Both the position numbers and the translations under genes were made by a program. From Streptomyces sp. V3I7 (GTDB lineage Bacteria > Actinomycetota > Actinomycetes > Streptomycetales > Streptomycetaceae): 64,000 nucleotides of DNA. The DNA lies in NCBI RefSeq assembly GCF_030817495.1, contig NZ_JAUSZK010000001.1, positions 496,001 to 560,000 of the forward strand, written 5' to 3'. The notes beneath the pieces were generated by a model, which searched no databases, was not told where the DNA came from, and worked only from the letters and a program-made list of their open reading frames with translations. This document shows positions 1 through 64,000 of the stretch, in pieces. The first letter of the stretch is position 1, and each line of letters begins with the position of its first letter.

Positions 1-56
1 GCGACGACGAAGCCGGTGGCGAGGGAGGCGATGGCGAGCATGCTGCGCTTCTTCAT
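1..56 (-). CDS. N-terminus of a secreted protein (partial, runs off left edge)
   Basis: Only the first 18 codons are in the window. They read as a signal-peptide start: a Lys-Lys-Arg basic head followed by the hydrophobic run MLAIASLATGFVV. The mature protein lies outside the window, so no function can be given. The ATG at 54-56 is abutted directly by a hairpin (57-81). A second in-frame ATG five codons later could be the true start. Confidence 0.5.
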   Translation of the reverse strand, partial: MKKRSMLAIASLATGFVV

Positions 57-81
57 GCCCCGTTCAACTACGGAACGGGGC
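57..81 (-). promoter_or_regulatory. Hairpin touching the start codon of the secreted-protein gene
   Basis: A perfect 9-bp inverted repeat (GCCCCGTTC / GAACGGGGC, 7-nt loop) ends exactly one base before the ATG on the minus strand. The only purine-rich sequence that could serve as a ribosome-binding site lies inside the stem. It could be a translational control element or simply a GC-rich hairpin between genes. Confidence 0.4.
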
Positions 82-92
82 CAGGGTCACGC

Positions 93-133
93 GGATCGCG
101 CCGGGTTCCGCCGCGCGATCCGGTGCGCGATCC
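93..133 (-). terminator. Probable terminator of the SulP gene
   Basis: An imperfect stem just downstream of the SulP stop on the minus strand: GGATCGCG-CCGG (93-104) pairs with CCGG and CGCGATCC (120-133) with a 2-nt bulge. No U-tract follows, as is common in Streptomyces. The right arm lies within a tandem duplication of GCGCGATCCGG (113-123 and 125-135). Confidence 0.45.
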
Positions 134-143
134 GGCGCGGGCC

Positions 144-1745
144 TCAGTCGCCGGCCGTGAGCGCGCCGCTGAGCCGGTCGTGCAGCGCGGCGCTCCGCTG
201 GTTCAGGCCGGTGATCTCCACGGTCTTGCCGCGCTGGGCGTACTTGCTCTCGACGGTGTCCAGGACAGCGACGGAGGACGCGTCCCAGACATGGGCGGCG
301 GAGAGGTCGATCACGACCCGGTCGGGGTCGGTGGCGTACGCGAACCGGTCGACGAGGCCGTTGGCCGACGCGAAGAACAGCTGGCCTGCGACCCGGTAGA
401 CCACCGTGCTGCCGTCGGGGTCGGTGACGGCGGTGACCTCGGCGAGGTGGGCGACGCGCTTGGCGAACACGATGATCGCGGTGATCGAGCCGACGACCAC
501 TCCGACCGCGAGGTTGTGCGTCGCGACCACGCAGACGACCGTGACCACCATGACGGCGATCTCCCCGGCGGGCATCCGCTTGAGGGTGCTCGGTGCGATG
601 GAGCTCCAGTCGAAGGTCGTGAACGCCACCATCACCATCACGGCGACCAGCGCGGCCATGGGAATGGCGGAGACGACCGGCCCCAGCACGAGGCAGAGCA
701 CCAGCAGGAACACACCGGCGAGGAACGTGGACAGGCGCGTCCGGGCGCCGGCCACCTTCACGTTGATCATCGTCTGGCCGATCATCGCGCAGCCGCCCAT
801 GCCGCCGAAGAAGCCGGTGACGATGTTGGCGATGCCCTGGCCGATGGACTCACGGGTCTTGTCGGAGGAAGTGTCGGTGATGTCGTCGACGAGCTTGGCG
901 GTCAGCAGCGACTCCATCAGCCCGACCAGCGCCACGGCGAAGGCGTACGGCGCGATGGTGGTGAGGGTGTCCAGGGTGAACGGGACGTCGGGCAGACCCG
1001 GGACCGGCAGGGACGAGGGCAGTCCGCCCTTGTCGCCGACGGTCGGGACGGCGATGCCGGCCGCGACGGTGATCGCGGTGAGGGCGGCGATGGAGACCAG
1101 CGGGGCCGGGACGGCCTTCGTGATCTTCGGGAAGAACACCATGAGCGCCAGGCCGCCGACGATCAGCGGGTACACCGGCCAGGGCACGTTCCGCATCTCG
1201 GGCACCTGCGCCATGAAGATCAGCACCGCGAGCGCGTTGACGAAGCCGACCATGACCGAGCGCGGGACGAACCGCATCAGCTTCGCCACGCCCAGGGCGC
1301 CCAGGATCACCTGGAAGACACCGGCGAGGATGACCGCGGCGACGAGGTAGCCCAGGCCGTGCTCACGGTTGAGCGGCGCGATGACCAGGGCGGTGGCGCC
1401 CGCGGCCGCGGAGACCATGGCCCGGCGGCCGCCGACGACCGCGATCGTCACGGCGGTGGTGAAGGAGGTGAACAGGCCGACGGCGGGGTCCACCCCGGCG
1501 ATGACCGAGAAGGAGATCACCTCGGGGATGAGAGCGAGCGCGACCACCAGCCCGGCCAGCACCTCGGTACGCCAGACCTTCGGATCGGACAGCGAGCCGG
1601 GCCCCCGGCCACGCAGGGCCGCGAGCGGAGACGCGAGGAGAGCGGAGAGGGACAACGAAGCGGAAACCTGTCGTTCGGGCACACCGTTCGGGTGCGCCGG
1701 GAAGTGCGTGGGAGGAAGCGGGTGCCGAGTCGAGCCGATGCGCAC
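144..1745 (-). CDS. SulP-family anion transporter with STAS domain
   Basis: A 533-residue inner-membrane permease of the SulP (SLC26) family, which moves sulfate, bicarbonate or other anions. About a dozen hydrophobic segments begin at the LAGLVVALALIPEVISF region near residue 65, which is the family signature. The C-terminus (about 435-530) is a STAS domain with the VVIDLSAAHVWDASSV core. The GTG start at 1745 gives a long, poorly conserved N-terminus and has only a weak ribosome-binding site. An internal GTG at 1682 is an alternative. It stands alone, with no adjacent carbonic anhydrase or sulfate-assimilation gene, so the substrate is not fixed by context. Confidence 0.9.
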   Translation of the reverse strand: MRIGSTRHPLPPTHFPAHPNGVPERQVSASLSLSALLASPLAALRGRGPGSLSDPKVWRTEVLAGLVVALALIPEVISFSVIAGVDPAVGLFTSFTTAVTIAVVGGRRAMVSAAAGATALVIAPLNREHGLGYLVAAVILAGVFQVILGALGVAKLMRFVPRSVMVGFVNALAVLIFMAQVPEMRNVPWPVYPLIVGGLALMVFFPKITKAVPAPLVSIAALTAITVAAGIAVPTVGDKGGLPSSLPVPGLPDVPFTLDTLTTIAPYAFAVALVGLMESLLTAKLVDDITDTSSDKTRESIGQGIANIVTGFFGGMGGCAMIGQTMINVKVAGARTRLSTFLAGVFLLVLCLVLGPVVSAIPMAALVAVMVMVAFTTFDWSSIAPSTLKRMPAGEIAVMVVTVVCVVATHNLAVGVVVGSITAIIVFAKRVAHLAEVTAVTDPDGSTVVYRVAGQLFFASANGLVDRFAYATDPDRVVIDLSAAHVWDASSVAVLDTVESKYAQRGKTVEITGLNQRSAALHDRLSGALTAGD

Positions 1746-2050
1746 GGCCCCGTCGTCGCCGTGCGGCGGTACGGGGCCGGAAGCTTGTGGAGGAGAACGG
1801 GGCGACGGCGGTCGCGGGGCGACCGGGCTCCCGTTCCGGGGGCGGCATCGGCCCCGACTCGGCGGCGGGCGGCGTACGGTACGCCGCCCTTGCCTTCCAT
1901 AAATCTACCGCGCACGGAGTTGATCTCTTGCGCACGGAGCCGTCCCCGCGCTGACGAAGCGCAGCGCGAGCCCCTGCTGGAGCGTATCGGCGCCTACGAG
2001 CAGGCCGACCCCGAAGCCAAGTGATCCGGGACGGCTCCCAGGCCGGGCCC
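1746..2050. other. Intergenic region with palindrome and direct repeat
   Basis: No coding signal was seen. It holds a 23-bp palindrome at 1867-1889 (11-bp perfect arms GGGCGGCGTAC / GTACGCCGCCC around one base). The palindrome sits downstream of the ROK kinase on the minus strand, so it may act as that gene's terminator. It also holds an exact 10-bp direct repeat, GCGCACGGAG, at 1910-1919 and 1930-1939 (20-bp period), upstream of the SulP gene, a possible regulator-binding pair. Confidence 0.4.
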
Positions 2051-3004
2051 TCAGACCCCCACCGCCCTGGCGTCCGGCCTGCCCGCCAGTACGGCCGCCG
2101 CCGCGCCCACCAGGCCCGCGTCCGTGCCCATCTGGGCCGGGGCCACGGTCAGGTGCCGGACGAAGGAGAGGGTCGCGTAGGCCGTGAGGGCCTTGCGTAG
2201 CGGCGTGAAGAGCACGTCGCCCGCCTTGGCCACGCCCCCTCCGATCACCGCGATGTCGATCTCGACGAGGGTCGCGGTGGCCGCGATGCCCGCGGCGAGC
2301 GCCTGTGCCGCGCGCTCGAAGGAGGCCATGGCGACCGGGTCGCCGGCGCGGGCGGCGCCGGCCACCGCGGCGGCGGACGTGTCGCTGTCGGCGCCGGGGC
2401 GCCAGCCGTTCTCCAGAGCGCGCCGGGCGATGTTGGGGCCGCTGGCGAGGCGCTCCACGCAGCCGCGCGCACCGCACGGGCACGGGTCGCCGTCGAGGTC
2501 GACGCTCATGTGACCGATGTGCCCCGCGTTGCCGGTGGGGCCGGGGTGCAGTCGGCCGTCGAGGACGAGGCCGCCGCCGACGCCGGTCGAGACGACCATG
2601 CACAGAGCGTTGTCGTACCCGCGGGCCGCGCCCTGCCAGTGCTCGGCGGCGGTGATGGCCACCCCGTCCCCGATCAGCTTCACCGGAAGCCCGCCGACGG
2701 CGGAGCGCACCCGCTCGACCAGCGGGAAGTCACGCCAGCCCGGCACGTTCACCGGGCTCACCGTGCCCGCCGAGGCGTCCACCGGACCCGCGCTGCCGAT
2801 GCCGAGCGCGCTCGCGCTCCGCCACAGCGGCGACCCGGCGAGCTCGCCGAGCACCTCCGTCACGGCACCCAGGACGGTCTCGCCGTCCTGCCCTCCGGGC
2901 GTCGGGCGCTGCGCGCGCGCCTGGATCCGGCCGTGACCGTCCACGAGCGCTCCGGCGATCTTGGTGCCGCCGATGTCGAGCGCCGCCACGAGGTCGGTGT
3001 GCAT
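2051..3004 (-). CDS. ROK-family sugar kinase
   Basis: A 317-residue ROK protein, probably a glucokinase or related hexose kinase that phosphorylates a sugar with ATP in the cytosol. It has the N-terminal phosphate loop ALDIGGTKIAG (residues 8-18), the ROK signature GNAGHIGH (158-165), and the zinc-binding CPCGARGC motif (175-182). Because it has no N-terminal helix-turn-helix, it is a kinase and not a ROK repressor. It is transcribed divergently from a LacI-family regulator across a 221-bp gap containing a LacI-type operator, so it is a likely target of that regulator. Exact sugar specificity cannot be read from the sequence. Confidence 0.9.
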   Translation of the reverse strand: MHTDLVAALDIGGTKIAGALVDGHGRIQARAQRPTPGGQDGETVLGAVTEVLGELAGSPLWRSASALGIGSAGPVDASAGTVSPVNVPGWRDFPLVERVRSAVGGLPVKLIGDGVAITAAEHWQGAARGYDNALCMVVSTGVGGGLVLDGRLHPGPTGNAGHIGHMSVDLDGDPCPCGARGCVERLASGPNIARRALENGWRPGADSDTSAAAVAGAARAGDPVAMASFERAAQALAAGIAATATLVEIDIAVIGGGVAKAGDVLFTPLRKALTAYATLSFVRHLTVAPAQMGTDAGLVGAAAAVLAGRPDARAVGV

Positions 3005-3132
3005 CAGAGTCAGATCTCCCCGTCAACCATGAGAAAGCCTGGCGCGAACCAGGCAGGAACCAGACGAATCCGCAGGCCGGTCCCGCGGTGGGGGCGCGGG
3101 CCGACGAATGCGGTGGACAGTCTCTCCCGCTT

Positions 3133-3159
3133 CTGACAACGTTGTCCAGGTCCTATGCT
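3133..3159. promoter_or_regulatory. LacI-type operator overlapping a putative promoter
   Basis: A perfect 12-bp palindrome, GACAACGTTGTC, lies at 3135-3146. Its centre has the CG dyad typical of LacI/GalR operators. A -10-like TATGCT lies at 3154-3159 and reads toward the LacI gene. The spacing to CTGACA (3133-3138) is short at 15 bp. The position between the divergent kinase and regulator genes suggests autoregulation and joint control. Confidence 0.7.
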
Positions 3160-3225
3160 CGACGCCGACTCATAGGCATCCATGGACCGCAGCACCCCGT
3201 GGACGACAGGACAGGACACCGCATC

Positions 3226-4287
3226 GTGCCCGAGACCACCCGCCGCGCCGACCGCCTCGCACCCCGCGACTCCGGGACCCGCTACGGCAGCCGGCCGACG
3301 ATGAAGGACGTGGCGGCGCGCGCCGGGGTGGGGCTGAAGACGGTCTCCCGGGTGGTCAACGGCGAGCCGGGCGTCACCCCGGACACCGAGCGCCGGGTCC
3401 AGGAGGCCATCGCGGCGCTCGGCTTCCGCCGCAACGACAGCGCGCGGGTGCTGCGCAAGGGCCGCACCGCGAGCATCGGGCTGGTGCTTGAGGACCTCGC
3501 CGACCCGTTCTACGGGCCGCTGAGCCGCGCGGTGGAGGAGGTGGCCCGCGCGTACGGTGCCCTGCTGATCAACGGCTCCAGCGCGGAGGACCCGGAGCGC
3601 GAGCAGGAGCTGGCGCTGGCGTTGTGCGCCCGGCGCGTGGACGGGCTGGTGGTGATCCCGGCCGGGGACGACCACCGCTATCTGGAGCCGGAGATCAGGG
3701 CGGGCGTCGCGACCGTGTTCGTGGACCGGCCCGCAGGGAAGATCGACGCTGATGTCGTCCTGTCCGACAACTACGGCGGCGCCCGCGACGGCGTGGCCCA
3801 TCTGATCGCCCACGGCCACCGCCGGATCGGGTTCATCGGCGACATGCCCGGCATCCACACCGCTGCCGAGCGCCTTCGCGGCTACCGGGCGGCGATGGAC
3901 GACGCGGGGATAGCCCTCGAGGACGCGTGGATGTCGCTCGGGGCCACAGACCCGGAGCGGGTGCGCGAGGCTGCCGCCGAGATGCTCTCCGGCCCCTCCC
4001 CCGTCACCGCGATCTTCGCTGCCAACAACCGGGTGACCGTCACCGTGGTCCGGGTCCTCGCCGAGCGGACCCGGCCGGTCGCCCTGGTCGGCTTCGACGA
4101 CTTCGAGCTCGCGGATCTGCTGCGCCCGGGCGTCACGGTCGTCGCCCAGGACTCCGCCGCCCTCGGCCGCACCGCCGCCGAGCGCCTCTTCCGGCGGCTG
4201 GACGGCGCGCCCCTCGCCCCGGAGCGCATCGAGCTGCCCACCCGGCTCATCACCCGCGGCTCCGGCGAGCTGCCGCCGGCGGACTGA
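3226..4287 (+). CDS. LacI-family transcriptional regulator
   Basis: A 353-residue DNA-binding repressor. The N-terminal helix-turn-helix (residues 26-50, MKDVAARAGVGLKTVSRVVNG) is a textbook LacI head, followed by a periplasmic-binding-protein-like effector domain (LVLEDLADPFYGPL onward) that would bind a sugar. The GTG at 3226 was chosen because an AGGACA stretch precedes it and it leaves a normal short leader before the HTH; ATG 3301 is possible. A matching operator lies 80 bp upstream. The next gene starts 7 bp after its stop, suggesting co-transcription. The divergent ROK kinase points to sugar metabolism as its regulon. Confidence 0.92.
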   Translation: MPETTRRADRLAPRDSGTRYGSRPTMKDVAARAGVGLKTVSRVVNGEPGVTPDTERRVQEAIAALGFRRNDSARVLRKGRTASIGLVLEDLADPFYGPLSRAVEEVARAYGALLINGSSAEDPEREQELALALCARRVDGLVVIPAGDDHRYLEPEIRAGVATVFVDRPAGKIDADVVLSDNYGGARDGVAHLIAHGHRRIGFIGDMPGIHTAAERLRGYRAAMDDAGIALEDAWMSLGATDPERVREAAAEMLSGPSPVTAIFAANNRVTVTVVRVLAERTRPVALVGFDDFELADLLRPGVTVVAQDSAALGRTAAERLFRRLDGAPLAPERIELPTRLITRGSGELPPAD

Positions 4288-4294
4288 GCCGCGG

Positions 4295-5044
4295 GTGACC
4301 GGCCGCACGCTGGAGGAACTGGGCCTCGCCGAGGCGCCGCGCGACCATCCGCTGACCTATCCGGGCGCCTGGCCCGTGGACTCCGGGCTCCTCCACGGCG
4401 ACCGGATGCTGCCGCTCGACCGCCTCGTGCGCGAGGACCGCGTGCCCGTCCTCGCCGTCGGGTCCAACGCCTGCCCCGGCCAACTGCGGCACAAACTGGC
4501 CGAGTCCGGGATCACCTCGCCGATCCCGATGGTGAAGGCCCGGGTGACGGGCGTGGGTGTCGGAGTCTCGGCGCACATCAGCCGCATGGGGTACGTGTCG
4601 GCGTCGCCCTTCGAAGCACCGGGTGCGGTACGGGAGTTGTTCGTGACCTGGCTCGACGCGCGCCAACTGGCCGTCGTCGACGCGAGCGAGGGCGTACCGC
4701 TGCCCCACGGCCACTACGACCGCGCCTGGCTGCCCGCCCCCGGCGTACGGATCGAACTGGGCGACGGCAGTACGCTTCCCGGCGTCCACGCGTACGTGAA
4801 CCGGCACGGCGTCCTGCACGACGGCGTCGTCACCCCGCGCGAACACCTGGGCGAGCGGCCGCTCCTGGCTCAGCTTCCCGGCGAATTACCCTCTCTGAGA
4901 CGGCTGTTCGGCGGCACGCCGGAGGAGTTCTGCGCCCGGGCCCGCGCCGACGAGAAGCTGTGCGAGCGCGGCACGCGGCTGCTCGCGGACGAGGGGTGGG
5001 CGACGGCGTCCGGGCTCGAACGGTACGTGGCACCGGCGCCGTAG
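4295..5044 (+). CDS. Uncharacterised protein with gamma-glutamylcyclotransferase-like N-terminus
   Basis: A 249-residue soluble protein. The VLAVGSNACPGQLRHKL stretch near residue 50 resembles the YGSNL-type motif at the start of the GGCT fold, but I do not recognise the rest and cannot name a substrate. It starts with GTG 7 bp after the LacI regulator stop, so the two are probably one transcript. It converges on the aldolase-like gene with only 3 bp between stop codons. A GGCT-like function is an inference from one motif and should be treated as tentative. Confidence 0.7.
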   Translation: MTGRTLEELGLAEAPRDHPLTYPGAWPVDSGLLHGDRMLPLDRLVREDRVPVLAVGSNACPGQLRHKLAESGITSPIPMVKARVTGVGVGVSAHISRMGYVSASPFEAPGAVRELFVTWLDARQLAVVDASEGVPLPHGHYDRAWLPAPGVRIELGDGSTLPGVHAYVNRHGVLHDGVVTPREHLGERPLLAQLPGELPSLRRLFGGTPEEFCARARADEKLCERGTRLLADEGWATASGLERYVAPAP

Positions 5045-5047
5045 AGG

Positions 5048-6328
5048 TCACCGCCGCGGCGTGGCGAAGCCCTCCAGGTCGGCCCGGGTCATCCCCGTCG
5101 CACCGACCACCTCGTCGAGGTCGAGCGCCCCGCAGTCGAGCCCGCGCAGCAGATGGCCGCTGAGGGCCTTGGCGGTGGCGGGCTCGTCCATGACGTCGCC
5201 GCCGGCCCGGTCGGCGTACCGGGCGAGCCGCGTGGCGGCGTGCGCGAACCCCTCGCGGTAGAAGGCGAACACGGCCGCGTACCGGGTGGGCAGATGGCCC
5301 GGGTGCATGTCCCAGCCCTGGTAGTAGGCGCGGGCCAGCGCCCGTCGCGTGAGCCCGTAGTGCAGCCGCCACGCATCGTGGACCCGCTCGGTCGGCCCGA
5401 CCGGCAGGACGTTGGTTGAGCCGTCCGACAGCCGTACGCCCGTCCCCGCCGCGGCCACCTGCATGATCGCCTTGGCGTGGTCGGCGGCGGGGTGGTCGCT
5501 CGCCTGATGAGCGGCGGAGACGCCGAGGCAGGCGCTGTAGTCGAAGGTGCCGTAGTGCAGTCCGGTGGCACGGCCCTCGGCGGCCTGGATCATCCGGGCG
5601 ACCGTCGCGGTGCCGTCGGCGGCGAGGATCGCCTGGCTGGTCTCGATCTGGATCTCGAAGCCGATCCGGCCGGGCGCGAGGCCGTGCGCCTTCTCGAACG
5701 CCTCCAGGAGCCGTGCCATCGCGGTGACCTGCTCGGCGTACGTCACCTTGGGCAGCGTCAGCAAAAGCCCGTCGGGCAGCCCACCGGACTCCATCAGCCC
5801 GGTGAGGAAGACGTCGAGAGTGCGGATGCCCCGGTCGCGGACACCGGCCTCCAGGCACTTCATGCGGATGCCCATGTACGGGGCCGCCGTACCGTTCTCG
5901 TACGCCGCCGCTATCAGCCGGGCCGCGCGGGCCGCCGCCTCGTCCTCCTCGGCGTCGGGCCGGGAGCCGTAGCCGTCCTCGAAGTCGACGCGCAGGTCCT
6001 CCACCGGCTCCCGCTCCAGCTTGGCGCGGACGCGCGAGTACACGGGCTCGGCGAGGGCGTCGGGCAGCCCCAGCACGGCCGCGAACGAGGCGGCGTCCGG
6101 GGCGTGTTCGTCGAGTGCGGCCAGCGCCCGGTCGCCCCAGGTACGCAGGGTGTCGGCAGCGAAGGCATCTCCGGGGACGTACACCGTGTGAACGGGCTGG
6201 CGGCCACCCGGGTCCCCGGGGTAGCGGCGCTCCAGGTCGGCGTCGACCCGGGCGAGGAAGGCGCCGATCTCCTCGCCGACGGCGCCCGCGAGGGTCGTCG
6301 CCACCTTCTCCTGCCGTCCCTGAGCCAT
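5048..6328 (-). CDS. HpcH/HpaI aldolase-type protein (DUF6986)
   Basis: A 426-residue protein related to the HpcH/HpaI/citrate-lyase-beta TIM-barrel superfamily. Features include RVDFEDGYGSRPDAEEDE (acidic metal and substrate region, about 115-135), GFEIQIETSQAIL (about 225) and LHYGTFDYSACLGVS (about 260), which match the strand-end motifs of these Mg-dependent C-C lyases. The physiological reaction is not established. It is monocistronic, separated from etfA by a strong terminator. The ATG start is followed at once by a Lys/Glu-rich helix and the length is normal for the group. Confidence 0.8.
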   Translation of the reverse strand: MAQGRQEKVATTLAGAVGEEIGAFLARVDADLERRYPGDPGGRQPVHTVYVPGDAFAADTLRTWGDRALAALDEHAPDAASFAAVLGLPDALAEPVYSRVRAKLEREPVEDLRVDFEDGYGSRPDAEEDEAAARAARLIAAAYENGTAAPYMGIRMKCLEAGVRDRGIRTLDVFLTGLMESGGLPDGLLLTLPKVTYAEQVTAMARLLEAFEKAHGLAPGRIGFEIQIETSQAILAADGTATVARMIQAAEGRATGLHYGTFDYSACLGVSAAHQASDHPAADHAKAIMQVAAAGTGVRLSDGSTNVLPVGPTERVHDAWRLHYGLTRRALARAYYQGWDMHPGHLPTRYAAVFAFYREGFAHAATRLARYADRAGGDVMDEPATAKALSGHLLRGLDCGALDLDEVVGATGMTRADLEGFATPRR

Positions 6329-6451
6329 CCACGCCTCCGCGCTCCACGGTACGGAACCAGCGATCCGTGCGCGAAGTTATCCGGACGCCTTCTCGCTGGT
6401 CAACACCGCTTCGATGGCGCCGGGCCCGCCCCGCGCCCCCGGACAGCCCAA

Positions 6452-6483
6452 GGCCCCCGCGACCGGCGTGGGTCGCGGGGGCC
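6452..6483 (-). terminator. Terminator of the etfB-etfA operon
   Basis: A perfect 13-bp stem: GGCCCCCGCGACC (6452-6464) and GGTCGCGGGGGCC (6471-6483) with a 6-nt loop, 20 bp beyond the etfA stop. On the minus strand it is followed by TTGGGCTGT, a modest U-containing tail. Confidence 0.85.
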
Positions 6484-6502
6484 TCGTACAGCGTGGTGGG
6501 GA

Positions 6503-7465
6503 TCAGCCCTTGCGGGTCTTGATCTCCTCGGTGAGCTGGGGGACGACGTCGAACAGGTCGCCGACGACGCCGTAGTCGACCAGGTCGAAGATCGGGGCCT
6601 CGGCGTCCTTGTTGATCGCCACGATCGTCTTCGAGGTCTGCATACCGGCGCGGTGCTGGATGGCGCCGGAGATGCCGTTGGCGATGTACAGCTGCGGCGA
6701 GACCGACTTACCGGTCTGGCCGACCTGGTTGGTGTGCGGGTACCAGCCGGCGTCCACCGCGGCACGCGAGGCGCCGACGGCCGCGCCGAGCGAGTCGGCG
6801 AGGGCCTCGATGATGCCGAAGTTCTCGGCACCGTTGACGCCACGGCCACCGGAGACCACGATCGCGGCCTCGGTCAGCTCCGGGCGGCCCGTCGACTCAC
6901 GCGCCGTGCGGCCGGTGACCTTGGTGCCGGTCGCCTGGTCCGAGAAGGTGACGGACAGGGCCTCGACGGCGCCGGCGGCCGGGGCGGCCTCGACGGCGGC
7001 GCTGTTCGGCTTGACCGTGATGACCGGGGTGCCCTTGGAGACACGGGACTTGGTGGTGAAGGACGCGGCGAACACCGACTGGGTGGCCACCGGGCCCTCG
7101 TCGCCGGCCTCGAGGTCGACGGCGTCGGTGATGATGCCGGAGCCGATGCGCAGCGCCAGACGGGCGGCGATCTCCTTGCCCTCGGCGGAGGAGGGGACCA
7201 GCACGGCGGCCGGGGAGACGGCCTCGTACGCGGCCTGGAGGGCGTCCACCTTGGGGACGACCAGGTAGTCGGCGTACTCGGCGGCGTCGTGGGTGAGGAC
7301 GCGGGTCGCGCCGTGCTCGGCGAGCGTGGCGGCGGTGTCGGCGGCACCCTTGCCGAGCGCGACGGCGACCGGCTCGCCGACGCGGCGGGCCAGGGTCAGC
7401 AGCTCCAGGGTGGGCTTGCGGACGGCGCCGTCCACGTGGTCGACGTAGACGAGGACTTCAGCCAT
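6503..7465 (-). CDS. etfA: Electron transfer flavoprotein alpha subunit
   Basis: A 320-residue EtfA. The N-terminal half is the AMP/FAD-supporting fold ([13 protein letters not shown] start). The C-terminal FAD-binding domain is clear from [21 protein letters not shown] (about 205), [22 protein letters not shown], the [16 protein letters not shown] stretch and [21 protein letters not shown] near the end. With EtfB it forms the FAD heterodimer that takes electrons from acyl-CoA and other dehydrogenases to the quinone pool. An AGGAGAGC ribosome-binding site precedes the ATG. It lies 53 bp downstream of etfB in the same operon. Confidence 0.97.
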
Positions 7466-7518
7466 GGGAATGCTCTCCTGCGGGGATGAGTTGAGGGGCG
7501 GTCAGCGGCTGCGGGGCC

Positions 7519-8307
7519 TTAGATGAACTTCTGGCCCGCGAGGAACTCAGCGAGCTGCTTGCCGCCCTCGCCCTCGTCCTTGACGATCGTGCCGGCGGTG
7601 CGGGCCGGACGCTCGGCCGCGGCCTCGACCTTGGTCCAGGCACCCTCGAGGCCGACCTCTTCCGCCTCGATGTCCAGGTCGGACAGGTCCCAGGACTCCA
7701 CCGGCTTCTTCTTGGCGGCCATGATGCCCTTGAAGGACGGGTAACGCGCCTCGCCCGACTGGTCGGTGACGGACACGACGGCCGGGAGGGCGGCCTCGAG
7801 CTGCTCGGAGGCGGCGTCGCCGTCGCGGCGGCCCTTGACCGTGCCGTCCTCGACCGAGACCTCGGAGAGCAGGGTGACCTGCGGGACGCCCAGGCGCTCG
7901 GCGAGCAGGGCGGGGATCACACCGGCGGTGCCGTCGGTGGAGGCCATGCCGGAGATCACCAGGTCGAAGCCGGCCTTCTCGATGGCCTTGGCGAGCACCA
8001 GCGACGTGCCCATGACGTCCGTGCCGTGCAGGTCGTCGTCCTCGACGTGGATGGCCTTGTCCGCGCCCATGGACAGCGCCTTGCGCAGGGCGTCCTTGGC
8101 GTCCTCCGGACCCACCGTCAGAACGGTGACCTCGACGTCGTCGTCCGAGTTCTCGGAGATCTGCAGCGCCTGCTCGACCGCGTACTCGTCCAGCTCGGAG
8201 AGCAGGCCGTCCACGTCGTCGCGGTCGACGGTCAGGTCATCGGCGAAGTGCCGGTCGCCAGTGGCGTCGGGCACGTACTTCACGGTGACAACGATCCTCA
8301 AGCTCAC
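7519..8307 (-). CDS. etfB: Electron transfer flavoprotein beta subunit
   Basis: A 262-residue EtfB, partner of EtfA and binder of the structural AMP. It has VTVKYVPDATGDRHF at the N-terminus, LRKALSMGADKAIHV and FDLVISGMASTDGTAGVIPALLAERLG. The frame stays open upstream to 8370, but the GTG at 8307 is preferred because a GGAG lies 8 bp upstream and the encoded start then matches the family (SLRIVVTVKYVPD). It is first in the operon. Its leader holds an inverted repeat over a -10-like hexamer. Confidence 0.96.
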   Translation of the reverse strand: MSLRIVVTVKYVPDATGDRHFADDLTVDRDDVDGLLSELDEYAVEQALQISENSDDDVEVTVLTVGPEDAKDALRKALSMGADKAIHVEDDDLHGTDVMGTSLVLAKAIEKAGFDLVISGMASTDGTAGVIPALLAERLGVPQVTLLSEVSVEDGTVKGRRDGDAASEQLEAALPAVVSVTDQSGEARYPSFKGIMAAKKKPVESWDLSDLDIEAEEVGLEGAWTKVEAAAERPARTAGTIVKDEGEGGKQLAEFLAGQKFI

Positions 8308-8338
8308 GCCGGCTCTCCTACTGCATCGTCTTTTCTGG

Positions 8339-8427
8339 GCTGCCTCTTGCAGGCAGCATAGGCGCCTCAAGCGGCCGATCCCGGTCGGGGCGTCCGCACG
8401 CTCCGAACGAAATATTACTCGTCAGTA
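8339..8427 (-). promoter_or_regulatory. Possible promoter and operators of etfBA
   Basis: On the minus strand a TATGCT -10-like hexamer (8360-8355) overlaps a perfect 7-bp inverted repeat (GCTGCCT 8339-8345, AGGCAGC 8351-8357), an arrangement typical of a repressor site over the transcription start. Further upstream is a second palindrome, TACT-N4-AGTA (8416-8427), which resembles TetR-type boxes found ahead of acyl-CoA dehydrogenase genes (from memory). No good -35 was found. Confidence 0.4.
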
Positions 8428-8523
8428 CACCCAGTTCATCCCCGCTGAGCAAGCGCTTTGAACTGTGACCTTCGCAACGCAGCGTAACCGGAACCGGACG
8501 GCTTCGCAGGCCGGGGACGGAGA

Positions 8524-9033
8524 TCAGTCACGCAGGCCGTTGTAGCGGCCCTGGTGGTACAGCAGCGGCCGGCCGGTGCCCGCGGGATCGCCGAGGACGA
8601 CCTCGCCCAGCACGATGCGGTGATCGCCGGCGGGGAAACGCCCGACGACCCGGCACACCAGCCAGACCAGGACGTCGTCGAGCACGGGAACGCCCTCGGG
8701 CCCCTCGCGCCAGGCCGTCGCCGCGCCGAAGCGGTCGGCTCCGCTGCGGGCGAACGTGGCGGCCAGCTCCTGCTGGTGCTCGCCGAGCACATGGACGCCG
8801 ACATGGTCGGCCGTGGCTATCGCGGGCCAGCTGGAGCCGCCCGTCCCGACGCCGAACGAGAGCAGCGGAGGCTCCGCGGAGACGGAGCTGAGCGAGGTGG
8901 CGGTGAAGCCGACCGGTCCCGTGGCGCCACGGGCGGTGATCACCGCGACCCCCGCGGCGTGCCGTCGGAAGGCGGAGCGCAGCAGGTCGGGCGAGGCGAG
9001 CCGGGGGCTGCCGAGGTCGGGCGAGGCCGTCAT
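8524..9033 (-). CDS. Flavin reductase / FMN-binding split-barrel protein
   Basis: A 169-residue flavin reductase-like protein. The series LRSAFRRHAAGVAVITARG, GFTATSLSSVSAEPPLLSFGVG (FMN contacts) and HVLGEHQQELAATFARSGADRF is characteristic of the small component of two-component FMN monooxygenases, which supplies reduced flavin using NAD(P)H. ATG 9033 has AAGGA about 8 bp upstream; the frame runs further upstream without homology. There is no adjacent monooxygenase, so the partner is unknown. A decayed paralogue fragment lies at 48223-48534. Confidence 0.9.
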   Translation of the reverse strand: MTASPDLGSPRLASPDLLRSAFRRHAAGVAVITARGATGPVGFTATSLSSVSAEPPLLSFGVGTGGSSWPAIATADHVGVHVLGEHQQELAATFARSGADRFGAATAWREGPEGVPVLDDVLVWLVCRVVGRFPAGDHRIVLGEVVLGDPAGTGRPLLYHQGRYNGLRD

Positions 9034-9235
9034 GGAGCTGTCCTTCTGCGGGCGGTGACGTACGGGTCGTGGCTGCTCAACGGCCCGGACAGCGCGCGGT
9101 GCGAGCACGGTCGGCGGCGACCTGCGCGGGGAGAAGGAGGTCCGTACACATGGGGCCAGGCTGACGAGTCGTCGTACGCGCAGTCAAGTACGTCCGGGGA
9201 TGTGGGAGATGACTCACCTCGGCCGCGGCGGACCT

Positions 9236-9619
9236 TCACACCGCCTCCCCCAACGCCGCGATGACGTCCGCCTTGCGGGGCTGTCCGGCGGCCCGCCGCA
9301 CGATCCGGCCGTGCGCGTCGAGGACCAGCACGGTGGGCGTCTTGAGGATGTCCAGTTCGCGTACGAGCGCCAGGCGGGCCTCGGCGTCGATCTCGACGTG
9401 CCGCACGCCCGGGACCATTGCGGCGACCTCGCCGAGGATGCGCCGGGTCGCGCGACAGGGGGCGCAGAAGGCGGTGGAGAACTGCACGAGCGTGGCCCGC
9501 TCGCCGAGTTCACCGCCGGGCCCGAGCCCGAGCCGCGCCGCTTCGAGCCGTTCGCCGTCGTCTGGTCCGCCTGGTCCGCCTGGTCCGCCTGGTCCGCGCA
9601 CACCCATCACCTCAGTCAT
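9236..9619 (-). CDS. Thioredoxin-fold protein with Gly-Pro-Gly N-terminal linker
   Basis: A 127-residue thioredoxin-like protein. The redox site is FCAPC (variant of CGPC) with VQFSTAFCAPCRATRRIL. The cis-proline loop is KTPTVLVLD and the C-terminal helix is present. The first 20 residues hold a (GGP)n linker encoded by four perfect 9-bp repeats and precede a non-conserved arm. It has no signal peptide, so it is probably cytosolic. It is monocistronic. Probable role: reducing disulfides or delivering electrons to a specific partner. The canonical thioredoxin of this window is at 41294-41626. Confidence 0.88.
   Translation of the reverse strand: MTEVMGVRGPGGPGGPGGPDDGERLEAARLGLGPGGELGERATLVQFSTAFCAPCRATRRILGEVAAMVPGVRHVEIDAEARLALVRELDILKTPTVLVLDAHGRIVRRAAGQPRKADVIAALGEAV
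9562..9597. repeat. Four tandem 9-bp repeats inside the thioredoxin-like gene
   Basis: Four exact copies of CTGGTCCGC at 9562, 9571, 9580 and 9589 encode the Gly-Pro-Gly linker on the minus strand. Because the unit is 9 bp, copy-number change keeps the reading frame and only alters linker length. Confidence 0.9.
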
Positions 9620-9868
9620 CCTCTGCGACAGCGTCGGTGACCCCCTATTGATTCCCGATTGATTTCCGTCTTACCGGGCCTCGGGCACGATAGGCGGGGC
9701 CGAGGCTCCGATAGGCCGACGTGACGAGGATCTCGCCGCCGTGCGGCGTCAGGACTGGCTACCGGCCTGTTAATCCGGCACGATCTGCGAGAGTCGTAAA
9801 CCTACGGCTGCGTAACTTTCCGGCCGGGAGTCATCTCCGCGGCGGAGCAGGAAGGGTTCAACCCGCCC

Positions 9869-10597
9869 ATGGCAGAGCTGGTCTATCGTCCCGTCGTCGG
9901 CCTCGCCCTGACGATGTTCAAGGCCTGGGACCTCAAGATCGACGTCAAGGGATCGGAGAACATCCCGCGATCCGGCGGGGCGGTGCTGGTGAGCAATCAC
10001 ATCAGCTACCTGGACTTCATCTTCAACGGCCTGGCGGCGCTGCCGCAGAAGCGCCTGGTGCGCTTCATGGCGAAGGAGTCCGTCTTCCGCCACAAGATCT
10101 CGGGCCCGCTGATGCGCGGCATGAAGCACATCCCGGTGGACCGCAAGAACGGCGAGGCGGCGTACGCGCACGCCCTGGACTCCCTCAGGTCCGGTGAGAT
10201 CATCGGGGTGTTCCCGGAGGCCACGATCTCGCAGTCGTTCACGCTGAAGAGCTTCAAGTCGGGCGCCGTGCGCCTGGCCCAGGAGGCGGGTGTGCCGCTC
10301 GTCCCGATGGCGGTGTGGGGCACGCAGCGGCTGTGGACCAAGGGCCAGCCGCGCAACTTCAAGCGCAGCCACACCCCGATCACGGTCCGCGTCGGCGAGG
10401 CGCTGGAGGCTTCCCGCGACCAGTACGCCGGCGCCCTCACCCGCCGTCTGCGCGAGACCGTCCAGGAACTGCTGGACGCCGCCCAGCGCGCCTACCCCGG
10501 CCGCCCCAAGGACGCAGGCGACTCCTGGTGGCTCCCGGCCCACCTGGGCGGCACGGCCCCGACGCAGGAGCAGCTGCGGGCGGCGGAGGCGCGCTGA
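9869..10597 (+). CDS. 1-acyl-sn-glycerol-3-phosphate acyltransferase (PlsC family)
   Basis: A 242-residue lysophospholipid acyltransferase. Motif I is NHISYLDF (NHxxxxD catalytic pair, about residue 45), motif III is FPEATIS (about 117), and PLVPMAVWGTQR is motif IV. The N-terminus is an amphipathic membrane-associating segment (VVGLALTMFKAWDLKI). It would acylate lysophosphatidate to phosphatidate at the inner face of the membrane. Streptomyces carry several paralogues, so lipid specificity is not settled. It stands alone and converges with the B3/B4 gene 25 bp downstream. Confidence 0.92.
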   Translation: MAELVYRPVVGLALTMFKAWDLKIDVKGSENIPRSGGAVLVSNHISYLDFIFNGLAALPQKRLVRFMAKESVFRHKISGPLMRGMKHIPVDRKNGEAAYAHALDSLRSGEIIGVFPEATISQSFTLKSFKSGAVRLAQEAGVPLVPMAVWGTQRLWTKGQPRNFKRSHTPITVRVGEALEASRDQYAGALTRRLRETVQELLDAAQRAYPGRPKDAGDSWWLPAHLGGTAPTQEQLRAAEAR

Positions 10598-10622
10598 CGC
10601 ACAGGGCGGCGGCCGCCTCGCC

Positions 10623-11330
10623 TCACGCCTGAGAGACGGAGACGGCGGCGCCGGCCTCGATCCGCGCACCCGGGCTGAACTTCTCCAGCAGCTCGGCCAG
10701 TTCGGCCCCCGCGGCCTCGGCCTCGGCGACCGGCATCGGGGCGAGGGTCTCCAGCAGGAACAGGCCTGAGGTCGTCTCCTCGGTGAGCCGGGTGCGCGGA
10801 CCCTGGCGCCAGTTCCAGCGGCGGCAGGTGACACCCGCCTCGTCGCACCATACGACCTCGCCCGCGTCCGGGTGCTCGACGGTCTCCTCGCCTCCGGCGA
10901 CGGTCACGAAGTCCTCGTCCCCCGTGGCCCGCAGAAGCCGCATCCCGCCCTGGATGCGGTCGGTGTCCTCGCCGCCGACGGGGACGAGGTGGGCGACGCT
11001 GATGGCGTTGTAGAGGTCGACGAGCAGGTTGATCCGTGGCAGCCCGGCCTCGGACAGCGCCCTCTTGGCCAGCGCCTCCGCCGAGTTGCGGGTCCGTGAC
11101 GGCTTCGATCCGAACCCCGCGTACACCTCGCGCCAGGCCGCCATGTGCGGGTCCTCGTGCGGCGCACGCCCCGCCAGCCGTACGGCGAGACGCCGGGCCG
11201 CGTCGTCGAGAAGCGCCGAACTGGCCTCGGTGCTCGGCCCGTTGACGAGGTCGTGCGCCTCGATGGCAACGTAGGTGAATCCGGGCGCGAGCACGCGCAC
11301 GTCGTCGGACACGGTCAGCTTGAGATCCAT
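10623..11330 (-). CDS. B3/B4 domain protein (phenylalanyl-tRNA synthetase beta-like)
   Basis: A 235-residue stand-alone B3/B4 domain, the fold that edits Tyr-tRNA(Phe) in PheT. Typical stretches are GFGSKPSRTRNSAEALAKRAL (about 75), LPRINLLVDLYNAISVAHLVPVGGED (about 105) and the WRQGPRTRLTEET region. Stand-alone members are thought to edit or bind aminoacyl-tRNA but this is unproven for most. ATG 11330 is preferred over the upstream in-frame start at 11369 because it leaves 11 bp after the transglutaminase-like stop, consistent with an operon. Confidence 0.85.
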   Translation of the reverse strand: MDLKLTVSDDVRVLAPGFTYVAIEAHDLVNGPSTEASSALLDDAARRLAVRLAGRAPHEDPHMAAWREVYAGFGSKPSRTRNSAEALAKRALSEAGLPRINLLVDLYNAISVAHLVPVGGEDTDRIQGGMRLLRATGDEDFVTVAGGEETVEHPDAGEVVWCDEAGVTCRRWNWRQGPRTRLTEETTSGLFLLETLAPMPVAEAEAAGAELAELLEKFSPGARIEAGAAVSVSQA

Positions 11331-11341
11331 CTGCCTTCGCC

Positions 11342-11935
11342 TCACAGCGCGGTGGGGAGCGTCTTCCACAGGTACGGCCGGTCGGGCGCAGCCCGAAGGG
11401 CGCGGAGGACGGCCGGATGGGGTTCAGCATACAGGACCGGGTAGTCCATCTCATTGGACTCGGGGTCGGCCACCCAGGCCAGCCGCTCACCGTCGAGGGA
11501 GAACCGCGCGTCGACACCGGGCTTGTTGCCGCGCGGGTCCTGCCGGTGCCACGCTCCGCGGAAACGGACGGCGACCAGTCCGTGCACGACATGTCCGGAA
11601 CCGTCGTCGTGCGCCAGACGCTGGTAGCACAGCCCCGCCGGGATGCCCTCGGCCCGCAGCAGCGCGGCCAGCGCGTGGACCTTGGCGTGACAGATGCCGG
11701 TGCCCTGCTCCAGCACGTCGGAGGCGCGCCAGGTGACGCGCGGGTCACCGCTGTCCGCGGAGTGCGGGATCTCGTCGCGCACGAAAGCGAACGCGGCACG
11801 CGCATAGTCATACGAGTCCGCCGCACCCTCGGCCAGACGGGAGGCAGTCGCCCTGACCAGCGAATGACGGTGATCGATGGCATCACCGGCGGCCAGATAG
11901 GCGGACAGGCCAGGGGTGTCCTGGATCAGCTCCAT
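11342..11935 (-). CDS. Transglutaminase-like cysteine protease-fold protein
   Basis: A 197-residue transglutaminase-like superfamily protein with the complete triad: Cys in QGTGICHAKVHALAALLR (about 80), His in HVVHGLVAVRF (about 118) and Asp in RQDPRGNK (about 132). These proteins are peptidases or amide hydrolases in bacteria; the substrate is unknown. It is first in a two-gene unit with the B3/B4 protein. A GTG at 11962 would add nine residues; ATG 11935 lacks a strong ribosome-binding site, so the start is uncertain. Confidence 0.85.
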   Translation of the reverse strand: MELIQDTPGLSAYLAAGDAIDHRHSLVRATASRLAEGAADSYDYARAAFAFVRDEIPHSADSGDPRVTWRASDVLEQGTGICHAKVHALAALLRAEGIPAGLCYQRLAHDDGSGHVVHGLVAVRFRGAWHRQDPRGNKPGVDARFSLDGERLAWVADPESNEMDYPVLYAEPHPAVLRALRAAPDRPYLWKTLPTAL

Positions 11936-12031
11936 ACCCGCGGAGCATAAGAACGCGACCACCGGATCGTCAATGACTTTCCTTGTGGCCGCATACCTAT
12001 GCTAGCAATCAACCTGCCGCGCACGTGGGCG

Positions 12032-13102
12032 CTAGCGCGCCATTTCCTCCTTCAGCGCCGCCACGAACGCGTCCACGTCCTCCTCCGTCGTGTCGAAGGC
12101 GCACATCCAGCGGACGTCGCCCGCGGCCTCGTCCCAGAAGTAGAAGCGGAACCGCTTCTGCAGGCGCTCGCTCACGTCGTGCGGGAGGCGGGCGAAGACG
12201 CCGTTGGCCTGGACCGGGTAGAGGATCTCCACGCCGTGCACCGCGCGGACGCCCTCCGCGAGGCGCTGGGCCATCTCGTTGGCGTGGCGGGCGTTGCGCA
12301 GCCAGAGGTCCTTGGCGAGCAGGGCCTCCAACTGCACCGAAACGAAGCGCATCTTGGAGGCGAGCTGCATGGACATCTTGCGTATGTGCTTCATGCGCCG
12401 GACGGCGTCCTGGTTGAGGACGACGACCGCCTCGCCGAACATGGCGCCGTTCTTCGTCCCGCCCAGCGAGAGGATGTCGACGCCGACGGCGTTGGTGAAC
12501 GTCCGCATGGGGACGTCCAGGGACGCGGCGGCGTTGGCGATCCGGGAGCCGTCCAGGTGCACGGCCATGCCGCGCGCGTGGGCGTGCTCGCAGACCGCAC
12601 GGATCTCGTCGGGCGTGTAGAGCGTGCCGAGCTCCGTGCTCTGGGTGATCGACACGACCTGCGGCATCGCGCGGTGCTCGTCCTCCCAGCCCCAGGCCTG
12701 CCGGTCGATCAGCTCGGGCGTGAGCTTGCCGTCCGGCGTGGGCACGGTGAGCAGCTTGAGTCCGGCCATGCGCTCGGGGGCGCCGCCCTCGTCCACGTTG
12801 ATGTGTGCGGACTCGGCGCAGACCACCGCACCCCAGCGGTCGGTGACCGCCTGGAGTGCCACGACGTTCGCACCGGTGCCGTTGAAGACCGGGAAGGCCT
12901 CCGCCGTGGCGCCGAAGTGGCTGCGGACGATCCGCTGGAGGTTCTCGGTGTACGCGTCCTCGCCGTAGGCGACCTGGTGGCCGCCGTTGGCCAGGGCCAC
13001 GGCGGCGAGCACCTCGGGGTGCACGCCGGCGTAGTTGTCACTGGCGAAACCGCGGACCTCGGGGTCGTGGTGGCGACGCGCGTCGGTCTTGGGACGGTTC
13101 AC
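12032..13102 (-). CDS. Low-specificity threonine aldolase-like PLP enzyme
   Basis: A 356-residue fold-type I PLP enzyme of the beta-eliminating lyase/threonine aldolase group, cleaving L-threonine or allo-threonine to glycine and acetaldehyde. The start region FASDNYAGVHPEVLAA, VFNGTGANVVALQA, HLDGSRIANAAASL and the PLP-lysine motif SLGGTKNGAMFGEAVV (Lys about 205) are all present. The frame is open far upstream, but GTG 13102 forms a GTGA overlap with the SDR stop, the usual translational-coupling arrangement; GTG 13120 is an alternative. Confidence 0.93.
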   Translation of the reverse strand: MNRPKTDARRHHDPEVRGFASDNYAGVHPEVLAAVALANGGHQVAYGEDAYTENLQRIVRSHFGATAEAFPVFNGTGANVVALQAVTDRWGAVVCAESAHINVDEGGAPERMAGLKLLTVPTPDGKLTPELIDRQAWGWEDEHRAMPQVVSITQSTELGTLYTPDEIRAVCEHAHARGMAVHLDGSRIANAAASLDVPMRTFTNAVGVDILSLGGTKNGAMFGEAVVVLNQDAVRRMKHIRKMSMQLASKMRFVSVQLEALLAKDLWLRNARHANEMAQRLAEGVRAVHGVEILYPVQANGVFARLPHDVSERLQKRFRFYFWDEAAGDVRWMCAFDTTEEDVDAFVAALKEEMAR

Positions 13103-13860
13103 GGCTTCTCGGTCAGCCACAGACGTTGTCCGTTCACTTCCGGGGCGGGCATGCTCCAGACGCCCTCGATGGCCTCGGCCAGATCCTTGACGTCCGTGAA
13201 GCCCGCGAACTTCGCGTTGGGCCGCTCGGCACGCATCGCGTCGTGGACCAACGCCTTCACCACCAGGATCGCAGCCGCCGACGTCGGCCCCTCGGCGCCC
13301 TCGGCCTTCCCGGCCTTGCGGAAGTAGTCGGCGAGCGCCAGCGTCCACGCCTCGGCGGCGGCCTTGGCGGCGGAGTACGCGGCGTTGCCCGCGGTGGGCT
13401 TGCTCGCGCCGGCCGCGCTGATCAGGACGTACCGGCCGCGCTCACTGCGCTGGAGCGCCTCGTGGAAGGCGAGGGAGGTGTGCTGGACGGTCTTGACGAG
13501 CAGCATCTCCAGCAGGTCCCAGTCGTCGAGACTGGTCTTGGTGAAGGTCTCGCTGCCGCGCCAGCCGCCCACCAGGTGCACGAGCCCGTCGACGCGCCCG
13601 AAGTCCTTCTCGATGTGGTCGGCCCAGTCCCGGGTGGACTGCAGGTCGAGCAGGTCGACCGTGTCACCGACGACCGTGGCACCGCCGTGCGCGTAGCGCG
13701 CCGCGTCCACTGCCTCCGAGAGTCGCTCGGGGTCGTTGTCCGCCGCGACGACGGTCGCCCCCGCCTCGGCGAGCCGGAGCAGGGTCGCCCGCCCCGCGGG
13801 GCCGCCCGCACCGGCCACCGCGATCACCGCACCGCTCAGCGGCCCGTTGCCGTTCTGCAT
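13099..13860 (-). CDS. Short-chain dehydrogenase/reductase
   Basis: A 253-residue SDR. The cofactor motif is AVAGAGGPAGRAT (residues 12-24, GxxGxxG-like variant), followed by ADNDPERL, and the catalytic region is ISAAGASKPTAGNAAYSAAKAA (Ser, Tyr-x-x-x-Lys). ATG 13860 has a perfect GGAGGAG ribosome-binding site 5-6 bp upstream, whereas the frame extends to 13950 without homology. It is translationally coupled to the aldolase (4-bp overlap) and lies 86 bp after DUF6421, so the three genes are probably one transcript. The substrate is unknown. Confidence 0.92.
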   Translation of the reverse strand: MQNGNGPLSGAVIAVAGAGGPAGRATLLRLAEAGATVVAADNDPERLSEAVDAARYAHGGATVVGDTVDLLDLQSTRDWADHIEKDFGRVDGLVHLVGGWRGSETFTKTSLDDWDLLEMLLVKTVQHTSLAFHEALQRSERGRYVLISAAGASKPTAGNAAYSAAKAAAEAWTLALADYFRKAGKAEGAEGPTSAAAILVVKALVHDAMRAERPNAKFAGFTDVKDLAEAIEGVWSMPAPEVNGQRLWLTEKP

Positions 13861-13946
13861 GTTCTCCTCCTGAGCCGTGTGCGCGGTGAGCGCGGTGCAC
13901 GCCGTCTCCGGCGCGTCGTCCTCGGTTCTGTTGTCGGTGCCGTGGG

Positions 13947-15344
13947 TCACGCGGCGGCCCGCGTGGTGCCGTCGGCGGTGATGCCCTTGGTGGAGGCAAT
14001 CACGTTCTTCAGCTTCTTGGCCAGCGCCTCATAGAACATGCTCAGCGGAAACTCGTCCGGAAGCACGTCGTCCACGAGCTTGCGGGGCGGCAGCGAGACG
14101 TCCAGGGCGCCGGGGCCCTTGGCCCACTTGGAGCCGGGGTGCGGCGCGAGGTAGGTGGCGACGAGCTCGTACCCGGCGAACCAGTGCACCAGCTTGGGGC
14201 GGTCGATGCCGTCGCGGTAGAGCTGCTCGATCTCGCCGCAGAGCTGGTTGGTGACCTGCGGGGCGCGCTCCCAGTCGATGGCGAGCTTGTTGTCGGTCCA
14301 GCGGACGACGTCGTGCTTGTGCAGGTAGGCGAAGAGCAACTGGCCGCCGAGGCCGTCGTAGTTACGCACCCGCTCACCGCTGACCGGGAAGCGGAACATG
14401 CGGTCGAAGAGCACCGCATACTGCACGTCGCGCGCCTGCGGGACGCCGTCGGCCTCGAGCTGGACGGCCTCCTTGAAGGCGGTCAGGTCGCAGCGCAGCT
14501 CCTCCAGGCCGTACATCCAGAACGGCTGGCGCTGCTTGATCATGAACGGGTCGAACGGCAGGTCGCCGTGGCTGTGGGTGCGGTCGTGGACCATGTCCCA
14601 CAGGACGAAGGCCTCCTCGCAGCGCTTCTGGTCGTGGACCATGGCGGCGACGTCCTCGGGCAGCTTCAGGCCCAGGATGTCGACGGCGGCCTCGGTGACC
14701 CGGCGGAAGCGCGCGGCCTCGCGGTCGCAGAAGATGCCACCCCAGGAGAAACGTTCCGGCGCCTCACGTACAGAGATGGTCTCCGGGAAGAGGACGGCCG
14801 AGTTGGTGTCGTAGCCGGCCGTGAAGTCCTCGAAGGTGATGCCGCAGAACAGCGGGTTGTCGTACCGCGTGCGCTCCAGCTCGGCCAGCCAGTCGGGCCA
14901 GACCATGCGCAGCACGACCGCCTCGAGGTTGCGGTCCGGGTTGCCGTTCTGCGTGTACATCGGGAAGACGACCAGGTGCTGGAGGCCGTCGGCGCGGCCC
15001 GCCGCGGGCTGGAAGGCCAGCAGCGAGTCGAGGAAGTCGGGTACCTGGAATCCGCCCACGGACCAGCGGCGCAGATCCGTGACGAGGGCCTCGTGATAGG
15101 CGGCGTCGTGCGGCAGCAGCGGGGCCAGTCGTCCGACGGCGTCGATCACCTGGCGTACGGCCTCCTCGGCGTCGGCCCGGTCCGGTGCGCCCTCGGCGTC
15201 GAAGTCGATCGCCCCGTCCTTGGACTGCCAGGGCCGGATCCGCTCCACCGCGTCCTTGAGCACGGGCCATGCAGGATGCTCGATCACCCTGACTCCGGAA
15301 GGAGCCTTCCCCTCCGCACTCACCTGCACAAGCATTTCCGTCAT
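13947..15344 (-). CDS. DUF6421 family protein
   Basis: A 465-residue protein of a conserved actinobacterial family with no established function. Recognisable stretches are HLVVFPMYTQNGNPDRNLEA, the HDRTHSHGDLPFDPFMIKQR segment (several His/Asp, possibly metal or ligand binding) and LGGQLLFAYLHKHDVVRWTD. It has no signal peptide or membrane span. The ATG has GGAGG 8 bp upstream. Its conserved partnership with an SDR and an aldolase-type enzyme suggests a metabolic role, probably in amino-acid catabolism; that is inference only. Confidence 0.85.
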   Translation of the reverse strand: MTEMLVQVSAEGKAPSGVRVIEHPAWPVLKDAVERIRPWQSKDGAIDFDAEGAPDRADAEEAVRQVIDAVGRLAPLLPHDAAYHEALVTDLRRWSVGGFQVPDFLDSLLAFQPAAGRADGLQHLVVFPMYTQNGNPDRNLEAVVLRMVWPDWLAELERTRYDNPLFCGITFEDFTAGYDTNSAVLFPETISVREAPERFSWGGIFCDREAARFRRVTEAAVDILGLKLPEDVAAMVHDQKRCEEAFVLWDMVHDRTHSHGDLPFDPFMIKQRQPFWMYGLEELRCDLTAFKEAVQLEADGVPQARDVQYAVLFDRMFRFPVSGERVRNYDGLGGQLLFAYLHKHDVVRWTDNKLAIDWERAPQVTNQLCGEIEQLYRDGIDRPKLVHWFAGYELVATYLAPHPGSKWAKGPGALDVSLPPRKLVDDVLPDEFPLSMFYEALAKKLKNVIASTKGITADGTTRAAA

Positions 15345-15769
15345 GTCCCATCCTCCACGGGAGAACCTCGCGTAGGAACACCGTATGCAGATGGGGTTTC
15401 ACCCAGCAAGGGGGCAAGCAGGAAATTATCCTGCCCCTCCACTGAAGAACCGCTGTTTTTCCTGCCGGATCCGGGGAAGGCGCATGGTTCGGCCGCATCG
15501 ACCCCCTCCGGGCCGACGGCGGGTACGGGGACGGTACGGTCCAGTGCGGCGGGTCAATCCCCGGCGGACTCGCCCACGCCAGGGTGACGGCCGACGGGGG
15601 TACGGGCCAGGTGCGGGCCCGGTGCGTCCGTCCCCGTCACCGCAATCCCGGCGCAGGCGCGGGTCCATCGGCACACCGGGCGATTAGGCTGCGAATCTGC
15701 CGCGCGGGCAGCGACGTCCGTCAGGTCCGCGCGGGTACCGAGCCGCCGTCGACGGAAGCGAGTTGAACG
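15345..15769. promoter_or_regulatory. 425-bp divergent promoter region with operator-like palindrome
   Basis: No coding signal was seen. A palindrome GCAGGA-aatta-TCCTGC lies at 15418-15434, 75 bp upstream of DUF6421, inside a locally AT-rich stretch. A partial second copy (TTTTTCCTGCC, 15456-15466) follows. The repeated CAGGA/TCCTG halves suit an Lrp/AsnC-type or other dimeric regulator. The rest up to the GDPD gene is GC-rich and featureless to me. Confidence 0.45.
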
Positions 15770-16453
15770 TTGAACTTCCTTACCATCGGTCACCGCGGAG
15801 TCATGGGCATCGAGCCCGAGAACACCCTCCGTTCCTTCGTCGCCGCCCAGCAGGCCGGCCTCGACATCATCGAACTCGATCTGCATCTGAGCAAGGACGG
15901 CGCCCTCGTCGTCATGCACGACGCGGAGGTGGACCGTACGACCGACGGCAGCGGGCCGATCGCCGAGAAGACCCTCGCGGAGCTGCGCGCGCTGGACGCC
16001 GGGCGCGGCGAGCGCATCCCGGTCTTCGAGGAGGTCCTGGACGCCGTGAAGGCCCCGCTCCAGGCCGAGATCAAGGACGTTGCGGCCGCCCAGGCGCTGG
16101 CCGAGGTGATGCACCGTCGGGACCTGGTGTCGCGCGTGGAGGTGATCTCGTTCCACGACGAGGCGATCGCGGAGATCGCCCGCCTGGTGCCGGGCGTGCG
16201 CACGGCGCTGGTGGCCAGCCGCTACGGCACCGATGTCGTGGACCGGGCCACCGCGGTCGGCGCCTCGACCCTGGTGCTCAACATCCGGCGGCTCACCCTC
16301 GAGGTCGTCGAGCGCGCCCGCAAGGCGGACCTGCGGATCATCGGCTGGGTGGTGAACACCCAGGACCATCTGCGGCTCGTACGGGCCCTGCAGCTGGACG
16401 GCGCCACGACCGACTACCCGGAGATCAAGCGGACGGGCCGCTTCACGGCGTGA
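15770..16453 (+). CDS. Glycerophosphodiester phosphodiesterase
   Basis: A 227-residue GDPD enzyme that hydrolyses glycerophosphodiesters to glycerol-3-phosphate and alcohol. It has GHRGVMGIEPENT (HRG plus PENT, residues 7-19), IELDLHLSKDGALVVMHDAEVDRTTDG (metal-binding Glu/Asp and catalytic His) and QAEIKDVAAA. The start is TTG at 15770 with GGAAG about 12 bp upstream. There is no signal peptide, so it is cytosolic. It is smaller than secreted GlpQ enzymes and like the short actinobacterial forms. Confidence 0.93.
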   Translation: MNFLTIGHRGVMGIEPENTLRSFVAAQQAGLDIIELDLHLSKDGALVVMHDAEVDRTTDGSGPIAEKTLAELRALDAGRGERIPVFEEVLDAVKAPLQAEIKDVAAAQALAEVMHRRDLVSRVEVISFHDEAIAEIARLVPGVRTALVASRYGTDVVDRATAVGASTLVLNIRRLTLEVVERARKADLRIIGWVVNTQDHLRLVRALQLDGATTDYPEIKRTGRFTA

Positions 16454-16483
16454 GTCGCGGTGCCGCGGCTCACCGCATGAACG

Positions 16484-17044
16484 TCACTCCGCCGACGCGC
16501 GCCCGCACGCCAGCGGCTTGACCAGCAGCTCGAACCGCAGGTCGTCGCGCTGCGGGATGCCGAACCGCTCGTCGCCGTACGGGAACGGCGTCATCCGTCC
16601 CGTACGGCGGTAGCCGCGCCGCTCGTACCAGGCGATGAGGTCGTCACGCACGGAGATCACGGTCATGTGCATCTCGGTGACGCCCCAGTGCTCGCGGACC
16701 TGCCGCTCGGCCTCCGCGAGGACCGCCTTGCCCAGGCCGCCGCCCTGCTGCTCGGGGCTGACCGCGAACATGCCGAAGTAGGCGTGCTCGCCGCGGTGTT
16801 CGAGCTGGCAGCAGGCGACCACCCGGCCGTCTCGCTCCACCGTCAGCAGCCGGCTGCCCGGCGCCCTGACGACCTCCAGCACACCCTCGGGATCGGTCCG
16901 CTGACCCTCCAGGATGTCCGCCTCGGTCGTCCACCCGGCCCGGCTGGAATCTCCGCGGTACGCCGACTCGACCAGCGCGACGAGCACGTCCACGTCGGCG
17001 TCGGTGGCGTCCCGGAAGCTCAGCCCGGTGCTGGTGGTGTCCAT
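16484..17044 (-). CDS. GNAT-family N-acetyltransferase
   Basis: A 186-residue GNAT acetyltransferase. The core is present: FRDATDADVDVLVALVESAYRG (beta1-alpha1), YFGMFAVSPEQQGGGLGKAVLAEAER (acetyl-CoA loop Q-x-x-G-x-G) and IAWYERRGYRRTGRMTPFPYGDERFG (C-terminal motif B). The acceptor is unknown. The start at ATG 17044 is inferred from family length; GTG 17095 is possible. It converges with the GDPD gene across 30 bp. Confidence 0.9.
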   Translation of the reverse strand: MDTTSTGLSFRDATDADVDVLVALVESAYRGDSSRAGWTTEADILEGQRTDPEGVLEVVRAPGSRLLTVERDGRVVACCQLEHRGEHAYFGMFAVSPEQQGGGLGKAVLAEAERQVREHWGVTEMHMTVISVRDDLIAWYERRGYRRTGRMTPFPYGDERFGIPQRDDLRFELLVKPLACGRASAE

Positions 17045-17131
17045 GGGGGCGGTGTCCACGGGCGTGGCTCTCCGATCTGTGGCGCGGCTCGACACGCACG
17101 AGGGTAACCGGCCATGAGGGCCCGTCCGGCG

Positions 17132-17164
17132 GATCAGGTCGCAGAAAAGCTACGGCACCTGATC
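17132..17164. other. Short inverted repeat between GNAT and VOC genes
   Basis: Perfect 8-bp arms GATCAGGT (17132-17139) and ACCTGATC (17157-17164) with a 17-nt loop, next to the larger palindromic repeat. Could be an operator or the edge of that element. Confidence 0.4.
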
Positions 17165-17176
17165 AACACAGGTGAG

Positions 17177-17295
17177 CGGGGTCTGGTGCGTGCAGCTGCA
17201 AGGCGGAGGAGGGCGTCGACGCGATGGGGGTCCCCCGCGCGAGCGGAGCCGAGCGTGTGCGACGACAACGCCGCAGATGGGCGTGCCAGACCCCG
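17177..17295. repeat. MITE-like dispersed palindromic repeat
   Basis: A ~119-bp segment bounded by perfect 10-bp inverted termini CGGGGTCTGG and CCAGACCCCG. Inside, CTGC...GGCG pairs partly with CGCC...CAG, and a GGGGGTCCCCC core sits near the centre followed by GCGCGAGCGGAGCCGAG. I recognise this central phrase as a repeat found at many intergenic sites in Streptomyces genomes (recollection, not a search). It encodes no protein. Confidence 0.6.
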
Positions 17296-17339
17296 CGGCT
17301 GCGGCATGATCCGCCGGACAGGCCCTAAGGTGCGGACGC

Positions 17340-17732
17340 ATGGTGCACGTACTCAGCAGCCGAACCCTGCTCCGCCCCACCGACCCGGAGCGCTCCCGTG
17401 CCTTCTACGGCGACCAGCTGGGCCTCGCCGTCCACCGCGAGTTCGGCACGGGCCCGGAGCGGGGCACCGTCTACTTCCTCGGCGGCGGCTTCCTGGAGGT
17501 CTCCGGCCGCTCCGACACCCCGCCGTCCCCGGCCCTGCGGCTGTGGCTCCAGGTCGAGGACGCGGCCGCCGCGCACAAGGAACTCCTGGCGAAGGGCGTC
17601 GAGATCGTACGGCCGCCGGTGAAGGAGCCGTGGGGCCTGATCGAGATGTGGATCGCGGACCCGGACGGAACGCAGATCGTTCTCGTGGAGGTCCCGGCCG
17701 ACCACCCGCTGCGGTACCGGCCGGGAATCTAG
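17340..17732 (+). CDS. VOC (glyoxalase/bleomycin resistance) superfamily protein
   Basis: A 130-residue single-repeat-pair VOC protein: LLRPTDPERSRAFYGDQLGL at the N-terminus, LRLWLQVEDAAAAHKELLAKGVEI in the middle and PWGLIEMWIADPDGTQIVLVEVP at the end, the standard beta-alpha-beta3 modules. Metal-binding positions look partly conserved (Glu in EMW and LVEV). The function could be a dioxygenase, isomerase or drug-binding protein. It sits next to helR but is oppositely oriented and converges with it across 15 bp. Confidence 0.88.
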   Translation: MVHVLSSRTLLRPTDPERSRAFYGDQLGLAVHREFGTGPERGTVYFLGGGFLEVSGRSDTPPSPALRLWLQVEDAAAAHKELLAKGVEIVRPPVKEPWGLIEMWIADPDGTQIVLVEVPADHPLRYRPGI

Positions 17733-17747
17733 GATCTTCCGTCTGGA

Positions 17748-19898
17748 TCAGGCGGGGCTCGTGAGGACGACGAGCTGCCGGGTCGCGCGGGTCATCGCGA
17801 CGTACCGGTCGACCGCTCCCTGGACTCCGTCGCCGAACTCCTGCGGGTCGACGAGGACGACCAGATCGAACTCCAGTCCCTTCGACAGCTCGGGTGTCAG
17901 CGAGCGGACGCGCGGCCTCGCCGCGAAGGAGGGGTCGCCGATGACACAGGCGGTCCCCTCGGCGTGGGCGGCGAGCCACGCGTCGAGGACCGGCTCCAGG
18001 TCCGACACCGAGCCGTGTGCGACGGGGACGCCGCTGCTGCGGATGGACGTCGGCACGTTGGCGTCCGGGAGCGCGGCCCGGACGACCGGCTCGGCCTCCG
18101 CCATGATCTCCTCCGGCGTCCGGTAGTTGATGCTCAGGGAGGCGAGGGTGATCCGGTCGAGGCCGACCCGCTCCAGCCGCTCCCGCCACGACTCCGTGAA
18201 CCCGTGCCGGGCCTGGGCCCGGTCCCCGACGATGGTGAAGCTCCGGGACGGGCACCGCAGCAGCAGCATCTGCCACTCCGCGTCGGTCAGTTCCTGCGCC
18301 TCGTCCACGACGACGTGCGCGAACGGACCGGCGAGCAGGTCGGGTTCGACTCCTGGCAGCGCGGTGTCGTCGACCAGACTGTCCTGGAGATCCCGCCCGC
18401 GCAGCATCGTCACCGCGCCCTCCCCGTCGTCGTCGGCGGCGAGGATGGTGTCGATGACCCGGGCCATCCGCGCGCGTTCGGCCTCGGCGGACGCCGCGCG
18501 CCGACGCTCGCGCCGAGCCGCCTCGGGGTCGCCGAGCCGCTGCCGCGCCGCGTCCAGGAGCGGCAGGTCGGACACCGTCCAGGCCTGGGCGTCCGCGCGC
18601 TGGAGCCTGCGTACCTCGTCGGGGGCGAGCCAGGGGGCGCACATCCGCAGATAGGCGGGTACGCTCCACAGGTCGCCGACGAGATCGGCGGCTTCGAGCA
18701 GCGGCCACGCGCGGTCGAGGGCTCCGGCCAGCTCCCTGTCGCCGCGGAGCGCCCTGCGGAACGCCTCGGGCGAGGCGTCGCCGTCGTACTTGTCCCGCAG
18801 GATCGTGAACAGCGCCTCCCGGATCTGCTCGCGCGCCTCGTTGTGCGGTGTGCCCGGCTCGGCCGCTTCGAACGCCTCGGCCCAGTCGGCGGCGCTGAGG
18901 TGGAGGTCGGTCCAGCCGAGCGTGACCGTCATCGGCTCGGTGGGCGGTTCCTCGTAGAACCGGACGGCCGTCTCGATCGCCTTCACCATGTCCGCGGACG
19001 ACTTGAGGCGGGCCACGGCCGGATCGGGCTCTTCCTTCGCCTCGGCCCCCTCGGCGACGAGGTCGCGCAGGATGCAGGTCTGTACGCCCTCCTCGCCGAG
19101 GCTGGGCAGGACGTCGGAGACGTAGCTCAGGTAGGGCCGGTGCGGGCCGACGAAGAGCACGCCGCCCCGGCGGTGTCCGAGGCGCGGGTCGGAGTAGAGG
19201 AGGTAGGCGGAACGGTGCAGGGCGACGACCGTCTTGCCGGTGCCCGGACCGCCGTCCACGACGAGGGCGCCGCGCGAACCGGCGCGGATGACGGCGTCCT
19301 GGTCGGCCTGGATGGTGCCGAGCACGTCACGCATCCGAGGCGACCGGTCGCCGCCGAGGCTGGCGATGAAGGCGGACTGGTCGTCGAGCGCGGCGTGGCC
19401 TTCGAGCCCGTCGCCGGTGAACACCTCGTCCCAGTAGTCGCTGATGCGGCCGCCGGTCCAGCGGTACCTGCGGCGGCTCGCCAGCCCCATCGGGTTGCCG
19501 TGGGTGGCCCCGAAGAACGGCTCGGCCGCGGGCGAGCGCCAGTCGACCAGCAGCCGGCGCCCGGTGCTGTCCGTCAGGCCGAGCCGTCCGACGTACACGG
19601 GCTCGGAGCCGTCGGCGCCGGCCATGTGCCCGAGGCACAGATCCAGACCGAAGCGGCGCAGGGCGCGCAGGCGGGAGGTCAGCCGGTGGATCTCCACGTC
19701 CCGGTCCATCGCCTGCCGGCCGAGGCCACCGGGCGCCCTGCGCTCGGCGTCGAGACGGTCGTTCAGTTCGGCGATCGACTGCTCCAGGCACTCGGCTATG
19801 GCCGCGAAGTGCTCCTCGTCACGGGCGATCAGCGCCGGGTCTGCCTTGGCCGCGAGCCGGTCGGGCAGGTCGAAGGCGCTGGTGGTGAGGGAGTTCAT
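17748..19898 (-). CDS. helR: HelR, RNA polymerase-recycling motor ATPase (rifamycin resistance)
   Basis: A 716-residue UvrD/HelD-like superfamily 1 protein. Walker A is DGGPGTGKT (215-223), Walker B is VVVDEAQELTD (about 525), then VGDRAQARHGF (motif III), SINYRTPEEIM (motif IV) and TPELSKGLEFDLVVLVDP with YVAMTRATRQLVVLTSP at the C-terminus. The N-terminal HTDRL-type region LVDWRSPAAEPFFGATHGNP is the HelD signature. HelR proteins bind stalled RNA polymerase and displace rifamycins. Placement directly after the rifamycin glycosyltransferase and behind a RAE element supports HelR over housekeeping HelD. Confidence 0.9.
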   Translation of the reverse strand: MNSLTTSAFDLPDRLAAKADPALIARDEEHFAAIAECLEQSIAELNDRLDAERRAPGGLGRQAMDRDVEIHRLTSRLRALRRFGLDLCLGHMAGADGSEPVYVGRLGLTDSTGRRLLVDWRSPAAEPFFGATHGNPMGLASRRRYRWTGGRISDYWDEVFTGDGLEGHAALDDQSAFIASLGGDRSPRMRDVLGTIQADQDAVIRAGSRGALVVDGGPGTGKTVVALHRSAYLLYSDPRLGHRRGGVLFVGPHRPYLSYVSDVLPSLGEEGVQTCILRDLVAEGAEAKEEPDPAVARLKSSADMVKAIETAVRFYEEPPTEPMTVTLGWTDLHLSAADWAEAFEAAEPGTPHNEAREQIREALFTILRDKYDGDASPEAFRRALRGDRELAGALDRAWPLLEAADLVGDLWSVPAYLRMCAPWLAPDEVRRLQRADAQAWTVSDLPLLDAARQRLGDPEAARRERRRAASAEAERARMARVIDTILAADDDGEGAVTMLRGRDLQDSLVDDTALPGVEPDLLAGPFAHVVVDEAQELTDAEWQMLLLRCPSRSFTIVGDRAQARHGFTESWRERLERVGLDRITLASLSINYRTPEEIMAEAEPVVRAALPDANVPTSIRSSGVPVAHGSVSDLEPVLDAWLAAHAEGTACVIGDPSFAARPRVRSLTPELSKGLEFDLVVLVDPQEFGDGVQGAVDRYVAMTRATRQLVVLTSPA

Positions 19899-20015
19899 GT
19901 CATCAACTTTCTGAGTCCGCTCGCGATCGGGGCGCGGGAGGAGGGAGGGGGGAAGGGGGCCGGGGCTGCCCGCCCGGCGGTCGGTCGGTCGCGGAGGGCT
20001 ACGGACCCTGGTTGT

Positions 20016-21251
20016 TCACGCGGACACAGGTGCCCGGTCCCGGCTGACCACGTCGAGCAGCAGCCGCGCGGCCACCGCCGCCCCGTCGGTGCCGACCGTG
20101 CCGGCCACGACGGCCGCCCGCGCGCGGGTCTCGGGCGCCAGGGCCGTGGCGAGCGCGGCCGACAGGGAGGAGTACGTCGGCGTCGGCCCGTCGTGTGCCA
20201 CGCCGATGCCCAGGTCGGCCACCCGGCGGGCCCAGTACGGCTGGTCGGTCGCCTGGGGGACGACCACCTGCGGCACCCCGGCCCGGGCCGCGGTCGTCGT
20301 CGTACCCGCGCCGCCGTGGTGGACGACGGCGGCCACGCGGCGGAACAGCGCCTGATGGCTGACGTCGCCGACGACGAAGCAGTCCTCCCCGTCGTCGACC
20401 AGGACCAAGTCCGCCCAGCCGCGGGAGACGACCACGCGACGCCCCTGCGCGCGGACCGCCTCGACGGCCACCCGTGCGACGTCCCTCGCCGCGAGCATGG
20501 GCATGCTGCCGAAGCCGACGTACACCGGCGGTGTGCCGGCGTCCAGGAACGCCACGAGCTCGTCCGGGAGAGGGGTTCGGTCCGGCAGGATCCAGGCGCC
20601 GGTCTGGACGACGCCGAGGTCCGGCGTCTCGCGCCACGGGTCGAGGACGGGGTCCGTCGCCAGCCACGGCCGGTCGCCGACGACGTAGTCCCGGACGTGG
20701 GTGACGGGCGGCAGGCCGAGCGAGGCGCGGTTCGTGTTGAGCGCCGCCCCGAACAGCGCGTCGATGCTCCGCGCGTCCAGGTCCCACAGCGTCCGGTTGC
20801 CGGTCACCTCCGGCGGGAACGGACGGCCCGGGTACGCCAGCGGCGGATGGTGCGGCGACGGCAGGGTGAGCTGCTGGAAGGTCACGGACACGGAGGGGAT
20901 GCCCAGTTTCTCGGCGACCGACCGTGCACCGGCCGCGGCCGGCATGACGCCGGTCGCCACCAGCACATCGCAGCCCTCGGCCGCCGCGACGAGCGTGGCG
21001 AACTGGTCGGCGATCAGCTCCGCCGCGCGCTCGGGCAGGGAGGACGGCGGCGGCGCGGCGGTCGTCAGCGCCCGTGCCGAACGGCCGACCGGAACCAGCG
21101 GTACGCCGACACCGGCCAGCCGCCGCGCGAAGTCCTCGTCCGGCGGTGCACAGACGCGTACCTCCGCGCCGAGTTCCCTCAACCGCACCGCGAGCCTGGC
21201 CAGCGGCTCGACGTCCCCGCGCGACCCATACGTAGACAACAGCACACGCAC
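20016..21251 (-). CDS. rgt: Rifamycin glycosyltransferase (UGT/MGT type)
   Basis: A 411-residue GT-B glycosyltransferase that would use a UDP-sugar to modify the rifamycin ansa-chain hydroxyl and so inactivate the drug. The start VRVLLSTYGSRGDVEPLARL is the UGT N-terminal motif, and the donor site is VVHHGGAGTTTTAARAGVPQVVVPQATDQ near residue 330. GTG 21251 has GGGGGGAG 8 bp upstream; the frame extends to 21305 but without ribosome-binding site. It is upstream of helR (117 bp, same strand) and downstream of a RAE-like inverted repeat, the known genetic context of Rgt enzymes. Specificity is inferred from context. Confidence 0.88.
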   Translation of the reverse strand: MRVLLSTYGSRGDVEPLARLAVRLRELGAEVRVCAPPDEDFARRLAGVGVPLVPVGRSARALTTAAPPPSSLPERAAELIADQFATLVAAAEGCDVLVATGVMPAAAGARSVAEKLGIPSVSVTFQQLTLPSPHHPPLAYPGRPFPPEVTGNRTLWDLDARSIDALFGAALNTNRASLGLPPVTHVRDYVVGDRPWLATDPVLDPWRETPDLGVVQTGAWILPDRTPLPDELVAFLDAGTPPVYVGFGSMPMLAARDVARVAVEAVRAQGRRVVVSRGWADLVLVDDGEDCFVVGDVSHQALFRRVAAVVHHGGAGTTTTAARAGVPQVVVPQATDQPYWARRVADLGIGVAHDGPTPTYSSLSAALATALAPETRARAAVVAGTVGTDGAAVAARLLLDVVSRDRAPVSA

Positions 21252-21312
21252 TTCGCGACTCCCCCCATGTCCACCGGTTTCTGGCTGCGACCGTCGATTG
21301 TGCACGACGACC

Positions 21313-21333
21313 GGGCCCTTGCCGCAAGGCCCC
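21313..21333 (-). promoter_or_regulatory. Rifamycin-associated element (RAE)-like inverted repeat
   Basis: On the minus strand the repeat reads GGGGCCTTGC-G-GCAAGGGCCC: arms 21333-21324 and 21322-21313 around one base, 9 of 10 pairs matching. From memory the published RAE is the 19-bp GGGGCTTGCGGCAAGGCCC; this site matches it apart from one extra C and one extra G placed symmetrically. It lies 62 bp upstream of the rgt start and directly after a TATAGC -10-like hexamer (21345-21340), so it would span the transcription start. Confidence 0.85.
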
Positions 21334-21355
21334 CCATGCGCTATACCTTGAGAGT

Positions 21356-21381
21356 GGCAAGGAGCGGCTGAGCTCCTTGCC
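21356..21381. terminator. Rho-independent-type terminator between VOC gene and rgt promoter
   Basis: A perfect 10-bp stem, GGCAAGGAGC (21356-21365) and GCTCCTTGCC (21372-21381), with loop GGCTGA. A T-rich run with TTGTTTTTG follows on the plus strand. On the minus strand it lies 50 bp past the VOC stop and insulates the rgt promoter from read-through. Note that GGCAAGG/CCTTGCC echoes the core of the adjacent RAE. Confidence 0.75.
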
Positions 21382-21431
21382 TTCGTTGTTTTTGAGGGCT
21401 GTTGGTTTTGAGGGCTCGCAGGAGGCTCAGC

Positions 21432-21860
21432 TCAGTCGAGACAGAATTCGTTGCCCTCGACGTCCTGCATCACGATGCACGAATCGTTGCCGTCGTACAG
21501 GAGTCGCACGCGTACCGCGCCGAGCGGGATCAGCCGTGCGCACTCGGCTTCGAGCGCCGCGAGGCGCTCTTCACCCACGAGCCCGGTGCCGACCCGCACG
21601 TCGAGATGCACCCGGTTCTTGACGACCTTGCCTTCGGGAACGCGCTGAAAGAACAGTCGCGGGCCCACACCTGAGGGATCACTGCATGCGAACCATGAGC
21701 CCTGTTCCTCAGGAGACCGGGAGCGGTCGAAATCGTCCCACGTGGCGAACCCCTTCGGTGGCGGCGATACGACGTACCCGAGCACCTCGCACCAAAAGCG
21801 AGCGACGCGCTCGGGTTCCGCGCAGTCGAAGGTGACTTGGAACTGCTTGATCGATGACAT
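21432..21860 (-). CDS. VOC family protein
   Basis: A 142-residue glyoxalase-fold protein: QVTFDCAEPERVARFWCEVLGY at the start, WFACSDPSGVGPRLFFQRVPE, VHLDVRVG and the closing IVMQDVEGNEFCLD, the typical paired beta-alpha-beta-beta-beta modules with His and Glu metal ligands. Function unknown; relatives are often annotated as bleomycin-resistance-like. A TATGGT hexamer ends 6 bp before the ATG, so the transcript may be leaderless; no good ribosome-binding site was seen. A terminator follows. Confidence 0.88.
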   Translation of the reverse strand: MSSIKQFQVTFDCAEPERVARFWCEVLGYVVSPPPKGFATWDDFDRSRSPEEQGSWFACSDPSGVGPRLFFQRVPEGKVVKNRVHLDVRVGTGLVGEERLAALEAECARLIPLGAVRVRLLYDGNDSCIVMQDVEGNEFCLD

Positions 21861-21948
21861 CGGCGCACCATAACAGGGGGCTCCGCCGGTCATCTCCCGG
21901 TAGGAACCCGCCTGTTGACGACCACCGGTGGGCGCTGTGTCCGCCTCA

Positions 21949-22269
21949 CTACGCGCCGGGAGCGCGGAAAGTGACGTCCCGGCGCGCGGCCTCGTCGATC
22001 TCCTCGACGGTGAGGAGCGGGGTGGCGCGGGTGTGGAGGGCGCCGCTGGCCTTGACCTTGAGGCTGACGGCCGCCATCGAGAGCGTGTCGGGGAAGTCGA
22101 CGATGAGCACGACGTCGTCGGCCCCGAAGGCGAAGTACATGGTCTCGACCGTCCCGCCGAGCCCGCTGACGAGCTGCTCGACCGCGGCCCGGCGCCCGCT
22201 GCCGCCCTCCCCCAGCAGCCCCCTCGTGCCCTCGGTCGTGTAGGTGGCCTGGATCAGGAACTTCGGCAT
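21949..22269 (-). CDS. GYD domain protein
   Basis: A 106-residue small protein with a ferredoxin-like GYD domain: PKFLIQATYTTEGTRGLL, a central VEQLVSGLGGTVETMYFAFGADDVVLIVDFPD and LTVEEIDEAA. The family has no established biochemical role. The ATG has GGGAG 9 bp upstream. It is probably monocistronic, 89 bp from the VOC gene on the same strand. Confidence 0.88.
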   Translation of the reverse strand: MPKFLIQATYTTEGTRGLLGEGGSGRRAAVEQLVSGLGGTVETMYFAFGADDVVLIVDFPDTLSMAAVSLKVKASGALHTRATPLLTVEEIDEAARRDVTFRAPGA

Positions 22270-22511
22270 AGGGCTGCTCCCTGCCCGTCGTTTTCCGGTG
22301 TTCTGAGTGCCCTTCCCGGCCCGGGTGACCTGCCTCGCGCCGCACCGTCGGATTCACTCGTTGGAACCCGGGCCCCTCCTGATCGGGCGGGGGTTATTTG
22401 TGGGCTGGGTGAGTGAACTGGGTTGCCCTGCCCGAGAGTTGGGGGTTCACGCACGGTAGCCCTGGGGCGAGCCCGCAGCGAAGCGGGAGACGTATGCGTA
22501 GGAGGTCGAAG

Positions 22512-22817
22512 GTGCGAGGAATTCTGGTGTCCCTGGTCGCGGCGGGAGCGGTGCTGAGTTCCGCCGGAGCGGCTCCGGCGGCCGAGCGGGCGGCGGACGG
22601 AGACGTGGTGATCTTCTCCACGGAGGTGCAGCCGCTGGACGTGATCCACGATCCGGCGGGGTGCAAGACGCTGCCCCTCGCCGCACACGTCCTGGCGAAC
22701 CGGACGGACGGGCCGGTGAAGGTGTACGGCAACCCGTTCTGCGTCGGACCCGCGTTGACGGTACAGCCGGGGTACGGAACGCACGTGCCGGGCGGCGCGG
22801 GGTCGTTCTCGTCGTAG
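22512..22817 (+). CDS. Small secreted protein, possibly beta/gamma-crystallin-like
   Basis: A 101-residue exported protein. GTG 22512 has a perfect AGGAGG at 22500-22505; upstream in-frame ATGs lack one. Residues 1-25 form a signal peptide (RGILVSLVAAGAVLSSAGAAPAA) with an AxA-type cleavage site. The mature part has two cysteines (DPAGCKTLP and NPFCVGP), which could form a disulfide, in VIFSTEVQPLDVIHDPAGC and VKVYGNPFC. The pattern resembles secreted crystallin-like Streptomyces proteins, but I do not recognise a specific family. Unknown function. Confidence 0.8.
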   Translation: MRGILVSLVAAGAVLSSAGAAPAAERAADGDVVIFSTEVQPLDVIHDPAGCKTLPLAAHVLANRTDGPVKVYGNPFCVGPALTVQPGYGTHVPGGAGSFSS

Positions 22818-23011
22818 CACCGGCGCCCTCCGGGCTCGGGCGCGGGCCCGGGCCGGCACTCCGCTCTCGCTCATCGGCACGTATCAGCCACGCCACGCGA
22901 ACGGGCGGCGCCGGGTGGCCGGCGCCCGGGGGCGGTGGGTGAATGGTCGCGGAGTCCGGGTGCGGGCCCTCCTTCCGCGGTTTCCGCAGTGCAGACGGGG
23001 AGTGAATCGAG

Positions 23012-23980
23012 ATGGCTGCCGACATGCCCGTCACGCCGGTGCTGGAGCAGGCCGCGGCGGACTTCGCCGCCGCTACCGCGAACCCGCCCTACCTGTTCGA
23101 TCTGGGGCCCGTCGAGGGGCGCGACACGGTCAACGAGGTGCAGGCCGGTGAGGTCCACAAGCCCGCGGTGGACGAGGAGTGGGTCACCGTTCAGGGCGGC
23201 CCAATCGGGACGGTCCAGGCCCGTGTCGTCCGGCCGCCCGGCGCCGTCGGTCCGCTGCCGGTGATCATCTACATCCACGGCGCGGGCTGGGTGTTCGGCA
23301 ACGCCCACACGCACGACCGCCTGGTGCGCGAGCTGGCCGTCGGCACGGGCGCGGCGGTCGTGTTCCCGGAGTACGACCTCTCCCCCGAGGCGCGCTACCC
23401 GGTCGCGATCGAGCAGAACTACGCCGTGGCCCGCTGGGTCGTGAGCGACGGTGCCGCGGGCGATCTGGACCCCACCCGTATCGCGGTCGCCGGCGACTCC
23501 GTCGGCGGCAACATGAGCATCGCGCTGACCCTCATGGCCAAGGAACGCGGCGACGTCCCGATCATCCAGCAGGTGCTCTTCTACCCGGTCACGGACGCGA
23601 ACTTCGACACCGGCTCCTACGAGCAGTTCGCCACGGGCTACTTCCTGCGCCGCGACGCCATGCGGTGGTTCTGGGACCAGTACACCGACGACCCCGCGCA
23701 GCGTGCCGAGATCACCGCCTCGCCGCTGCGGGCCACGCCCGAGCAGCTGGCCGGCCTGCCTCCGGCGCTCGTCATCACCGCCGAGGCCGACGTCCTGCGG
23801 GACGAGGGCGAGGCCTACGCGAGCAAGCTCCGCGAGGCGGGCGTACCCGTCACGGCGGTCCGCTACGAGGGCATCATCCACGACTTCGTCATGCTCAACG
23901 CGCTGCGCGGCACGCACGCCGCCGAAGGCGCCATCAACCAGGCGATCGAGGTCCTGCGCACGGCGCTCGGTACCGCGTGA
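23012..23980 (+). CDS. Alpha/beta hydrolase, HSL-family esterase
   Basis: A 322-residue carboxylesterase of the hormone-sensitive lipase group. The oxyanion motif is HGAGW (normally HGGG/HGAG), the nucleophile elbow is GDSVGG (Ser about 165), and the later acid/His pair is AEADVLRDEG and GIIHDFVML. Substrates are short-chain esters. The next gene, a MarR regulator, converges with it 35 bp downstream. The insertion-free length is normal for the family. Confidence 0.93.
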   Translation: MAADMPVTPVLEQAAADFAAATANPPYLFDLGPVEGRDTVNEVQAGEVHKPAVDEEWVTVQGGPIGTVQARVVRPPGAVGPLPVIIYIHGAGWVFGNAHTHDRLVRELAVGTGAAVVFPEYDLSPEARYPVAIEQNYAVARWVVSDGAAGDLDPTRIAVAGDSVGGNMSIALTLMAKERGDVPIIQQVLFYPVTDANFDTGSYEQFATGYFLRRDAMRWFWDQYTDDPAQRAEITASPLRATPEQLAGLPPALVITAEADVLRDEGEAYASKLREAGVPVTAVRYEGIIHDFVMLNALRGTHAAEGAINQAIEVLRTALGTA

Positions 23981-24015
23981 GGTTCGGGGTCGGCCTGTCG
24001 GGGCGGAACAGCACC

Positions 24016-24570
24016 TCAGGCATGCAGCACCGCGTCCGCCCGCCGTTCCAGGTGACTCAGCAACTCACCTAGCAGGGCGGCGAGTTCGGCTTGGCTCTTC
24101 GGGGTGAGGGCGGAGAGGACGGCTCTTTCGAAGGCGAGCTGCTCGGGCATCAGGGTGTCGACGAGTCCGCGGCCCGCGTCGGTCAGGCGGACGTGGGCCA
24201 CGCGCCGGTCGCGTGCGTCGCCGTGGCGTTCGACCAGGCCGCGCTCGGTCAGGTGCTTCACGCGCTTGGTGACGGCGGCTCCGGAGGAGAAGGTCTCCCG
24301 TGCCAGCTCGCTCGGGGTCAGTTCGCGGCCGGTGCGGCGCAGCGCGCCGAGGAGGTCGAACTCGGGACGGCTGAGATCGGCACGGTGCAGCGGGGCGTCC
24401 TCGGCCTGCTGGAGGAGGGCGGCGCAACGGTTGATCCGGCCGACGATCTCCAGGGGGACGGTGTCCAGCTCGGGGTGCACGGTGTGCCACTGGCGCACGA
24501 CCGCGGCGACGGTGTCCTCGCTCGCCCCGTCCCCCTCACCGGCCGCCCCCCGGTGGTTCCTCGCCGTCAT
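24016..24570 (-). CDS. MarR-family transcriptional regulator
   Basis: A 184-residue winged-helix regulator: LSRPEFDLLGALRRTGRELTPSELARETFSSGAAVTKRVKHLTERGLVERHGDARDRRVAHVRLTDAGR is the complete MarR core with the DxRxxxxxLT wing. ATG 24570 has GGAGG about 10 bp upstream. The frame is open upstream to 25539 but that region is antisense to DUF5134. Its target is not obvious; no operator-like palindrome was recognised in its upstream region. MarR proteins commonly respond to phenolic or oxidative ligands. Confidence 0.93.
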   Translation of the reverse strand: MTARNHRGAAGEGDGASEDTVAAVVRQWHTVHPELDTVPLEIVGRINRCAALLQQAEDAPLHRADLSRPEFDLLGALRRTGRELTPSELARETFSSGAAVTKRVKHLTERGLVERHGDARDRRVAHVRLTDAGRGLVDTLMPEQLAFERAVLSALTPKSQAELAALLGELLSHLERRADAVLHA

Positions 24571-24867
24571 GGCCGTACGCCCTCCGTTGTGCGGCCCGTG
24601 CCTTGGTCCACCAGCGCGAGCCGCTGACCTCGTACCTTTGCGGCGAGCGTACGTCGTCCGGGCCGTTCGGCGGGTGCGACCCGCTCCCGGGGCCGGGGTG
24701 CTGCCCCCACCTTGGTGACACCTCGCCCAGCCGCTTTCCGAGCCGCGCCGTCCACCACCGTGCTCCGCGGACGCTCCCCGCGTACACCCTTGCGCTCGCG
24801 TGCGCGCCGGATGTCCTGGGCATCGCACCCTCGACGGACGTCGAGCGGGGAAGGGGGAGGTGCGCGC
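24571..24867. other. Intergenic region without recognised features
   Basis: About 297 bp between the divergent MarR and DUF5134 genes. GC-rich; I see no convincing gene, palindrome or repeat. It must hold both promoters. Confidence 0.5.
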
Positions 24868-25422
24868 GTGCACGGACCGGCGTCGCCCGGCTGGCTGCTC
24901 GTCGCGCTCTGCGCGGCCACCGGCGCCTACTGTCTGCTGCGGATGCGCAGCAGCGTCGAGGAACAGCGGAGCGCCGCCGGCGGCGATGCGCTCATGGGCT
25001 TCGGCATGGCCGCGATGGCCGTGCCCGCCGCGGCGTTCACGCCGCCGTCGTGGGCGTGGCCTGCGTACGCGGCCGTGTTCGGGGCGGCCGCGTTGCGCGC
25101 CCTGTGGGCGGTGCGCGGCAGCCGTCACCACCTGCACCACCTGATCGGAACCGCGGCGATGGTCTACATGGCGGTCGTCATGGCCGCCTCTCCCGGCTCC
25201 GGCCACCAGGGGCACGGGGGTGCGGGAGTCCCCTCGGTGACCGGGGCGCTGCTTCTCTACTTCACCGGCTACGTGCTGCTGACCGGGGTGCGCCTCGTGC
25301 CCGGTTCGGTCGCCGTCGCCGCCTCCGGGGGACAGCCGGGGTGGCGGGATCGGCCGGAGCTGGCGCGGGCGTGTCGGCTGTCCATGGGGATCGGGATGGT
25401 GGCGATGCTCCTCGGGCTCTGA
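24868..25422 (+). CDS. DUF5134 membrane protein
   Basis: A 184-residue integral membrane protein with about five hydrophobic segments (GWLLVALCAATGAYCLL, FGMAAMAVPAAAF, the AYAAVFGAAALRALWAV stretch, AMVYMAVVMAAS, VTGALLLYFTGYVLLTGVRL) and His-rich loops (HHLHHL, GHQGHGG) that could bind metal. GTG 24868 has GGGGGAGG 10 bp upstream. The family is regularly found beside M56-type peptidases in Streptomyces, as here. Function unknown; metal (copper) handling is a guess from the histidines. Confidence 0.82.
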   Translation: MHGPASPGWLLVALCAATGAYCLLRMRSSVEEQRSAAGGDALMGFGMAAMAVPAAAFTPPSWAWPAYAAVFGAAALRALWAVRGSRHHLHHLIGTAAMVYMAVVMAASPGSGHQGHGGAGVPSVTGALLLYFTGYVLLTGVRLVPGSVAVAASGGQPGWRDRPELARACRLSMGIGMVAMLLGL

Positions 25423-25520
25423 CACACCGAGCCGGAAGGCAGTACGCGCCGCGTTGCCTGCGTCACTTTGCCGAGGCCCCCCGTACCCCTGAACCGCCTC
25501 CCGCTCGTAGGGTGTTGGCC

Positions 25521-26456
25521 ATGATGGTCCCCGCAGCACTGCTGCTGCTCGGCGCCCTGGCCGCCGTCGTCGCTCCCCGGCTGCTCGCGCGGGCCGACTG
25601 GCCGGACCGCGAACCCGTGGTCGCGCTGTGGGTGTGGCAGTGCGTCGTGGCCGCCGTACTTCTGTGCTGCGTGCTGTCGATGACCCTCAGTGCGGCCGCG
25701 GCCTGGCAGTCGGTGCGCGGGAACGTCTTCGCTCCGGCCCCGCCCGCGGTCGTGGACGCGTATGCCCTGGGGGCAACCAGTCCTTGGGCGGCGGCGACCG
25801 CGGTGGCTCTGGCGTGCGGCGGGCTGTGGAGTGGGGCGATGCTCGTCCGGGAGGTCGTACGCGCCCGCAGGCGGCGTCGGCTGCGACGGGCCGAACTCCT
25901 CGTGCGCGCGCCGAAGTTGCCGGGCGAGGAGTCGGGCAGTGACCGACTCGTCGTGCTGGAGGGCGAGCGGCCGGACGCCTGGTGGCTGGCCGGTGCCGCG
26001 CCGCGACTCGTCATCACCACGGCGGCGTTGCGGCGCCTTCAGGAGCGGCAGCTGGACGCGCTGCTCGCCCATGAGCAGGGGCACGCGCGGGCCCGGCACG
26101 ACTGGTTGCTGCACTGTTCGGCCGCGCTGGCGGACGGCTTCCCGCAGGTTCCGGTGTTCGCGGCGTTCCGCGACGAGATGCACCGGCTGGTCGAACTGGC
26201 CGCCGACGACATGGCCTCGCGCCGCTTCGGCCGGCTGACCACGGCGCTGGCGCTCGTCGAACTCAACGAGGGCCGGGGCGTGTTCGGCCCGGGTCCCACC
26301 CCGCAGGCCCACGTCCCGCAGCGTGTGCACCGCCTGCTCACTCCCCCGGACCGCCTTCCGGCGATCCACCGCCTGCGTCTGACCGCGGCGGCCGCGCTCG
26401 TCCCCGCGATCCCGGTACTGGTGGCCTTCGTACCGGGGCTCCAGGCGCTCCACTAG
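25521..26456 (+). CDS. M56 family membrane metallopeptidase (BlaR1/MecR1-like)
   Basis: A 311-residue membrane protein with N-terminal membrane spans (VPAALLLLGALAAVVAPRLL, VVALWVWQCVVAAVLLCCVLS, WAAATAVALACGGLWSGAML), a cytoplasmic zinc peptidase domain with LLAHEQGHARARHD (HExxH, about 187) and ELAADDMASRRFG downstream (third ligand region), and a final C-terminal span. In related systems such proteases cleave a BlaI-type repressor, but no blaI homologue is adjacent. It starts at ATG 25521 (or 25524), 98 bp after DUF5134. Confidence 0.9.
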   Translation: MMVPAALLLLGALAAVVAPRLLARADWPDREPVVALWVWQCVVAAVLLCCVLSMTLSAAAAWQSVRGNVFAPAPPAVVDAYALGATSPWAAATAVALACGGLWSGAMLVREVVRARRRRRLRRAELLVRAPKLPGEESGSDRLVVLEGERPDAWWLAGAAPRLVITTAALRRLQERQLDALLAHEQGHARARHDWLLHCSAALADGFPQVPVFAAFRDEMHRLVELAADDMASRRFGRLTTALALVELNEGRGVFGPGPTPQAHVPQRVHRLLTPPDRLPAIHRLRLTAAAALVPAIPVLVAFVPGLQALH

Positions 26457-26520
26457 CCGTTCTCACGAATCGCCGGGGCGGACCCGGACTGTGCGCCCGC
26501 ACATCGGCGAGGATCACAGG

Positions 26521-27246
26521 ATGGCTCAACCGCCCCACGACACACCGCCCGTTGCCACCTCGCCCCACCATCCGGTGCACCGCGCCGCCGTCAGCGTCGC
26601 CGCCGTTCTCACCGCGTGTTCCGCACTGCTCCTGACGCTGGTGGCGATCAGATGGCGCCCCCTGATGTCCGTCGACGGCGATGTCGCCGGCACCACCCAC
26701 CGCTGGGCGGTCGACGACCGCGGCCTCACGCACGCCTTCCGCATCCTGACGGACTGGGTGTGGGACCCGCTGACGATGCGACTGGTGTGCGCGGCGGCCG
26801 TCGTGTGGCTGGTGTGGCGCCGGTCGGCCTGGTGGACGGCCCTGTGGCTGGCGGTGGTCTGTGCGCTGGCCGCACTGTTCCAGCAGTTGCTGAAGGCCGC
26901 CGTCGACCGCCCCCGCCCGGTCTGGCCGAACCCCGTCGACTCCGCCCACTACTCGGCCTTCCCCTCGGGGCACGCCATGACCGCCACGGTGGTCTGCGGA
27001 CTGCTCCTGTGGCTCCTGCACCACCTGGGCGCCGGGCGCGCGCTGTGGCGTACGGCGCTGGTCGCGTCCGTGGTGTCCGTGGCCGGGGTCGGCCTGACCC
27101 GGGTGTGGCTGGGCGTCCACTGGCTCTCGGACGTGATCGGCGGCTGGCTGCTCGGCGCGCTGGTGGTGGCGCTGGCCGTGGTGGCGTACGAGTGGGGGCG
27201 GGGCCGCGCCGCGGCGCACCCGGACCGCCGGACTCTTCGTCACTGA
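26521..27246 (+). CDS. PAP2-family phosphatase
   Basis: A 241-residue multi-span phosphatidic-acid-phosphatase-type enzyme. The three phosphatase motifs are complete: KAAVDRPRP (about 122), YSAFPSGHAMT (PSGH, about 143) and RVWLGVHWLSDVIGGWLLG (SRxxxxxHxxxD variant, about 195). Substrate could be lipid phosphate or undecaprenyl pyrophosphate. ATG 26521 follows GAGGATCACAGG. It lies 64 bp after the M56 gene on the same strand. Confidence 0.93.
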   Translation: MAQPPHDTPPVATSPHHPVHRAAVSVAAVLTACSALLLTLVAIRWRPLMSVDGDVAGTTHRWAVDDRGLTHAFRILTDWVWDPLTMRLVCAAAVVWLVWRRSAWWTALWLAVVCALAALFQQLLKAAVDRPRPVWPNPVDSAHYSAFPSGHAMTATVVCGLLLWLLHHLGAGRALWRTALVASVVSVAGVGLTRVWLGVHWLSDVIGGWLLGALVVALAVVAYEWGRGRAAAHPDRRTLRH

Positions 27247-27323
27247 TGGCGAAGTGCCCTACGCCCGGCTCCCACCGCACCGGCGGCGACCATGCGGGGG
27301 CCCCGCGCCGCTACAGTCCCCGC

Positions 27324-28013
27324 ATGACTGCCGTACTGCTCGACTTCTCCGGAACCCTCTTCCGCGCCGAGTCCGCCGAGTCCTGGCTGCGCGCCGTGCT
27401 GACCGAGGCCGGCATCGCTCTTCCCGAATCCGAACTGGTCCAGACAGCACGGACGTTGGAGAGCGTCGGGGCCCTGCCGGGCGGCGCGTACCCGGACGAG
27501 ATACCGGAGGATCTCGCCGAGGTGTGGGCGGACCGCGACCGGAACTCCGAGGCGCACCGGGCCGCGTACACCGGCCTGGCCCGTCGCGTGCCGCTGCCCG
27601 ATGCCGCGCTGTACGACGCGCTGTACGACCGGCACAAAACCCCGGCCGCCTGGTCCCCGTACCCCGACGCGGCGAAGGTGCTGAGCGTCCTCGGCCAGCG
27701 GGGTGTCCGTGTCGGTGTGGTCAGCAACATCGGGTGGGATCTGCGCCCGGTGTTCCGTGAGCACGGGCTCGACGCGTACGTGGACGCGTACGTGCTGTCG
27801 TACGAACACGGCGTCGAGAAGCCGCATCCGCGACTGTTCTCGCTGGCCTGCGAGGCGCTCGGCGCCGATCCGCGGGACGTGTTGATGGTCGGCGACAGCC
27901 GACCGGCGGACGGCGGGGCGGCCGCGCTCGGCTGCCGGGTGCACTTCGTGGACCCGCTGCCGGTGGCCGAGCGGCCGGACGCGCTGCTGCCGGTCCTGGA
28001 CCTGGCGGGCTGA
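27324..28013 (+). CDS. HAD-family hydrolase
   Basis: A 229-residue haloacid dehalogenase-like hydrolase. Motif I is VLLDFSGTLFRAE, which has Ser in place of the usual second Asp residue (DxD changed to DxS), so phosphatase activity may be altered. Motif II is VGVVSNIGWD, the lysine is in YEHGVEKPHPRLF and motif IV is VLMVGDSRPADGGAAALG. ATG 27324 has no strong ribosome-binding site. It lies 77 bp after the PAP2 gene and ends at a perfect terminator. Confidence 0.88.
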   Translation: MTAVLLDFSGTLFRAESAESWLRAVLTEAGIALPESELVQTARTLESVGALPGGAYPDEIPEDLAEVWADRDRNSEAHRAAYTGLARRVPLPDAALYDALYDRHKTPAAWSPYPDAAKVLSVLGQRGVRVGVVSNIGWDLRPVFREHGLDAYVDAYVLSYEHGVEKPHPRLFSLACEALGADPRDVLMVGDSRPADGGAAALGCRVHFVDPLPVAERPDALLPVLDLAG

Positions 28014-28020
28014 CCGGACA

Positions 28021-28067
28021 TGCCGTTCGTCTGAGGCGCTCCCCCGTGCCGCCCCAGACGAACGGCA
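28021..28067 (+). terminator. Terminator after the HAD gene
   Basis: Perfect 13-bp arms TGCCGTTCGTCTG (28021-28033) and CAGACGAACGGCA (28055-28067) with a 21-nt loop, beginning 7 bp after the stop codon. Confidence 0.8.
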
Positions 28068-28110
28068 GCCCTGAACAGGCCCGCACGAAGGCGTGACCTG
28101 ACGCCCTGAG

Positions 28111-28135
28111 TATAGTTGGCTGACAGCCAGTCAAC
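28111..28135 (+). promoter_or_regulatory. TetR promoter with overlapping operator
   Basis: The -10 hexamer TATAGT (28111-28116) overlaps a 21-bp imperfect palindrome (28115-28135) with GTTG/CAAC ends and an internal TGGCT-GAC-AGCCA (28117-28129). About 16 of 21 positions are symmetric. Its place over the transcription start and 14 bp before the TetR start suggests autorepression. Confidence 0.65.
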
Positions 28136-28149
28136 GCAGGAGTTCCAGC

Positions 28150-28821
28150 ATGTCCCCGCGCAGCGCCTCGGTCAATGAAGAATTGCGGCGGCGCTCCCGC
28201 GAGCGGCTTCTGCAGGCGGCGGTCGAGGTGGTCGGCGAGCGCGGGTTCGAGGCCACGACGCTGAGCGCCATCGCCGACCGGGCGGGTTCGGCCCGCGGAC
28301 TGGTCTCGTACTACTTCCCCGGCAAGCGCCAGCTGGTCCAGTCCGCCGTGCACCGGCTGATGCACCGCACGCTGGAAGAGGCGCTGGAGCGCGAGCCGCG
28401 CACCGAGGACGGCCGGGAGCGGCTGGCGCGGGCCATCGACGCGATCCTCGGTCTCGCCCGGGACCGGCCCGTGCTCATGCGCCAGCACATGGCCGGACTC
28501 CTCCAGGCCGAGGGGTTCGTGCAGTGCCCCGAGCAGCGGCGCCTGTCCGAGCTGCTGAGCGACACCGTCGCCCGGTACGGCTCGCAGGACGTCTCCGCCG
28601 ACTACCTGATGCTGCGCTCCCTGCTCATGGGCGCGGCGTACTCGGCCCTCGTTCCGGGGGTGCCCATGCAGGTTCCGGTGCTGCGGGCCGAGCTGTTCCA
28701 GCGCTACCGGCTGGACTGGGACATGGGCGTGCCGCCGGAATCCGAGCCGGTCGGCGGGGCGTGCGAGCAGGACCTGTCGCGGTTCTTCGCCACGGACGAG
28801 CAGCGGGATCCGCAGGAGTAG
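28150..28821 (+). CDS. TetR-family transcriptional regulator
   Basis: A 223-residue regulator. The N-terminal HTH is RERLLQAAVEVVGERGFEATTLSAIADRAGSARGLVSYYFPGKRQLVQSAV, a full TetR DNA-binding domain with the YYFPGK turn; the C-terminal ligand domain is alpha-helical. The ATG has AGGAG 7-8 bp upstream. It is monocistronic and followed by a reductase gene 207 bp downstream on the same strand. The target beyond its own promoter is unknown. Confidence 0.93.
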   Translation: MSPRSASVNEELRRRSRERLLQAAVEVVGERGFEATTLSAIADRAGSARGLVSYYFPGKRQLVQSAVHRLMHRTLEEALEREPRTEDGRERLARAIDAILGLARDRPVLMRQHMAGLLQAEGFVQCPEQRRLSELLSDTVARYGSQDVSADYLMLRSLLMGAAYSALVPGVPMQVPVLRAELFQRYRLDWDMGVPPESEPVGGACEQDLSRFFATDEQRDPQE

Positions 28822-29028
28822 GGCGCCGAGAGGAATAGGGCGCCGAGAAGGGCCGTGAGACAGGCGTCCTGCCGTCGGCCGCTCGTCGCGCACGGAACGT
28901 AACCCCATCATCACATTTACGACGACACGGACACGCCTCCGCGATACTCCGCCGGACCCTGTCAGCGGGGCCGTCGCGGTGCGATGCTGGAGCTACCAGC
29001 GCTCCCCCGCAGGGTTAGGAGCACCGCC

Positions 29029-30380
29029 GTGCTGCGTGTCGCTGTCGTCGGCTCCGGGCCGAGCGGGTGCTACACCGCCCAGAACCTGGTCCAGCAGGAC
29101 CCCGACGTACGGGTCGATGTCCTGGACCGGCTGCCGTGCCCGTACGGTCTGGTGCGCTACGGCGTGGCGCCGGACCACGAGAAGATCAAGTCGCTCCAGG
29201 GGAATCTGCGGTCGGTGCTGGAGCACGACCGGGTGCGGTTCCTCGGCGGCGTCGAGGTGGGCGGCGGCAGTCCGCTGAGCGTGGAGGCGCTGCGGGACAT
29301 GTACCACGCGGTCGTGTACTGCGTGGGGGCGGCGACCGACCGGCATCTCGGCATCCCGGGCGAGGATCTGCCGGGCAGCTGGTCGGCGACCGAGTTCGTG
29401 TCCTGGTACAGCGCGCACCCCGATGCCATCGACGAGGACTTCCTGAGCGGCGTCCGGTCCGCGGTGGTGATCGGCATGGGCAACGTCGCGGTGGACGTGA
29501 CGCGCATGCTGGTGCGCGCGGTCCGACGGAGCTGAGCCCGACCGACATGCCGCAGGCGCCGCTGGACGCGCTGGCCGCGAGCGGCGTCGCCGAGGTCCAC
29601 ATGGTCGGCCGGCGCGGCCCCTCCCAGGCCCGCTTCACCACGAAGGAACTGCGCGAGCTGGGCAGCCTGCCCGACACCGAAGTCACCGTGGATCCGGCCG
29701 AGTTGGCGCTGGATCCAGCGTACGAGGACCCCTCCGCGCTGCCCGCGCCCCAGCGGCGGAACGTGGAGGTGCTGCGCGAGTGGGCGTCGCGCACGCCCGG
29801 GCAGGCGCCTCGGCAGATCCGGCTGGACTTCTACCTCCGGCCGGTCGAGATCCTCGCGGACGACGACAGGCGGGTGGGGGCGGTGCGGTTCGAGCGGACG
29901 GTGCCGGACGGGCGCGGCGGGGTGACGGGCACGGGTGAACACGTGGACATCGAGGCGCAGTTGGTGCTGCGGTCGGTGGGCTATCGCGGAGTGCCGCTGG
30001 ACGGGCTGCCCTTCGACGCGGTGAACGGCACGGTGCCGAACTCCGCGGGCCGGGTCCTGCGGGACGGCTCGGCGTCGCCGGGCGAGTACGTGGCCGGGTG
30101 GATCAAACGCGGCCCGACGGGCGTCATCGGGAGCAACCGTCCCTGCGCCAAGGAGACGGTGACGTCCCTGCTCGAAGACGCTCCCGCGCTCGCGGGGAAG
30201 GACGTACCCGAGGATCCCGTCGCGGCGCTTCGGGCGGCGGGTGCCGAGCCGGTCGAGTGGGGTGGCTGGGTGGCGATCGAGCAGGCAGAGGCGGACCTCG
30301 GGGCCCGGCTCGGGCGCGGTGTGGTCAAACTCGCCGACTGGGACTCGCTGCTGGGCGCGGCGCGGTCGGCGGACGCGTAG
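29029..30380 (+). pseudogene. Ferredoxin-NADP+ reductase (FprA-like), frameshifted
   Basis: About 450 codons of an adrenodoxin-reductase-type FNR. The first frame (GTG 29029, AGGAG upstream) gives VAVVGSGPSGCYTAQNLVQ (FAD), CPYGLVRYGVAPDHEKIK and GMGNVAVDVTRMLVR (NADP site), then stops at 29533-29535. The second frame picks up seamlessly with GPTELSPTDMPQAPL at about 29520 and runs through RSVGYRGVPLDGLPFD, GYVAGWIKRGPTGVIGSNR and the C-terminus. Restoring one base in the GCGCGCGG run at 29515-29521 rejoins them. A true mutation and a sequencing error cannot be told apart here. An intact protein would reduce ferredoxin with NADPH. Confidence 0.9.
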
Positions 30381-30456
30381 CCGGGTCGGTCGGACGCGGA
30401 CGGAACGACCGCGACACACAGCCGCAACATCGCGGAAATCAACGGACAGTTCAGGG

Positions 30457-30501
30457 CCCTTACGGTCTCGTGGCGTTCACCCTTACGGTCTCGTGCTGTT
30501 C
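30457..30501 (+). repeat. Tandem 23-bp direct repeat before the permease gene
   Basis: Two 22-bp copies, 30457-30478 and 30480-30501, each CCCTTACGGTCTCGTG then (GC/CT)GTTC, 20 of 22 identical with a 23-bp period. They lie 30 bp upstream of the permease start, in the region expected to hold its promoter, and may be a regulator-binding pair about two helical turns apart. Confidence 0.7.
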
Positions 30502-30531
30502 GCATGACGCCCTGCTCGCTCTGGAGTTCCC

Positions 30532-31968
30532 ATGGCCTCGTCCGCCCCGGACCGGATAGCCGGTCCCGCCGGTCCCCCCGGCTCCACCGATCCCGTCCAT
30601 CCCGTCGACCAGGTGCCGCCCGTACGGCAGTTGGCCGCCTTCGGGCTCCAGCATGTGCTCGCGATGTACGCGGGCGCGGTCGCGGTTCCGCTGATCGTGG
30701 GCAGCGCGATGAAGCTGCCGCCGGCGGATCTGGCGTATCTCATCACCGCCGATCTGCTGGTGTGCGGCATCGCGACGCTCATCCAGTGCGTGGGCTTCTG
30801 GCGGTTCGGCGTACGGCTGCCGATCATGCAGGGCTGTACGTTCGCCGCGGTGTCGCCGATGGTGCTCATCGGCACGACGGGCGGCGGACTGCCCGCGATC
30901 TACGGCTCGGTGATCGTCGCGGGGCTGGCGATCGTGCTGCTCGCGCCGGTCTTCGGGCGGCTGCTGCGCTTCTTCCCGCCCCTCGTCACCGGCACCGTGA
31001 TCCTGATCATCGGCATCTCGCTGCTCCCCGTCGCGGCCAACTGGGCCGCGGGCGGCGTCGGTTCGCCGGACTTCGGGGAGCCGAGGAACCTGGCGCTCGC
31101 GGCGTTCGTGCTCGCGGTGGTCGTCGGGGTGCAGCGGTTCGCACCCGCGTTCCTGAGCCGCGTCGCGGTGCTCGCCGGCATCGCCGTCGGGCTCGCGGTG
31201 GCCGTTCCTTTCGGGTTCACGGACTTCGGCCCGGTCGGCGAAGCGGACTGGGTCGGGATCAGCACGCCGTTCCACTTCGGCGCGCCTGAATTCCGCGCCT
31301 CGGCGATCGCGTCGATGCTGGTCGTGGCGCTGGTGACGATGACCGAGACGACCGGTGACCTGATCGCGGTCGGTGAGCTGACCGGGCGGAAGGTCGAGCC
31401 GCGCCCCCTGGCAGACGGGCTGCGCGCCGACGGGCTGTCGACCGTCCTCGGCGGGGTGTTCAACACCTTCCCATACACGGCGTACGCGCAGAACGTGGGC
31501 CTGGTCGGGATGACGCGGGTACGCAGCCGCTGGGTGGTCGCCGCCGCCGGCGGCATCCTCGTGCTGCTCGGTCTGCTGCCCAAGCTGGGCGCGGTGGTGG
31601 CGGCGGTTCCCGCCCCCGTCCTGGGCGGTGCGGGTCTGGTGATGTTCGGGACGGTCGCGGCGAGCGGGCTGCGGACGCTGGCCCAGGTCGACTTCAAGGG
31701 CAACAACAACCTGACGGTGGTGGCCGTTTCGGTGGCCGTCGGCATGCTGCCGGTCGGGGTGCCGACGGTGTACGAGAAGTTCCCGGACTGGTTCCAGACG
31801 GTGATGAACAGCGGCATCAGCGCGGGCTGTCTGACGGCGGTCGTACTGAACCTGCTGTTCAACCCGCCGGAATCGAAGGCCCGTTCAGCCGCCGTCACCG
31901 AGGCCGACGGCCTGCCGCTCGGCGGCGGCGAGGACGCTGTCGAGCAGCCCGGGAAAGAGGTCCTCTAG
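30532..31968 (+). CDS. NCS2 nucleobase:cation symporter (xanthine/urate/uracil permease)
   Basis: A 478-residue membrane permease with 12-14 spans. The family start FGLQHVLAMYAGAVAVPLIVG (about 35-55), RLPIMQGCTFAAVSPM, MTETTGDLIAVGEL (conserved Glu) and FNTFPYTAYAQNVGLVGMTRVRSR are the NCS2 motifs typical of the xanthine/uric-acid subgroup. Substrate within purines is not fixed by sequence. Its 3' end overlaps the convergent ArsR regulator by 84 bp. The ATG has GGAG 8 bp upstream and a pair of 23-bp repeats precedes it. Confidence 0.93.
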   Translation: MASSAPDRIAGPAGPPGSTDPVHPVDQVPPVRQLAAFGLQHVLAMYAGAVAVPLIVGSAMKLPPADLAYLITADLLVCGIATLIQCVGFWRFGVRLPIMQGCTFAAVSPMVLIGTTGGGLPAIYGSVIVAGLAIVLLAPVFGRLLRFFPPLVTGTVILIIGISLLPVAANWAAGGVGSPDFGEPRNLALAAFVLAVVVGVQRFAPAFLSRVAVLAGIAVGLAVAVPFGFTDFGPVGEADWVGISTPFHFGAPEFRASAIASMLVVALVTMTETTGDLIAVGELTGRKVEPRPLADGLRADGLSTVLGGVFNTFPYTAYAQNVGLVGMTRVRSRWVVAAAGGILVLLGLLPKLGAVVAAVPAPVLGGAGLVMFGTVAASGLRTLAQVDFKGNNNLTVVAVSVAVGMLPVGVPTVYEKFPDWFQTVMNSGISAGCLTAVVLNLLFNPPESKARSAAVTEADGLPLGGGEDAVEQPGKEVL

Positions 31969-32241
31969 GTCGTCCCTGCGCAGGCCGTTCAGCTTGGCCG
32001 TGCCCCGGTAGACCTGCCGGATCACTCCGCTCTCGCGCAGCACCCGGAAGTGGTGCGTGGTGGTCGACTTGGTGACCGGGAGATCGAAGGCGGAGCAGGA
32101 GAGCTCGTCACCGTCGGTGGCGAGCTCTCGCACGATCTGCAGTCGCAGCGGGTCGGACAGCGCGTGCAGCACGCCTTCGAGGCGGATCTCGTCGCGCTCG
32201 GGGTGCGGGAGCTCGCGGCTGGTCGCGGCGGTACTGGTCAC
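31885..32241 (-). CDS. ArsR-family winged-helix regulator
   Basis: A 118-residue ArsR/SmtB-type regulator: LEGVLHALSDPLRLQIVRELA, LPVTKSTTTHHFRVLRESGVIRQVYRGTAKLNGLRRDDLEDLFPGLLD. There are no cysteine clusters for metal binding (one Cys, in ELSCSAF), so it probably senses redox or a small molecule. GTG 32241 has AAGGTGA about 9 bp upstream and a TACAAT -10 about 28 bp upstream. It is divergent from the OYE gene across five 17-bp repeats. Its last 84 bp overlap the permease 3' end. Confidence 0.92.
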   Translation of the reverse strand: MTSTAATSRELPHPERDEIRLEGVLHALSDPLRLQIVRELATDGDELSCSAFDLPVTKSTTTHHFRVLRESGVIRQVYRGTAKLNGLRRDDLEDLFPGLLDSVLAAAERQAVGLGDGG

Positions 32242-32269
32242 GGCGGCTCACCTTCGTCGTCGGCACCCC

Positions 32270-32275
32270 ATTGTA
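32270..32275 (-). promoter_or_regulatory. -10 element of the ArsR gene
   Basis: TACAAT on the minus strand (32275-32270) is close to consensus. The sequence 17 bp upstream is a poor -35, consistent with a regulated promoter. The first 17-bp repeat lies 9 bp upstream. Confidence 0.5.
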
Positions 32276-32283
32276 CGAGATCC

Positions 32284-32368
32284 TTCGTAGTTCGGCATGT
32301 CTCGTAGTTTGACATCTCCCATAGTTCGACAGCCCTCGTAGTTTGACATCTCCCGTACTACGATGCCT
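32284..32368. repeat. Five head-to-tail 17-bp repeats in the ArsR/OYE intergenic region
   Basis: Units start at 32284, 32301, 32318, 32335 and 32352 with an exact 17-bp phase. Units 2 and 4 are identical (CTCGTAGTTTGACATCT); units 1 and 3 are close variants, and unit 5 (CCCGTACTACGATGCCT) is the most diverged and merges into a palindrome. Each of units 2 and 4 carries a TTGACA-like -35 on the plus strand. The array fills most of the gap between the two genes, so it is probably the regulator-binding region. Confidence 0.85.
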
Positions 32369-32377
32369 ATCGTACGA
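32359..32377. promoter_or_regulatory. Palindrome TACGAT-N4-ATCGTA, candidate ArsR operator
   Basis: Perfect 6-bp arms at 32359-32364 and 32369-32374, directly followed by the self-complementary TCGTACGA (32370-32377). TACGAG/TTGTACGAGA also occurs near the ArsR -10 (32271-32280), so both promoters may be covered. Confidence 0.55.
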
Positions 32378-32437
32378 GGGACCACCGACCCCGCGTGCCG
32401 CCGGTCGGCGAATGGCGAACGACGAATGGAGTCAGCC

Positions 32438-33517
32438 GTGAGCGCGCTCTTCGAGCCGTACACCCTGCGTGACGTGACCATCCCCAACCGGGTCTGGATG
32501 CCACCGATGTGCCAGTACTCGGCGGCCCCCGAGGGTCCGCTGGCCGGCGCTCCGAACGACTGGCACTTCGCCCACTACGCGGCGCGCGCCACCGGCGGCA
32601 CCGGCCTGATCATCGTCGAGGCCACCGCTGTCTCGCCCGAGGGCCGGATCTCGCCGTACGACCTGGGCATCTGGAACGACACCCAGGTGGAGGCGTTCCG
32701 GCGGATCACGCGCTTCCTGTCCGAGCAGGGCACGGTGCCCGGCATCCAGATCGCGCACAGCGGCCGCAAGGCCTCGACGGACCAGCCCTGGAAGGGCGGC
32801 GAGCCGGTGGGCCCCGAGGCGCACGGCTGGCAGCCGCTGGGCCCGAGCCCGGTGGCATTCGCCGACGGCCACCCCGTCCCGGACGAACTGACCGTGGAGC
32901 AGATCAAGGAGATCGTCGGCCAGTTCGTGGCCGCGGCCCGCCGCGCGCTCGACGCCGGTTTCGAGGTCGCCGAGCTGCACGGCGCCCACGGCTACCTGAT
33001 CCACTCGTTCCTCTCTCCGCACTCCAACCACCGCACCGACGCCTACGGCGGCTCGTACGAGAACCGCACGCGCTTTGCGCTCGAGGTCGTCGACGCCGTA
33101 CGGGAAGTGTGGCCAAAGGACAAGCCGCTGTTCTTCCGTATCTCCGCGACCGACTGGCTGGAGGAGAACGGCTGGACCCCGGACGACACCGTGCGCTTCG
33201 CGAGCGAGCTGCACGCGCATGGCGTCGACCTCCTGGACGTCTCCACCGGCGGAAACGCCTCCGGCGTCCGCATCCCGACCGGCCCGGGCTATCAGGTCCC
33301 GTTCGCCGCGCGGGTGAAGGCCGGGACGCCGATGCCGGTCGCCGCGGTCGGCCTGATCACGGAGGTCGAGCAGGCGGAGAAGATCGTGGCCAACGGCGAG
33401 GCCGACGCGGTACTGCTGGGCCGTGAGCTGCTGCGCAGCCCGTCCTGGGCGCGGCAGGCGGCGCGGGAGCTCGGGGCCGATGTGCGGGTGCCGGAGCAGT
33501 ATCACCGGTCCGTGTGA
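32438..33517 (+). CDS. Old Yellow Enzyme-family NADH:flavin oxidoreductase (YqjM-like)
   Basis: A 359-residue FMN ene-reductase: LFEPYTLRDVTIPNRVWMPPMCQYSA (start of barrel, FMN contacts; Cys of the YqjM/thermophilic-type), QIAHSGRKAST, ELHGAHGYLIHSFLSPHSNHRTDAYGGSYENR and LGRELLRSPSWARQAA. It reduces activated C=C bonds of enals or quinones with NAD(P)H. The GTG at 32438 is preferred because GGAG lies 6 bp upstream; the frame is open to 32363. It is regulated most likely by the adjacent ArsR protein. Confidence 0.94.
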   Translation: MSALFEPYTLRDVTIPNRVWMPPMCQYSAAPEGPLAGAPNDWHFAHYAARATGGTGLIIVEATAVSPEGRISPYDLGIWNDTQVEAFRRITRFLSEQGTVPGIQIAHSGRKASTDQPWKGGEPVGPEAHGWQPLGPSPVAFADGHPVPDELTVEQIKEIVGQFVAAARRALDAGFEVAELHGAHGYLIHSFLSPHSNHRTDAYGGSYENRTRFALEVVDAVREVWPKDKPLFFRISATDWLEENGWTPDDTVRFASELHAHGVDLLDVSTGGNASGVRIPTGPGYQVPFAARVKAGTPMPVAAVGLITEVEQAEKIVANGEADAVLLGRELLRSPSWARQAARELGADVRVPEQYHRSV

Positions 33518-33546
33518 GTCCGGTTCGACGGAAGCTGACACGTACG

Positions 33547-33574
33547 GCCGTCAGCCGTGGGCCGTCAGCCGTGG
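33547..33574. repeat. 14-bp tandem repeat spanning a stop codon
   Basis: Two exact copies of GCCGTCAGCCGTGG (33547-33560 and 33561-33574) plus a partial third. The PaaX-family stop codon is in the second copy, so loss of that copy would change the protein end little. Confidence 0.8.
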
Positions 33575-34347
33575 GCCGTCAATGGTGCCACTCCCCGCCG
33601 GGCCACCGATCCGGTGAGCTCTCGCTGGTAGTCCGCGTAGGCGGTGCGCAGGGCGGTGCCCGGCCAGTCGGCGGGCAGGAGTTCGGCGGGAAGCACGGGG
33701 TCCGTGAGCAGGTGCCGTACGACCGCCGCGAATCCGGTGAGGCGGTCGGCCGGGAGGTCGGCCGCCGTCACATGGGTGTGCAGGGCGCGGGCGGTGGTGG
33801 CCCAGCCGTCCAGCAGCCACAGGCCGGCCGCCAGCTCCCGCGGGGAACCCTCCGGGCGGGCGGTGTACGACTGCGCCACCCGCCCCAGATCGTCCGGCAG
33901 GGGCCGGCTCAGATTGGCGGGACGCAGCCAGACGCCCTCGCGGAGTTCGGCCAGCCGCAGGGCGGCCAACCTCGCGCGCAGCTCGGCGCGTTCGGCGGGG
34001 ACGCGGCCGGTCGCCGTGATCACGACCATCTCCCAGTCGCCGTCCCACGCGCGCGTGCGCGGGTGCAGAGCGTCGTCCTGGCGGCGCTGGCGGGCGAGCA
34101 GCCGCTCGCTGAGGCCGTAGACGGCGTCGGTGCGCCGCAGGTCGCCGGAGGCCACCATGCGGCTGAGCGCGGCCCGGAGTGTCGAGCCGCCGACGCCGAA
34201 CGGCTCGACCAGCCGGACGAGTTCCTTCACCGGCAGCTCCGGCGGGTGGCTGCCCAGCAGCAGGCTCAGGACGACCGACCGCGCGGACAGCGGTCGCAGG
34301 TCGAGCTCACCGGATTCCCCGGGCTGCACTGTCACGTTCATCCGCAT
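33565..34347 (-). CDS. PaaX-family transcriptional regulator
   Basis: A 260-residue PaaX-like regulator: SARSVVLSLLLGSHPPELPVKELVRLVEPFGVGGSTLRAALSRMVASGDLRR is the N-terminal winged helix, WEMVVITATGRVPAERAELRARLAALRLAELREGVWLRP the middle domain, followed by the PaaX C-terminal domain. PaaX responds to phenylacetyl-CoA in E. coli; here the divergent gene is an acyl-CoA dehydrogenase, a plausible target. Starts ATG 34347 or 34341 are both possible. A 14-bp tandem repeat covers the stop codon. Confidence 0.9.
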   Translation of the reverse strand: MRMNVTVQPGESGELDLRPLSARSVVLSLLLGSHPPELPVKELVRLVEPFGVGGSTLRAALSRMVASGDLRRTDAVYGLSERLLARQRRQDDALHPRTRAWDGDWEMVVITATGRVPAERAELRARLAALRLAELREGVWLRPANLSRPLPDDLGRVAQSYTARPEGSPRELAAGLWLLDGWATTARALHTHVTAADLPADRLTGFAAVVRHLLTDPVLPAELLPADWPGTALRTAYADYQRELTGSVARRGVAPLTAHG

Positions 34348-34429
34348 GGGCCCGTACTGTACGTGCGCTTTCCACCTCGTTTCATATTGCAGCATTGCTA
34401 CGGCCGCACAGCAGGTGCAACATAGCCTT

Positions 34430-36115
34430 ATGGTCTCGACACCCGCGCCCGCTCAGCCTCAGACGCCGGCCCAGCCGCAGTCTCCGTACGCCACGCACGA
34501 CGTCACCAACCAGGCTCCTCCTCTGCCGCCGTACGACGCCTCGCAGGACGCGGCCCTGTTGGAGGGCCTGCGCCGGGAGGGCGCGGGCTGGGCCGAGGCG
34601 GGCATCCGGGAGCTGGGCCTGCGGGCCGGCAGCGCCGAGGCTCAGGAGTGGGGCGAGCAGGCCAACCGGCACGAGCCGGAGCTGCGCACCCACGACCGGT
34701 ACGGCATCCGGATCGACGAGGTCGACTTCCACCCCAGCTGGCACCGGCTGATGCGGGTCGCGGTCGCCGAGGGACTGGCGGGCGCGCCGTGGGCGGAGGA
34801 CCGGTCCGGCGCCCATGTCGCCCGTACCGCGGGCGGGTTGGTGTGGGGGCACACGGAGGCCGGCCACGGCTGTCCGACGTCGATGACGTACGCCGCCGTC
34901 CCCGCGCTGCGTGCCCAGCCGGAGCTCGCGAAGGTCTACGAACCGCTGCTGACCAGCCGGGAGTACGACCCCGGGCTGCGTGTGCCCACCCAGAAGCGCG
35001 GTCTGCTGGCCGGGATGGGCATGACCGAGAAGCAGGGCGGCTCCGACGTCCGCACGAACACCACGACGGCCACGCCCACCGCCGAGCCCGGGGTGTACAC
35101 GCTGCGCGGGCACAAGTGGTTCACGTCGGCGCCGATGTGCGACGTGTTCCTCGTCCTGGCCCAGGCCCCGGACGGGCTGTCGTGCTTCCTGGTGCCGCGG
35201 GTCCTGCCCGACGGCACCCGCAACACCTTCCGCGTCCAGCGCCTGAAGGACAAGCTGGGCAACCGGTCCAACGCGTCCTCCGAGCCGGAGTTCGACGGGA
35301 CGGTGGCGTGGCTGGTCGGGCCCGAGGGGCGCGGCGTGAAGACCATCATCGAGATGGTCAACTGCACGCGGCTGGACTGCGTGATGTCGTCCGCGACTCT
35401 CATGCGCAAGACGCTCGTCGAAGCCGGTCACCATGTGCGGTACCGCAGCGCGTTCGGGGCGCGGCTCATCGAACAGCCGTTGATGCGCAACGTCTTGGCG
35501 GATCTGGCGCTGGAGTCGGAGGCGGCCACGACGCTCACGCTGCGGCTGGCGGGGGCGGCGGACCGGGCGGTGCGCGGGGACGCCGGGGAGCAGGTCTTCC
35601 GGCGCATCGCCACCGCCGTCGGCAAGTACTGGGTCACCAAGCGCGGTCCGGCCTTCACCGCGGAGGCTCTGGAGTGCCTCGGCGGCAACGGGTACGTGGA
35701 GGACTCCGGCATGCCCCGGCACTACCGGGAGGCCCCCCTGCTGTCGATCTGGGAGGGCTCGGGGAACGTCAACGCCCTCGACGTGCTGCGGGCGCTCGGC
35801 CGTGAACCCGCCACCGCGGAGGCCCTGTTCGCCGAACTCGCCCTGGCGCGGGGGGCGGACACCCGGCTGGACGCCGCCGTGAACCGGCTGAAGGACCGGC
35901 TGGGCGACGCCGACCAGATGGGCGCCCGCAGGCTGGTGGAACTGATGGCCCTGACCCTGCAGGCCTCCCTGCTGGTCCGGTACGCGCCGTCCGCCGTCGC
36001 CGACGCCTTCTGCGCGAGCCGACTGGGCGGGGACTGGGGGTACGCGTTCGGAACTCTGCCCGGTGGAACGGACCTTGACGCGATTCTCGGCCGCGCACTG
36101 CCGGATCGGGACTGA
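34430..36115 (+). CDS. Acyl-CoA dehydrogenase, AidB/isovaleryl-like
   Basis: A 561-residue FAD acyl-CoA dehydrogenase. AidB-type motifs are VWGHTEAGHGCPTSMTYAAVP, GMGMTEKQGGSDVRTNTTTA, LRGHKWFTSAPMCDVFLVLAQ, LKDKLGNRSNASSEPEFDG and ECLGGNGYVEDSGMPRHYRE with WEGSGNVNALDVLRAL near the end. Length matches E. coli AidB, which protects DNA from alkylation and shows isovaleryl-CoA dehydrogenase activity. It is divergent from the PaaX regulator with an 82-bp gap that must hold both promoters. The N-terminal ~30 residues are Pro/Gln-rich and poorly conserved. Confidence 0.92.
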   Translation: MVSTPAPAQPQTPAQPQSPYATHDVTNQAPPLPPYDASQDAALLEGLRREGAGWAEAGIRELGLRAGSAEAQEWGEQANRHEPELRTHDRYGIRIDEVDFHPSWHRLMRVAVAEGLAGAPWAEDRSGAHVARTAGGLVWGHTEAGHGCPTSMTYAAVPALRAQPELAKVYEPLLTSREYDPGLRVPTQKRGLLAGMGMTEKQGGSDVRTNTTTATPTAEPGVYTLRGHKWFTSAPMCDVFLVLAQAPDGLSCFLVPRVLPDGTRNTFRVQRLKDKLGNRSNASSEPEFDGTVAWLVGPEGRGVKTIIEMVNCTRLDCVMSSATLMRKTLVEAGHHVRYRSAFGARLIEQPLMRNVLADLALESEAATTLTLRLAGAADRAVRGDAGEQVFRRIATAVGKYWVTKRGPAFTAEALECLGGNGYVEDSGMPRHYREAPLLSIWEGSGNVNALDVLRALGREPATAEALFAELALARGADTRLDAAVNRLKDRLGDADQMGARRLVELMALTLQASLLVRYAPSAVADAFCASRLGGDWGYAFGTLPGGTDLDAILGRALPDRD

Positions 36116-36124
36116 ACTCACGCG

Positions 36125-36470
36125 TTCCAGGGCGTGGTTCGGTCACCGCGTCTCACCCCGTCGTCCGGCCGCCCCGCGGTCCCAGCCGCGCCCACTCGGC
36201 GTCCCACTCCGGTGCCGGCCCGGCTGCCAGGGGCGACGCGGCCTGACCGGTGTGCGGGCTGCCGTCGGCGACGCTCCAGCGCACCGGCGCCCACACCGGT
36301 TCGCCCGTGGTGGCGCCGTGGGCACCGGGTTTCGCGCCGAGGGTCCCGGCGCCACGGTGGTGAGCCGGGCGGTGACCGAGCGCCGGTCCGTACGTTCCTG
36401 GGGCAGGGCGTGCTCGACCGCCGCGTCCTCCTCACGCACGGGCGGACGGACGGGCCCGGGCCGCCGTCCT
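36125..36470 (-). pseudogene. Remnant of an Rv1733c-like membrane protein
   Basis: On the minus strand, different frames contain ERTDRRSVTARLTTVAPG, then GATTGEPVWAPVRWSVADGSPHTGQA and RVAPGSRAGTG, together resembling the periplasmic loop of actinobacterial Rv1733c-like membrane proteins (VRWTxxDGxxHTGxARVxPGxxAGTxV pattern, from memory). No single frame is open across it and no start or membrane segment survives. The 569-bp gap between the dehydrogenase and the BNR gene holds nothing else I recognise. Confidence 0.45.
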
Positions 36471-36684
36471 CCCCCACCTGAGTTGTTTTCGCGTTGCTCA
36501 GCTTCCGGTCGGCGGCCTTGCTCACACTCGGGCCCCGGAGCCACACGACAGGCCGACAAGACGGCTCTGACCTGCACAGACGCCGCCGCTCTGGGGCACT
36601 GTCAGTGGTGGGGTGCAGACTGGCCGGTGTCGTGAGAACTACGTGAGACCTATCTGTGACGACGACGTCCCGGAGGCGATCGGC

Positions 36685-37770
36685 ATGACCGAGGTACTGC
36701 TCGCGGTGGGCACCCGCAAAGGCCTGTTCATCGGGCGACGACGAGGTGGCACCTGGGAGTTCGACGAACGCCCCTGCTTCAACGCCGAGGCGATCTACTC
36801 GGTCGCCATCGACACCCGCGGCGACAGCACACGGCTGCTGGCCGGCGGGGACAGCGCCCACTGGGGCCCGTCGGTGTTCCACTCCGACGACCTGGGCCAC
36901 ACCTGGACCGAACCGGCCCGGCCCGCCGTCAAGTTCCCGCAGGACACCGGCGCCTCGCTGGAACGGGTCTGGCAGCTGCACCCGGCGGCGGCCGAGCCGG
37001 ATGTGGTGTACGCGGGTACCGAGCCGGCCGCCCTGTACCGCTCGACGGACCGCGGAGAGAGCTTCGAGCTGGTCCGGCCGCTGTGGGAGCACCCGACGCG
37101 CTCCAAGTGGGTGCCGGGCGGCGGCGGTGAGGGGCTGCACACGATCGTCAGCGACCAGCGCGATCCGCGGGCGGTGACCGTCGCCGTCTCGACGGCGGGC
37201 GTGTTCCGCACCACCGACGGCGGGGCGAGCTGGGCTCCGTCCAACTCCGGTGTGCAGGCGGTGTTCCTGCCGGACCCGAACCCGGAGTTCGGCCAGTGCG
37301 TGCACAAGGTGGCCCAGGACGCGGTCGATCCGGACCGGCTGTACCTCCAGAACCACTGGGGTGTGTACCGCAGCGACGACGCGGGCGCGCACTGGACGGA
37401 CATCGGCGACAGCCTGCCGTCCACGTTCGGCTTCGCGATGGCCGCGCATCCGCGCCGCGGTGACACGGCGTACGTCTTCCCGATCAACGCGGACAGCGAC
37501 CGGGTACCGGCCGGCCACCGCTGCCGGGTCTACCGCACGTACGACGCGGGCAAGTCCTGGGAGCCGCTGACGTCCGGGCTGCCGACCGGCGACCACTACG
37601 GCACGGTGCTGCGCGACGCCCTGTGCACGGACGACGCGGATCCGGCGGGCGTGTACTTCGGCAACCGCAACGGCGAGGTGTTCGCCTCGGCCGACGACGG
37701 CGACACGTGGCGGCAGTTGGCCGCGCATCTGCCGGACGTACTGTGCGTGCGCGCGGCCGTCATCGGCTGA
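36685..37770 (+). CDS. BNR/sialidase-type beta-propeller protein
   Basis: A 361-residue propeller with repeated BNR Asp boxes: STDRGESFEL, TTDGGASWAP, SDDAGAHWTD, TYDAGKSWEP and SADDGDTWRQ (S/T-x-D-x-G-x-x-W pattern). It has no signal peptide, so it is probably cytosolic. ATG 36685 has GGAGG 8 bp upstream; the frame also opens further upstream without homology. The family is annotated as exo-alpha-sialidase or WD40/YVTN-like, but sialidase catalytic residues are not evident, so enzymatic activity should not be assumed. Confidence 0.87.
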   Translation: MTEVLLAVGTRKGLFIGRRRGGTWEFDERPCFNAEAIYSVAIDTRGDSTRLLAGGDSAHWGPSVFHSDDLGHTWTEPARPAVKFPQDTGASLERVWQLHPAAAEPDVVYAGTEPAALYRSTDRGESFELVRPLWEHPTRSKWVPGGGGEGLHTIVSDQRDPRAVTVAVSTAGVFRTTDGGASWAPSNSGVQAVFLPDPNPEFGQCVHKVAQDAVDPDRLYLQNHWGVYRSDDAGAHWTDIGDSLPSTFGFAMAAHPRRGDTAYVFPINADSDRVPAGHRCRVYRTYDAGKSWEPLTSGLPTGDHYGTVLRDALCTDDADPAGVYFGNRNGEVFASADDGDTWRQLAAHLPDVLCVRAAVIG

Positions 37771-37861
37771 GCGTGCCCGCCGGTGCCTGCCGCTCCCGCT
37801 CTGGACGAGGACGCCCTCCGCCCCGCCGCGCAGGGCTTCCAGCGGGGGCTGCCCCTCGAAC

Positions 37862-37990
37862 GGGTCCGTGCGCGCCGTCGAACTGGGCATTCGCGGTGTG
37901 CCCCACTTCGTGATCAACGGGCACACGGCGATCTCGGGTGCCCGGGACGTCGAGGAGTTCGTACGGGTCCTCATCGAACAACCGGACGGC
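37862..37990 (+). pseudogene. C-terminal fragment of a FrnE-type DsbA oxidoreductase
   Basis: The frame reads RAVELGIRGVPHFVINGHTAISGARDVEEFVRVLIEQ, the conserved cis-proline loop (GVPHFVI) and C-terminal helix of FrnE/DsbA-like proteins. No active-site CxxC precedes it in frame and the upstream 90 bp are not homologous. It lies 92 bp after the BNR gene. Confidence 0.65.
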
Positions 37991-38050
37991 CGCAGGCCGT
38001 GGCCGCGGTTCTCGCGTACGTCTCTGAGGATGTCTCTCGGGTCCGAGCTA

Positions 38051-38132
38051 TGCGGCGTTGCCGGGGCCGGGGCACCCGACGGTTGTCCGGCTCACCCAGA
38101 ACCTCACACATGGGTCCCGTCGGCAGCGCACC
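38051..38132 (+). repeat. Inverted-repeat arm A flanking the thioredoxin/LLM segment
   Basis: About 82 bp (TGCGGCGTTGCCGGGGCCGG onward) that matches, at roughly 80% identity with a small indel, the reverse complement of 39677-39751. Conserved blocks are TTGCCGG, CCGGGGCA, TGTCCGGCTCA and TCCCGTCGGC. It encodes nothing I recognise. It may be a terminal repeat or two copies of a dispersed element. Confidence 0.6.
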
Positions 38133-38321
38133 GACCGACTCCAGTCTGCGACGATCGCCTCCAGCTCGGCGGTGACCGTCTTCGGCGGGCCCGGCTCGGC
38201 AGGCGCGATGCCCGTGTCTGGCGGAGTCCGGAGGGGCCCGCGTATTGCCTCCGTGTGACCTGCGAGCACCGAACATGATCACCGATATGACCGGCGCCAC
38301 CCCGTCGGAGACCGGGCAGAC

Positions 38322-38576
38322 CGCCTGTTCCGAGTGCCCGTGGACCGGGACCGCGACCATGTCCGCGGCCCGCGTGACGCCTCGGTCACCGTGGTCGAGT
38401 ACGGCGACTTCGAGTGCCCGTACTGCGGCCAGGCCGAGCCCGCCCTGCGCGACCTGCTCGCGGGCGTCGACGACGTCAGCTACGTCTGGCGCCATCTGCC
38501 GCTCCACGACGTGCACCCCCACGCCCAGCTGGCCGCCGAGGCCACGGAGGCGGCGGCCCGACATTTAGCCGCATAG
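38322..38576 (+). pseudogene. N-terminal half of a thioredoxin/DsbA-like protein
   Basis: In one frame: [43 protein letters not shown] followed by [28 protein letters not shown], then a stop at 38574-38576. The [11 protein letters not shown] active site and [19 protein letters not shown] lead match the thioredoxin-like domains fused to or associated with NhaA antiporters in actinobacteria. The C-terminal half is missing here; a matching C-terminal half occurs at 39761-40057. Confidence 0.75.
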
Positions 38577-38645
38577 CGGTGGCGGGCTGGTCAGGTGTGT
38601 GGGAGTCTCATGATCACCTGTGTCTCATTCGAAAGACCAGCTGAC

Positions 38646-39668
38646 ATGACACCATCGCGCGTTCCCCTGTCGATCCTCGACCTCGTACCGGTCGCCTCCG
38701 GCACCGATACACCCACCGCGCTCAACCAGTCCGTGGAGCTGGCGCAGCTAGCCGATTCGCTCGGCTATCACCGGTACTGGTACGCCGAGCACCACAACGT
38801 CGTCACGTTCGCCTCCTCGGCGACGTCGCTGCTCATCTGCAGGGCGGCCGAGAACACCAGGCGTATCCGGCTGGGGTCGGGCGGCGTCATGCTGCCCAAC
38901 CACAGCCCGCTGATGGTGGCGGAGTACTACGGCACGCTCGCCGAGATGTTCGGTGACCGCATCGACCTCGGGCTGGGCCGTGCCCCGGGAACGGACCCGG
39001 TGACGGCCGCCGCGCTGCGCCGTGGCACCGCGGCGCAGGACACGTTCGTCGAAGACGTCGTCGAGCTGCACAGCTACCTCAGTTCCCGCGACGCGGGACC
39101 GGCATCGGTGAAGGCGCTGCCGGGGCAGGGGACCGAAGTCCCGCTGTGGATGCTCGGATCGAGCCTCGACGGCGCCGCGGTCGCCGCCTACCTGGGGCTG
39201 CCGTACGCGTTCGCCTCGCACTTCGCCCCTCAGCTGCGGCACGAGGCGCTCGCCCTGTACCGCTCACGCTTCTCGACAGAGTTCATCACCGCCGAGATCA
39301 AGCGGCCCTACGCCATGGCAGGCGTCAACGTCCTCGTGGCACCGACCGACGACGAGGCGCACTATCTGTTCACCACGGCCCAGCAGATGGCCGCAGGCAT
39401 CCGCACCGGCCGGCGCGGCCCGCTGCCACCGCCGGTCAAGGACCTGGCGGCCGCGCTCAGCCCTGAGGTCGCACGGTTCGTGGACGACTTCCAGCAAGTG
39501 CGCGCGGTCGGGTCCCCGGAAACGGTCGTCGACGAGCTCAAGGCGATCGTCGCCGACCTGGAGGTCGACGAACTCATCATCACGACCTACACCCATGACC
39601 CAGCGCACCGGTTGCGTTCGTTCGCGCTGCTCGCCGAGGCATGGGGCCTCCCCGGCCACGTCGATTGA
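38646..39668 (+). CDS. LLM-class flavin-dependent oxidoreductase (MsnO8-like)
   Basis: A 340-residue luciferase-like monooxygenase: PLSILDLVPVASGTDTPTALNQSVELAQLADSLGYHRYWYAEHHNVVTFASSA is the group signature, followed by GSGGVMLPNHSPLMVAEYYGTLAEMF, DLGLGRAPGTDP and VDELIITTYTHDP at the C-terminus. It uses FMNH2 or F420 to oxidise an unknown substrate. ATG 38646 has only a weak ribosome-binding site. It is intact but sits between the halves of a thioredoxin-like gene, itself flanked by inverted repeats, so it may have arrived by insertion. Confidence 0.92.
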   Translation: MTPSRVPLSILDLVPVASGTDTPTALNQSVELAQLADSLGYHRYWYAEHHNVVTFASSATSLLICRAAENTRRIRLGSGGVMLPNHSPLMVAEYYGTLAEMFGDRIDLGLGRAPGTDPVTAAALRRGTAAQDTFVEDVVELHSYLSSRDAGPASVKALPGQGTEVPLWMLGSSLDGAAVAAYLGLPYAFASHFAPQLRHEALALYRSRFSTEFITAEIKRPYAMAGVNVLVAPTDDEAHYLFTTAQQMAAGIRTGRRGPLPPPVKDLAAALSPEVARFVDDFQQVRAVGSPETVVDELKAIVADLEVDELIITTYTHDPAHRLRSFALLAEAWGLPGHVD

Positions 39669-39676
39669 GGCGTACC

Positions 39677-39751
39677 GCCGACGGGACGTATGCGTGATGT
39701 CCTGGATGAGCCGGACATCCGTGGGATGCCCCGGTCCGGCAATGCCGCAGC
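39677..39751 (-). repeat. Inverted-repeat arm B flanking the thioredoxin/LLM segment
   Basis: The reverse complement of this segment aligns with 38051-38132 (see arm A). It starts 9 bp past the LLM stop and ends about 10 bp before the thioredoxin C-terminal half. Confidence 0.6.
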
Positions 39752-39760
39752 AGCGATGGC

Positions 39761-40057
39761 AAGGATCTTGATGGTGCTGTCGGGCGTCGACTACTGGACG
39801 CTCGCCAACGGCACCAAGCACCCGAGCGGGTAATCGTCGAAAAGCTCGGTCTGGACGTCGAGGGCCTACACCGGGCTTTCAGCACCCACGAGTTCGCGCA
39901 GCGCATTCAGGACGACATCGACGGAGGCATCCGTAGCGGTGTCAACGGCACTCCGTCGTTCTTCATCAACGGTCAGATGTATCAGGTGAAGGGCAGCTTC
40001 CACGAACTCGCCGACCCGATCGGCCGGCTCATCGCCCAGTCGCGTGCTTCTTCGTGA
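39761..40057 (+). pseudogene. C-terminal half of a thioredoxin/DsbA-like protein
   Basis: One frame open to the TGA at 40055-40057 encodes LLDARQRHQAPERVIVEKLGLDVEGLHRAFSTHEFAQRIQDD and GIRSGVNGTPSFFINGQMYQVKGSFHELADPIGRLIAQS. The GVNGTPSFFINGQ block is the cis-proline loop of DsbA-like thioredoxins and the upstream helix fits the part missing from 38322-38576. No start codon or CxxC is present. It may be the other half of the same ancestral gene or of a close paralogue. Confidence 0.7.
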
Positions 40058-40090
40058 ATGAGAAAACGGAGGCACGCGAGGCGGGTCGGT

Positions 40091-41044
40091 TCAGTGGTGT
40101 TGGGCCCGCACGACCTCCGGTGGGGTCTGGCTCATGTACCAGCCGTCGACGCGGGGACCGACGAGGTCGGACGGCCAGCCCGCCAGGTCGACGGCGGCGG
40201 CGTACACGGCGTCACCGAACGCCACGATGGCCTGTAGCGGGTCGGCCGTCTCTCCCAGTTTGTCCCATGGCAGCAACACCAGACCGGCATCGGGGTGCCA
40301 GGCGGCGCCGTCGACGCCCCAGGAGCGGTTTTCGAGTCCGTCCGGCTGGGGCCAGATGTAGGCGTACATCCCGGCGCTCGGGGCGCTGGCGTCTCCGAAG
40401 GCGAATCCCACCGCCACATACGCGTCGAGCTCGCCGTTCTGCTGGAACGGCGGACGGTGGGGCGACGGCTCGGCGGGCTTCGCACTGTGCCGCGTCGCCG
40501 ACAGGTCGAAGCCACCCCACATCACACCGACCCGAGGATGGTTCCCGAGAAAGGGCGCCTGCCACGCCTCGAGCCCCCTGGACGCGAGGCTCCACGCCTC
40601 CCACATCAGCCGAGCCGCCTGAGGATCCCAGGTGTGTTCGACGTGATCGTCCTGGAAGGTCGGCGCGGACCCCGGAATCTCGCAGATCAGCGTGGTGCGC
40701 GGCCGGTGTATGCCCAGCTCGGCCGCCGCATCGCAGAACGCCTCGTAGAACGAGGCGACGGACCCCTTGGCCAGTGAAACGGTCCGCGAGCCCGTATCGG
40801 CCTCGATGACCACGTCGCCGTCGAGCAGACGGTAGTGCACCGAGAAGGTCGCCCCCGGCTGCCAGAACGTCGGCGTCCGAAGCCCGCGGGGGGTGACGTC
40901 GAGCACGATGTTCCCCCAGCCGACTTCGAAGGGCGCGTCGAGGGTGTATTTGCCCGCGACCTGTACGACTCGGTTGACGTATCCGATCGTGGGCGCCAGA
41001 TCGTCGTAGATCAACGCGGGCCATACATGGTGACGTTCGCTCAT
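40091..41044 (-). CDS. DUF5996 family protein
   Basis: A 317-residue soluble protein of the DUF5996 family: IGYVNRVVQVAGKYTLDAPFEVGWGNIVLDVTPRGLRTPTFW, SVASFYEAFCDAAAELGI, HTWDPQAARLMWEAWSLASRGLEAWQAPFLG and VGVMWGGFDLSATRHSAKPAEP. No catalytic role is known for the family. ATG 41044 has GGGAGG about 8 bp upstream; the frame runs on to 41197. Monocistronic, 250 bp from trxA. Confidence 0.85.
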   Translation of the reverse strand: MSERHHVWPALIYDDLAPTIGYVNRVVQVAGKYTLDAPFEVGWGNIVLDVTPRGLRTPTFWQPGATFSVHYRLLDGDVVIEADTGSRTVSLAKGSVASFYEAFCDAAAELGIHRPRTTLICEIPGSAPTFQDDHVEHTWDPQAARLMWEAWSLASRGLEAWQAPFLGNHPRVGVMWGGFDLSATRHSAKPAEPSPHRPPFQQNGELDAYVAVGFAFGDASAPSAGMYAYIWPQPDGLENRSWGVDGAAWHPDAGLVLLPWDKLGETADPLQAIVAFGDAVYAAAVDLAGWPSDLVGPRVDGWYMSQTPPEVVRAQHH

Positions 41045-41208
41045 GCTGAGCCCTCCCAGGTGCCGCGCTGCGGATGGAACGCCCTCGGATACGCCATTTT
41101 CGCCCGCAGCGCGGCGCGTGGCGAACGGAGCCGTGGCGAACGGAGCCGTTCCGGGGGCCGTGGCGGAGCACGACGCACGAAGCGACGGTCTGCCCACCAG
41201 CCCGCACC

Positions 41209-41254
41209 GGCCGCAAACCCCTTCGTACGCGCAAGCGCCGGTCGGTCTGCGGCC
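41209..41254 (-). terminator. Probable terminator of trxB-trxA
   Basis: 11-bp arms, GGCCGCAAACC (41209-41219) and GGTCTGCGGCC (41244-41254), with one mismatch and a 24-nt loop, 40 bp beyond the trxA stop on the minus strand. Confidence 0.55.
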
Positions 41255-41293
41255 TTGACGTAGCGTGTGGCGTCGGCTCGACGGCGCCGCCGG

Positions 41294-41626
41294 TTACTCG
41301 GTGATGAACGGCTCGAGGTCGCGGACGAGCGCGGCCTTCGGCTTCGCGCCGACGATGGTCTTGGCGACCTTGCCGCCCTGGTAGACGTTCAGGGTCGGGA
41401 TCGACATGACGCCGTACTTGGCGGCCGTAGTCGGGTTCTGGTCGATGTTGAGCTTGACGACCTCGATCTTGTCGCCGTACTCGGCCGCGATCGCTTCGAG
41501 CGACGGGGCGATCTGGCGGCACGGACCGCACCACTCGGCCCAGAAGTCCACCAGGACGGGCTTGTCGCTCTTGAGGACGTCCTCGTCGAAGGAGGCGTCG
41601 GTCACGTTCTTCACGGTGCCGGCCAC
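41294..41626 (-). CDS. trxA: Thioredoxin
   Basis: A 110-residue canonical thioredoxin. It has KPVLVDFWAEWCGPCRQIAPSL with the WCGPC redox site, LNIDQNPTTAAKYGVMSIPTLNVYQGG (cis-Pro) and VGAKPKAALVRDLEPFI. The GTG at 41626 has GGAG 7 bp upstream; the open frame continues to 41815 through trxB sequence and must not be included. It lies 37 bp after trxB in the same operon and closely resembles the housekeeping Streptomyces TrxA. Confidence 0.96.
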   Translation of the reverse strand: MAGTVKNVTDASFDEDVLKSDKPVLVDFWAEWCGPCRQIAPSLEAIAAEYGDKIEVVKLNIDQNPTTAAKYGVMSIPTLNVYQGGKVAKTIVGAKPKAALVRDLEPFITE

Positions 41627-41663
41627 GGCGGGCTCCGTGACTTGATCTTGCGGGCGGAGTAGG

Positions 41664-42632
41664 TCAGGCAGGGATCTTCTCGGGCTCGGGCCTCTCCACG
41701 TCCGCGCGTGCGGCGAGGAAACGCTCGGCGTCGAGAGCGGCGGCGGCGCCGGTGCCGGCGGCGGTGATCGCCTGGCGGTAGGTGTGGTCCACGACGTCAC
41801 CGGCGCCGAAGACACCGGGAACGTTGGTCCGGGTGGAGGGAGCGTCGACTTCGAGGTAGCCCTCGGGGTCGAGGTCGAGCTGGCCCTTGAACAGTTCGGT
41901 GCGCGGGTCGTGGCCGATCGCGATGAACAGTCCCGTCACCGCCAGGTCCGAGGTCTCGCCGGTCTTGAGGTTGCGCAGCTTGAGGCCGGTGAGCTTCGGA
42001 TCGCCCAGGATCTCGACCACTTCGCTGTCCCAGATGAACTTGATCTTCGGGTCGGCGAAGGCGCGCTCCTGCATCGCCTTGGAGGCGCGCAGGGTGTTCC
42101 GGCGGTGGATGACCGTCACAGACCTGGCGAATCGGGAGAGGAAGGTGGCCTCCTCCAAGGCAGTGTCACCGCCACCGACCACGGCGATGTCCTGGTCCCT
42201 GAAGAAGAACCCGTCACAGGTGGCGCAATAGGAGACGCCGCGGCCCGAAAGCGCGTCCTCATTCGGAAGCCCCAGCTTGCGGTACTGCGAGCCGGTGGCC
42301 ACGATGACGGACTTCGCCTTGTACACGTTGCCCGCGGAGTCGGTGACGGTCTTGATGTCACCCGTCAGGTCGACCGAGACGACGTCGTCCGGGTTGAGCT
42401 CAGCACCGAAACGCTCGGCCTGCGCGCGCATCTTGTCCATGAGCTCGGGGCCCATGATGCCGTCGGGGAAGCCCGGGTAGTTCTCCACCTCGGTGGTGTT
42501 CATCAGCGCACCGCCCGCGGTGACGGCACCCTCGAACACGAGGGGCTTCAGCGACGCGCGCGCGGTGTAGAGCGCCGCCGCGTAACCGGCGGGCCCGGAG
42601 CCGATGATGATCACGTTACGGACGTCGCTCAC
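41664..42632 (-). CDS. trxB: Thioredoxin reductase
   Basis: A 322-residue low-molecular-weight thioredoxin reductase with NADPH and FAD domains: [19 protein letters not shown] (FAD), [29 protein letters not shown] (CATC redox site and NADPH motif) and [33 protein letters not shown] (FAD C-terminal). The GTG at 42632 has GAGGA about 9 bp upstream. No sigma-R-type -35/-10 pair (GGAAT-N18-GTT) was found upstream, unlike the best-known copy. It is coupled with trxA and reduces it using NADPH. Confidence 0.96.
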
Positions 42633-43156
42633 GGCTTGATTCCTCGTCTCTGGACTGCGTCGATCCGACCGGCGGGAGTCCCTCAGAGCATGCCGTGCGG
42701 AGCCCATGCGTCGGTGTCCTCGACCGGTGCCGCCGCGCCACCTCAGCAAGTTCTCCAGCAGCCAGGGGGCAGCGTCCGCGGTGCCGTTGAGCCGCTCTTC
42801 CTCGTTGCTGAACGCGGCCATGAGATCGGGGTCGTTGGTGCCGTCGGCGTCCAACCGGTAGTCGACGCCCGGCGGCAACCATCAGGAACCTTGCCATCGC
42901 TCTGCTCGCTTCCTTCCCCGGGGGTTGGCCGCCGTCACGGATGGGTGGGTTCGGCCTTGCCCGAGTACTGCAGTGACAGCCGATTCATCCAGAACACTAC
43001 CGATATGATCGGCTGGGCGGCATGCTGGCGCCGACCACTGGCCAGCGGCCCAGCAGACGCGCCATAGGAGGAGGTTGGGCCCGCCTCCCTCGGGTGCTAC
43101 TCATCGCCGTCGACCCCACCGTGATCACAGGCAGTTGATCGGCAGGATCGGCAGGA
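42633..43156. other. Leader of trxB with a possible hypothetical coding stretch
   Basis: The trxB frame stays open upstream to about 42878. Its distal part reads [46 protein letters not shown], which looks protein-like but matches no family I know. It could be a small hypothetical gene (TTG 42878) or a remnant, with a divergent frame starting [10 protein letters not shown] at 42897. The remainder to 43156 (260 bp) shows no gene; a good ribosome-binding site CCTCCTC upstream of a 22-codon minus-strand frame near 43060 has no homology. Confidence 0.35.
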
Positions 43157-44236
43157 TCAGGCCAGCGGGTGCCCGTTGCTCTTCCTGGGACCGGTGGGCA
43201 GCGCGAGGTGGGCGACATCGTCCGGCGGAGGCGTGGTCGCCGGCCAGAGCGGGGCGGCTCCGCCGTCGGCCACGGCGGCGGGCGCGTCGGTGAGGTTCAT
43301 GCGCTCGCGCAGCCGCGTGTAGAAGTTCATGGGGCCGAGCCGTACCACCCGCAGCCTGCGGGACGCGGCGTACACCCCGATCCAGTCGCCGGGATTGAGC
43401 AGACCGCGTACCTGGCCGTCGATGCTGACGGCGGCCGGGCCCGAGCGCTTGAGGACCCGCAGCGCGATCGGCTCGTCGGGGGCTGCCAGCACTGAGCGGT
43501 TGAACGCCATGTGCGGCGCGACCGGCGTGAACAACAGCCCTTCCGCGCGCGGGGAGACGACCGGGCCCCCGGCGGCGAAGCTGTACGCCGTCGAGCCCGT
43601 GGGCGTGGCCACCATCAGCGCGTCGGCGGAGTAACAGGCGAGCAACTGCCCGGCGATGTAGACGCCCACCGACACCTGACGCTCCCGCGTCAGCCGCTCC
43701 ACGACCACGTCGTTCAGCGCGGTGACGTTCATCGCGATGCCCCAGTCGTCACTGGCCTCGCAGTCCATGCGCACTCTCGGCGGCGGCAGCAGCGGACCGC
43801 GCCCGTAGCGCACCAGCGGCTCCATGTGCTTGGGCACCTCCAGACGGCACGAGGTCCGCAGGGTCAGCAGCATCCGGCTCTCCACGTCGAACCGGCCTTC
43901 GAGCACGGTGTCCAGGGCCGTACCCACTGCCGGTGCGGGCACCTCGGTCAGGAACCCGACGCGCCCGAGATTGACTCCGAGGATCAGGGCGTCGCTCTCG
44001 GCCGCCAGCCGTGCACCGCGCAGGAAGGTGCCGTCGCCGCCGAGAGTGACGATCAGGTCCGGATCGTGCGCAGCGTCGACCTCCGTACGGGCGTGGTGCC
44101 GCTCGCCTTCGCGCCATACGTCGATGTCAGTGCATGCCACCGCGTGCTCGGCGCACCATTGGCGTACGGCCTCGGCCGCGGCCACGGCCGCCGGCCGTCC
44201 GGTGTGGACGACCAAGCCGATACGGTTCACCGTCAT
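43157..44236 (-). CDS. NAD kinase
   Basis: A 359-residue NAD kinase (PpnK/NadK family) that makes NADP+ from NAD+ and ATP. The GGDG motif is IVTLGGDGTFLRGARLA (about 72), NxE-type substrate contact is MNVTALNDVVVERL (NExT-like), and SGSTAY-type ATGxSTAYSFAAGGPVVSPR is complete, as is GPMNFYTRLRER. ATG 44236 is used; the frame reaches 44263. A C-terminal Pro-rich tail of about 30 residues is unusual. Paralogue to the chromosomal copy near DNA repair genes is likely; neighbour context gives no further role. Confidence 0.93.
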   Translation of the reverse strand: MTVNRIGLVVHTGRPAAVAAAEAVRQWCAEHAVACTDIDVWREGERHHARTEVDAAHDPDLIVTLGGDGTFLRGARLAAESDALILGVNLGRVGFLTEVPAPAVGTALDTVLEGRFDVESRMLLTLRTSCRLEVPKHMEPLVRYGRGPLLPPPRVRMDCEASDDWGIAMNVTALNDVVVERLTRERQVSVGVYIAGQLLACYSADALMVATPTGSTAYSFAAGGPVVSPRAEGLLFTPVAPHMAFNRSVLAAPDEPIALRVLKRSGPAAVSIDGQVRGLLNPGDWIGVYAASRRLRVVRLGPMNFYTRLRERMNLTDAPAAVADGGAAPLWPATTPPPDDVAHLALPTGPRKSNGHPLA

Positions 44237-44269
44237 ACCCGCTGCCTCCCGGCCCGCTCGCACAGAAGG

Positions 44270-44945
44270 TCATCGTCGCGGGGAGCCGGACGGGCAGGCG
44301 GCCCGCCACGCCGCCCGCCCGGCGATCCGGCCGTACGGGTGCCCGATGGCGATCGCGCCGCCGTTGACGTTGTACTTCGCGGGGTCGAGGCCCAACTTGT
44401 CCCGGCAGTACACCGCCTGCGACGCGAAGGCCTCGTTCAACTCCCACAGGTCGATGTCGTCGATCCCCAGGCCGTGGCGCTCCAGCAGTCGTGGGATCAC
44501 GTACACCGGGCTTATCCCCATCTCATCGGGTTCGCATCCCGAAACCGCGATCCCACGGTAGGTGCCGAGCGGCTCGAGCCCGCGTCGCGACGCCTCGGCC
44601 GCCTCCATGAGCACGACGGCCGCGGCGCCGTCCGACAACTGCGACGCGTTCCCCGCGGAGACCGTCGCGCGGTGTCCGGCCCGGTCGGGCAGGACGGAAC
44701 GAAGCCCGCCTAGCCCCTCGGCGGGGGTCGACGGACGGTTCCCCTCGTCCAGGGCGACGGTGAACGGTTCGGCGACCGGATCCGCGTCTTCCGCCGCGAC
44801 CAGCCTCGTCCCCTCGTACGGCACGATCTCGTCCGCGAAGAGGCCCGCTTCCTGGGCTGCGGCGGTGCGGCGCTGGGACTCCAGGACGTACTCGTCCTGC
44901 GTCTCACTGCTGACGCCGTACCGCTCGGCGACAGGCGGCCTCTCT
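44270..44945 (-). pseudogene. Thiolase fragment, truncated at both ends
   Basis: The frame reads AERYGVSSETQDEYVLESQRRTAAAQEAGLFADEIVPYE, then SAGNASQLSDGAAAVVLMEA, DLWELNEAFASQAVYCRDKLGLD and NVNGGAIAIGHPYG, the middle of an acetyl-CoA acyltransferase. The N-terminal half with the catalytic Cys is absent, and after GHPYG the sequence loses homology and stops at 44270, so the final catalytic Cys region is lost as well. Non-functional. Confidence 0.85.
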
Positions 44946-44981
44946 CAAGGCCCCCCCTGGCCCCCTTTGCGACCGACGCCG

Positions 44982-45962
44982 CTACAGTGCGATCAGCAGC
45001 ACCTTGCCGATGTGGCTGCTGTCCATCAGGCGGTGTGCCTCGGCGGCGTCGGTCATGGGCAGTTCGCGGTCGATGACGGGGCGGATCTTCCCTGAGGCGA
45101 TCAGCGGCCAGACGTGCTCGCGCACGCCGGCGACGATGGCGGCCTTCTCCTTCAGTGGCCGGGCCCGCAGCGAGGTCGCGGTGATGGCCCCCTCCTTCAT
45201 CAGCAGGGCGGCGATGTTCAACTCGCCCTTGGTGCCGCCCTGGAGGCCGATGATCGCGAGACGGCCGTTGACGGCGAGGGCTGCGACGTTGCGGTCGAGG
45301 TACTCGCCGCCGCCCATGTTGTCGAGGATGACGTCGGCGCCCTTGCCGTCGGTGGCCTGCTTGAGCGCGGTGACGAAGTCCTGCTCGTGGTAGTTGATCA
45401 GGATGTCTGCGCCCAGCTCGGCGCAGAACTCCAGCTTCGCCTTCGAGCCGGCGGTCACCGCGACGCGGGCGCCGATGGCCTTGGCCAGTTGGATCGCCAT
45501 GGTGCCGATGCCGCCGGCGCCGCCCTGTACCAGGAGGAGCTCGCCGGGGCGCAGGTGGGCGACCATGAAGACGTTGGACCAGACGGTGCAGGCGACCTCG
45601 GGCAGCCCGGCCGCCTGGTCGAGGGTGACGTCCTTGGGTACGGGCAGCAGCAGGACGGCCGGGACGGCGACCTTCTCGGCGTAGCCGCCGCCCGAAAGCA
45701 GTGCGCACACCTCGTCGCCGACGGACCAGCCGCAGACGCCGGGGCCGAGCGCGGCGATCGTGCCGGAGCACTCCAGTCCGAGGTAGGGAGAGGCGCCGGG
45801 CGGCGGGGCGTAGTTGCCCTCTCGCTGCATGATGTCGGCGCGGTTGACGGCGGCAGCCGCCACGTCGACCAGCACCTCGCCCTCGCCGGGCACCGGATCG
45901 GGCACCTCGCTCCAGGTCAGCTTCTCGGGCCCACCAGGTTCGGGAACTGTGATCGCGTGCAT
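44982..45962 (-). CDS. NADPH:quinone oxidoreductase (zinc-independent MDR)
   Basis: A 326-residue medium-chain dehydrogenase/reductase of the PIG3/QorA type: VNRADIMQREGNYAPPPGASPYLGLECSGTI, LLVQGGAGGIGTMAIQLAKAIGARVAVTAGS (NADPH) and ADVILDNMGGGEYLDRNVAAL. ATG 45962 is supported by family alignment (MHAITVPEPGGPEKL), while the frame extends to 46052. Reduces quinones with NADPH. It abuts the truncated thiolase (36 bp) on the same strand but is not obviously linked to it. Confidence 0.93.
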   Translation of the reverse strand: MHAITVPEPGGPEKLTWSEVPDPVPGEGEVLVDVAAAAVNRADIMQREGNYAPPPGASPYLGLECSGTIAALGPGVCGWSVGDEVCALLSGGGYAEKVAVPAVLLLPVPKDVTLDQAAGLPEVACTVWSNVFMVAHLRPGELLLVQGGAGGIGTMAIQLAKAIGARVAVTAGSKAKLEFCAELGADILINYHEQDFVTALKQATDGKGADVILDNMGGGEYLDRNVAALAVNGRLAIIGLQGGTKGELNIAALLMKEGAITATSLRARPLKEKAAIVAGVREHVWPLIASGKIRPVIDRELPMTDAAEAHRLMDSSHIGKVLLIAL

Positions 45963-46143
45963 GCCTGCGACGCTACCCCCGCGAAAGCCGCCTCCCCGGG
46001 CAGGCTCGACCGCGACGCGGATCGTTGCGGCGCCCCGTCCACCCCTCAGCACCCCGGACTGAAGACTGCACCAACATCAGCCGCGAGCAACCCCATGCTC
46101 ATGCTGGCCTACCGAGGAGGCGGTCAGCCGGTTCGCGACGATA

Positions 46144-48105
46144 ATGACCGGTATGTTCCGCAAGTCTTCGGTCGACCTCACCCCTCCTGATTGGCTCGTG
46201 CGGAACCTGCGCCCCCACCCCGCGCCGCCCGTCAACTGGGCGGTGGCTGCTCGGGCCGCTGTCGCCGTGGCGCTGCCCCTGGCGATCGGGCTCGTCACCG
46301 GGCACCTGGCCTATGGCGCCCTCGCCTCCATGGGCGCCATGAACGGCGTCATCGGGGACACCGTCGACGCCTACCGCATGCGGATCATCCACATCGCCGT
46401 CCCCCAGCTCGTCGGAGCCGTCGGCATCGTCCTGGGCCTGCAGGCCTACGGCCAGGGTTGGTACGCCGTCGGCATCGTCATCGGGGTCGCCCTGCTGTCC
46501 GGGATGATCTCCACGATCGGCGCGGTCGCCTCAGTCTCCGGCCTGCTGTTCCTGCTCTACTGCATCATCGGTGCGGGCCTGCCGCTGCCCCGACCGTGGT
46601 GGCTGGCGCCTGTTCTGATGACCGGCGGCGGTCTGCTGGTCCTGCTCCTGACCTTGCTCGGCTGGCCGCTGCGGGCCGGAGTGCCCGAGCGAGTGTCGGT
46701 CGCGCGCGCCTACCGCGTGGCGGCGAACCTGCTCGCTGCCTGCGGCGACCCGGACCGGTACATCAGTCTCCGCTTCGACGTCACCCGCGCCCTGTACCAG
46801 GCGTACGACCTGCTCACGTCCCACCGCGTCCGCCACCACGGCCACACCCGCGAACTGACCCGACTGCTGGCCCAGTTGAACGCACTCACCCCGGTCATCG
46901 ACGCGGCCTCGGCCGTCCACCACGCCGGCCATCCGCTGGCGCCCGAGGTCCCCGAGGCGGTCCGCCGCATGGCCGACGCCGTGGAAACCGGCGAAACAGG
47001 CACCCTCGAACTCCCCGCCCTGCCCCCACCCGCCACCGAGGCGGCCCGCGCGGTCGACCACGCCCTGCGGCACGCAGCCGAGGTCGTCACCTCCCCCGAC
47101 GTCGACCCCCGCAGCATCGACGACCGCCTCGGCAGCCAGGCCGCGCTCGGCACCCGTACCGCCCGCGCCGTCCGCAACGTCGTCCTGTGCGCCTGTTCCT
47201 GGCGCTACGGCCTGCGCCTGGCCCTCAGCATCGCCCTCGCCCAGATCCTGGTCTCCGTCATCCAGATCCCCCGCTCCTACTGGGTCCCCCTCACCGTCGC
47301 CTTCGTCCTCAAGCCCGACTTCGGCTCCGTCTTCTCCCGAGCCCTGACGCGCGCGCTCGGCACGGTCGCGGGACTGGTGCTGGCGGCAGCGGTGCTGGCG
47401 GAAGTGCCGATCGGCTGGTGGGACGTACTGGTGCTGGCCCTCCTGGCACCGCTCATCCCGATCCTCACCCCGCGCGGCTACGGCTACCAGACCGCGGTGA
47501 TCACCCCACTGATCCTCCTCCTCATCGACATCCTCACCCACCAGGGCACGGGACTGCTGCTCCCGCGCCTCATCGACTCCCTCATGGGCTGCGCGATCGC
47601 CCTGGTCGCCGGCTATCTCCTCTGGCCGGAGAGCTGGCGCACCCGCCTCGGCCGCCGCCTCGCGGACGCGGTGGCGCACACGGCGACGTACGTCGAGACG
47701 GCGTTCGCCCCCGACGCCGACGCCGACCCCGTCGCGCGCGCCCGCATGCGCCACCGCCTCTACCGCGATCTGTCCACCCTCCGCACCGAGTTCCAGCGAG
47801 CCCTGACCGAACCCCCGCCCACCGGTCGCCGCGCCGCCGCATGGTGGCCCGTGGTCGTGGCCGTCGAACGCGTCATCGACGCCACGACCGCGGCCCGCGT
47901 CCGCGTCAGCCACGGCGCACCACCCCCGCCGCAGGCCGAGGTCCACCACCTGGCCGGGCAACTGCGCGAACTCGCCGAGGGCATCCGCGAGGCCGGCACC
48001 CTCACGGCCGGCCCCACCACCCACCCGACAAGACCGCCGCGCAGTGTCCTGGAACCGCTCCGCCAAGAGGTGGCAGCGGCCAGAGCGGTCATGGCACCCC
48101 ACTGA
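46144..48105 (+). CDS. FUSC-family membrane protein
   Basis: A 653-residue protein with two blocks of about 5-6 transmembrane segments, residues 35-190 (ARAAVAVALPLAIGLVTGHLAYGALASMG start) and 365-505 (GLRLALSIALAQILVSVIQIPRSYWVPLTVAFVLKPDFGSVFSRALTRALGT), separated and followed by cytosolic helical regions. This is the FUSC (fusaric-acid resistance/aromatic efflux) architecture. It probably exports small aromatic acids. The ATG lacks a clear ribosome-binding site. A perfect 16-bp palindrome lies 43 bp downstream. Confidence 0.92.
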   Translation: MTGMFRKSSVDLTPPDWLVRNLRPHPAPPVNWAVAARAAVAVALPLAIGLVTGHLAYGALASMGAMNGVIGDTVDAYRMRIIHIAVPQLVGAVGIVLGLQAYGQGWYAVGIVIGVALLSGMISTIGAVASVSGLLFLLYCIIGAGLPLPRPWWLAPVLMTGGGLLVLLLTLLGWPLRAGVPERVSVARAYRVAANLLAACGDPDRYISLRFDVTRALYQAYDLLTSHRVRHHGHTRELTRLLAQLNALTPVIDAASAVHHAGHPLAPEVPEAVRRMADAVETGETGTLELPALPPPATEAARAVDHALRHAAEVVTSPDVDPRSIDDRLGSQAALGTRTARAVRNVVLCACSWRYGLRLALSIALAQILVSVIQIPRSYWVPLTVAFVLKPDFGSVFSRALTRALGTVAGLVLAAAVLAEVPIGWWDVLVLALLAPLIPILTPRGYGYQTAVITPLILLLIDILTHQGTGLLLPRLIDSLMGCAIALVAGYLLWPESWRTRLGRRLADAVAHTATYVETAFAPDADADPVARARMRHRLYRDLSTLRTEFQRALTEPPPTGRRAAAWWPVVVAVERVIDATTAARVRVSHGAPPPPQAEVHHLAGQLRELAEGIREAGTLTAGPTTHPTRPPRSVLEPLRQEVAAARAVMAPH

Positions 48106-48147
48106 CCGAGAACTCCTCAGGAAAAGACCTTGGACATGTGGGGGGCT

Positions 48148-48163
48148 CCAGGCGGCCGCCTGG
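48148..48163. other. Perfect 16-bp palindrome after the FUSC gene
   Basis: CCAGGCGGCCGCCTGG; self-complementary without a loop. It may help terminate the FUSC transcript, or be a protein-binding site. Confidence 0.5.
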
Positions 48164-48222
48164 GACCTCGCCTCGGTGTGAAGTCGCCGATCGCGTGCCG
48201 TAGAACCAAGCATCGGCAGTGC

Positions 48223-48534
48223 TCAGCTGCGCTTGCCCGTCTGCCAGTCGCTCCAGCGGATCCGTGGCTTGCCCAGCACCTCGCCGAGCGTCCCCCACTC
48301 GTTTCGGCCCAGCCGCGCCAGCGGCCTCAGCCGCCCGATGTCCGGCAGCCCGTCCTCGGCGAGCACCTCCTCGCTCACCACGGCGTGCACCACCCGACCG
48401 AACACCACCGTGGAGTCGCCCAGCGTGAGCATGCTGTGCAGCACGCACTCCAGCGCCGCCGGCGAGGCGGCGACCCGCGGCGGTTTCACCCGCAGCGAGG
48501 GCTCACGCTCCAGTCCGACCGCCTCGAACTCGCT
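48223..48534 (-). pseudogene. C-terminal fragment of a flavin reductase-like protein
   Basis: The frame ending at 48223 encodes EFEAVGLEREPSLRVKPPRVAASPAALECVLHSMLTLGDSTVVFGRVVHAVVSEEVL and LARLGRNEWGTLGEVLGKPRI, the C-terminal half of a DIM6/NTAB-type flavin-binding protein. The N-terminal FMN-binding half is missing: coding sequence switches to an amidase fragment at about 48534. Confidence 0.8.
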
Positions 48535-48705
48535 CGTCCGGCGTCGCGGCGGAGCCGTGCCGCGTCGACTCCCCGCGCACGGGCAAGTTGTCCTTGACGG
48601 CCACGGGCACGCCAGCGAGGGGGAGTTCGGCGGGATCGGCACGGTCCGCCACCGCGTCGAGCTGCTGGTGGTTCGCCGAAGCGATCAGGGCGCTGCGACA
48701 GCCGT
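48534..48705 (-). pseudogene. N-terminal fragment of an amidase-signature protein
   Basis: Reads SALIASANHQQLDAVADRADPAELPLAGVPVAVKDNLPVRGESTRHGSAATPDE, the start of an amidase-signature enzyme with the catalytic lysine in VAVKDN. The Ser-Ser catalytic portion is missing: homology ends at the junction with the flavin-reductase fragment. It lies directly after the ung stop codon. Confidence 0.8.
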
Positions 48706-48709
48706 GGCG

Positions 48710-49387
48710 TTACGGCAGGCGCCAGTCCACCGGCTGTCCGCCCTGCTGGATCAGCAGGTCGTTGGCCCGGCTGAAGGGACGCGAGCCGAAGAAGCCGCGG
48801 TCGGCCGACATCGGCGACGGGTGGGCCGACTCGATCGCCGGGAGCTCTCCGAGCAACGGCCGCAGATTACGGGCATCGCGGCCCCAGAGGATCGACACCA
48901 GCGGCTTGCCACGCGCCACCAGCGCCCGGATCGCCTGCTCGGTGACCTCCTCCCACCCCTTGCCGCGGTGTGCCGCCGGCTTGCGGGGCGCCGTCGTCAG
49001 CGCCCTGTTGAGCAGCAGCACACCCTGCTCCGTCCACGGTGTCAGGTCCCCATTGGACGGCCTGGGCAACGCCAAGTCGGTGTGCATCTCCCGGAAGATG
49101 TTCTCCAGGCTCCCCGGCAACGAACGCACCTCAGGCGCCACCGCGAAACTCAACCCGATCGCCATGCCCGGCGTGGGGTAGGGGTCCTGGCCGACGATCA
49201 GGACGCGAACGTCGTCGAAGGGCTGCTGGAAGGCCCGCAGGACATTCGCCCCGGACGGAAGGTATGTCCGGCCGGCCGCTACCTCGGCCCGGAGGAAGTC
49301 CCCCATCGCGGCGATACGTTCGGCCGCAGGTTCAAGAGCCTTCGCCCAGCCTGCTTCAACAAGTTCATGCAAGGGTCGTCGTGCCAC
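48710..49387 (-). CDS. ung: Uracil-DNA glycosylase (family 1)
   Basis: A 225-residue Ung enzyme. GQDPYP (66-71, catalytic Asp 68), [50 protein letters not shown] and [24 protein letters not shown] (catalytic His, leucine loop) are all intact. It removes uracil from DNA in base-excision repair. GTG/ATG 49387 gives the usual length. A partial, decayed inverted copy of its last 103 residues lies 198 bp away on the plus strand. Confidence 0.97.
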
Positions 49388-49464
49388 AACGCGTCACCCT
49401 ACTGGCACACACCAAAGTTCCGCACAGATGCAGAAGCCCCACGCACGAACGCCCGCCTTCGACG

Positions 49465-49578
49465 CTACTCTTCCTTCTCATCAAGGTCATCGAGCCGGTC
49501 CAGCAACTCACGCAGTCGGTCACCGGGAAGGAGGGGAGCCTGTTGCAACCAATGATCAAGCCACTCCGCCCTGGTCAT
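49465..49578 (-). CDS. Small hypothetical ORF (37 residues)
   Basis: ATG 49578 to TAG 49465. The product [20 protein letters not shown] plus [17 protein letters not shown] is charged, begins with a W..HWL...AP pattern seen in small actinobacterial proteins, and ends in an acidic tail. No ribosome-binding site is convincing. It fits between ung and its partial copy on the strand of ung. Function unknown; could be the end of a broken gene. Confidence 0.35.
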
Positions 49579-49584
49579 CCCGCC

Positions 49585-49896
49585 GTGCTGCTGCTCGACA
49601 GGGCGCTGACGACGCCTCCGCGCAGTCCGGCCGCGCACCGCGGCAAGGGCTGGGAGCAGCTCACCGAGCAGGCCGTACGCGCGCTCGCCGCACGCGGCAG
49701 GCCGCTGGTGTCCATCCTCCGGGGCCGCGACGCCCGCGATCTGCGGCCGCTGCCGGGCAGTCTGCCGGCCGTGCGGTCGGCCCGCCCGTCGCCGATGCCG
49801 GCCGACCGCGGCTTCTTCGGCTCGCGTCCCTTCAGCCGGGCCAACGACCTGCTGATCCAGCAGGGCGGACAGCCGGTGGACTGGCGCCTGCCGTGA
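49585..49896 (+). pseudogene. Inverted partial copy of ung with inactivated catalytic site
   Basis: 103 codons matching Ung residues 123-225 ([34 protein letters not shown] through the identical end [10 protein letters not shown]). The first 122 codons, including GQDPYP, are absent. In the retained part the catalytic histidine motif SAHPSP is SARPSP and the conserved Trp of ILWGRDA is Arg (ILRGRDA). Its TGA overlaps the start codon of the kinase gene by GTGA, so it may be translated as a leader for that gene. Confidence 0.85.
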
Positions 49897-50885
49897 CCGG
49901 CTTAACTCCGCGGGGTTTCCTCGCCGTCGACTCGGGTGGCTCCGGCCTCCGGGTCGCCGTCGGCGTGCCCGGGAGCGAACGGCCGCCGGTCCAGCGGGAG
50001 TCGAGGGTGCCGGTGCGTACGGGTGCCCGGGGGATCGACCCCGGGCATCTGCTGGAGCAACTCCTGCCGCTCGCCCGTGACTTGGTCACCGAGGCCGGGG
50101 TGAGCGGGCTGGACACGGTCGTCGTCGGGGCCGCCGGGTTCGCCAGCCTGGGCGAGGGCCTGCGGGCCGAACTGCCGGGCGCCCTGCGCCGGGAGCTCGG
50201 CGTACGGACGGTCGGGCTCGCCGCGGACGCGGTCACCGCGTACGCGGGCGCGCTCGGTCCGCATCCCGGCGCCGTGGTCGCCGCCGGTACGGGGATGATC
50301 GCGATCGGCACCGATCTCACCGGCTGGCGGCGGGCGGACGGCTGGGGGCACCTGCTGGGCGACTGCGGCGGCGGGGCGTGGATCGGGCGGGCCGGGCTGG
50401 AGGCGGCTCTGCGTGCCCACGACGGGCGCGACGGCGGCTCGGCCGCGCTGCTGGCCTGCGCCGAGGAGCGGTTCGGCCCGGTCACGGGGCTGCCGGGACA
50501 CCTCTACCCGCGCTCCGACCGCGCCGCCGTCCTCGCCTCCTTCGCACCCGAGGTCGCGGCGTGCGCGACGCGGGACGCCGTCGCGGCCGACGTCCTGCGG
50601 ACGGCCGCCCGCCACATCGCCGAGTCCGCCGCCGCGGTGTGCCCGGCCGGCGGGGACCCCCGGATCGCCGTCACCGGTGGGCTGTTCAAGATGGGCGCCC
50701 CTCTTCTCGTACCGCTGGCAGAGGAGTTGGCGCGCCGGCTGCCGCACGCACGGCAGGAACCGGCCGAGGGCGACCCGCTGCACGGGGCGGTGCGGATCGC
50801 GACCGACCTGGCGGCGGGGCGGCTCGCGCTGCCGGGGAGCGAGACGATGTTGTACGTGGGGGCCATAGCCACACAAGGGACTTGA
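49893..50885 (+). CDS. BadF/BadG-family N-acetylglucosamine kinase-like protein
   Basis: A 330-residue ASKHA-fold kinase: [16 protein letters not shown] (phosphate 1), [20 protein letters not shown] central motif, [17 protein letters not shown] and [11 protein letters not shown] (adenosine). The family includes mammalian-like GlcNAc kinase and sugar-specific kinases; the sugar cannot be read from sequence. The GTG start at 49893 overlaps the stop of the ung fragment. Downstream 165 bp hold no gene that I can support. Confidence 0.9.
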
Positions 50886-51050
50886 CCCATGAAATTCCGG
50901 ACGTGTCCGGCAAGTGCCGTGCGGCGAGCCGGACAAGCGCACCGGTCAGCCCTTATCCGCACGTAACTCATCAGACAAAACCGGACGGATACCGCTCACC
51001 TGCACCCTCCCCGAACAGGGGAGCACCGGAAACCAGTAACATGCGGCGCC

Positions 51051-51974
51051 ATGAGCTCCCCCACTGGGCCCGCCGGCCTGCCAGTACGAATGCCGCGCCC
51101 CCGCCAGCCTGGACGGCACCGCCGCCCCGAACCGCTGGTGGCTCCCGAGGGCGCGCCCGCGCTCGTCCTCGCGGTGCCGGGCACGCCCAGCGCCGCCACG
51201 CGCAGCCTCGCCGAGGAGGTCGTGAGCATCGCCCGCTCCGAGCTGCCCGGCCTGGACGCCAGGATCGGCTACCTGGACGGGGACGACGCGGAGTTCGCCA
51301 GCCTGAAGTCCGTGCTCGCGCACGCCGCCGAAGAGCGCACCGCCCGTTATGAGCAGGCCGTCGCCGCCGGTTCCGACGCCAAGAAGCCCGACGGCCCGGT
51401 CGCCGTCGTCGTGCCGCTGCTCGCCGGTCCGGACAGCGCGCTGCTGCGCCAGTTCCGCCAGGCCGTCATGGACAGCCGGGTCGCCGCCGAGCTGACCGAC
51501 GTCCTCGGCCCGCACCCGCTGCTCGCCGAGGGGCTGCACGTGCGCCTGTCCGAGGCGGGCCTGGCCCGCGCGGACCGCGCGCGTCTGTTCACCGTGGCGA
51601 CCGCCGCCGACGGCATCATCCTCGCCTCCGTGGGCGGCGACGAGGCCGTGCAGGCGGCCGGCATCACCGGCATGCTGCTGGCCGCGCGCCTGGCCGTCCC
51701 GGTGATGGCGGCGGCGCTGGACGAGGACGGTGCGATCGCCTCCGTCGCCGAGCAGCTGCGTGACTCTGGTTCGCAGCAGCTGGCGCTGGCGCCGTACCTG
51801 ATCGGCCCCGAGATCGACCCGGCGCTGCTGGAGGCGGCCGCGGCGGAGGTGGACTGCACCACCGCCGAGGCCCTCGGCGCGTACCCGGCGGTCGGCAAGC
51901 TGGCGCTCGCCAAGTACACGACGGCGCTCGGTATCGCCCCGCAGCAGCCGCAGGGCGCGTCCGCCGCCCACTGA
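51051..51974 (+). CDS. CbiX-like (sirohydrochlorin chelatase family) protein
   Basis: A 307-residue protein with two class-II chelatase-like halves. The usual first metal ligand (His in GHGS/GHGT) is VPGTPS here, and the second half has LLAEGLHVRLSEAG. It may therefore be a non-catalytic or altered relative; it is tagged as chelatase-like, not as functional CbiX. The start ATG is preceded by GCGGCGCC, and a weak Pro/Arg-rich N-terminal extension of about 30 residues is unusual. It ends at a strong terminator. Confidence 0.75.
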   Translation: MSSPTGPAGLPVRMPRPRQPGRHRRPEPLVAPEGAPALVLAVPGTPSAATRSLAEEVVSIARSELPGLDARIGYLDGDDAEFASLKSVLAHAAEERTARYEQAVAAGSDAKKPDGPVAVVVPLLAGPDSALLRQFRQAVMDSRVAAELTDVLGPHPLLAEGLHVRLSEAGLARADRARLFTVATAADGIILASVGGDEAVQAAGITGMLLAARLAVPVMAAALDEDGAIASVAEQLRDSGSQQLALAPYLIGPEIDPALLEAAAAEVDCTTAEALGAYPAVGKLALAKYTTALGIAPQQPQGASAAH

Positions 51975-51998
51975 TCCACCACGGCACCCGTACGCCCC

Positions 51999-52030
51999 AG
52001 GGCCCGCTCCGGCAACCGGAGCGGGCCCTT
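51999..52030. terminator. Bidirectional terminator between CbiX-like and lactonase genes
   Basis: A 14-bp stem AGGGCCCGCTCCGG (51999-52012) and CCGGAGCGGGCCCT (52016-52029) with loop CAA, followed by TTCGG. It serves the convergent genes on both strands. Confidence 0.9.
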
Positions 52031-52059
52031 CGGCTTGGCCTGCCCCGCGGTACGAGGGC

Positions 52060-53103
52060 TCAGTCGTCGAAGACGATGCAGGAGGCGGCGGGGACCGCGA
52101 CGGAGCCCTCGTAGCGGGGCAGGCCCGTCGTCGGGTCGATCGCGAACCAGGCCACGTCACCGGAGCGCTCGTTGGCCACGTAGAGGAAGCCGCCGGACTC
52201 GGCCAGCGCGCGCGGCCAGTGTCCGCCGCAGGGCACCGTGCCGACGAGCCGCAGCTGGTCCCCCTCGACGGCGAACGTGGACAGGACGTCCTCGCCCCGG
52301 GTGGCGATCCACACGAAGCGGCCGTCGGGCGAGACGACGATGCCGGAGGGGTAGGCGTCTCCGGCGGGGGCGCCCGGCAGGATCGGCGTCTCGGTCAGCG
52401 GCTTGAGGGTGCCGGTGGCGGGGTCCCAGCGGCAGACGGTGACGGTCGGGGTGAGCTCGTTGACGACGTAGGCGTACGTGCCGTCCGGGCCCTCCGGGCC
52501 GAAGGCGAGGTGGCGGGGGCCGGAGCCGGGGCGCAGGGCGATCTCACGGCGCAGGACGGGCTCGCCGTCCTCCAGCTCGCACACGCGCACGGAGTCCGTG
52601 CCGAGGTCGACGCTCACGATCCAGCGGCCGTTCGGGTCAGGCTGCACCTGGTGGGCGTGGGGGCCGCGCTGGCGCCTCTCGTGCGGGCCGGCGCCGGAGT
52701 GCTGGAGGACGCCGGAGGGGGCGGCCTCGAGGGTGCCGTCCACGGACAGGGGCACGGCGGTGACGCTGCCGGAGCCGTAGTTGGCGGTCAGGACGTGTCC
52801 GGCGTGCAGGCTGAGGTGGGTGGGTCCGCTGCCGTCGACGGGCACGGGCGCCCCGGCGGGCTCCAGCTTGTCGCCGCGCACGTGGTACGCGGCGACCGCG
52901 CCGTCGGCCGTCTCGCTGACCGCGTACAGCATGTCGCCGTCGGGCGACAGCACCAGGTACGACGGGTCGGCGAGGCCCTGGACCCGGCCGAGCAGGGTCA
53001 GCGCCCCGGTGTGCGGGTGCACGGCGGCCGTCAGCAGACCGGGGCCGCCGGCCGCGGTGAACGACCCGATGAACGCCTTGCGCCGTCTGCCGCCGTCCGC
53101 CAC
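52060..53103 (-). CDS. Lactonase-family beta-propeller (6-phosphogluconolactonase type)
   Basis: A 347-residue seven-bladed propeller of the Pgl/lactonase group: AFIGSFTAAGGPGLLTAAVHPHTGALTLLGRV, DPSYLVLSPDGDMLYAVSE, GSGPTHLSLHAGHVLTANYGSGSVTAVPL and GRWIVSVDLGTDSVRVCEL. Such enzymes hydrolyse 6-phosphogluconolactone, but many actinobacterial members are uncharacterised. No signal peptide. It starts with GTG 53103. Confidence 0.9.
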   Translation of the reverse strand: MADGGRRRKAFIGSFTAAGGPGLLTAAVHPHTGALTLLGRVQGLADPSYLVLSPDGDMLYAVSETADGAVAAYHVRGDKLEPAGAPVPVDGSGPTHLSLHAGHVLTANYGSGSVTAVPLSVDGTLEAAPSGVLQHSGAGPHERRQRGPHAHQVQPDPNGRWIVSVDLGTDSVRVCELEDGEPVLRREIALRPGSGPRHLAFGPEGPDGTYAYVVNELTPTVTVCRWDPATGTLKPLTETPILPGAPAGDAYPSGIVVSPDGRFVWIATRGEDVLSTFAVEGDQLRLVGTVPCGGHWPRALAESGGFLYVANERSGDVAWFAIDPTTGLPRYEGSVAVPAASCIVFDD

Positions 53104-53205
53104 TGCCGTCCCCTCTCGCTCCGAGCCGTTCCGAGCCGCTCGGGGCCGACGGTAGCAGTCGATCAGCGGCGGTCTAGACCAAGACGCAGCTCGGCCGGAC
53201 GGTCC

Positions 53206-54699
53206 TCAGGCTCCGACCCGGGGTGCCGCCGCCGGGGTCCGCAGGGGCTCGGCGAGGTCGGCGAGGGCGCGTTCGAGGCCGTGGAGGTGGGCCAGGACCG
53301 GTTCGGCGGGCGGCTCGGCCGGGGCGGTGATGTGCTCGGAGCCGCCCTCGGTGAGCGCCTCGACCGCGGCTTCCACACGCCAGCAGGCGGCGGCCAGTCG
53401 GGCGTCGTGGGAGGCCTCCGGGTCGGTGGCGACGGCCACCAGGCCGCGGATCTCGCGGGCGCAGTCGTCGAGGAGGGCGAGGACCCGGCGGGCGCGGCGC
53501 TTGCGGCCGAGCAGCGGGTTCAGCGGATGGACCAGCGGGGCGACCGAGAGCCGTACGCGGCCGAGGAGCTGTTCGAGTTCGGCCGCGCGGACGGCGGGGT
53601 TGGCCGTCGTCGAGCCGGCCAGCCGGGCGGCGGCCTCCTCGGTGCAGGCGTGGACGCAGCGCAGGGCGCGCTGGATCCAGGCGTCGGTGGTGGCGTGGGT
53701 GGTGACGGGCAGGACCAGCAGCACGGCCAGGAGGGCGCCTACGGCACCGATGCCGGTCTCGACGAGACGCAGGGCGAGCAGGCCGGGAGTGAGGTGGCCG
53801 AGGAGGCCGTAGAGCAGCTCGATCAGCAGGGTCACGCAGAGCATCATCCAGGTGTAGGACACGGCGGCCGTGTAGAAGATGCCGAAGACGGACGCGGCGA
53901 CCAGGAGCGCGGTGACGACGGGCTGCCCGCCGACCGGGATGGCGATCAGGAAGCCGAGGCCGATACCGACGAGGGTGCCGAGCATCCGGCGGGCGCCGCG
54001 GACCAGGGTCTCGCCGCGCGACGCGACGTTGACGAAGATCCACCAGGCGGAGCCGACGGCCCAGTACCAGCGCTGTCCCGACACCAGCTGGCCGACGACG
54101 AGGGCGATTCCCGCGGCGGCGGCCGCCTGGACCGCCAGCCGGGTGGTCACGCGGGCCAGGCCGGTGCCGCCGGGCGGGGCCGGGGGCGCGGCGGGAACCG
54201 GCAGGCGGCGCTCGTAGCACCACACGCCGAAGCGCACCGCCGCCGCGGTGAGCACGGCCAGCCCGACGGCGGCGTCCAGCTCGGGCAGCTGCGCCGGGGC
54301 GGCGTGCAGGAACTGGGCGACGAAGAAGGTCATGAAGGCGAACACGCCGAGGCTGTGGCCGCGCGGCCCCCATCGGCGCGCGTACACGCCCGCTCCGACG
54401 ACGGCGACGAACGCCAGGTCGCGGGCCACGGAATGGTCGTGCAGCTCGGCGGCCGCGGCGAGCACGGGCAGGCCGACGACGGGCAGCAGCGCGGTGGTGA
54501 CCGCCTGCCCGCGAATCGTGGCGTCGGTGACGGTGAACAGGGCGAGCAGCGCGGTGATTCCGCCGATGATCGCGCCCACGAGGGAGTAGCCGGCGAGGCC
54601 GCACATGACGACCGCCGCCGCGATGCCGAGCACGGCCCGTGCGGCGAACCGCAGTCGCATCAGCCCCGGGTCCGGAGCCGTGAACACCCTCTTGAGCAC
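53206..54699 (-). CDS. FUSC-family membrane protein (second copy)
   Basis: A 497-residue membrane protein with two multi-span halves, the N-terminal (RFAARAVLGIAAAVVMCGLAGYSLVGAIIGGITALLALFTVTDA) and the central (RVTTRLAVQAAAAAGIALVVGQLVSGQRWYWAVGSAWWIFVN, LGFLIAIPVGGQPVVTALL), followed by a helical C-terminus. It is smaller than the FUSC protein at 46144. GTG 54699 follows GGAGGGGGCGGG; the frame reaches 54726. It is divergent from the AsnC regulator, a possible controller of it. Confidence 0.9.
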   Translation of the reverse strand: MLKRVFTAPDPGLMRLRFAARAVLGIAAAVVMCGLAGYSLVGAIIGGITALLALFTVTDATIRGQAVTTALLPVVGLPVLAAAAELHDHSVARDLAFVAVVGAGVYARRWGPRGHSLGVFAFMTFFVAQFLHAAPAQLPELDAAVGLAVLTAAAVRFGVWCYERRLPVPAAPPAPPGGTGLARVTTRLAVQAAAAAGIALVVGQLVSGQRWYWAVGSAWWIFVNVASRGETLVRGARRMLGTLVGIGLGFLIAIPVGGQPVVTALLVAASVFGIFYTAAVSYTWMMLCVTLLIELLYGLLGHLTPGLLALRLVETGIGAVGALLAVLLVLPVTTHATTDAWIQRALRCVHACTEEAAARLAGSTTANPAVRAAELEQLLGRVRLSVAPLVHPLNPLLGRKRRARRVLALLDDCAREIRGLVAVATDPEASHDARLAAACWRVEAAVEALTEGGSEHITAPAEPPAEPVLAHLHGLERALADLAEPLRTPAAAPRVGA

Positions 54700-54836
54700 C
54701 AAATTCCCGCCCCCTCCGGACGACAAAGGACAAAAGCCCTCTTACCGACACACAAAAGGCGCCGCGGGATCCGCAGCGCCATCGACATGCCCATCACAGC
54801 ATCTGAACGGCCTCTGGCTCAAGTGAGCCCCGCGTC

Positions 54837-54944
54837 ACTGGACCAATGGCACAGAACGCAGACCCCCCAGACGCCGCCCGTCGGGCCAACGGACCAGGTC
54901 AGACGGCACGACCGCGTCGCGTACCGCTGAGCCATTGGTACAGT
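54837..54944. promoter_or_regulatory. Two inverted 16-bp sites before the AsnC regulator
   Basis: ACTGGACCAATGGCAC (54837-54852) and GAGCCATTGGTACAGT (54929-54944) are related by inversion with 14 of 16 positions matching. They lie between FUSC-2 and the AsnC-family gene, 92 bp apart, and could be regulator-binding sites controlling both. The rest of 54727-54987 is unremarkable. Confidence 0.6.
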
Positions 54945-54987
54945 CGGCGATGATCGGCGGACCGACGCGAGGGGAGGCCGCAGCACG

Positions 54988-55464
54988 ATGGCCGTGGACG
55001 AGCTCGACACCCGCATTCTGCGGCTGCTGCTGGAGCAGCCGCGCACCAGCGTCCGCGAGTACGCCCGCATCCTCGGCGTCGCCCGAGGCACCCTCCAGGC
55101 CCGCCTCGACCGCCTCGAACGCGACGGCGTCATCACCGGCACGGGCCCCTCGCTCTCCCCCGCCGCCCTCGGCCACCCGGTGCTCGCCTTCGTCCACATC
55201 GAGGTCACCCAGGGCCACCTCGACGACGTCGGGGACGCGCTGGCGGGCGTACCGGAGATCGTGGAGGCCTTCTCCATCACGGGCGGCGGGGATCTGCTGA
55301 CCCGGGTCGTGGCGCGGGACAACGCCCACCTGGAGGACGTGATCCAGAAGCTGATCAGCCTGCCGGGCGTCGTGCGCACCCGCACGGAGGTGGCCCTGCG
55401 CGAGCGGGTGCCGCACCGGCTGCTGCCGCTGGTGGAGTCGGTCGGCCGGTCGGCGCGCGGCTAG
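54988..55464 (+). CDS. Lrp/AsnC-family transcriptional regulator
   Basis: A 158-residue regulator: LDTRILRLLLEQPRTSVREYARILGVARGTLQARLDRLERDGVITG (HTH) and a C-terminal RAM domain (GHPVLAFVHIEVTQGHL through VEAFSITGGGDLLTRVVARDNAHLEDVIQKL). It probably senses an amino acid. Likely binding sites lie at 54837-54944. It is divergent from FUSC-2 and followed by an MFS gene 252 bp away. Confidence in family is high; the regulon is inference. Confidence 0.94.
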   Translation: MAVDELDTRILRLLLEQPRTSVREYARILGVARGTLQARLDRLERDGVITGTGPSLSPAALGHPVLAFVHIEVTQGHLDDVGDALAGVPEIVEAFSITGGGDLLTRVVARDNAHLEDVIQKLISLPGVVRTRTEVALRERVPHRLLPLVESVGRSARG

Positions 55465-55672
55465 CGCCTCTCGTTCGGATCATGCCGGGCTCGCGGGCCC
55501 CGGCGCCGTTCCCGCGTCGCCACCCGGAAGCACCAACGCCGGCCGCCGGGGCAGGATCCGGGCCCCGCACCGGCCAGGCGACCGTTTGGCCGCTCCCCCG
55601 TCCCTGTCGCGCCGCGCGCGGGGCGGCGGCCGTTCCTACGGTGAGCGCAGGACGCACGAGAAGGCGAGTCGC

Positions 55673-55720
55673 ATGCCCACCTCCCGCATGATCGAGATCG
55701 TGAACCTCGAGGCACCATGA
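55673..55720 (+). CDS. 15-codon leader ORF overlapping the MFS start
   Basis: ATG 55673, preceded by GAAGG, encodes MPTSRMIEIVNLEAP; its TGA (55718-55720) overlaps the MFS ATG (55717-55719) in ATGA. The GAGG in the last codons is the MFS ribosome-binding site, so ribosomes finishing the leader would reinitiate. Whether it is translated is not shown. Confidence 0.4.
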   Translation: MPTSRMIEIVNLEAP

Positions 55721-57144
55721 CGACGGTCCAGGTACGGCAGTCGGACCCCGTCGCGGACGAGCGGCGGCGCTGGAAGGCGCTCGCGGTCTGTCTGACGGCG
55801 GGCTTCATGACCCTGCTCGACACGTCGATCGTGATCGTGGCGCTGCCCTCGATGGAGCGCGGCCTGCACGCCGCCACGGCCGACCTGTCCTGGGTGGTGT
55901 CCGGTTACGCCCTCACGTACGGCCTGGTCCTCGTCCCGGCGGGACGGCTGGGTGACCTGCGGGGCCGCAGGGAGACCTTCATCACCGGGGTCGCGCTGTT
56001 CACGCTGGCCTCGGCGGCCTGCGGACTGGCACCGACCGGCACGTGGCTCGTGGTGTTCCGGCTGCTCCAGGGCATGGCCGGGGGCCTGATCGCGCCTCAG
56101 GGGTCGGGCCTGATCCAGCAGATGTTCAAGGGCGCCGAGCGTGCGCGCGCCTTCGCCGCGTTCGGCAGCGTCGTCGCCGTCTCCACCGCGGTCGGCCCGC
56201 TGGCGGGCGGTCTGCTGATCGAGGCCTCCGGCAGCTGGCGCTGGGTGTTCTACGTCAATCTGCCGATCGGCGCGGCGGTGATCATCGCAGCCCTGCGCCT
56301 GCTCCCCCGGCATGCCCCGCGCAGGGATCCACGGGAGGGGTTCGACGTGCCGGGGGTGCTGCTTCTCGGTGCCGGTGCGCTCGCGCTCATGCTGCCCCTG
56401 GTGCAGGAGCAGGCCTGGTCCGGGCGGGGCAAATGGGCGTTGGTCCCCCTGGCCGTCCTGCTGCTGGCGACGTTCTGGGCGTGGGAGGGGCGGCAGTTGA
56501 GGCGCCGCCGGGGGCCACTGCTAGACCTGCGGCTTTTCCGCGTGCGGGCGTTCAGACTGGGCGCACTGCTGAGTTTGGCGTACTTCGCGGGCTTCACCTC
56601 GGTCCTCTTCGTGTACACGCTGTTCCTGCAGATCACCATGGGCTACAGCGCGCTCGCCGCGGGGACGGCCGCCATGCCGTTCGCGGTGGGATCGGCGCTC
56701 GCCGCCCTGGCCGGGGGACGCCTGGTCGGCCGCTACGGCCGGGGGCTGGTGGTCCGAGGGTTGAGCTGTGTGGCGCTGGGACTCGTGGGCGTCATCGTGT
56801 CCGTACAACTCGTGCCGGGCCGGTACGTGGGGTGGGCCGCGGCGCTGCCCCTGCTCGTCGCCGGGATCGGCTCGGGCCTGACCGTGGCGCCCAACACGAC
56901 GCTCACGCTGGCCCGGGTGCCGGTACGGCGTGCGGGAGCGGCGGGCGGGGTGCTCCAGACCGGCCAGCGGATCGGGTCGGCGGCGGGGATCGCCGCGGTG
57001 GGCGCGGTGTACTTCGCCCGTCTGGCCAACCACGGCCGCGCCTCCGGCGCCCTCCAACTGGGCTTCCTGACCTCGCTGCTGTTCATCCTGGCCGCGCTGA
57101 CGCTGGCCGTCGCGGACATGCGGGACGGTTCTGGGACGGGCTGA
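55717..57144 (+). CDS. MFS transporter, DHA2 (EmrB/QacA) drug:H+ antiporter
   Basis: A 475-residue 14-span exporter. The D1 region LLDTSIVIVALPSMERGLHAATADLSWVVSGYALTYGLVLVPAGRLGDLRGRR is the DHA2 signature (motif A GRLGDLRGRR), motif C GPLAGGLLIEAS is present, and a C-terminal half follows (SGLTVAPNTTLTLARVPVRRAGAAGGVLQTGQRIG). It would expel a lipophilic drug or an endogenous metabolite using the proton gradient. It follows a possible leader peptide. There is no adjacent TetR. Confidence 0.94.
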   Translation: MTTVQVRQSDPVADERRRWKALAVCLTAGFMTLLDTSIVIVALPSMERGLHAATADLSWVVSGYALTYGLVLVPAGRLGDLRGRRETFITGVALFTLASAACGLAPTGTWLVVFRLLQGMAGGLIAPQGSGLIQQMFKGAERARAFAAFGSVVAVSTAVGPLAGGLLIEASGSWRWVFYVNLPIGAAVIIAALRLLPRHAPRRDPREGFDVPGVLLLGAGALALMLPLVQEQAWSGRGKWALVPLAVLLLATFWAWEGRQLRRRRGPLLDLRLFRVRAFRLGALLSLAYFAGFTSVLFVYTLFLQITMGYSALAAGTAAMPFAVGSALAALAGGRLVGRYGRGLVVRGLSCVALGLVGVIVSVQLVPGRYVGWAAALPLLVAGIGSGLTVAPNTTLTLARVPVRRAGAAGGVLQTGQRIGSAAGIAAVGAVYFARLANHGRASGALQLGFLTSLLFILAALTLAVADMRDGSGTG

Positions 57145-57188
57145 GCGGCCACCGGCCCGGGTCCGGGTTCCCCTACTCCCTACGTTCC

Positions 57189-57965
57189 CTACGACCGCCG
57201 GCGCGGGTTGCCCCGCTTGGCCCCCTTCGGAGCACCCGCGCGGCCTCGCTGCGGCCGGCTCCCGGACTTGGCGCCGCCCGCCGCGGGGTTCTTCCGGGCG
57301 GGTGCCTTCTCCGTGCTCTTGCGCTTCGCCGGCTCGGTGGACGGCGGCGCTTCCGCACGGCCGCGGCTGCTGTTGACGGTGCGGCCGCGGACGATGCCGA
57401 TGAAGTCCTCGACCAGCTCGGTCGTGGCCTCCTCGGGCCAGGACAGGGCCACGCTCGACTGCGGAGCGTCCGTGACCGGGCGGTAGGTCAGGTCCTTGCG
57501 GTGGTAGAGGCGGGCCAGGGACTGAGGGACGACCAGGAGGCCGACGCTCGCCGCCACCAGCTCGATGGCGTCCTCCGTCGTCGCCGGGCGCTCGAACGCG
57601 GGCTCGCCGGGCGGGCTGTCCCAGTCGAGGACGTCGTCGAGGGGGTGGAAGAGGACCTCGTCGGCCAGGTCGTCGAGGGTCACCTCGTCGGCGGCCGTGA
57701 TCACGTGGTCCTTCGGCACCACGACCACGGTGGTCTCGGTGTAGAGGGGGATCGCGCTGAAGACCGTACGGTCGACGGGCAGCCGTACGAACGCCGCGTC
57801 GGCCTCGCCGCCGCGCAGCAGACCGTCCGTCTCGGCCGCGGGGACCTGGGCGAGGGTGAGCGGGATGTCCGGCAGACGCTCGTTCCAGATCCGCGCCCAC
57901 TTGGCGGGCGTCACTCCGGGAACGTATGCGAGCCGGAACGACGGTGATTCCTCCGAGCCTGTCAC
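57189..57965 (-). CDS. LysR-type effector-binding domain protein lacking the HTH
   Basis: A 258-residue protein. Residues about 8-200 are a LysR substrate-binding domain (FRLAYVPGVTPAKWARIWNERLPDIPLTL, AAFVRLPVDRTVFSAIPLYTETTVVVVPKDH and ELVAASVGLLVVPQSLARLYH) but no HTH precedes it. The last ~50 residues (KRKSTEKAPARKNPAAGG, then GSRPQRGRAGAPKGAKRG) are highly basic and could bind nucleic acid. It is divergent from DUF5997 across tandem repeats, a known association in Streptomyces. Confidence 0.85.
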   Translation of the reverse strand: MTGSEESPSFRLAYVPGVTPAKWARIWNERLPDIPLTLAQVPAAETDGLLRGGEADAAFVRLPVDRTVFSAIPLYTETTVVVVPKDHVITAADEVTLDDLADEVLFHPLDDVLDWDSPPGEPAFERPATTEDAIELVAASVGLLVVPQSLARLYHRKDLTYRPVTDAPQSSVALSWPEEATTELVEDFIGIVRGRTVNSSRGRAEAPPSTEPAKRKSTEKAPARKNPAAGGAKSGSRPQRGRAGAPKGAKRGNPRRRS

Positions 57966-57995
57966 CAGGCCAGGTTACCGGCCGTGGCGGGATGC

Positions 57996-58140
57996 CCCGT
58001 AGTCGGCCGTGACCGGACGCCCGTGGCCGACCGCAGCCGGACGCCCGTAGTCGGACCGTGACCGGCCGCCCGTGATCGGCCGTGACCGGCCGCCCGTGAT
58101 CGACCGCGGCCGGACGCCCGTGGTCGGCCGTGGTCGGAAG
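57996..58140. repeat. Six 24-bp tandem repeats between LysR-like and DUF5997 genes
   Basis: Units begin at 57996, 58020, 58044, 58069, 58093 and 58117 (24-bp phase, one unit of 25) with the approximate consensus CCCGTGGTCGGCCGTGACCG plus GACG. The whole array lies in the 205-bp divergent promoter region. No start codon or spacer structure interrupts it. The last unit ends about 30 bp before the DUF5997 start. Confidence 0.85.
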
Positions 58141-58170
58141 GCCCGGCGGGCGGCCGATACCCTTGACCGC

Positions 58171-58563
58171 ATGAAGTCCCACCAGAGCGCCCAGACGATG
58201 AAGCCCGCCACCGCGGCGAAGAAGCTGGGTGTGTACCTCCCCGCCACCCCCGCCGAGTTCCAGGAGGGTGTCGTCACGCGCGCCGAGCTGGGCGAGCTCC
58301 AGGCCGATCCGCCCCAGTGGCTGCGGGAGCTGCGTGCCAACGGCCCGCACCCGCGTCCGGTGGTCGCGGAGAAGCTGGGCGTGTCCATCTCGGGTCTGGC
58401 GCGCGGCGGGGTCACCGACGCGCTCACCACCGAGCAGATCGAGGCGCTGAAGCAGGAGCAGCCGGAGTGGCTCCAGCAGGAGCGCGCCACCCAGGCCGAC
58501 GTCCGCAAGGAAGGCGCCCGGCTCAAGAAGGCCCAGCGCGAGAAGGACGCCGAGCAGGGCTGA
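58171..58563 (+). CDS. DUF5997 family protein
   Basis: A 130-residue protein of an actinobacterial family of unknown function: AAKKLGVYLPATPAEFQEGVVTRAELGELQADPPQWLRELRANGPHPRPVVAEKLGVSISGLARGGVTDALTTEQIEALKQEQPEWLQQER. Basic ends and an HTH-like middle (VVAEKLGVSISGLARGG) suggest DNA or protein binding. ATG 58171 has no clear ribosome-binding site, and GATACCCTT 12 bp upstream could be a -10, so it may be leaderless. It converges with the lysin gene (25 bp). Confidence 0.85.
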   Translation: MKSHQSAQTMKPATAAKKLGVYLPATPAEFQEGVVTRAELGELQADPPQWLRELRANGPHPRPVVAEKLGVSISGLARGGVTDALTTEQIEALKQEQPEWLQQERATQADVRKEGARLKKAQREKDAEQG

Positions 58564-58587
58564 CGGCCCCGCCCGGCGCGCTCCCGC

Positions 58588-59478
58588 TCAGTCGACGGCC
58601 GGCACCTTGAGCCTGTCCCAGCTGGTCTTCCCCGGGATGCCGTCGGCGTCCTGACCTCGGAAGCCCAGGTGGTGCTGCCAGGCGGCGTACGATGTGCGAT
58701 CGGCCTCGGTCCACTCAGGGCCGGGGCCGCGCTCGTAGCGGCCGCAGCCCTCGGCGACGAGGCGGCGGCCCATGGCGGTGATGAGCGGCGACCGCTGTCC
58801 GGTGTGGAAGAAGCCGCTTCCGGGGAACGGGGCGTGTGCCGGCCTGGGCGCGGGCTTGTGGTCGCCCGAGTCCGTCCCGCCGCCCTTTCCGGCCAGCCGC
58901 TTCGCGATCCGCGCGCGCATGCCGTCCATGGTGAAGCCGCGCGGATCCTGCTTGCCCGGCTGCCACTCCTTGTGCCCGATGACGGAGCGCTCGGACCAGC
59001 CGTAGTGGCGGCAGATGGCGGCGGCGACCTTCTCGATGGCCTCCTTCTGTGCCTCGGGCCAGGGGTCCTTGCCGTCGCCGAGGTTGATGCACTCGAAGCC
59101 GTAGAAGTGGCGGTTGCCGTCGGTGTCGGCCTCGTTGTCGTGCGGGAGTCCCGACTCGTCGACCACGGCCCGCAGGACGTCGCTGTCGCCGAGGCCCGCG
59201 TGGTTGGCGCGGCCGTTGCCGACGAGGTGGACGTGGCCCTTCTTGTCGATGACGCCGTGGCAGAGCGGGCCGGGCAGCCCGGAGTAGTCGTCGTAGCAGA
59301 TGTCGACGGAGGCGGCGGTGCCGGAGGTGACGGTGTGGTGGATCATCACGCCGTTGATGGGGCCCCACGGGCCCTTGGTGTTGCGGTTGTGGTGGCGCCA
59401 GTCCCGCACCTCGTGGACGGTCACGCCCTCCGCGCGCAGGATCTCCACCAGCTTGGACGCGCTCATCGGCTGGGCCAT
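58588..59478 (-). CDS. PGRP-type N-acetylmuramoyl-L-alanine amidase (lysin)
   Basis: A 296-residue amidase. Residues 35-200 are the Amidase_2/PGRP fold with zinc ligands in MIHHTVTSG and GHKEWQPGKQDPRGFTMDGMR. The C-terminus (FFHTGQRSPLITAMGRRLVAEGC through FRGQDADGIPGKTSWDRLKVP) is a peptidoglycan-binding-like domain frequent in Streptomyces phage lysins and tail-associated lysins. ATG 59478 overlaps the DUF6519 stop (ATGA), so the two are translationally coupled. No signal peptide, as for lysins. Confidence 0.92.
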   Translation of the reverse strand: MAQPMSASKLVEILRAEGVTVHEVRDWRHHNRNTKGPWGPINGVMIHHTVTSGTAASVDICYDDYSGLPGPLCHGVIDKKGHVHLVGNGRANHAGLGDSDVLRAVVDESGLPHDNEADTDGNRHFYGFECINLGDGKDPWPEAQKEAIEKVAAAICRHYGWSERSVIGHKEWQPGKQDPRGFTMDGMRARIAKRLAGKGGGTDSGDHKPAPRPAHAPFPGSGFFHTGQRSPLITAMGRRLVAEGCGRYERGPGPEWTEADRTSYAAWQHHLGFRGQDADGIPGKTSWDRLKVPAVD

Positions 59479-61040
59479 CACTCGTCTCCTTCCACGGCCG
59501 CCTCCACGGCCGCTGTGGTCTGCGAACGGCCGTGGGAGGGGTCGTTCTCCGTCCGCTTCTCCTCGGCGGCGGCCCGGGCCTCGGCCTCCAGAGCGGCCTC
59601 GTCCGCCGCCGGGATGCTCGCGGCCAGCGGGCCGAAGGCGAGACGCAGGTCGACGTTGCCGCCCTCGCCCTTGATCAGGGCCAGCGGCGCGAAGTGCCGG
59701 GCGATCCCGGCCGGCGCCTGGAGCAGCGGGCGGCGGGCCGGGTCGGTGGGCCACTCGACGCTGCCGGTGGCGGTGCGGGCCGGGATCAGCCAGTGGTCGC
59801 CGGTGCGGTAGTCGCCGCCCTTGGCGAAGTAGACCTCGACGCCGTCCTCCAGGGGCAGCCACTCCCCCTCCGTGACGGGCACGGCGCCGCCCTTGAGCGC
59901 GGCGGTACGGCCCTTGCGCCTCGGCCCCTCGTGGTGGTCCCAGCGGCGCAGGAACGGGTGCAGATGCGGCAACCGCCCGATGCTCGGGTCGGGTTCGGCG
60001 GACAGCCGGACGCGGCGGCCGGGCAGGTCCAGCTCCTCGACGCGCAGCAGGGGCAGCGGTTCGAGACGGGAGGCGTAGGCGGTGTCGGTGACCTCGACGA
60101 GGTCGCCGACGTCCAGGTCCAGCTTGTCGTCGAGGCCGAGGGTCGCCAACTGCACCCAGGTGCCGTCGAGTTCGTCGACGGGGAAGACGACGGAGCCGTT
60201 CTCGCGGGACCACTTGAAGGTGGCGTCCTTCGCCGCGCCCCCCGCGGGGACCTCCACCCGGTACAGCTGGTTCTCCGGGCCGCGGTAGCGCGCGTCGGGC
60301 CGGACCAGGCACGGGTCCTCGTCGGCGTGCTCGGGCCGCTCGCTGCGGGCGGCGAGGTGGGCGGAGGGCGCGGACCGGCGCTGCGCCCAGCGGGTGAAGG
60401 CGGCGCGGACGACCTCCTTGGACGGGTCGGCGTCCTCGATCTCCAGCGCGCTCAGGGACAGGGCGAGCACCTGCCATACGATCTTGGCGCGGACCGCGGT
60501 GTCGGGCAGCGCCGCGCCCAGGGCGACCTCGCGCAGCGCCGGGTCCTCGGCCGCGGAGACGGCCCGCTCCCACACCTTGAGGTAGACCAGGAACGGCGAC
60601 TGGGCGGGCGAGGGCAGCCGGTCGGCGGCCTTCTCCGGGTCGCGGAAGCCGTCGGGCTGGTCCCAGTAGTCCCAGTACGCCGCCGCGGCCGGCGTCTCGT
60701 GCTCGTCGTCGTGGCTCTCCCCGTCCTCGTCCGGTACGGGTGTGCCGGCCACCGGGCGGTCGGCGTCGCACAGGATGCCGTCGACGTAGTAGCGGCCGCC
60801 GTGGATGTACAGGGTGTCGATGTCGTGCTTGCCGCCGACGTACTCGATGCGGAAGCCGGTGGCGTCGCGCGGGCCGCCGTGCTGTCCGATCAAGTCGGCG
60901 GTGAGGGTGCGGGCCTGGTGGAGCTGGATGGCGGCCTGCTCGTTGAGGTCGGCGTCGAGCTGCACGCGGCCCTGCTGGGCGACGACGGCGGAGTAGTGCC
61001 GCTCCGGCCGGAAGGTGGAGCGGGAGAGATCAGCGTGCAT
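59478..61040 (-). CDS. DUF6519 family protein
   Basis: A 520-residue protein starting ADLSRSTFRPERHYSAVVAQQGRVQLDADLNEQAAIQLHQARTLTADLIGQHGGP, the conserved N-terminus of the DUF6519 family, which recurs in phage-tail-like and contractile clusters of actinobacteria and cyanobacteria (recollection). Later stretches include TFKWSRENGSVVFPVDEL, RTGDHWLIPARTATGSVEWP and a charged Glu/Ala-rich C-terminus. Function unknown; a structural or baseplate-associated role is inferred from lysin coupling. ATG 61040. Confidence 0.85.
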   Translation of the reverse strand: MHADLSRSTFRPERHYSAVVAQQGRVQLDADLNEQAAIQLHQARTLTADLIGQHGGPRDATGFRIEYVGGKHDIDTLYIHGGRYYVDGILCDADRPVAGTPVPDEDGESHDDEHETPAAAAYWDYWDQPDGFRDPEKAADRLPSPAQSPFLVYLKVWERAVSAAEDPALREVALGAALPDTAVRAKIVWQVLALSLSALEIEDADPSKEVVRAAFTRWAQRRSAPSAHLAARSERPEHADEDPCLVRPDARYRGPENQLYRVEVPAGGAAKDATFKWSRENGSVVFPVDELDGTWVQLATLGLDDKLDLDVGDLVEVTDTAYASRLEPLPLLRVEELDLPGRRVRLSAEPDPSIGRLPHLHPFLRRWDHHEGPRRKGRTAALKGGAVPVTEGEWLPLEDGVEVYFAKGGDYRTGDHWLIPARTATGSVEWPTDPARRPLLQAPAGIARHFAPLALIKGEGGNVDLRLAFGPLAASIPAADEAALEAEARAAAEEKRTENDPSHGRSQTTAAVEAAVEGDE

Positions 61041-61106
61041 GGATGGGGTCCCCCTGGTTCGGGAAGTTCAGGTCGGGCGTAGGGGCGTGGGCGTACGCGG
61101 GGCGGC

Positions 61107-61455
61107 TCATGTCACGAAGAAGATCCCGGCGTCCGTGCCGGCCGGGGTGTACTCGGCGAGCCGGGCGCGCAGGCCGTCCTCGCGCTGCGGCCGGTACAGG
61201 TCGTGGAAGGCGCCGAGTTCGCCGCCGTCGTCCGCGCCGCGCCGGATTTCCTCGGCGCAGGGGTCGGCCAACTGCCCGTACCAGGGCGTCCCGTAGCGCT
61301 CGGAGGCGAACAACGGCCTTACGCGCGCCGCCTGTTCGGAGCCTGCCAGGTCCGGCTGGCAGCGGTGGCGGCGCGGGGTGCGCGAGCCGGGCGGGACGTA
61401 GGAGTACCGCAGGCAGCCGATACCGCGCCGGGCCACGTGCCGCGCACAGCATCCG
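61107..61455 (-). pseudogene. C-terminal remnant of a tail-cluster protein usually found with DUF6519
   Basis: The frame ending at 61107 reads IGCLRYSYVPPGSRTPRRHRCQPDLA, then RPLFASERYGTPWYGQLADPCAEEIRRGADDGGELGAFHDLYRPQREDGLRARLAEY, and PAGTDAGIFFVT, the conserved end of a protein that accompanies DUF6519 (from memory of similar loci). The N-terminal half is missing beyond about 61455, where the DNA becomes unrelated. No start codon for the whole protein is present, so this is a truncated gene. Confidence 0.65.
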
Positions 61456-61639
61456 CCCCCCTGTACCCGGTTCCGCGCCGACGAGCTGCTCGGCCGCACG
61501 TTCGGAGATCGAAGACGTTCTCGGCGTGGTGGCCTGAAGTCCCCTTCACCGGAGTGACGATGGATGGCTTACTCCGGCCGTGGGAGGTTCGGCGAGGCGC
61601 AAAATGCCTCCGCCGTACCGGCACGCATGCTGGACAACC

Positions 61640-62953
61640 ATGACCGCCGAGAGAAGTAACCCTGAGCGATCGCCCGCAGGTCCCGGCCCCGGCCCCGTCC
61701 CGCAGGCGGCCGCCCTCGCGCTGCTGCGCCGGCCCAAGCTGTGGCTGATGCCCACGATCCTCACCGGGCTGCTGGCCCTGCTGCTGTCCCTGCTCTACAT
61801 GGGCGGCATCGTCAGCCCGACCCGCTATCTGCACCACATGCCGATCGGCCTGGTGAACGAGGACAAGGGCTCTCCCCTGCCAGGCCAGCGGCAGAACCTC
61901 GGCACCCAGCTCACCGAGGCCGTCGTCACGAACAAGTCGGACGACTCGGCCCAGTGGCGCCGGCTGCCCCGCGCCCAGGCGCGGAATCAGCTCGCCTCCG
62001 ACCAGATCTACGGCGCCCTGGTCGTCCCGGCGAACTTCACCGACTCCGTCGCGGCGCTCACCACGACCCGCGCCGACACGGCGCCGACCCTCACGGTGCT
62101 CACCAACCCCGGCAAGGGCAGCCTCGGTTCGTCGTTCGCCAGCCAGATCATGACGACCGTCTCCCACCAGGCCTCGCTGAAGGTCGGGCAGCAGCTCACG
62201 GCCTCCGCCGGCCGCGCCGGCGCCGACTCCACGACCCGCGTGCTCCTCTCCGACCCGGTGCGGACGGTCACCAAGGTGGGCCATCCCATCGGCAACAACA
62301 GCGGGCTCGGGCTGTCCGCCTTCTACTACACGCTGCTGCTCGTCCTGGCCGGCTTCCTCGGCGGCAACCTGCTCCACAGCAGCGTCGACGGCGCGCTCGG
62401 CTACGCGGACATCGAGTTGGGTCCCTGGCACAGCCGCCGGCCCACGATCCGCGTCAGCCGCACGCAGACCCTGCTGCTGAAGCTGCTGATGACCGCGGGC
62501 ATCAGCGTCATCAGCGCGTCACTGATCATGCTGGGCTGTGTGGGGATCTGGCACATGGACGCGAGTCATCTGCCGCTGCTGTGGATCTTCTCGTACTGCG
62601 CCGTCCTCGCCGTGGGTATCGCCGTGCAGGCCATCAACGCCGCGTTCGGCGGCATCGGGCAGCTCGTCTCGATGTTCGCGTTCATCGCCCTGGGGCTGCC
62701 GTCCTCGGGCGCCACGGTCCCGCTCCAGGCACTCCCCGGCTTCTACCGCTTCCTCTCGGTCTTCGAGCCGATGCGCCAGCTCGGGGACGGCGTCCGCGCG
62801 ATCCTGTACTTCGACGCCCGTGGCGACGCCGGCCTCGACCGCGCCTGGCTCATGATGGTGATCGGCGTGGCGGTCTCCCTGCTCTTCGGCTTCGCCATGA
62901 CGACGTACTACGACCGCAAGGGGCTCAAGCGCAGCATTCCGCGGCCCGGTTGA
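61640..62953 (+). CDS. DUF3533 / YhgE-Pip-like membrane protein
   Basis: A 437-residue membrane protein with one N-terminal span (LWLMPTILTGLLALLLSLLYMGGIV), a large extracytoplasmic loop (residues 60-230) and five C-terminal spans (GLGLSAFYYTLLLVLAGFLGGNL, LLMTAGISVISASLIMLGCVGIW and following), an ABC-2-like topology. Similar proteins include YhgE/Pip secretion-associated proteins of ESX-like systems and SNG1. ATG 61640 has no obvious ribosome-binding site. Possible roles: lipid or peptide export. Confidence 0.85.
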   Translation: MTAERSNPERSPAGPGPGPVPQAAALALLRRPKLWLMPTILTGLLALLLSLLYMGGIVSPTRYLHHMPIGLVNEDKGSPLPGQRQNLGTQLTEAVVTNKSDDSAQWRRLPRAQARNQLASDQIYGALVVPANFTDSVAALTTTRADTAPTLTVLTNPGKGSLGSSFASQIMTTVSHQASLKVGQQLTASAGRAGADSTTRVLLSDPVRTVTKVGHPIGNNSGLGLSAFYYTLLLVLAGFLGGNLLHSSVDGALGYADIELGPWHSRRPTIRVSRTQTLLLKLLMTAGISVISASLIMLGCVGIWHMDASHLPLLWIFSYCAVLAVGIAVQAINAAFGGIGQLVSMFAFIALGLPSSGATVPLQALPGFYRFLSVFEPMRQLGDGVRAILYFDARGDAGLDRAWLMMVIGVAVSLLFGFAMTTYYDRKGLKRSIPRPG

Positions 62954-62962
62954 GGCACCTTT

Positions 62963-63072
62963 GCGGATCGCTCTCGCCCTCGGCGACCGTGGGATCCGCG
63001 TGCAACCAGCACCGCCGCCAGCTTCGGCACGGCGTGGCCTCGACCGCGACACGGTGAGCCCGTACGGCCAAC
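62963..63072 (-). repeat. Decayed partial duplication of the CDF gene 3' end
   Basis: 62963-63072 repeats the 3' end of the CDF gene (63131-63258) at high similarity: GCGGATCGCTCTCGCCCTCGG matches GCGGATCGCCCTCACCCTCGG, CGTGGGATCCGCGTGCA is shared, as are CCAGCTTCGGCACGGCGTG and CGACCGCGACACGGTGAGC. About 20 bp are deleted in the copy. Offset is about 168 bp, direct orientation. Non-coding. Confidence 0.85.
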
Positions 63073-63098
63073 AACCCCGATGAGGCACCCTCCCGCCG

Positions 63099-64000
63099 TC
63101 AGGCAGCCGCGTGGTGCGCCAGCGCGAGATGCGGATCGCCCTCACCCTCGGCAACCGTGGGATCCGCGTGCACCAGCGCCGCGGCCAGCTTCGGCACGGC
63201 GTGCAGCAGGGCATGCTCGGCCCCGACCGCGACACGGTGAGCCTCCCGTACGGTCAACTCCGCGTCCACGACGACCGCGACCTCGGCGCGCAGCCGGTGC
63301 CCGATCCAGCGCAGTCGCAACTCACCGACGCCCTGGACGCCTTCGACGTCCGCCAGGGCCCGCTCGGCGGCGTCCACCAGGGCGGGGTCGACGGCGTCCA
63401 TCAGCCGCCGCAGGACCTCGCGGGCGGCGTCCCGCAGCACCAGCAGGATCGCGCCGGTGATCGCCAACCCGACGAGTGGATCGGCGAGTTGCCATCCGAG
63501 GGCGGCACCGCCCGCGCCGAGCAGCACGGCGAGGGAGGTGAACCCGTCCGTACGGGCGTGCAGTCCGTCGGCGACCAGTGCGGCGGAGCCGATGTCGCGG
63601 CCGACGCGGATGCGGTAGCGGGCCACCCACTCGTTGCCGAGGAAGCCGAGCACGGCCGCGGCGGCGACGGCCGGGACGTGGTGCAGGTCCCGGGGATCGA
63701 GCAGCCGGTCGACGGCCGACCACGCGGTGAACGCGGCGGAGGCGGCGATCGTCAGCAGGACGACGACGCCGGCCAGGTCCTCGGCGCGCCCGTAGCCGTA
63801 GGTGAACCGGCGCGTGGCCGCCCGGCGGCCGAGGACGAAGGCGATGCCGAGAGGGACGGCGGTCAGCGCGTCGGCGGAGTTGTGCACGGTGTCGCCGAGC
63901 AGGGCGACCGATCCGGAGACCAGCACGATCCCCGCCTGTGCGAGAGCCGTCCCGCCCAGGGCGGCCAGCGAGACCCACAGCGCCCGCATGCCGCGCGCGG
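63099..64000 (-). CDS. Cation diffusion facilitator transporter (partial, runs off right edge)
   Basis: At least 300 residues of a CDF metal exporter (Zn2+, Fe2+ or similar). MRALWVSLAALGGTALAQAGIVLVSGSVALLGDTVHNSADALTAVPLGIAFVLGRR contains the conserved HNSAD metal-site motif (usually HxxxD). The second transport-site segment is VADGLHARTDGFTSLAVLL (H and D). The C-terminal metal-binding domain follows. An in-frame ATG at 63989 is unlikely to be the start, because the frame continues to the window edge and the usual His-rich N-terminus is missing. Confidence 0.92.
   Translation of the reverse strand, partial: ARGMRALWVSLAALGGTALAQAGIVLVSGSVALLGDTVHNSADALTAVPLGIAFVLGRRAATRRFTYGYGRAEDLAGVVVLLTIAASAAFTAWSAVDRLLDPRDLHHVPAVAAAAVLGFLGNEWVARYRIRVGRDIGSAALVADGLHARTDGFTSLAVLLGAGGAALGWQLADPLVGLAITGAILLVLRDAAREVLRRLMDAVDPALVDAAERALADVEGVQGVGELRLRWIGHRLRAEVAVVVDAELTVREAHRVAVGAEHALLHAVPKLAAALVHADPTVAEGEGDPHLALAHHAAA

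Follow-up and report, generated by a model that had tools for sequence, protein, structure and literature searches.

A predicted glycosyltransferase–HelR operon behind a single rifamycin-associated element in Streptomyces

Introduction

The rifamycin-associated element (RAE) is a 19-bp sequence with a palindromic core, located upstream of rifamycin-resistance genes. One of these, helR of the Streptomyces venezuelae SVEN_6029 type (NCBIfam NF041254), is described as RAE-controlled (PMC10719064, PMC8655204). Another, the glycosyltransferase Rgt (NF000354; Rgt1438), belongs to the GT-B fold family and also has an RAE upstream. How rifamycins are sensed at the element is described as still to be worked out (PMC12802891, PMC10719064). 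Bacillus subtilis has a rifampicin alarm at helD where a sense and an antisense promoter precede the rifampicin-defence gene; they are convergent, over 39 bp that include both start sites (PMC12802891).

Here we analyse a locus of Streptomyces sp. V3I7 lying in a stretch of 64,000 nucleotides, hereafter the window. A first-pass annotation had proposed that an RAE, a glycosyltransferase gene and helR make up a locus of two-layer resistance, where inactivation of the drug and protection of its target are combined behind one element. The three parts were found where it had placed them, with both genes on the minus strand (Table 1).

Table 1. Features of the locus, in positions of the window.
Feature	Position	Strand	Remarks
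helR, putative class II HelD/HelR RNA polymerase rescue motor	17748..19898	minus	716 aa; NF041254, 1293.7 bits
Rgt-like GT-B glycosyltransferase	20016..21251	minus	411 aa from likely start; ORF to 21305; Rgt 520.1 bits, GtfB 472 bits, tree
Predicted operon 5' UTR	21252..21290	minus	start inferred from the sense -10; DNA partly conserved, 93 loci
Predicted sense -10, CACAAT	21297..21302	minus	family consensus CAGAAT (CAnAAT)
RAE palindrome, GGGCCTTGCGGCAAGGGCCC	21313-21332		core and flanks conserved, 93 loci aligned on the core
Conserved TATAGC	21340..21345	minus	each base in 90 to 93 of 93 loci
Predicted antisense -10, TACCTT	21344..21349	plus	family TAnGTT (TAnnTT)
Predicted antisense-oriented intrinsic terminator	21356..21393	plus	stem GGCAAGGAGC/GCTCCTTGCC (21356-21381) and T-rich tail

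Results

The gene pair and its relatives

The motor protein is a HelR as first supposed, its score passing the NF041254 cut-off of 750 bits. It reaches 350.5 bits against the Mycobacterium smegmatis HelD (PDB 6yxu), with which it aligns over residues 35-713, leaving no large gap where the primary-channel loop is expected; such a loop insert, with a short N-terminal arm, makes up the class II layout. Its Walker A motif, GGPGTGKT, is intact, and the protein was also aligned with its relatives. Unlike the known HelR, it is encoded by the second gene of a putative operon and lacks a separate RAE, none being present in the 117 bp between its gene and that of the glycosyltransferase, itself behind the RAE.

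This layout recurs. Among 80 named glycosyltransferase loci, the best 80 of 139 candidates, 71 have the RAE-containing leader upstream and 47 have a HelR-type gene downstream (40 HelR and seven of a distant type, six of these seven loci having been checked with NCBIfam), within 0.5 kb of the glycosyltransferase gene in 46 of the 47. The leader count is 71 and not 69 because the strict core TTGCnnCAA misses leaders with a TTGT variant, of which there are five (L019, L043, L107, L117 and L119). All 47 loci with a HelR-type gene have the leader, and neither the strict core nor the leader model placed a second one between the two genes in any of them. The leader is missing from nine of the 80 loci, one of which (L055) keeps a 41.4-bit remnant, and 30 of the 80 have no HelR-type gene despite adequate flanking DNA. 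Inactivation and target protection standing behind one RAE, as the early reading had it, is an arrangement that these counts bear out, and the two genes are presumably co-transcribed and inducible. As a separate observation, a further leader is present at locus L048, past helR and on the opposite strand.

The element and the spread of its leader

The RAE of the window has the CTTGC..CAAG palindrome and the runs of G and C, upstream of a gene, that make up the consensus derived within this analysis; its core, CTTGCGGCAAG, lies at G000:C1:517318-517328 in genome coordinates. At +11 it deviates from the family consensus, with a G that is present in 3 of 93 loci. The leader model finds a single site in the genome, that of the window, at 105.7 bits (150 of 4465 first-look candidates were scored); this model spans 117 positions and has 62 training rows, the window sequence among them. 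Alignment A1 comprises 62 of the 93 strict-core loci, thinned at 86% identity. No covariation between the RAE arms appeared in the leader alignment. The core on its own, CTTGCNNCAAG, is not enriched genome-wide: it occurs at 8 distinct sites in 6.55 Mb, its 11 strand hits are fewer than the 27 of a reversed-pattern control, and it is expected by chance about 0.0002 times in any 150 bp. Two other fully symmetric CTTGCnnCAAG sites were rejected, one inside a helicase ORF (C1:5664303), the other (C1:1857176) a short way upstream of a gene identified as alpha-amylase-like from reading alone; both lack the runs of G and C, and neither is listed by the leader model. The remaining core sites in the genome are five asymmetric ones.

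Compared with the known RAE, the element here belongs to a longer leader, of roughly 95 bp, which has a pair of predicted -10 boxes in opposite orientation and, in many cases, an antisense terminator. The composite of TATAGC and RAE, with at most one mismatch, was counted in three overlapping samples of genomes, and is present in 105 of 121 for the genus, 93 of 246 for the class and 12 of 149 for the phylum; its reversed-pattern control gave 0 throughout. Elsewhere, the leader precedes rox (853.7 and 905.2 bits, cut-off 800), helR (774.8 bits as a fragment, cut-off 750) and rph (fragments, 821 and 822 bits of 999), known rifamycin-resistance genes, which is consistent with the proposed control of the pair by one RAE. 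Loci L129-L220 (minus L128 and L200) were collected with the TATAGC pattern, and sites scoring at least 17/20 on that consensus were kept for the hairpin count below, so that the conservation of TATAGC among them is by construction. Applied to 70 of the 71 loci L129-L199, the leader model matched 69, the exception being L139; the 70 rows of alignment A2 include an additional weak match in L187 and two sites from the training set. Another 20 class-wide sites were sampled outside the window's family.

Two opposed promoters and a hairpin

Conservation was read from the 93 of 111 glycosyltransferase loci that have the strict core. The RAE sits between two -10-like boxes, each 19 bp from an RAE arm (TTGC hexamer). 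In the sense box, all 93 loci have A as the second and T as the sixth base; in the antisense box, positions 1, 2 and 6 are each conserved in 92. The two arms, each with TTGC, may provide the -35 boxes for the sense and the antisense promoter, with the caveat that the -35 matches are weak and the 19-bp spacers long; a consensus scan of the window leader found no sigma-70 promoter. No description of divergent -10 boxes around an RAE, followed by an antisense terminator, was found in the literature searched, although the original RAE and HelR papers may contain parts of it.

Downstream of the antisense box, the window has a terminator-like hairpin of 10 pairs (z -2.80). Among 141 non-redundant leaders (sites scoring at least 17/20 on the TATAGC consensus, L151 being oriented wrongly), 61 have a perfect stem of at least 7 pairs at a fixed place, against a mean of 0.66 and a maximum of 4 in the shuffled control. 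Where present, the hairpin begins where the antisense RNA is expected to start, and the tail that follows on the antisense side has 5.87 T of 10, against a background of 1.8. Stem covariation is 0.353 versus 0.180 in shuffles, with none of 500 shuffles reaching it; in the first alignment, two of five covariation measures did no better than shuffles. A perfect hairpin is missing from 80 of the 141 leaders, those of helR having it least often (7/33), and only 1 of the 20 leaders sampled outside the family has it. These features suggest that an antisense RNA is made. An attenuator, in which a hairpin arm would pair with the RAE, was rejected, as this pairing is lost when the arm varies.

The first-pass annotation took TATAGC for the -10 of the operon. 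With a start in the RAE, TATAGC would then be the box of the sense promoter, and the hairpin an ordinary terminator of neighbouring genes. TATAGC is indeed near-invariant and lies at a distance that would suit a start within the run of G, the hairpin is absent from most leaders sampled outside the window's family, and mycobacterial helD has two sense promoters around its RAE (PMC10719064). Yet 92 of 93 loci have a C instead of a T at position 6, and positions 1, 2 and 6 of the antisense TAnGTT are kept. A neighbour-gene terminator is further disfavoured because the end of the hairpin stays at the same base whichever gene it precedes, and its T tail lies on the antisense side. Finally, the upstream promoter in mycobacteria has its start some 20 bp ahead of the RAE, a misfit with TATAGC as a -10 (PMC10719064). 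We find this reading unlikely: TATAGC is probably not the sense -10, and an antisense -10 fits better.

The glycosyltransferase

Translation likely starts at codon 19 of the open reading frame, because 101 of 120 listed relatives have 409-413 aa and the 18 codons before it fall in conserved leader DNA. The protein scores 520.1 bits on the Rgt model in one search and 519.9 in another, below its curated cut-off of 800, 472 bits with the glycopeptide enzyme GtfB (1iir), and 52.8 bits on the macrolide glycosyltransferase (MGT) model, the cut-off of which is 260. The model scores lead us to reject a macrolide identity. In a quick tree, it belongs to a set that is sister to that of L098 (Rgt), both being split from GtfA, GtfB and GtfD; 110 sequences, the window protein included, are set apart from these three glycopeptide enzymes with an SH-aLRT of 99 (macrolide enzymes are absent from this tree, and L123 was dropped as too short). 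A strict RAE core accompanies 93 of the 110 and a variant core 5 more, these being five of the 17 rows labelled 'noRAE', which do have a leader of the TTGT variant. The window protein is about 60% identical to L098, the sole sequence found over the Rgt cut-off in a search where four candidates were scored in most genomes. By grouping, it thus goes with Rgt, apart from the glycopeptide enzymes in the tree and from the macrolide ones on the models, as had been anticipated. It differs from Rgt in its sub-threshold score, its sister clade and the helR that follows it. The name rgt first given to the gene is therefore justified as Rgt-like, in the sister clade of Rgt, and goes too far as membership of the curated family.

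The score below the Rgt cut-off, together with the 472 bits to GtfB, makes an acceptor other than rifamycin possible. The enzyme would act on another aglycone (that of a glycopeptide, another ansamycin or an endogenous compound), HelR alone serving rifamycin resistance while the glycosyltransferase rides along on the shared inducible promoter; some sources do call its relatives vancomycin aglycone glucosyltransferase. We hold this to be distinctly unlikely, since the glycopeptide enzymes form a separate set, the leader is conserved among the relatives and present at 26 of the 30 loci that score best for Rgt in the order, and the identical type of leader stands before rox, rph and helR. Rifamycin is the presumed substrate.

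Discussion

Our main reading, to which we give a probability of roughly 0.8, is that the locus is a rifamycin-defence operon of two genes, both behind a single RAE leader, with divergent promoters overlapping at the RAE. The sequence itself shows what the genes are at family level, how the operon is laid out, how conserved and how general the leader is, and that the hairpin covaries. In the proposed scheme, rifamycin would make the leader switch on a single transcript that encodes both proteins; the Rgt-like enzyme is predicted to inactivate the drug through addition of a sugar, and HelR to free the rifamycin-stalled RNA polymerase and displace the drug. The RAE would be the overlap of the -35 boxes of a sense promoter, serving the operon, and of an antisense promoter opposite, the transcript of which would be promptly ended by the terminator hairpin, here and in many relatives. 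Most likely, a regulator at the RAE would choose which promoter is open to the polymerase.

The polymerase might instead be its own sensor, as at B. subtilis helD: the antisense promoter would fire more, rifampicin-bound polymerase would arrest there, and the sense promoter would be freed. The conserved antisense -10, the terminated antisense unit of many leaders and the published precedent of rifampicin sensing with an antisense promoter (PMC12802891) all speak for it. The predicted promoters of the window, however, are divergent and overlap at the RAE, and lack the convergent, separated start sites of that alarm; since they overlap, the sense promoter would be blocked by a polymerase arrested there. 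Moreover, when the B. subtilis promoters were moved close enough for mutual exclusion, induction was abolished (PMC12802891). We consequently grant this mechanism little credence. Still less do we favour a hairpin acting as DNA operator of a dimeric regulator, not as RNA terminator: it is indeed an inverted repeat with constant spacing from the RAE, but its loop varies from 3 to 13 nt, its stem covaries and a T-rich tail follows on the antisense side.

Returning to the divergent promoters of the main reading, one may tentatively go further, without our counting it as probable: the RAE would be their shared -35, undrugged polymerase would be spent on the dead-end antisense promoter, giving a self-terminating RNA of about 40 nt in many lineages, and rifamycin would flip transcription to the sense side, via a regulator at the RAE or via the polymerase itself. 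The same cassette would then front genes for a glycosyltransferase, a monooxygenase, a phosphotransferase, HelR and at least one ABC transporter across actinomycetes. The layout of the leader predicts exact start sites that can be tested, and these would distinguish between the two leading possibilities, a regulator at the RAE and a polymerase that senses the drug itself. Inactivation of the drug and protection of its target often seem to go together as one unit, the second gene coming from two different HelD/HelR types.

Organization of the operon and identity of its products

A gene for an Rgt-like GT-B glycosyltransferase (GT) and a gene for a HelD/HelR motor follow a rifamycin-associated element (RAE) in the window. 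Since 101 of the 120 GT relatives listed are 409-413 residues long, and since codons 1-18 of the long GT reading frame overlap leader DNA that is conserved in an alignment of 93 upstream regions, GT probably starts within this frame (see table). A gap of 117 bp separates the two genes, where a consensus scan of 17700-22000 found no promoter-like or terminator-like sites. Glyoxalase-fold (VOC) genes lie on either side of the operon.

Features of the glycosyltransferase-helR operon, its leader and its surroundings
Feature	Position	Strand	Basis or remark
VOC gene	17340-17732	+	
HelD/HelR motor, 716 aa	17748-19898	-	ORF
GT-B glycosyltransferase	20016-21305	-	ORF; probable start 21251
Predicted sense -10 hexamer CACAAT	21297-21302	-	position of family CAGAAT
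RAE palindrome	21313-21332		sequence
Predicted antisense -10 hexamer TACCTT	21344-21349	+	position of family TAnGTT
Intrinsic terminator, stem	21356-21381	+	canonical; 10-pair stem, T-rich tail; points away from operon
Second terminator-like repeat	21379-21399	+	over tail of the first, beside short direct repeats
VOC gene	21432-21893	-	

The motor scored 1293.7 bits against the NCBIfam HelR model NF041254 (cut-off 750), which none of the remaining HelD-like matches of the genome exceeded, and its nearest solved structure is HelD of M. smegmatis (350.5 bits, aligned over residues 35-713). By this family test it is a HelR, for which rifamycin displacement is predicted. The top family for GT is Rgt (NF000354), with 520.1 bits, under the cut-off of 800, versus 52.8 bits for the macrolide model MGT and 64 for activator-dependent glycosyltransferases. 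The Rgt cut-off was exceeded in a single genome among 391 of the order, four candidates being scored in most genomes, and this match (locus L098) reached 819.6 bits as protein. GT has its best PDB match in GtfB, a glycopeptide enzyme (472 bits), so that pairwise similarity alone is not decisive. A maximum-likelihood tree of 113 rows, made in quick mode, separates the three glycopeptide enzymes from the other 110 (SH-aLRT 99) and divides the 110 into sets of 29 (with L098; 96) and 81 (with the window GT; 97); inside the 81, the window GT belongs to no well-supported smaller set. From these splits, the sequence places GT as Rgt-like, in a sister clade of Rgt, and it is not filed as Rgt.

Eight relatives form a clade of their own (L053, L055, L059, L065, L066, L069, L079 and L118; support 100), without an RAE leader save a 41.4-bit remnant in L055, and without helR wherever the flank is long enough (the upstream sequence of L118 extends only 209 bases beyond the matched gene); these enzymes may have acquired a different role. 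GT relatives of 64-83% identity also occur on nine actinomycete plasmid records (H1-H9), four of them predicted mobilizable.

A recurrent pair behind one leader

Named genomes were scanned with GT, and the best 80 of 139 loci were retained. Downstream of GT, 40 of these encode a HelR that is more than 60% identical, and seven a HelD/HelR type that is about 37% identical; neither was found in 30 loci despite sufficient flank, the flank being too short in three. Of the 47 motors, 46 stand at most 0.5 kb from GT, and that of L060 at 1.5 kb. Among six distant-type proteins examined, five scored above the mycobacterial HelD and HelR_2 cut-offs, the exception being that of L071. The leader is present in 71 of the 80 loci: 69 have the strict RAE core, all matched as well by a leader model (a 117-position profile built on 62 GT leaders, the window's own included), which also picks up L019 and L043, where the core is a TTGT variant. 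A leader is present at every one of the 47 motor-bearing loci, and neither strict core nor leader model placed one between GT and motor in any of them. When loci of the order are ranked by Rgt score, the leader is present in 26 of the top 30 (23 by strict core; L107, L117 and L119 by variant), and helR follows GT in 10. This comparison of loci indicates that the pairing is widespread and recurrent; the paired helR would rely on the leader ahead of GT, barring an unrecognised promoter of its own. L048 carries a second RAE leader past helR, on the opposite strand (10097-10213, -; 114.2 bits).

With up to one mismatch allowed, the composite pattern TATAGC-N7-GGGnCTTGCnnCAAGnCC matched 12 of 149 genomes sampled at phylum level, 93 of 246 at class level and 105 of 121 at genus level (the samples overlap); the reversed pattern matched none. 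A leader could be placed at 69 of 71 sampled sites, ahead of genes that motif labels assign to helR (26), rox-like (18), GT (7), rph-like (6) and ABC (1) types, with 11 unassigned, five of them misoriented. Two rox-like proteins exceeded the rifampin monooxygenase cut-off and one helR fragment that of HelR, while two rph-like fragments, covering about half of the model, reached 821 and 822 of 999 bits. The leader model recognises 69 of 70 pattern-found loci. In the window's genome it found one site (150 of 4465 first-look candidates scored), so that the recognised RAE regulon of the strain is the GT-helR operon. Elsewhere, RAE leaders precede ABC-transporter ATPases (L168:1560-2357, above the drrA cut-off; L170, named by reading) and an alpha/beta-hydrolase-like gene (L145:534-1493), possible further rifamycin-responsive genes. 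The window's genome holds, outside the window, a candidate phage-defence island (L128:3150-13490; G000:C1 ~5659.1-5669.5 kb) of three co-directional genes, for a PtuA-like ATPase (623.6 bits), a helicase resembling UvrD and a DruE/DrmA-like helicase of 2239 aa.

Two predicted, opposed -10 boxes and an antisense-oriented hairpin

Aligned on the RAE core, the 93 GT upstream regions are conserved from about -37 to +38, in the order CTCTCAACnTATAGCGCAC, RAE, CAGAAT, the latter beginning 25 bases past the core's first T. A2 and T6 of CAGAAT, read in sense orientation, are invariant (93/93). The first-pass annotation had called the conserved TATAGC -10-like; its sixth position is C in 92 of 93 leaders, while the opposite strand reads TAnGTT with T1, A2 and T6 each kept in 92, and TATAGC as the sense -10 is now unlikely. 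Measured by conserved positions, both predicted -10s lie 19 bp from an RAE TTGC hexamer. PMC10719064 describes, for mycobacterial helD, a sense promoter whose -35 is overlapped by RAE, in agreement with the sense half of this arrangement. The leader is quasi-palindromic, and pattern searches score either orientation (noticed in L201-L220); orientation has to be fixed by TATAGC versus CAGAAT.

The window hairpin folds with a z of -2.80, equal stability arising in 1 of 200 shuffles. In 60 of 93 GT leaders, a stem of at least seven pairs (G-U allowed) ends precisely 29 bases ahead of the RAE TTGC, with loops of 3 to 13 nt. A perfect Watson-Crick stem occupies this place in 61 of 141 non-redundant leaders of all kinds (shuffled mean 0.66, maximum 4 in 100 runs), distributed by motif label as GT 33/63, rox 13/24, helR 7/33, rph 2/4, ABC 1/1 and unassigned 5/16. 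On the antisense side, the ten bases past the stem average 5.87 T against a background of 1.8; the sense side has 2.8, within the conserved CTCTCAAC stretch (all 141 leaders). The covariation score of 62 GT leaders is 0.139 against 0.097 shuffled (0/500, with a structure that also includes the RAE arms), but neither the count of covarying pairs nor that of pair types surpasses shuffles (299 and 200 of 500). For 70 matches from pattern-found loci, fitted to the leader model and including two training sites, the score is 0.353 against 0.180 (0/500), the other four measures each exceeding at least 494 of 500 shuffles. The RAE arms of the 62 leaders did not covary, which is what a DNA site would predict. 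An antisense RNA from TAnGTT would be expected to start at the stem's fixed end, and the predicted RNA would therefore be little beyond a terminator. Absence of the perfect stem from 80 of 141 leaders counts against universality, as does its presence in only one of 20 leaders sampled beyond the window's family, although Actinomadura, Nonomuraea and Kribbella carry the stem in GT leaders (L010, L016, L041).

A possible promoter switch

RAE, Rgt and HelR are already known. In the literature searched, the original RAE and HelR papers lying outside its scope, we came across no account of a recurring GT-helR operon, of HelR types being exchanged within it, or of the leader's antisense half. We tentatively propose, at a probability of about 0.30, that RAE is the shared -35 region of divergent promoters, the drug switching use from a dead-end antisense promoter to the sense one. 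The scarcity of the perfect stem beyond the window's family lowered this estimate from 0.33 and made TATAGC as sense -10 marginally less improbable. In the B. subtilis alarm, according to PMC12802891, the promoters converge and induction is lost once the two exclude each other, whereas those predicted here are divergent and overlapping; that mechanism is not simply transferable, hence a regulator is favoured. Without drug, the sense promoter would be closed to polymerase, possibly through use of the antisense promoter; with drug, a regulator at RAE, or polymerase itself, would permit sense transcription, whereupon GT would inactivate the drug and HelR would free the stalled polymerase.
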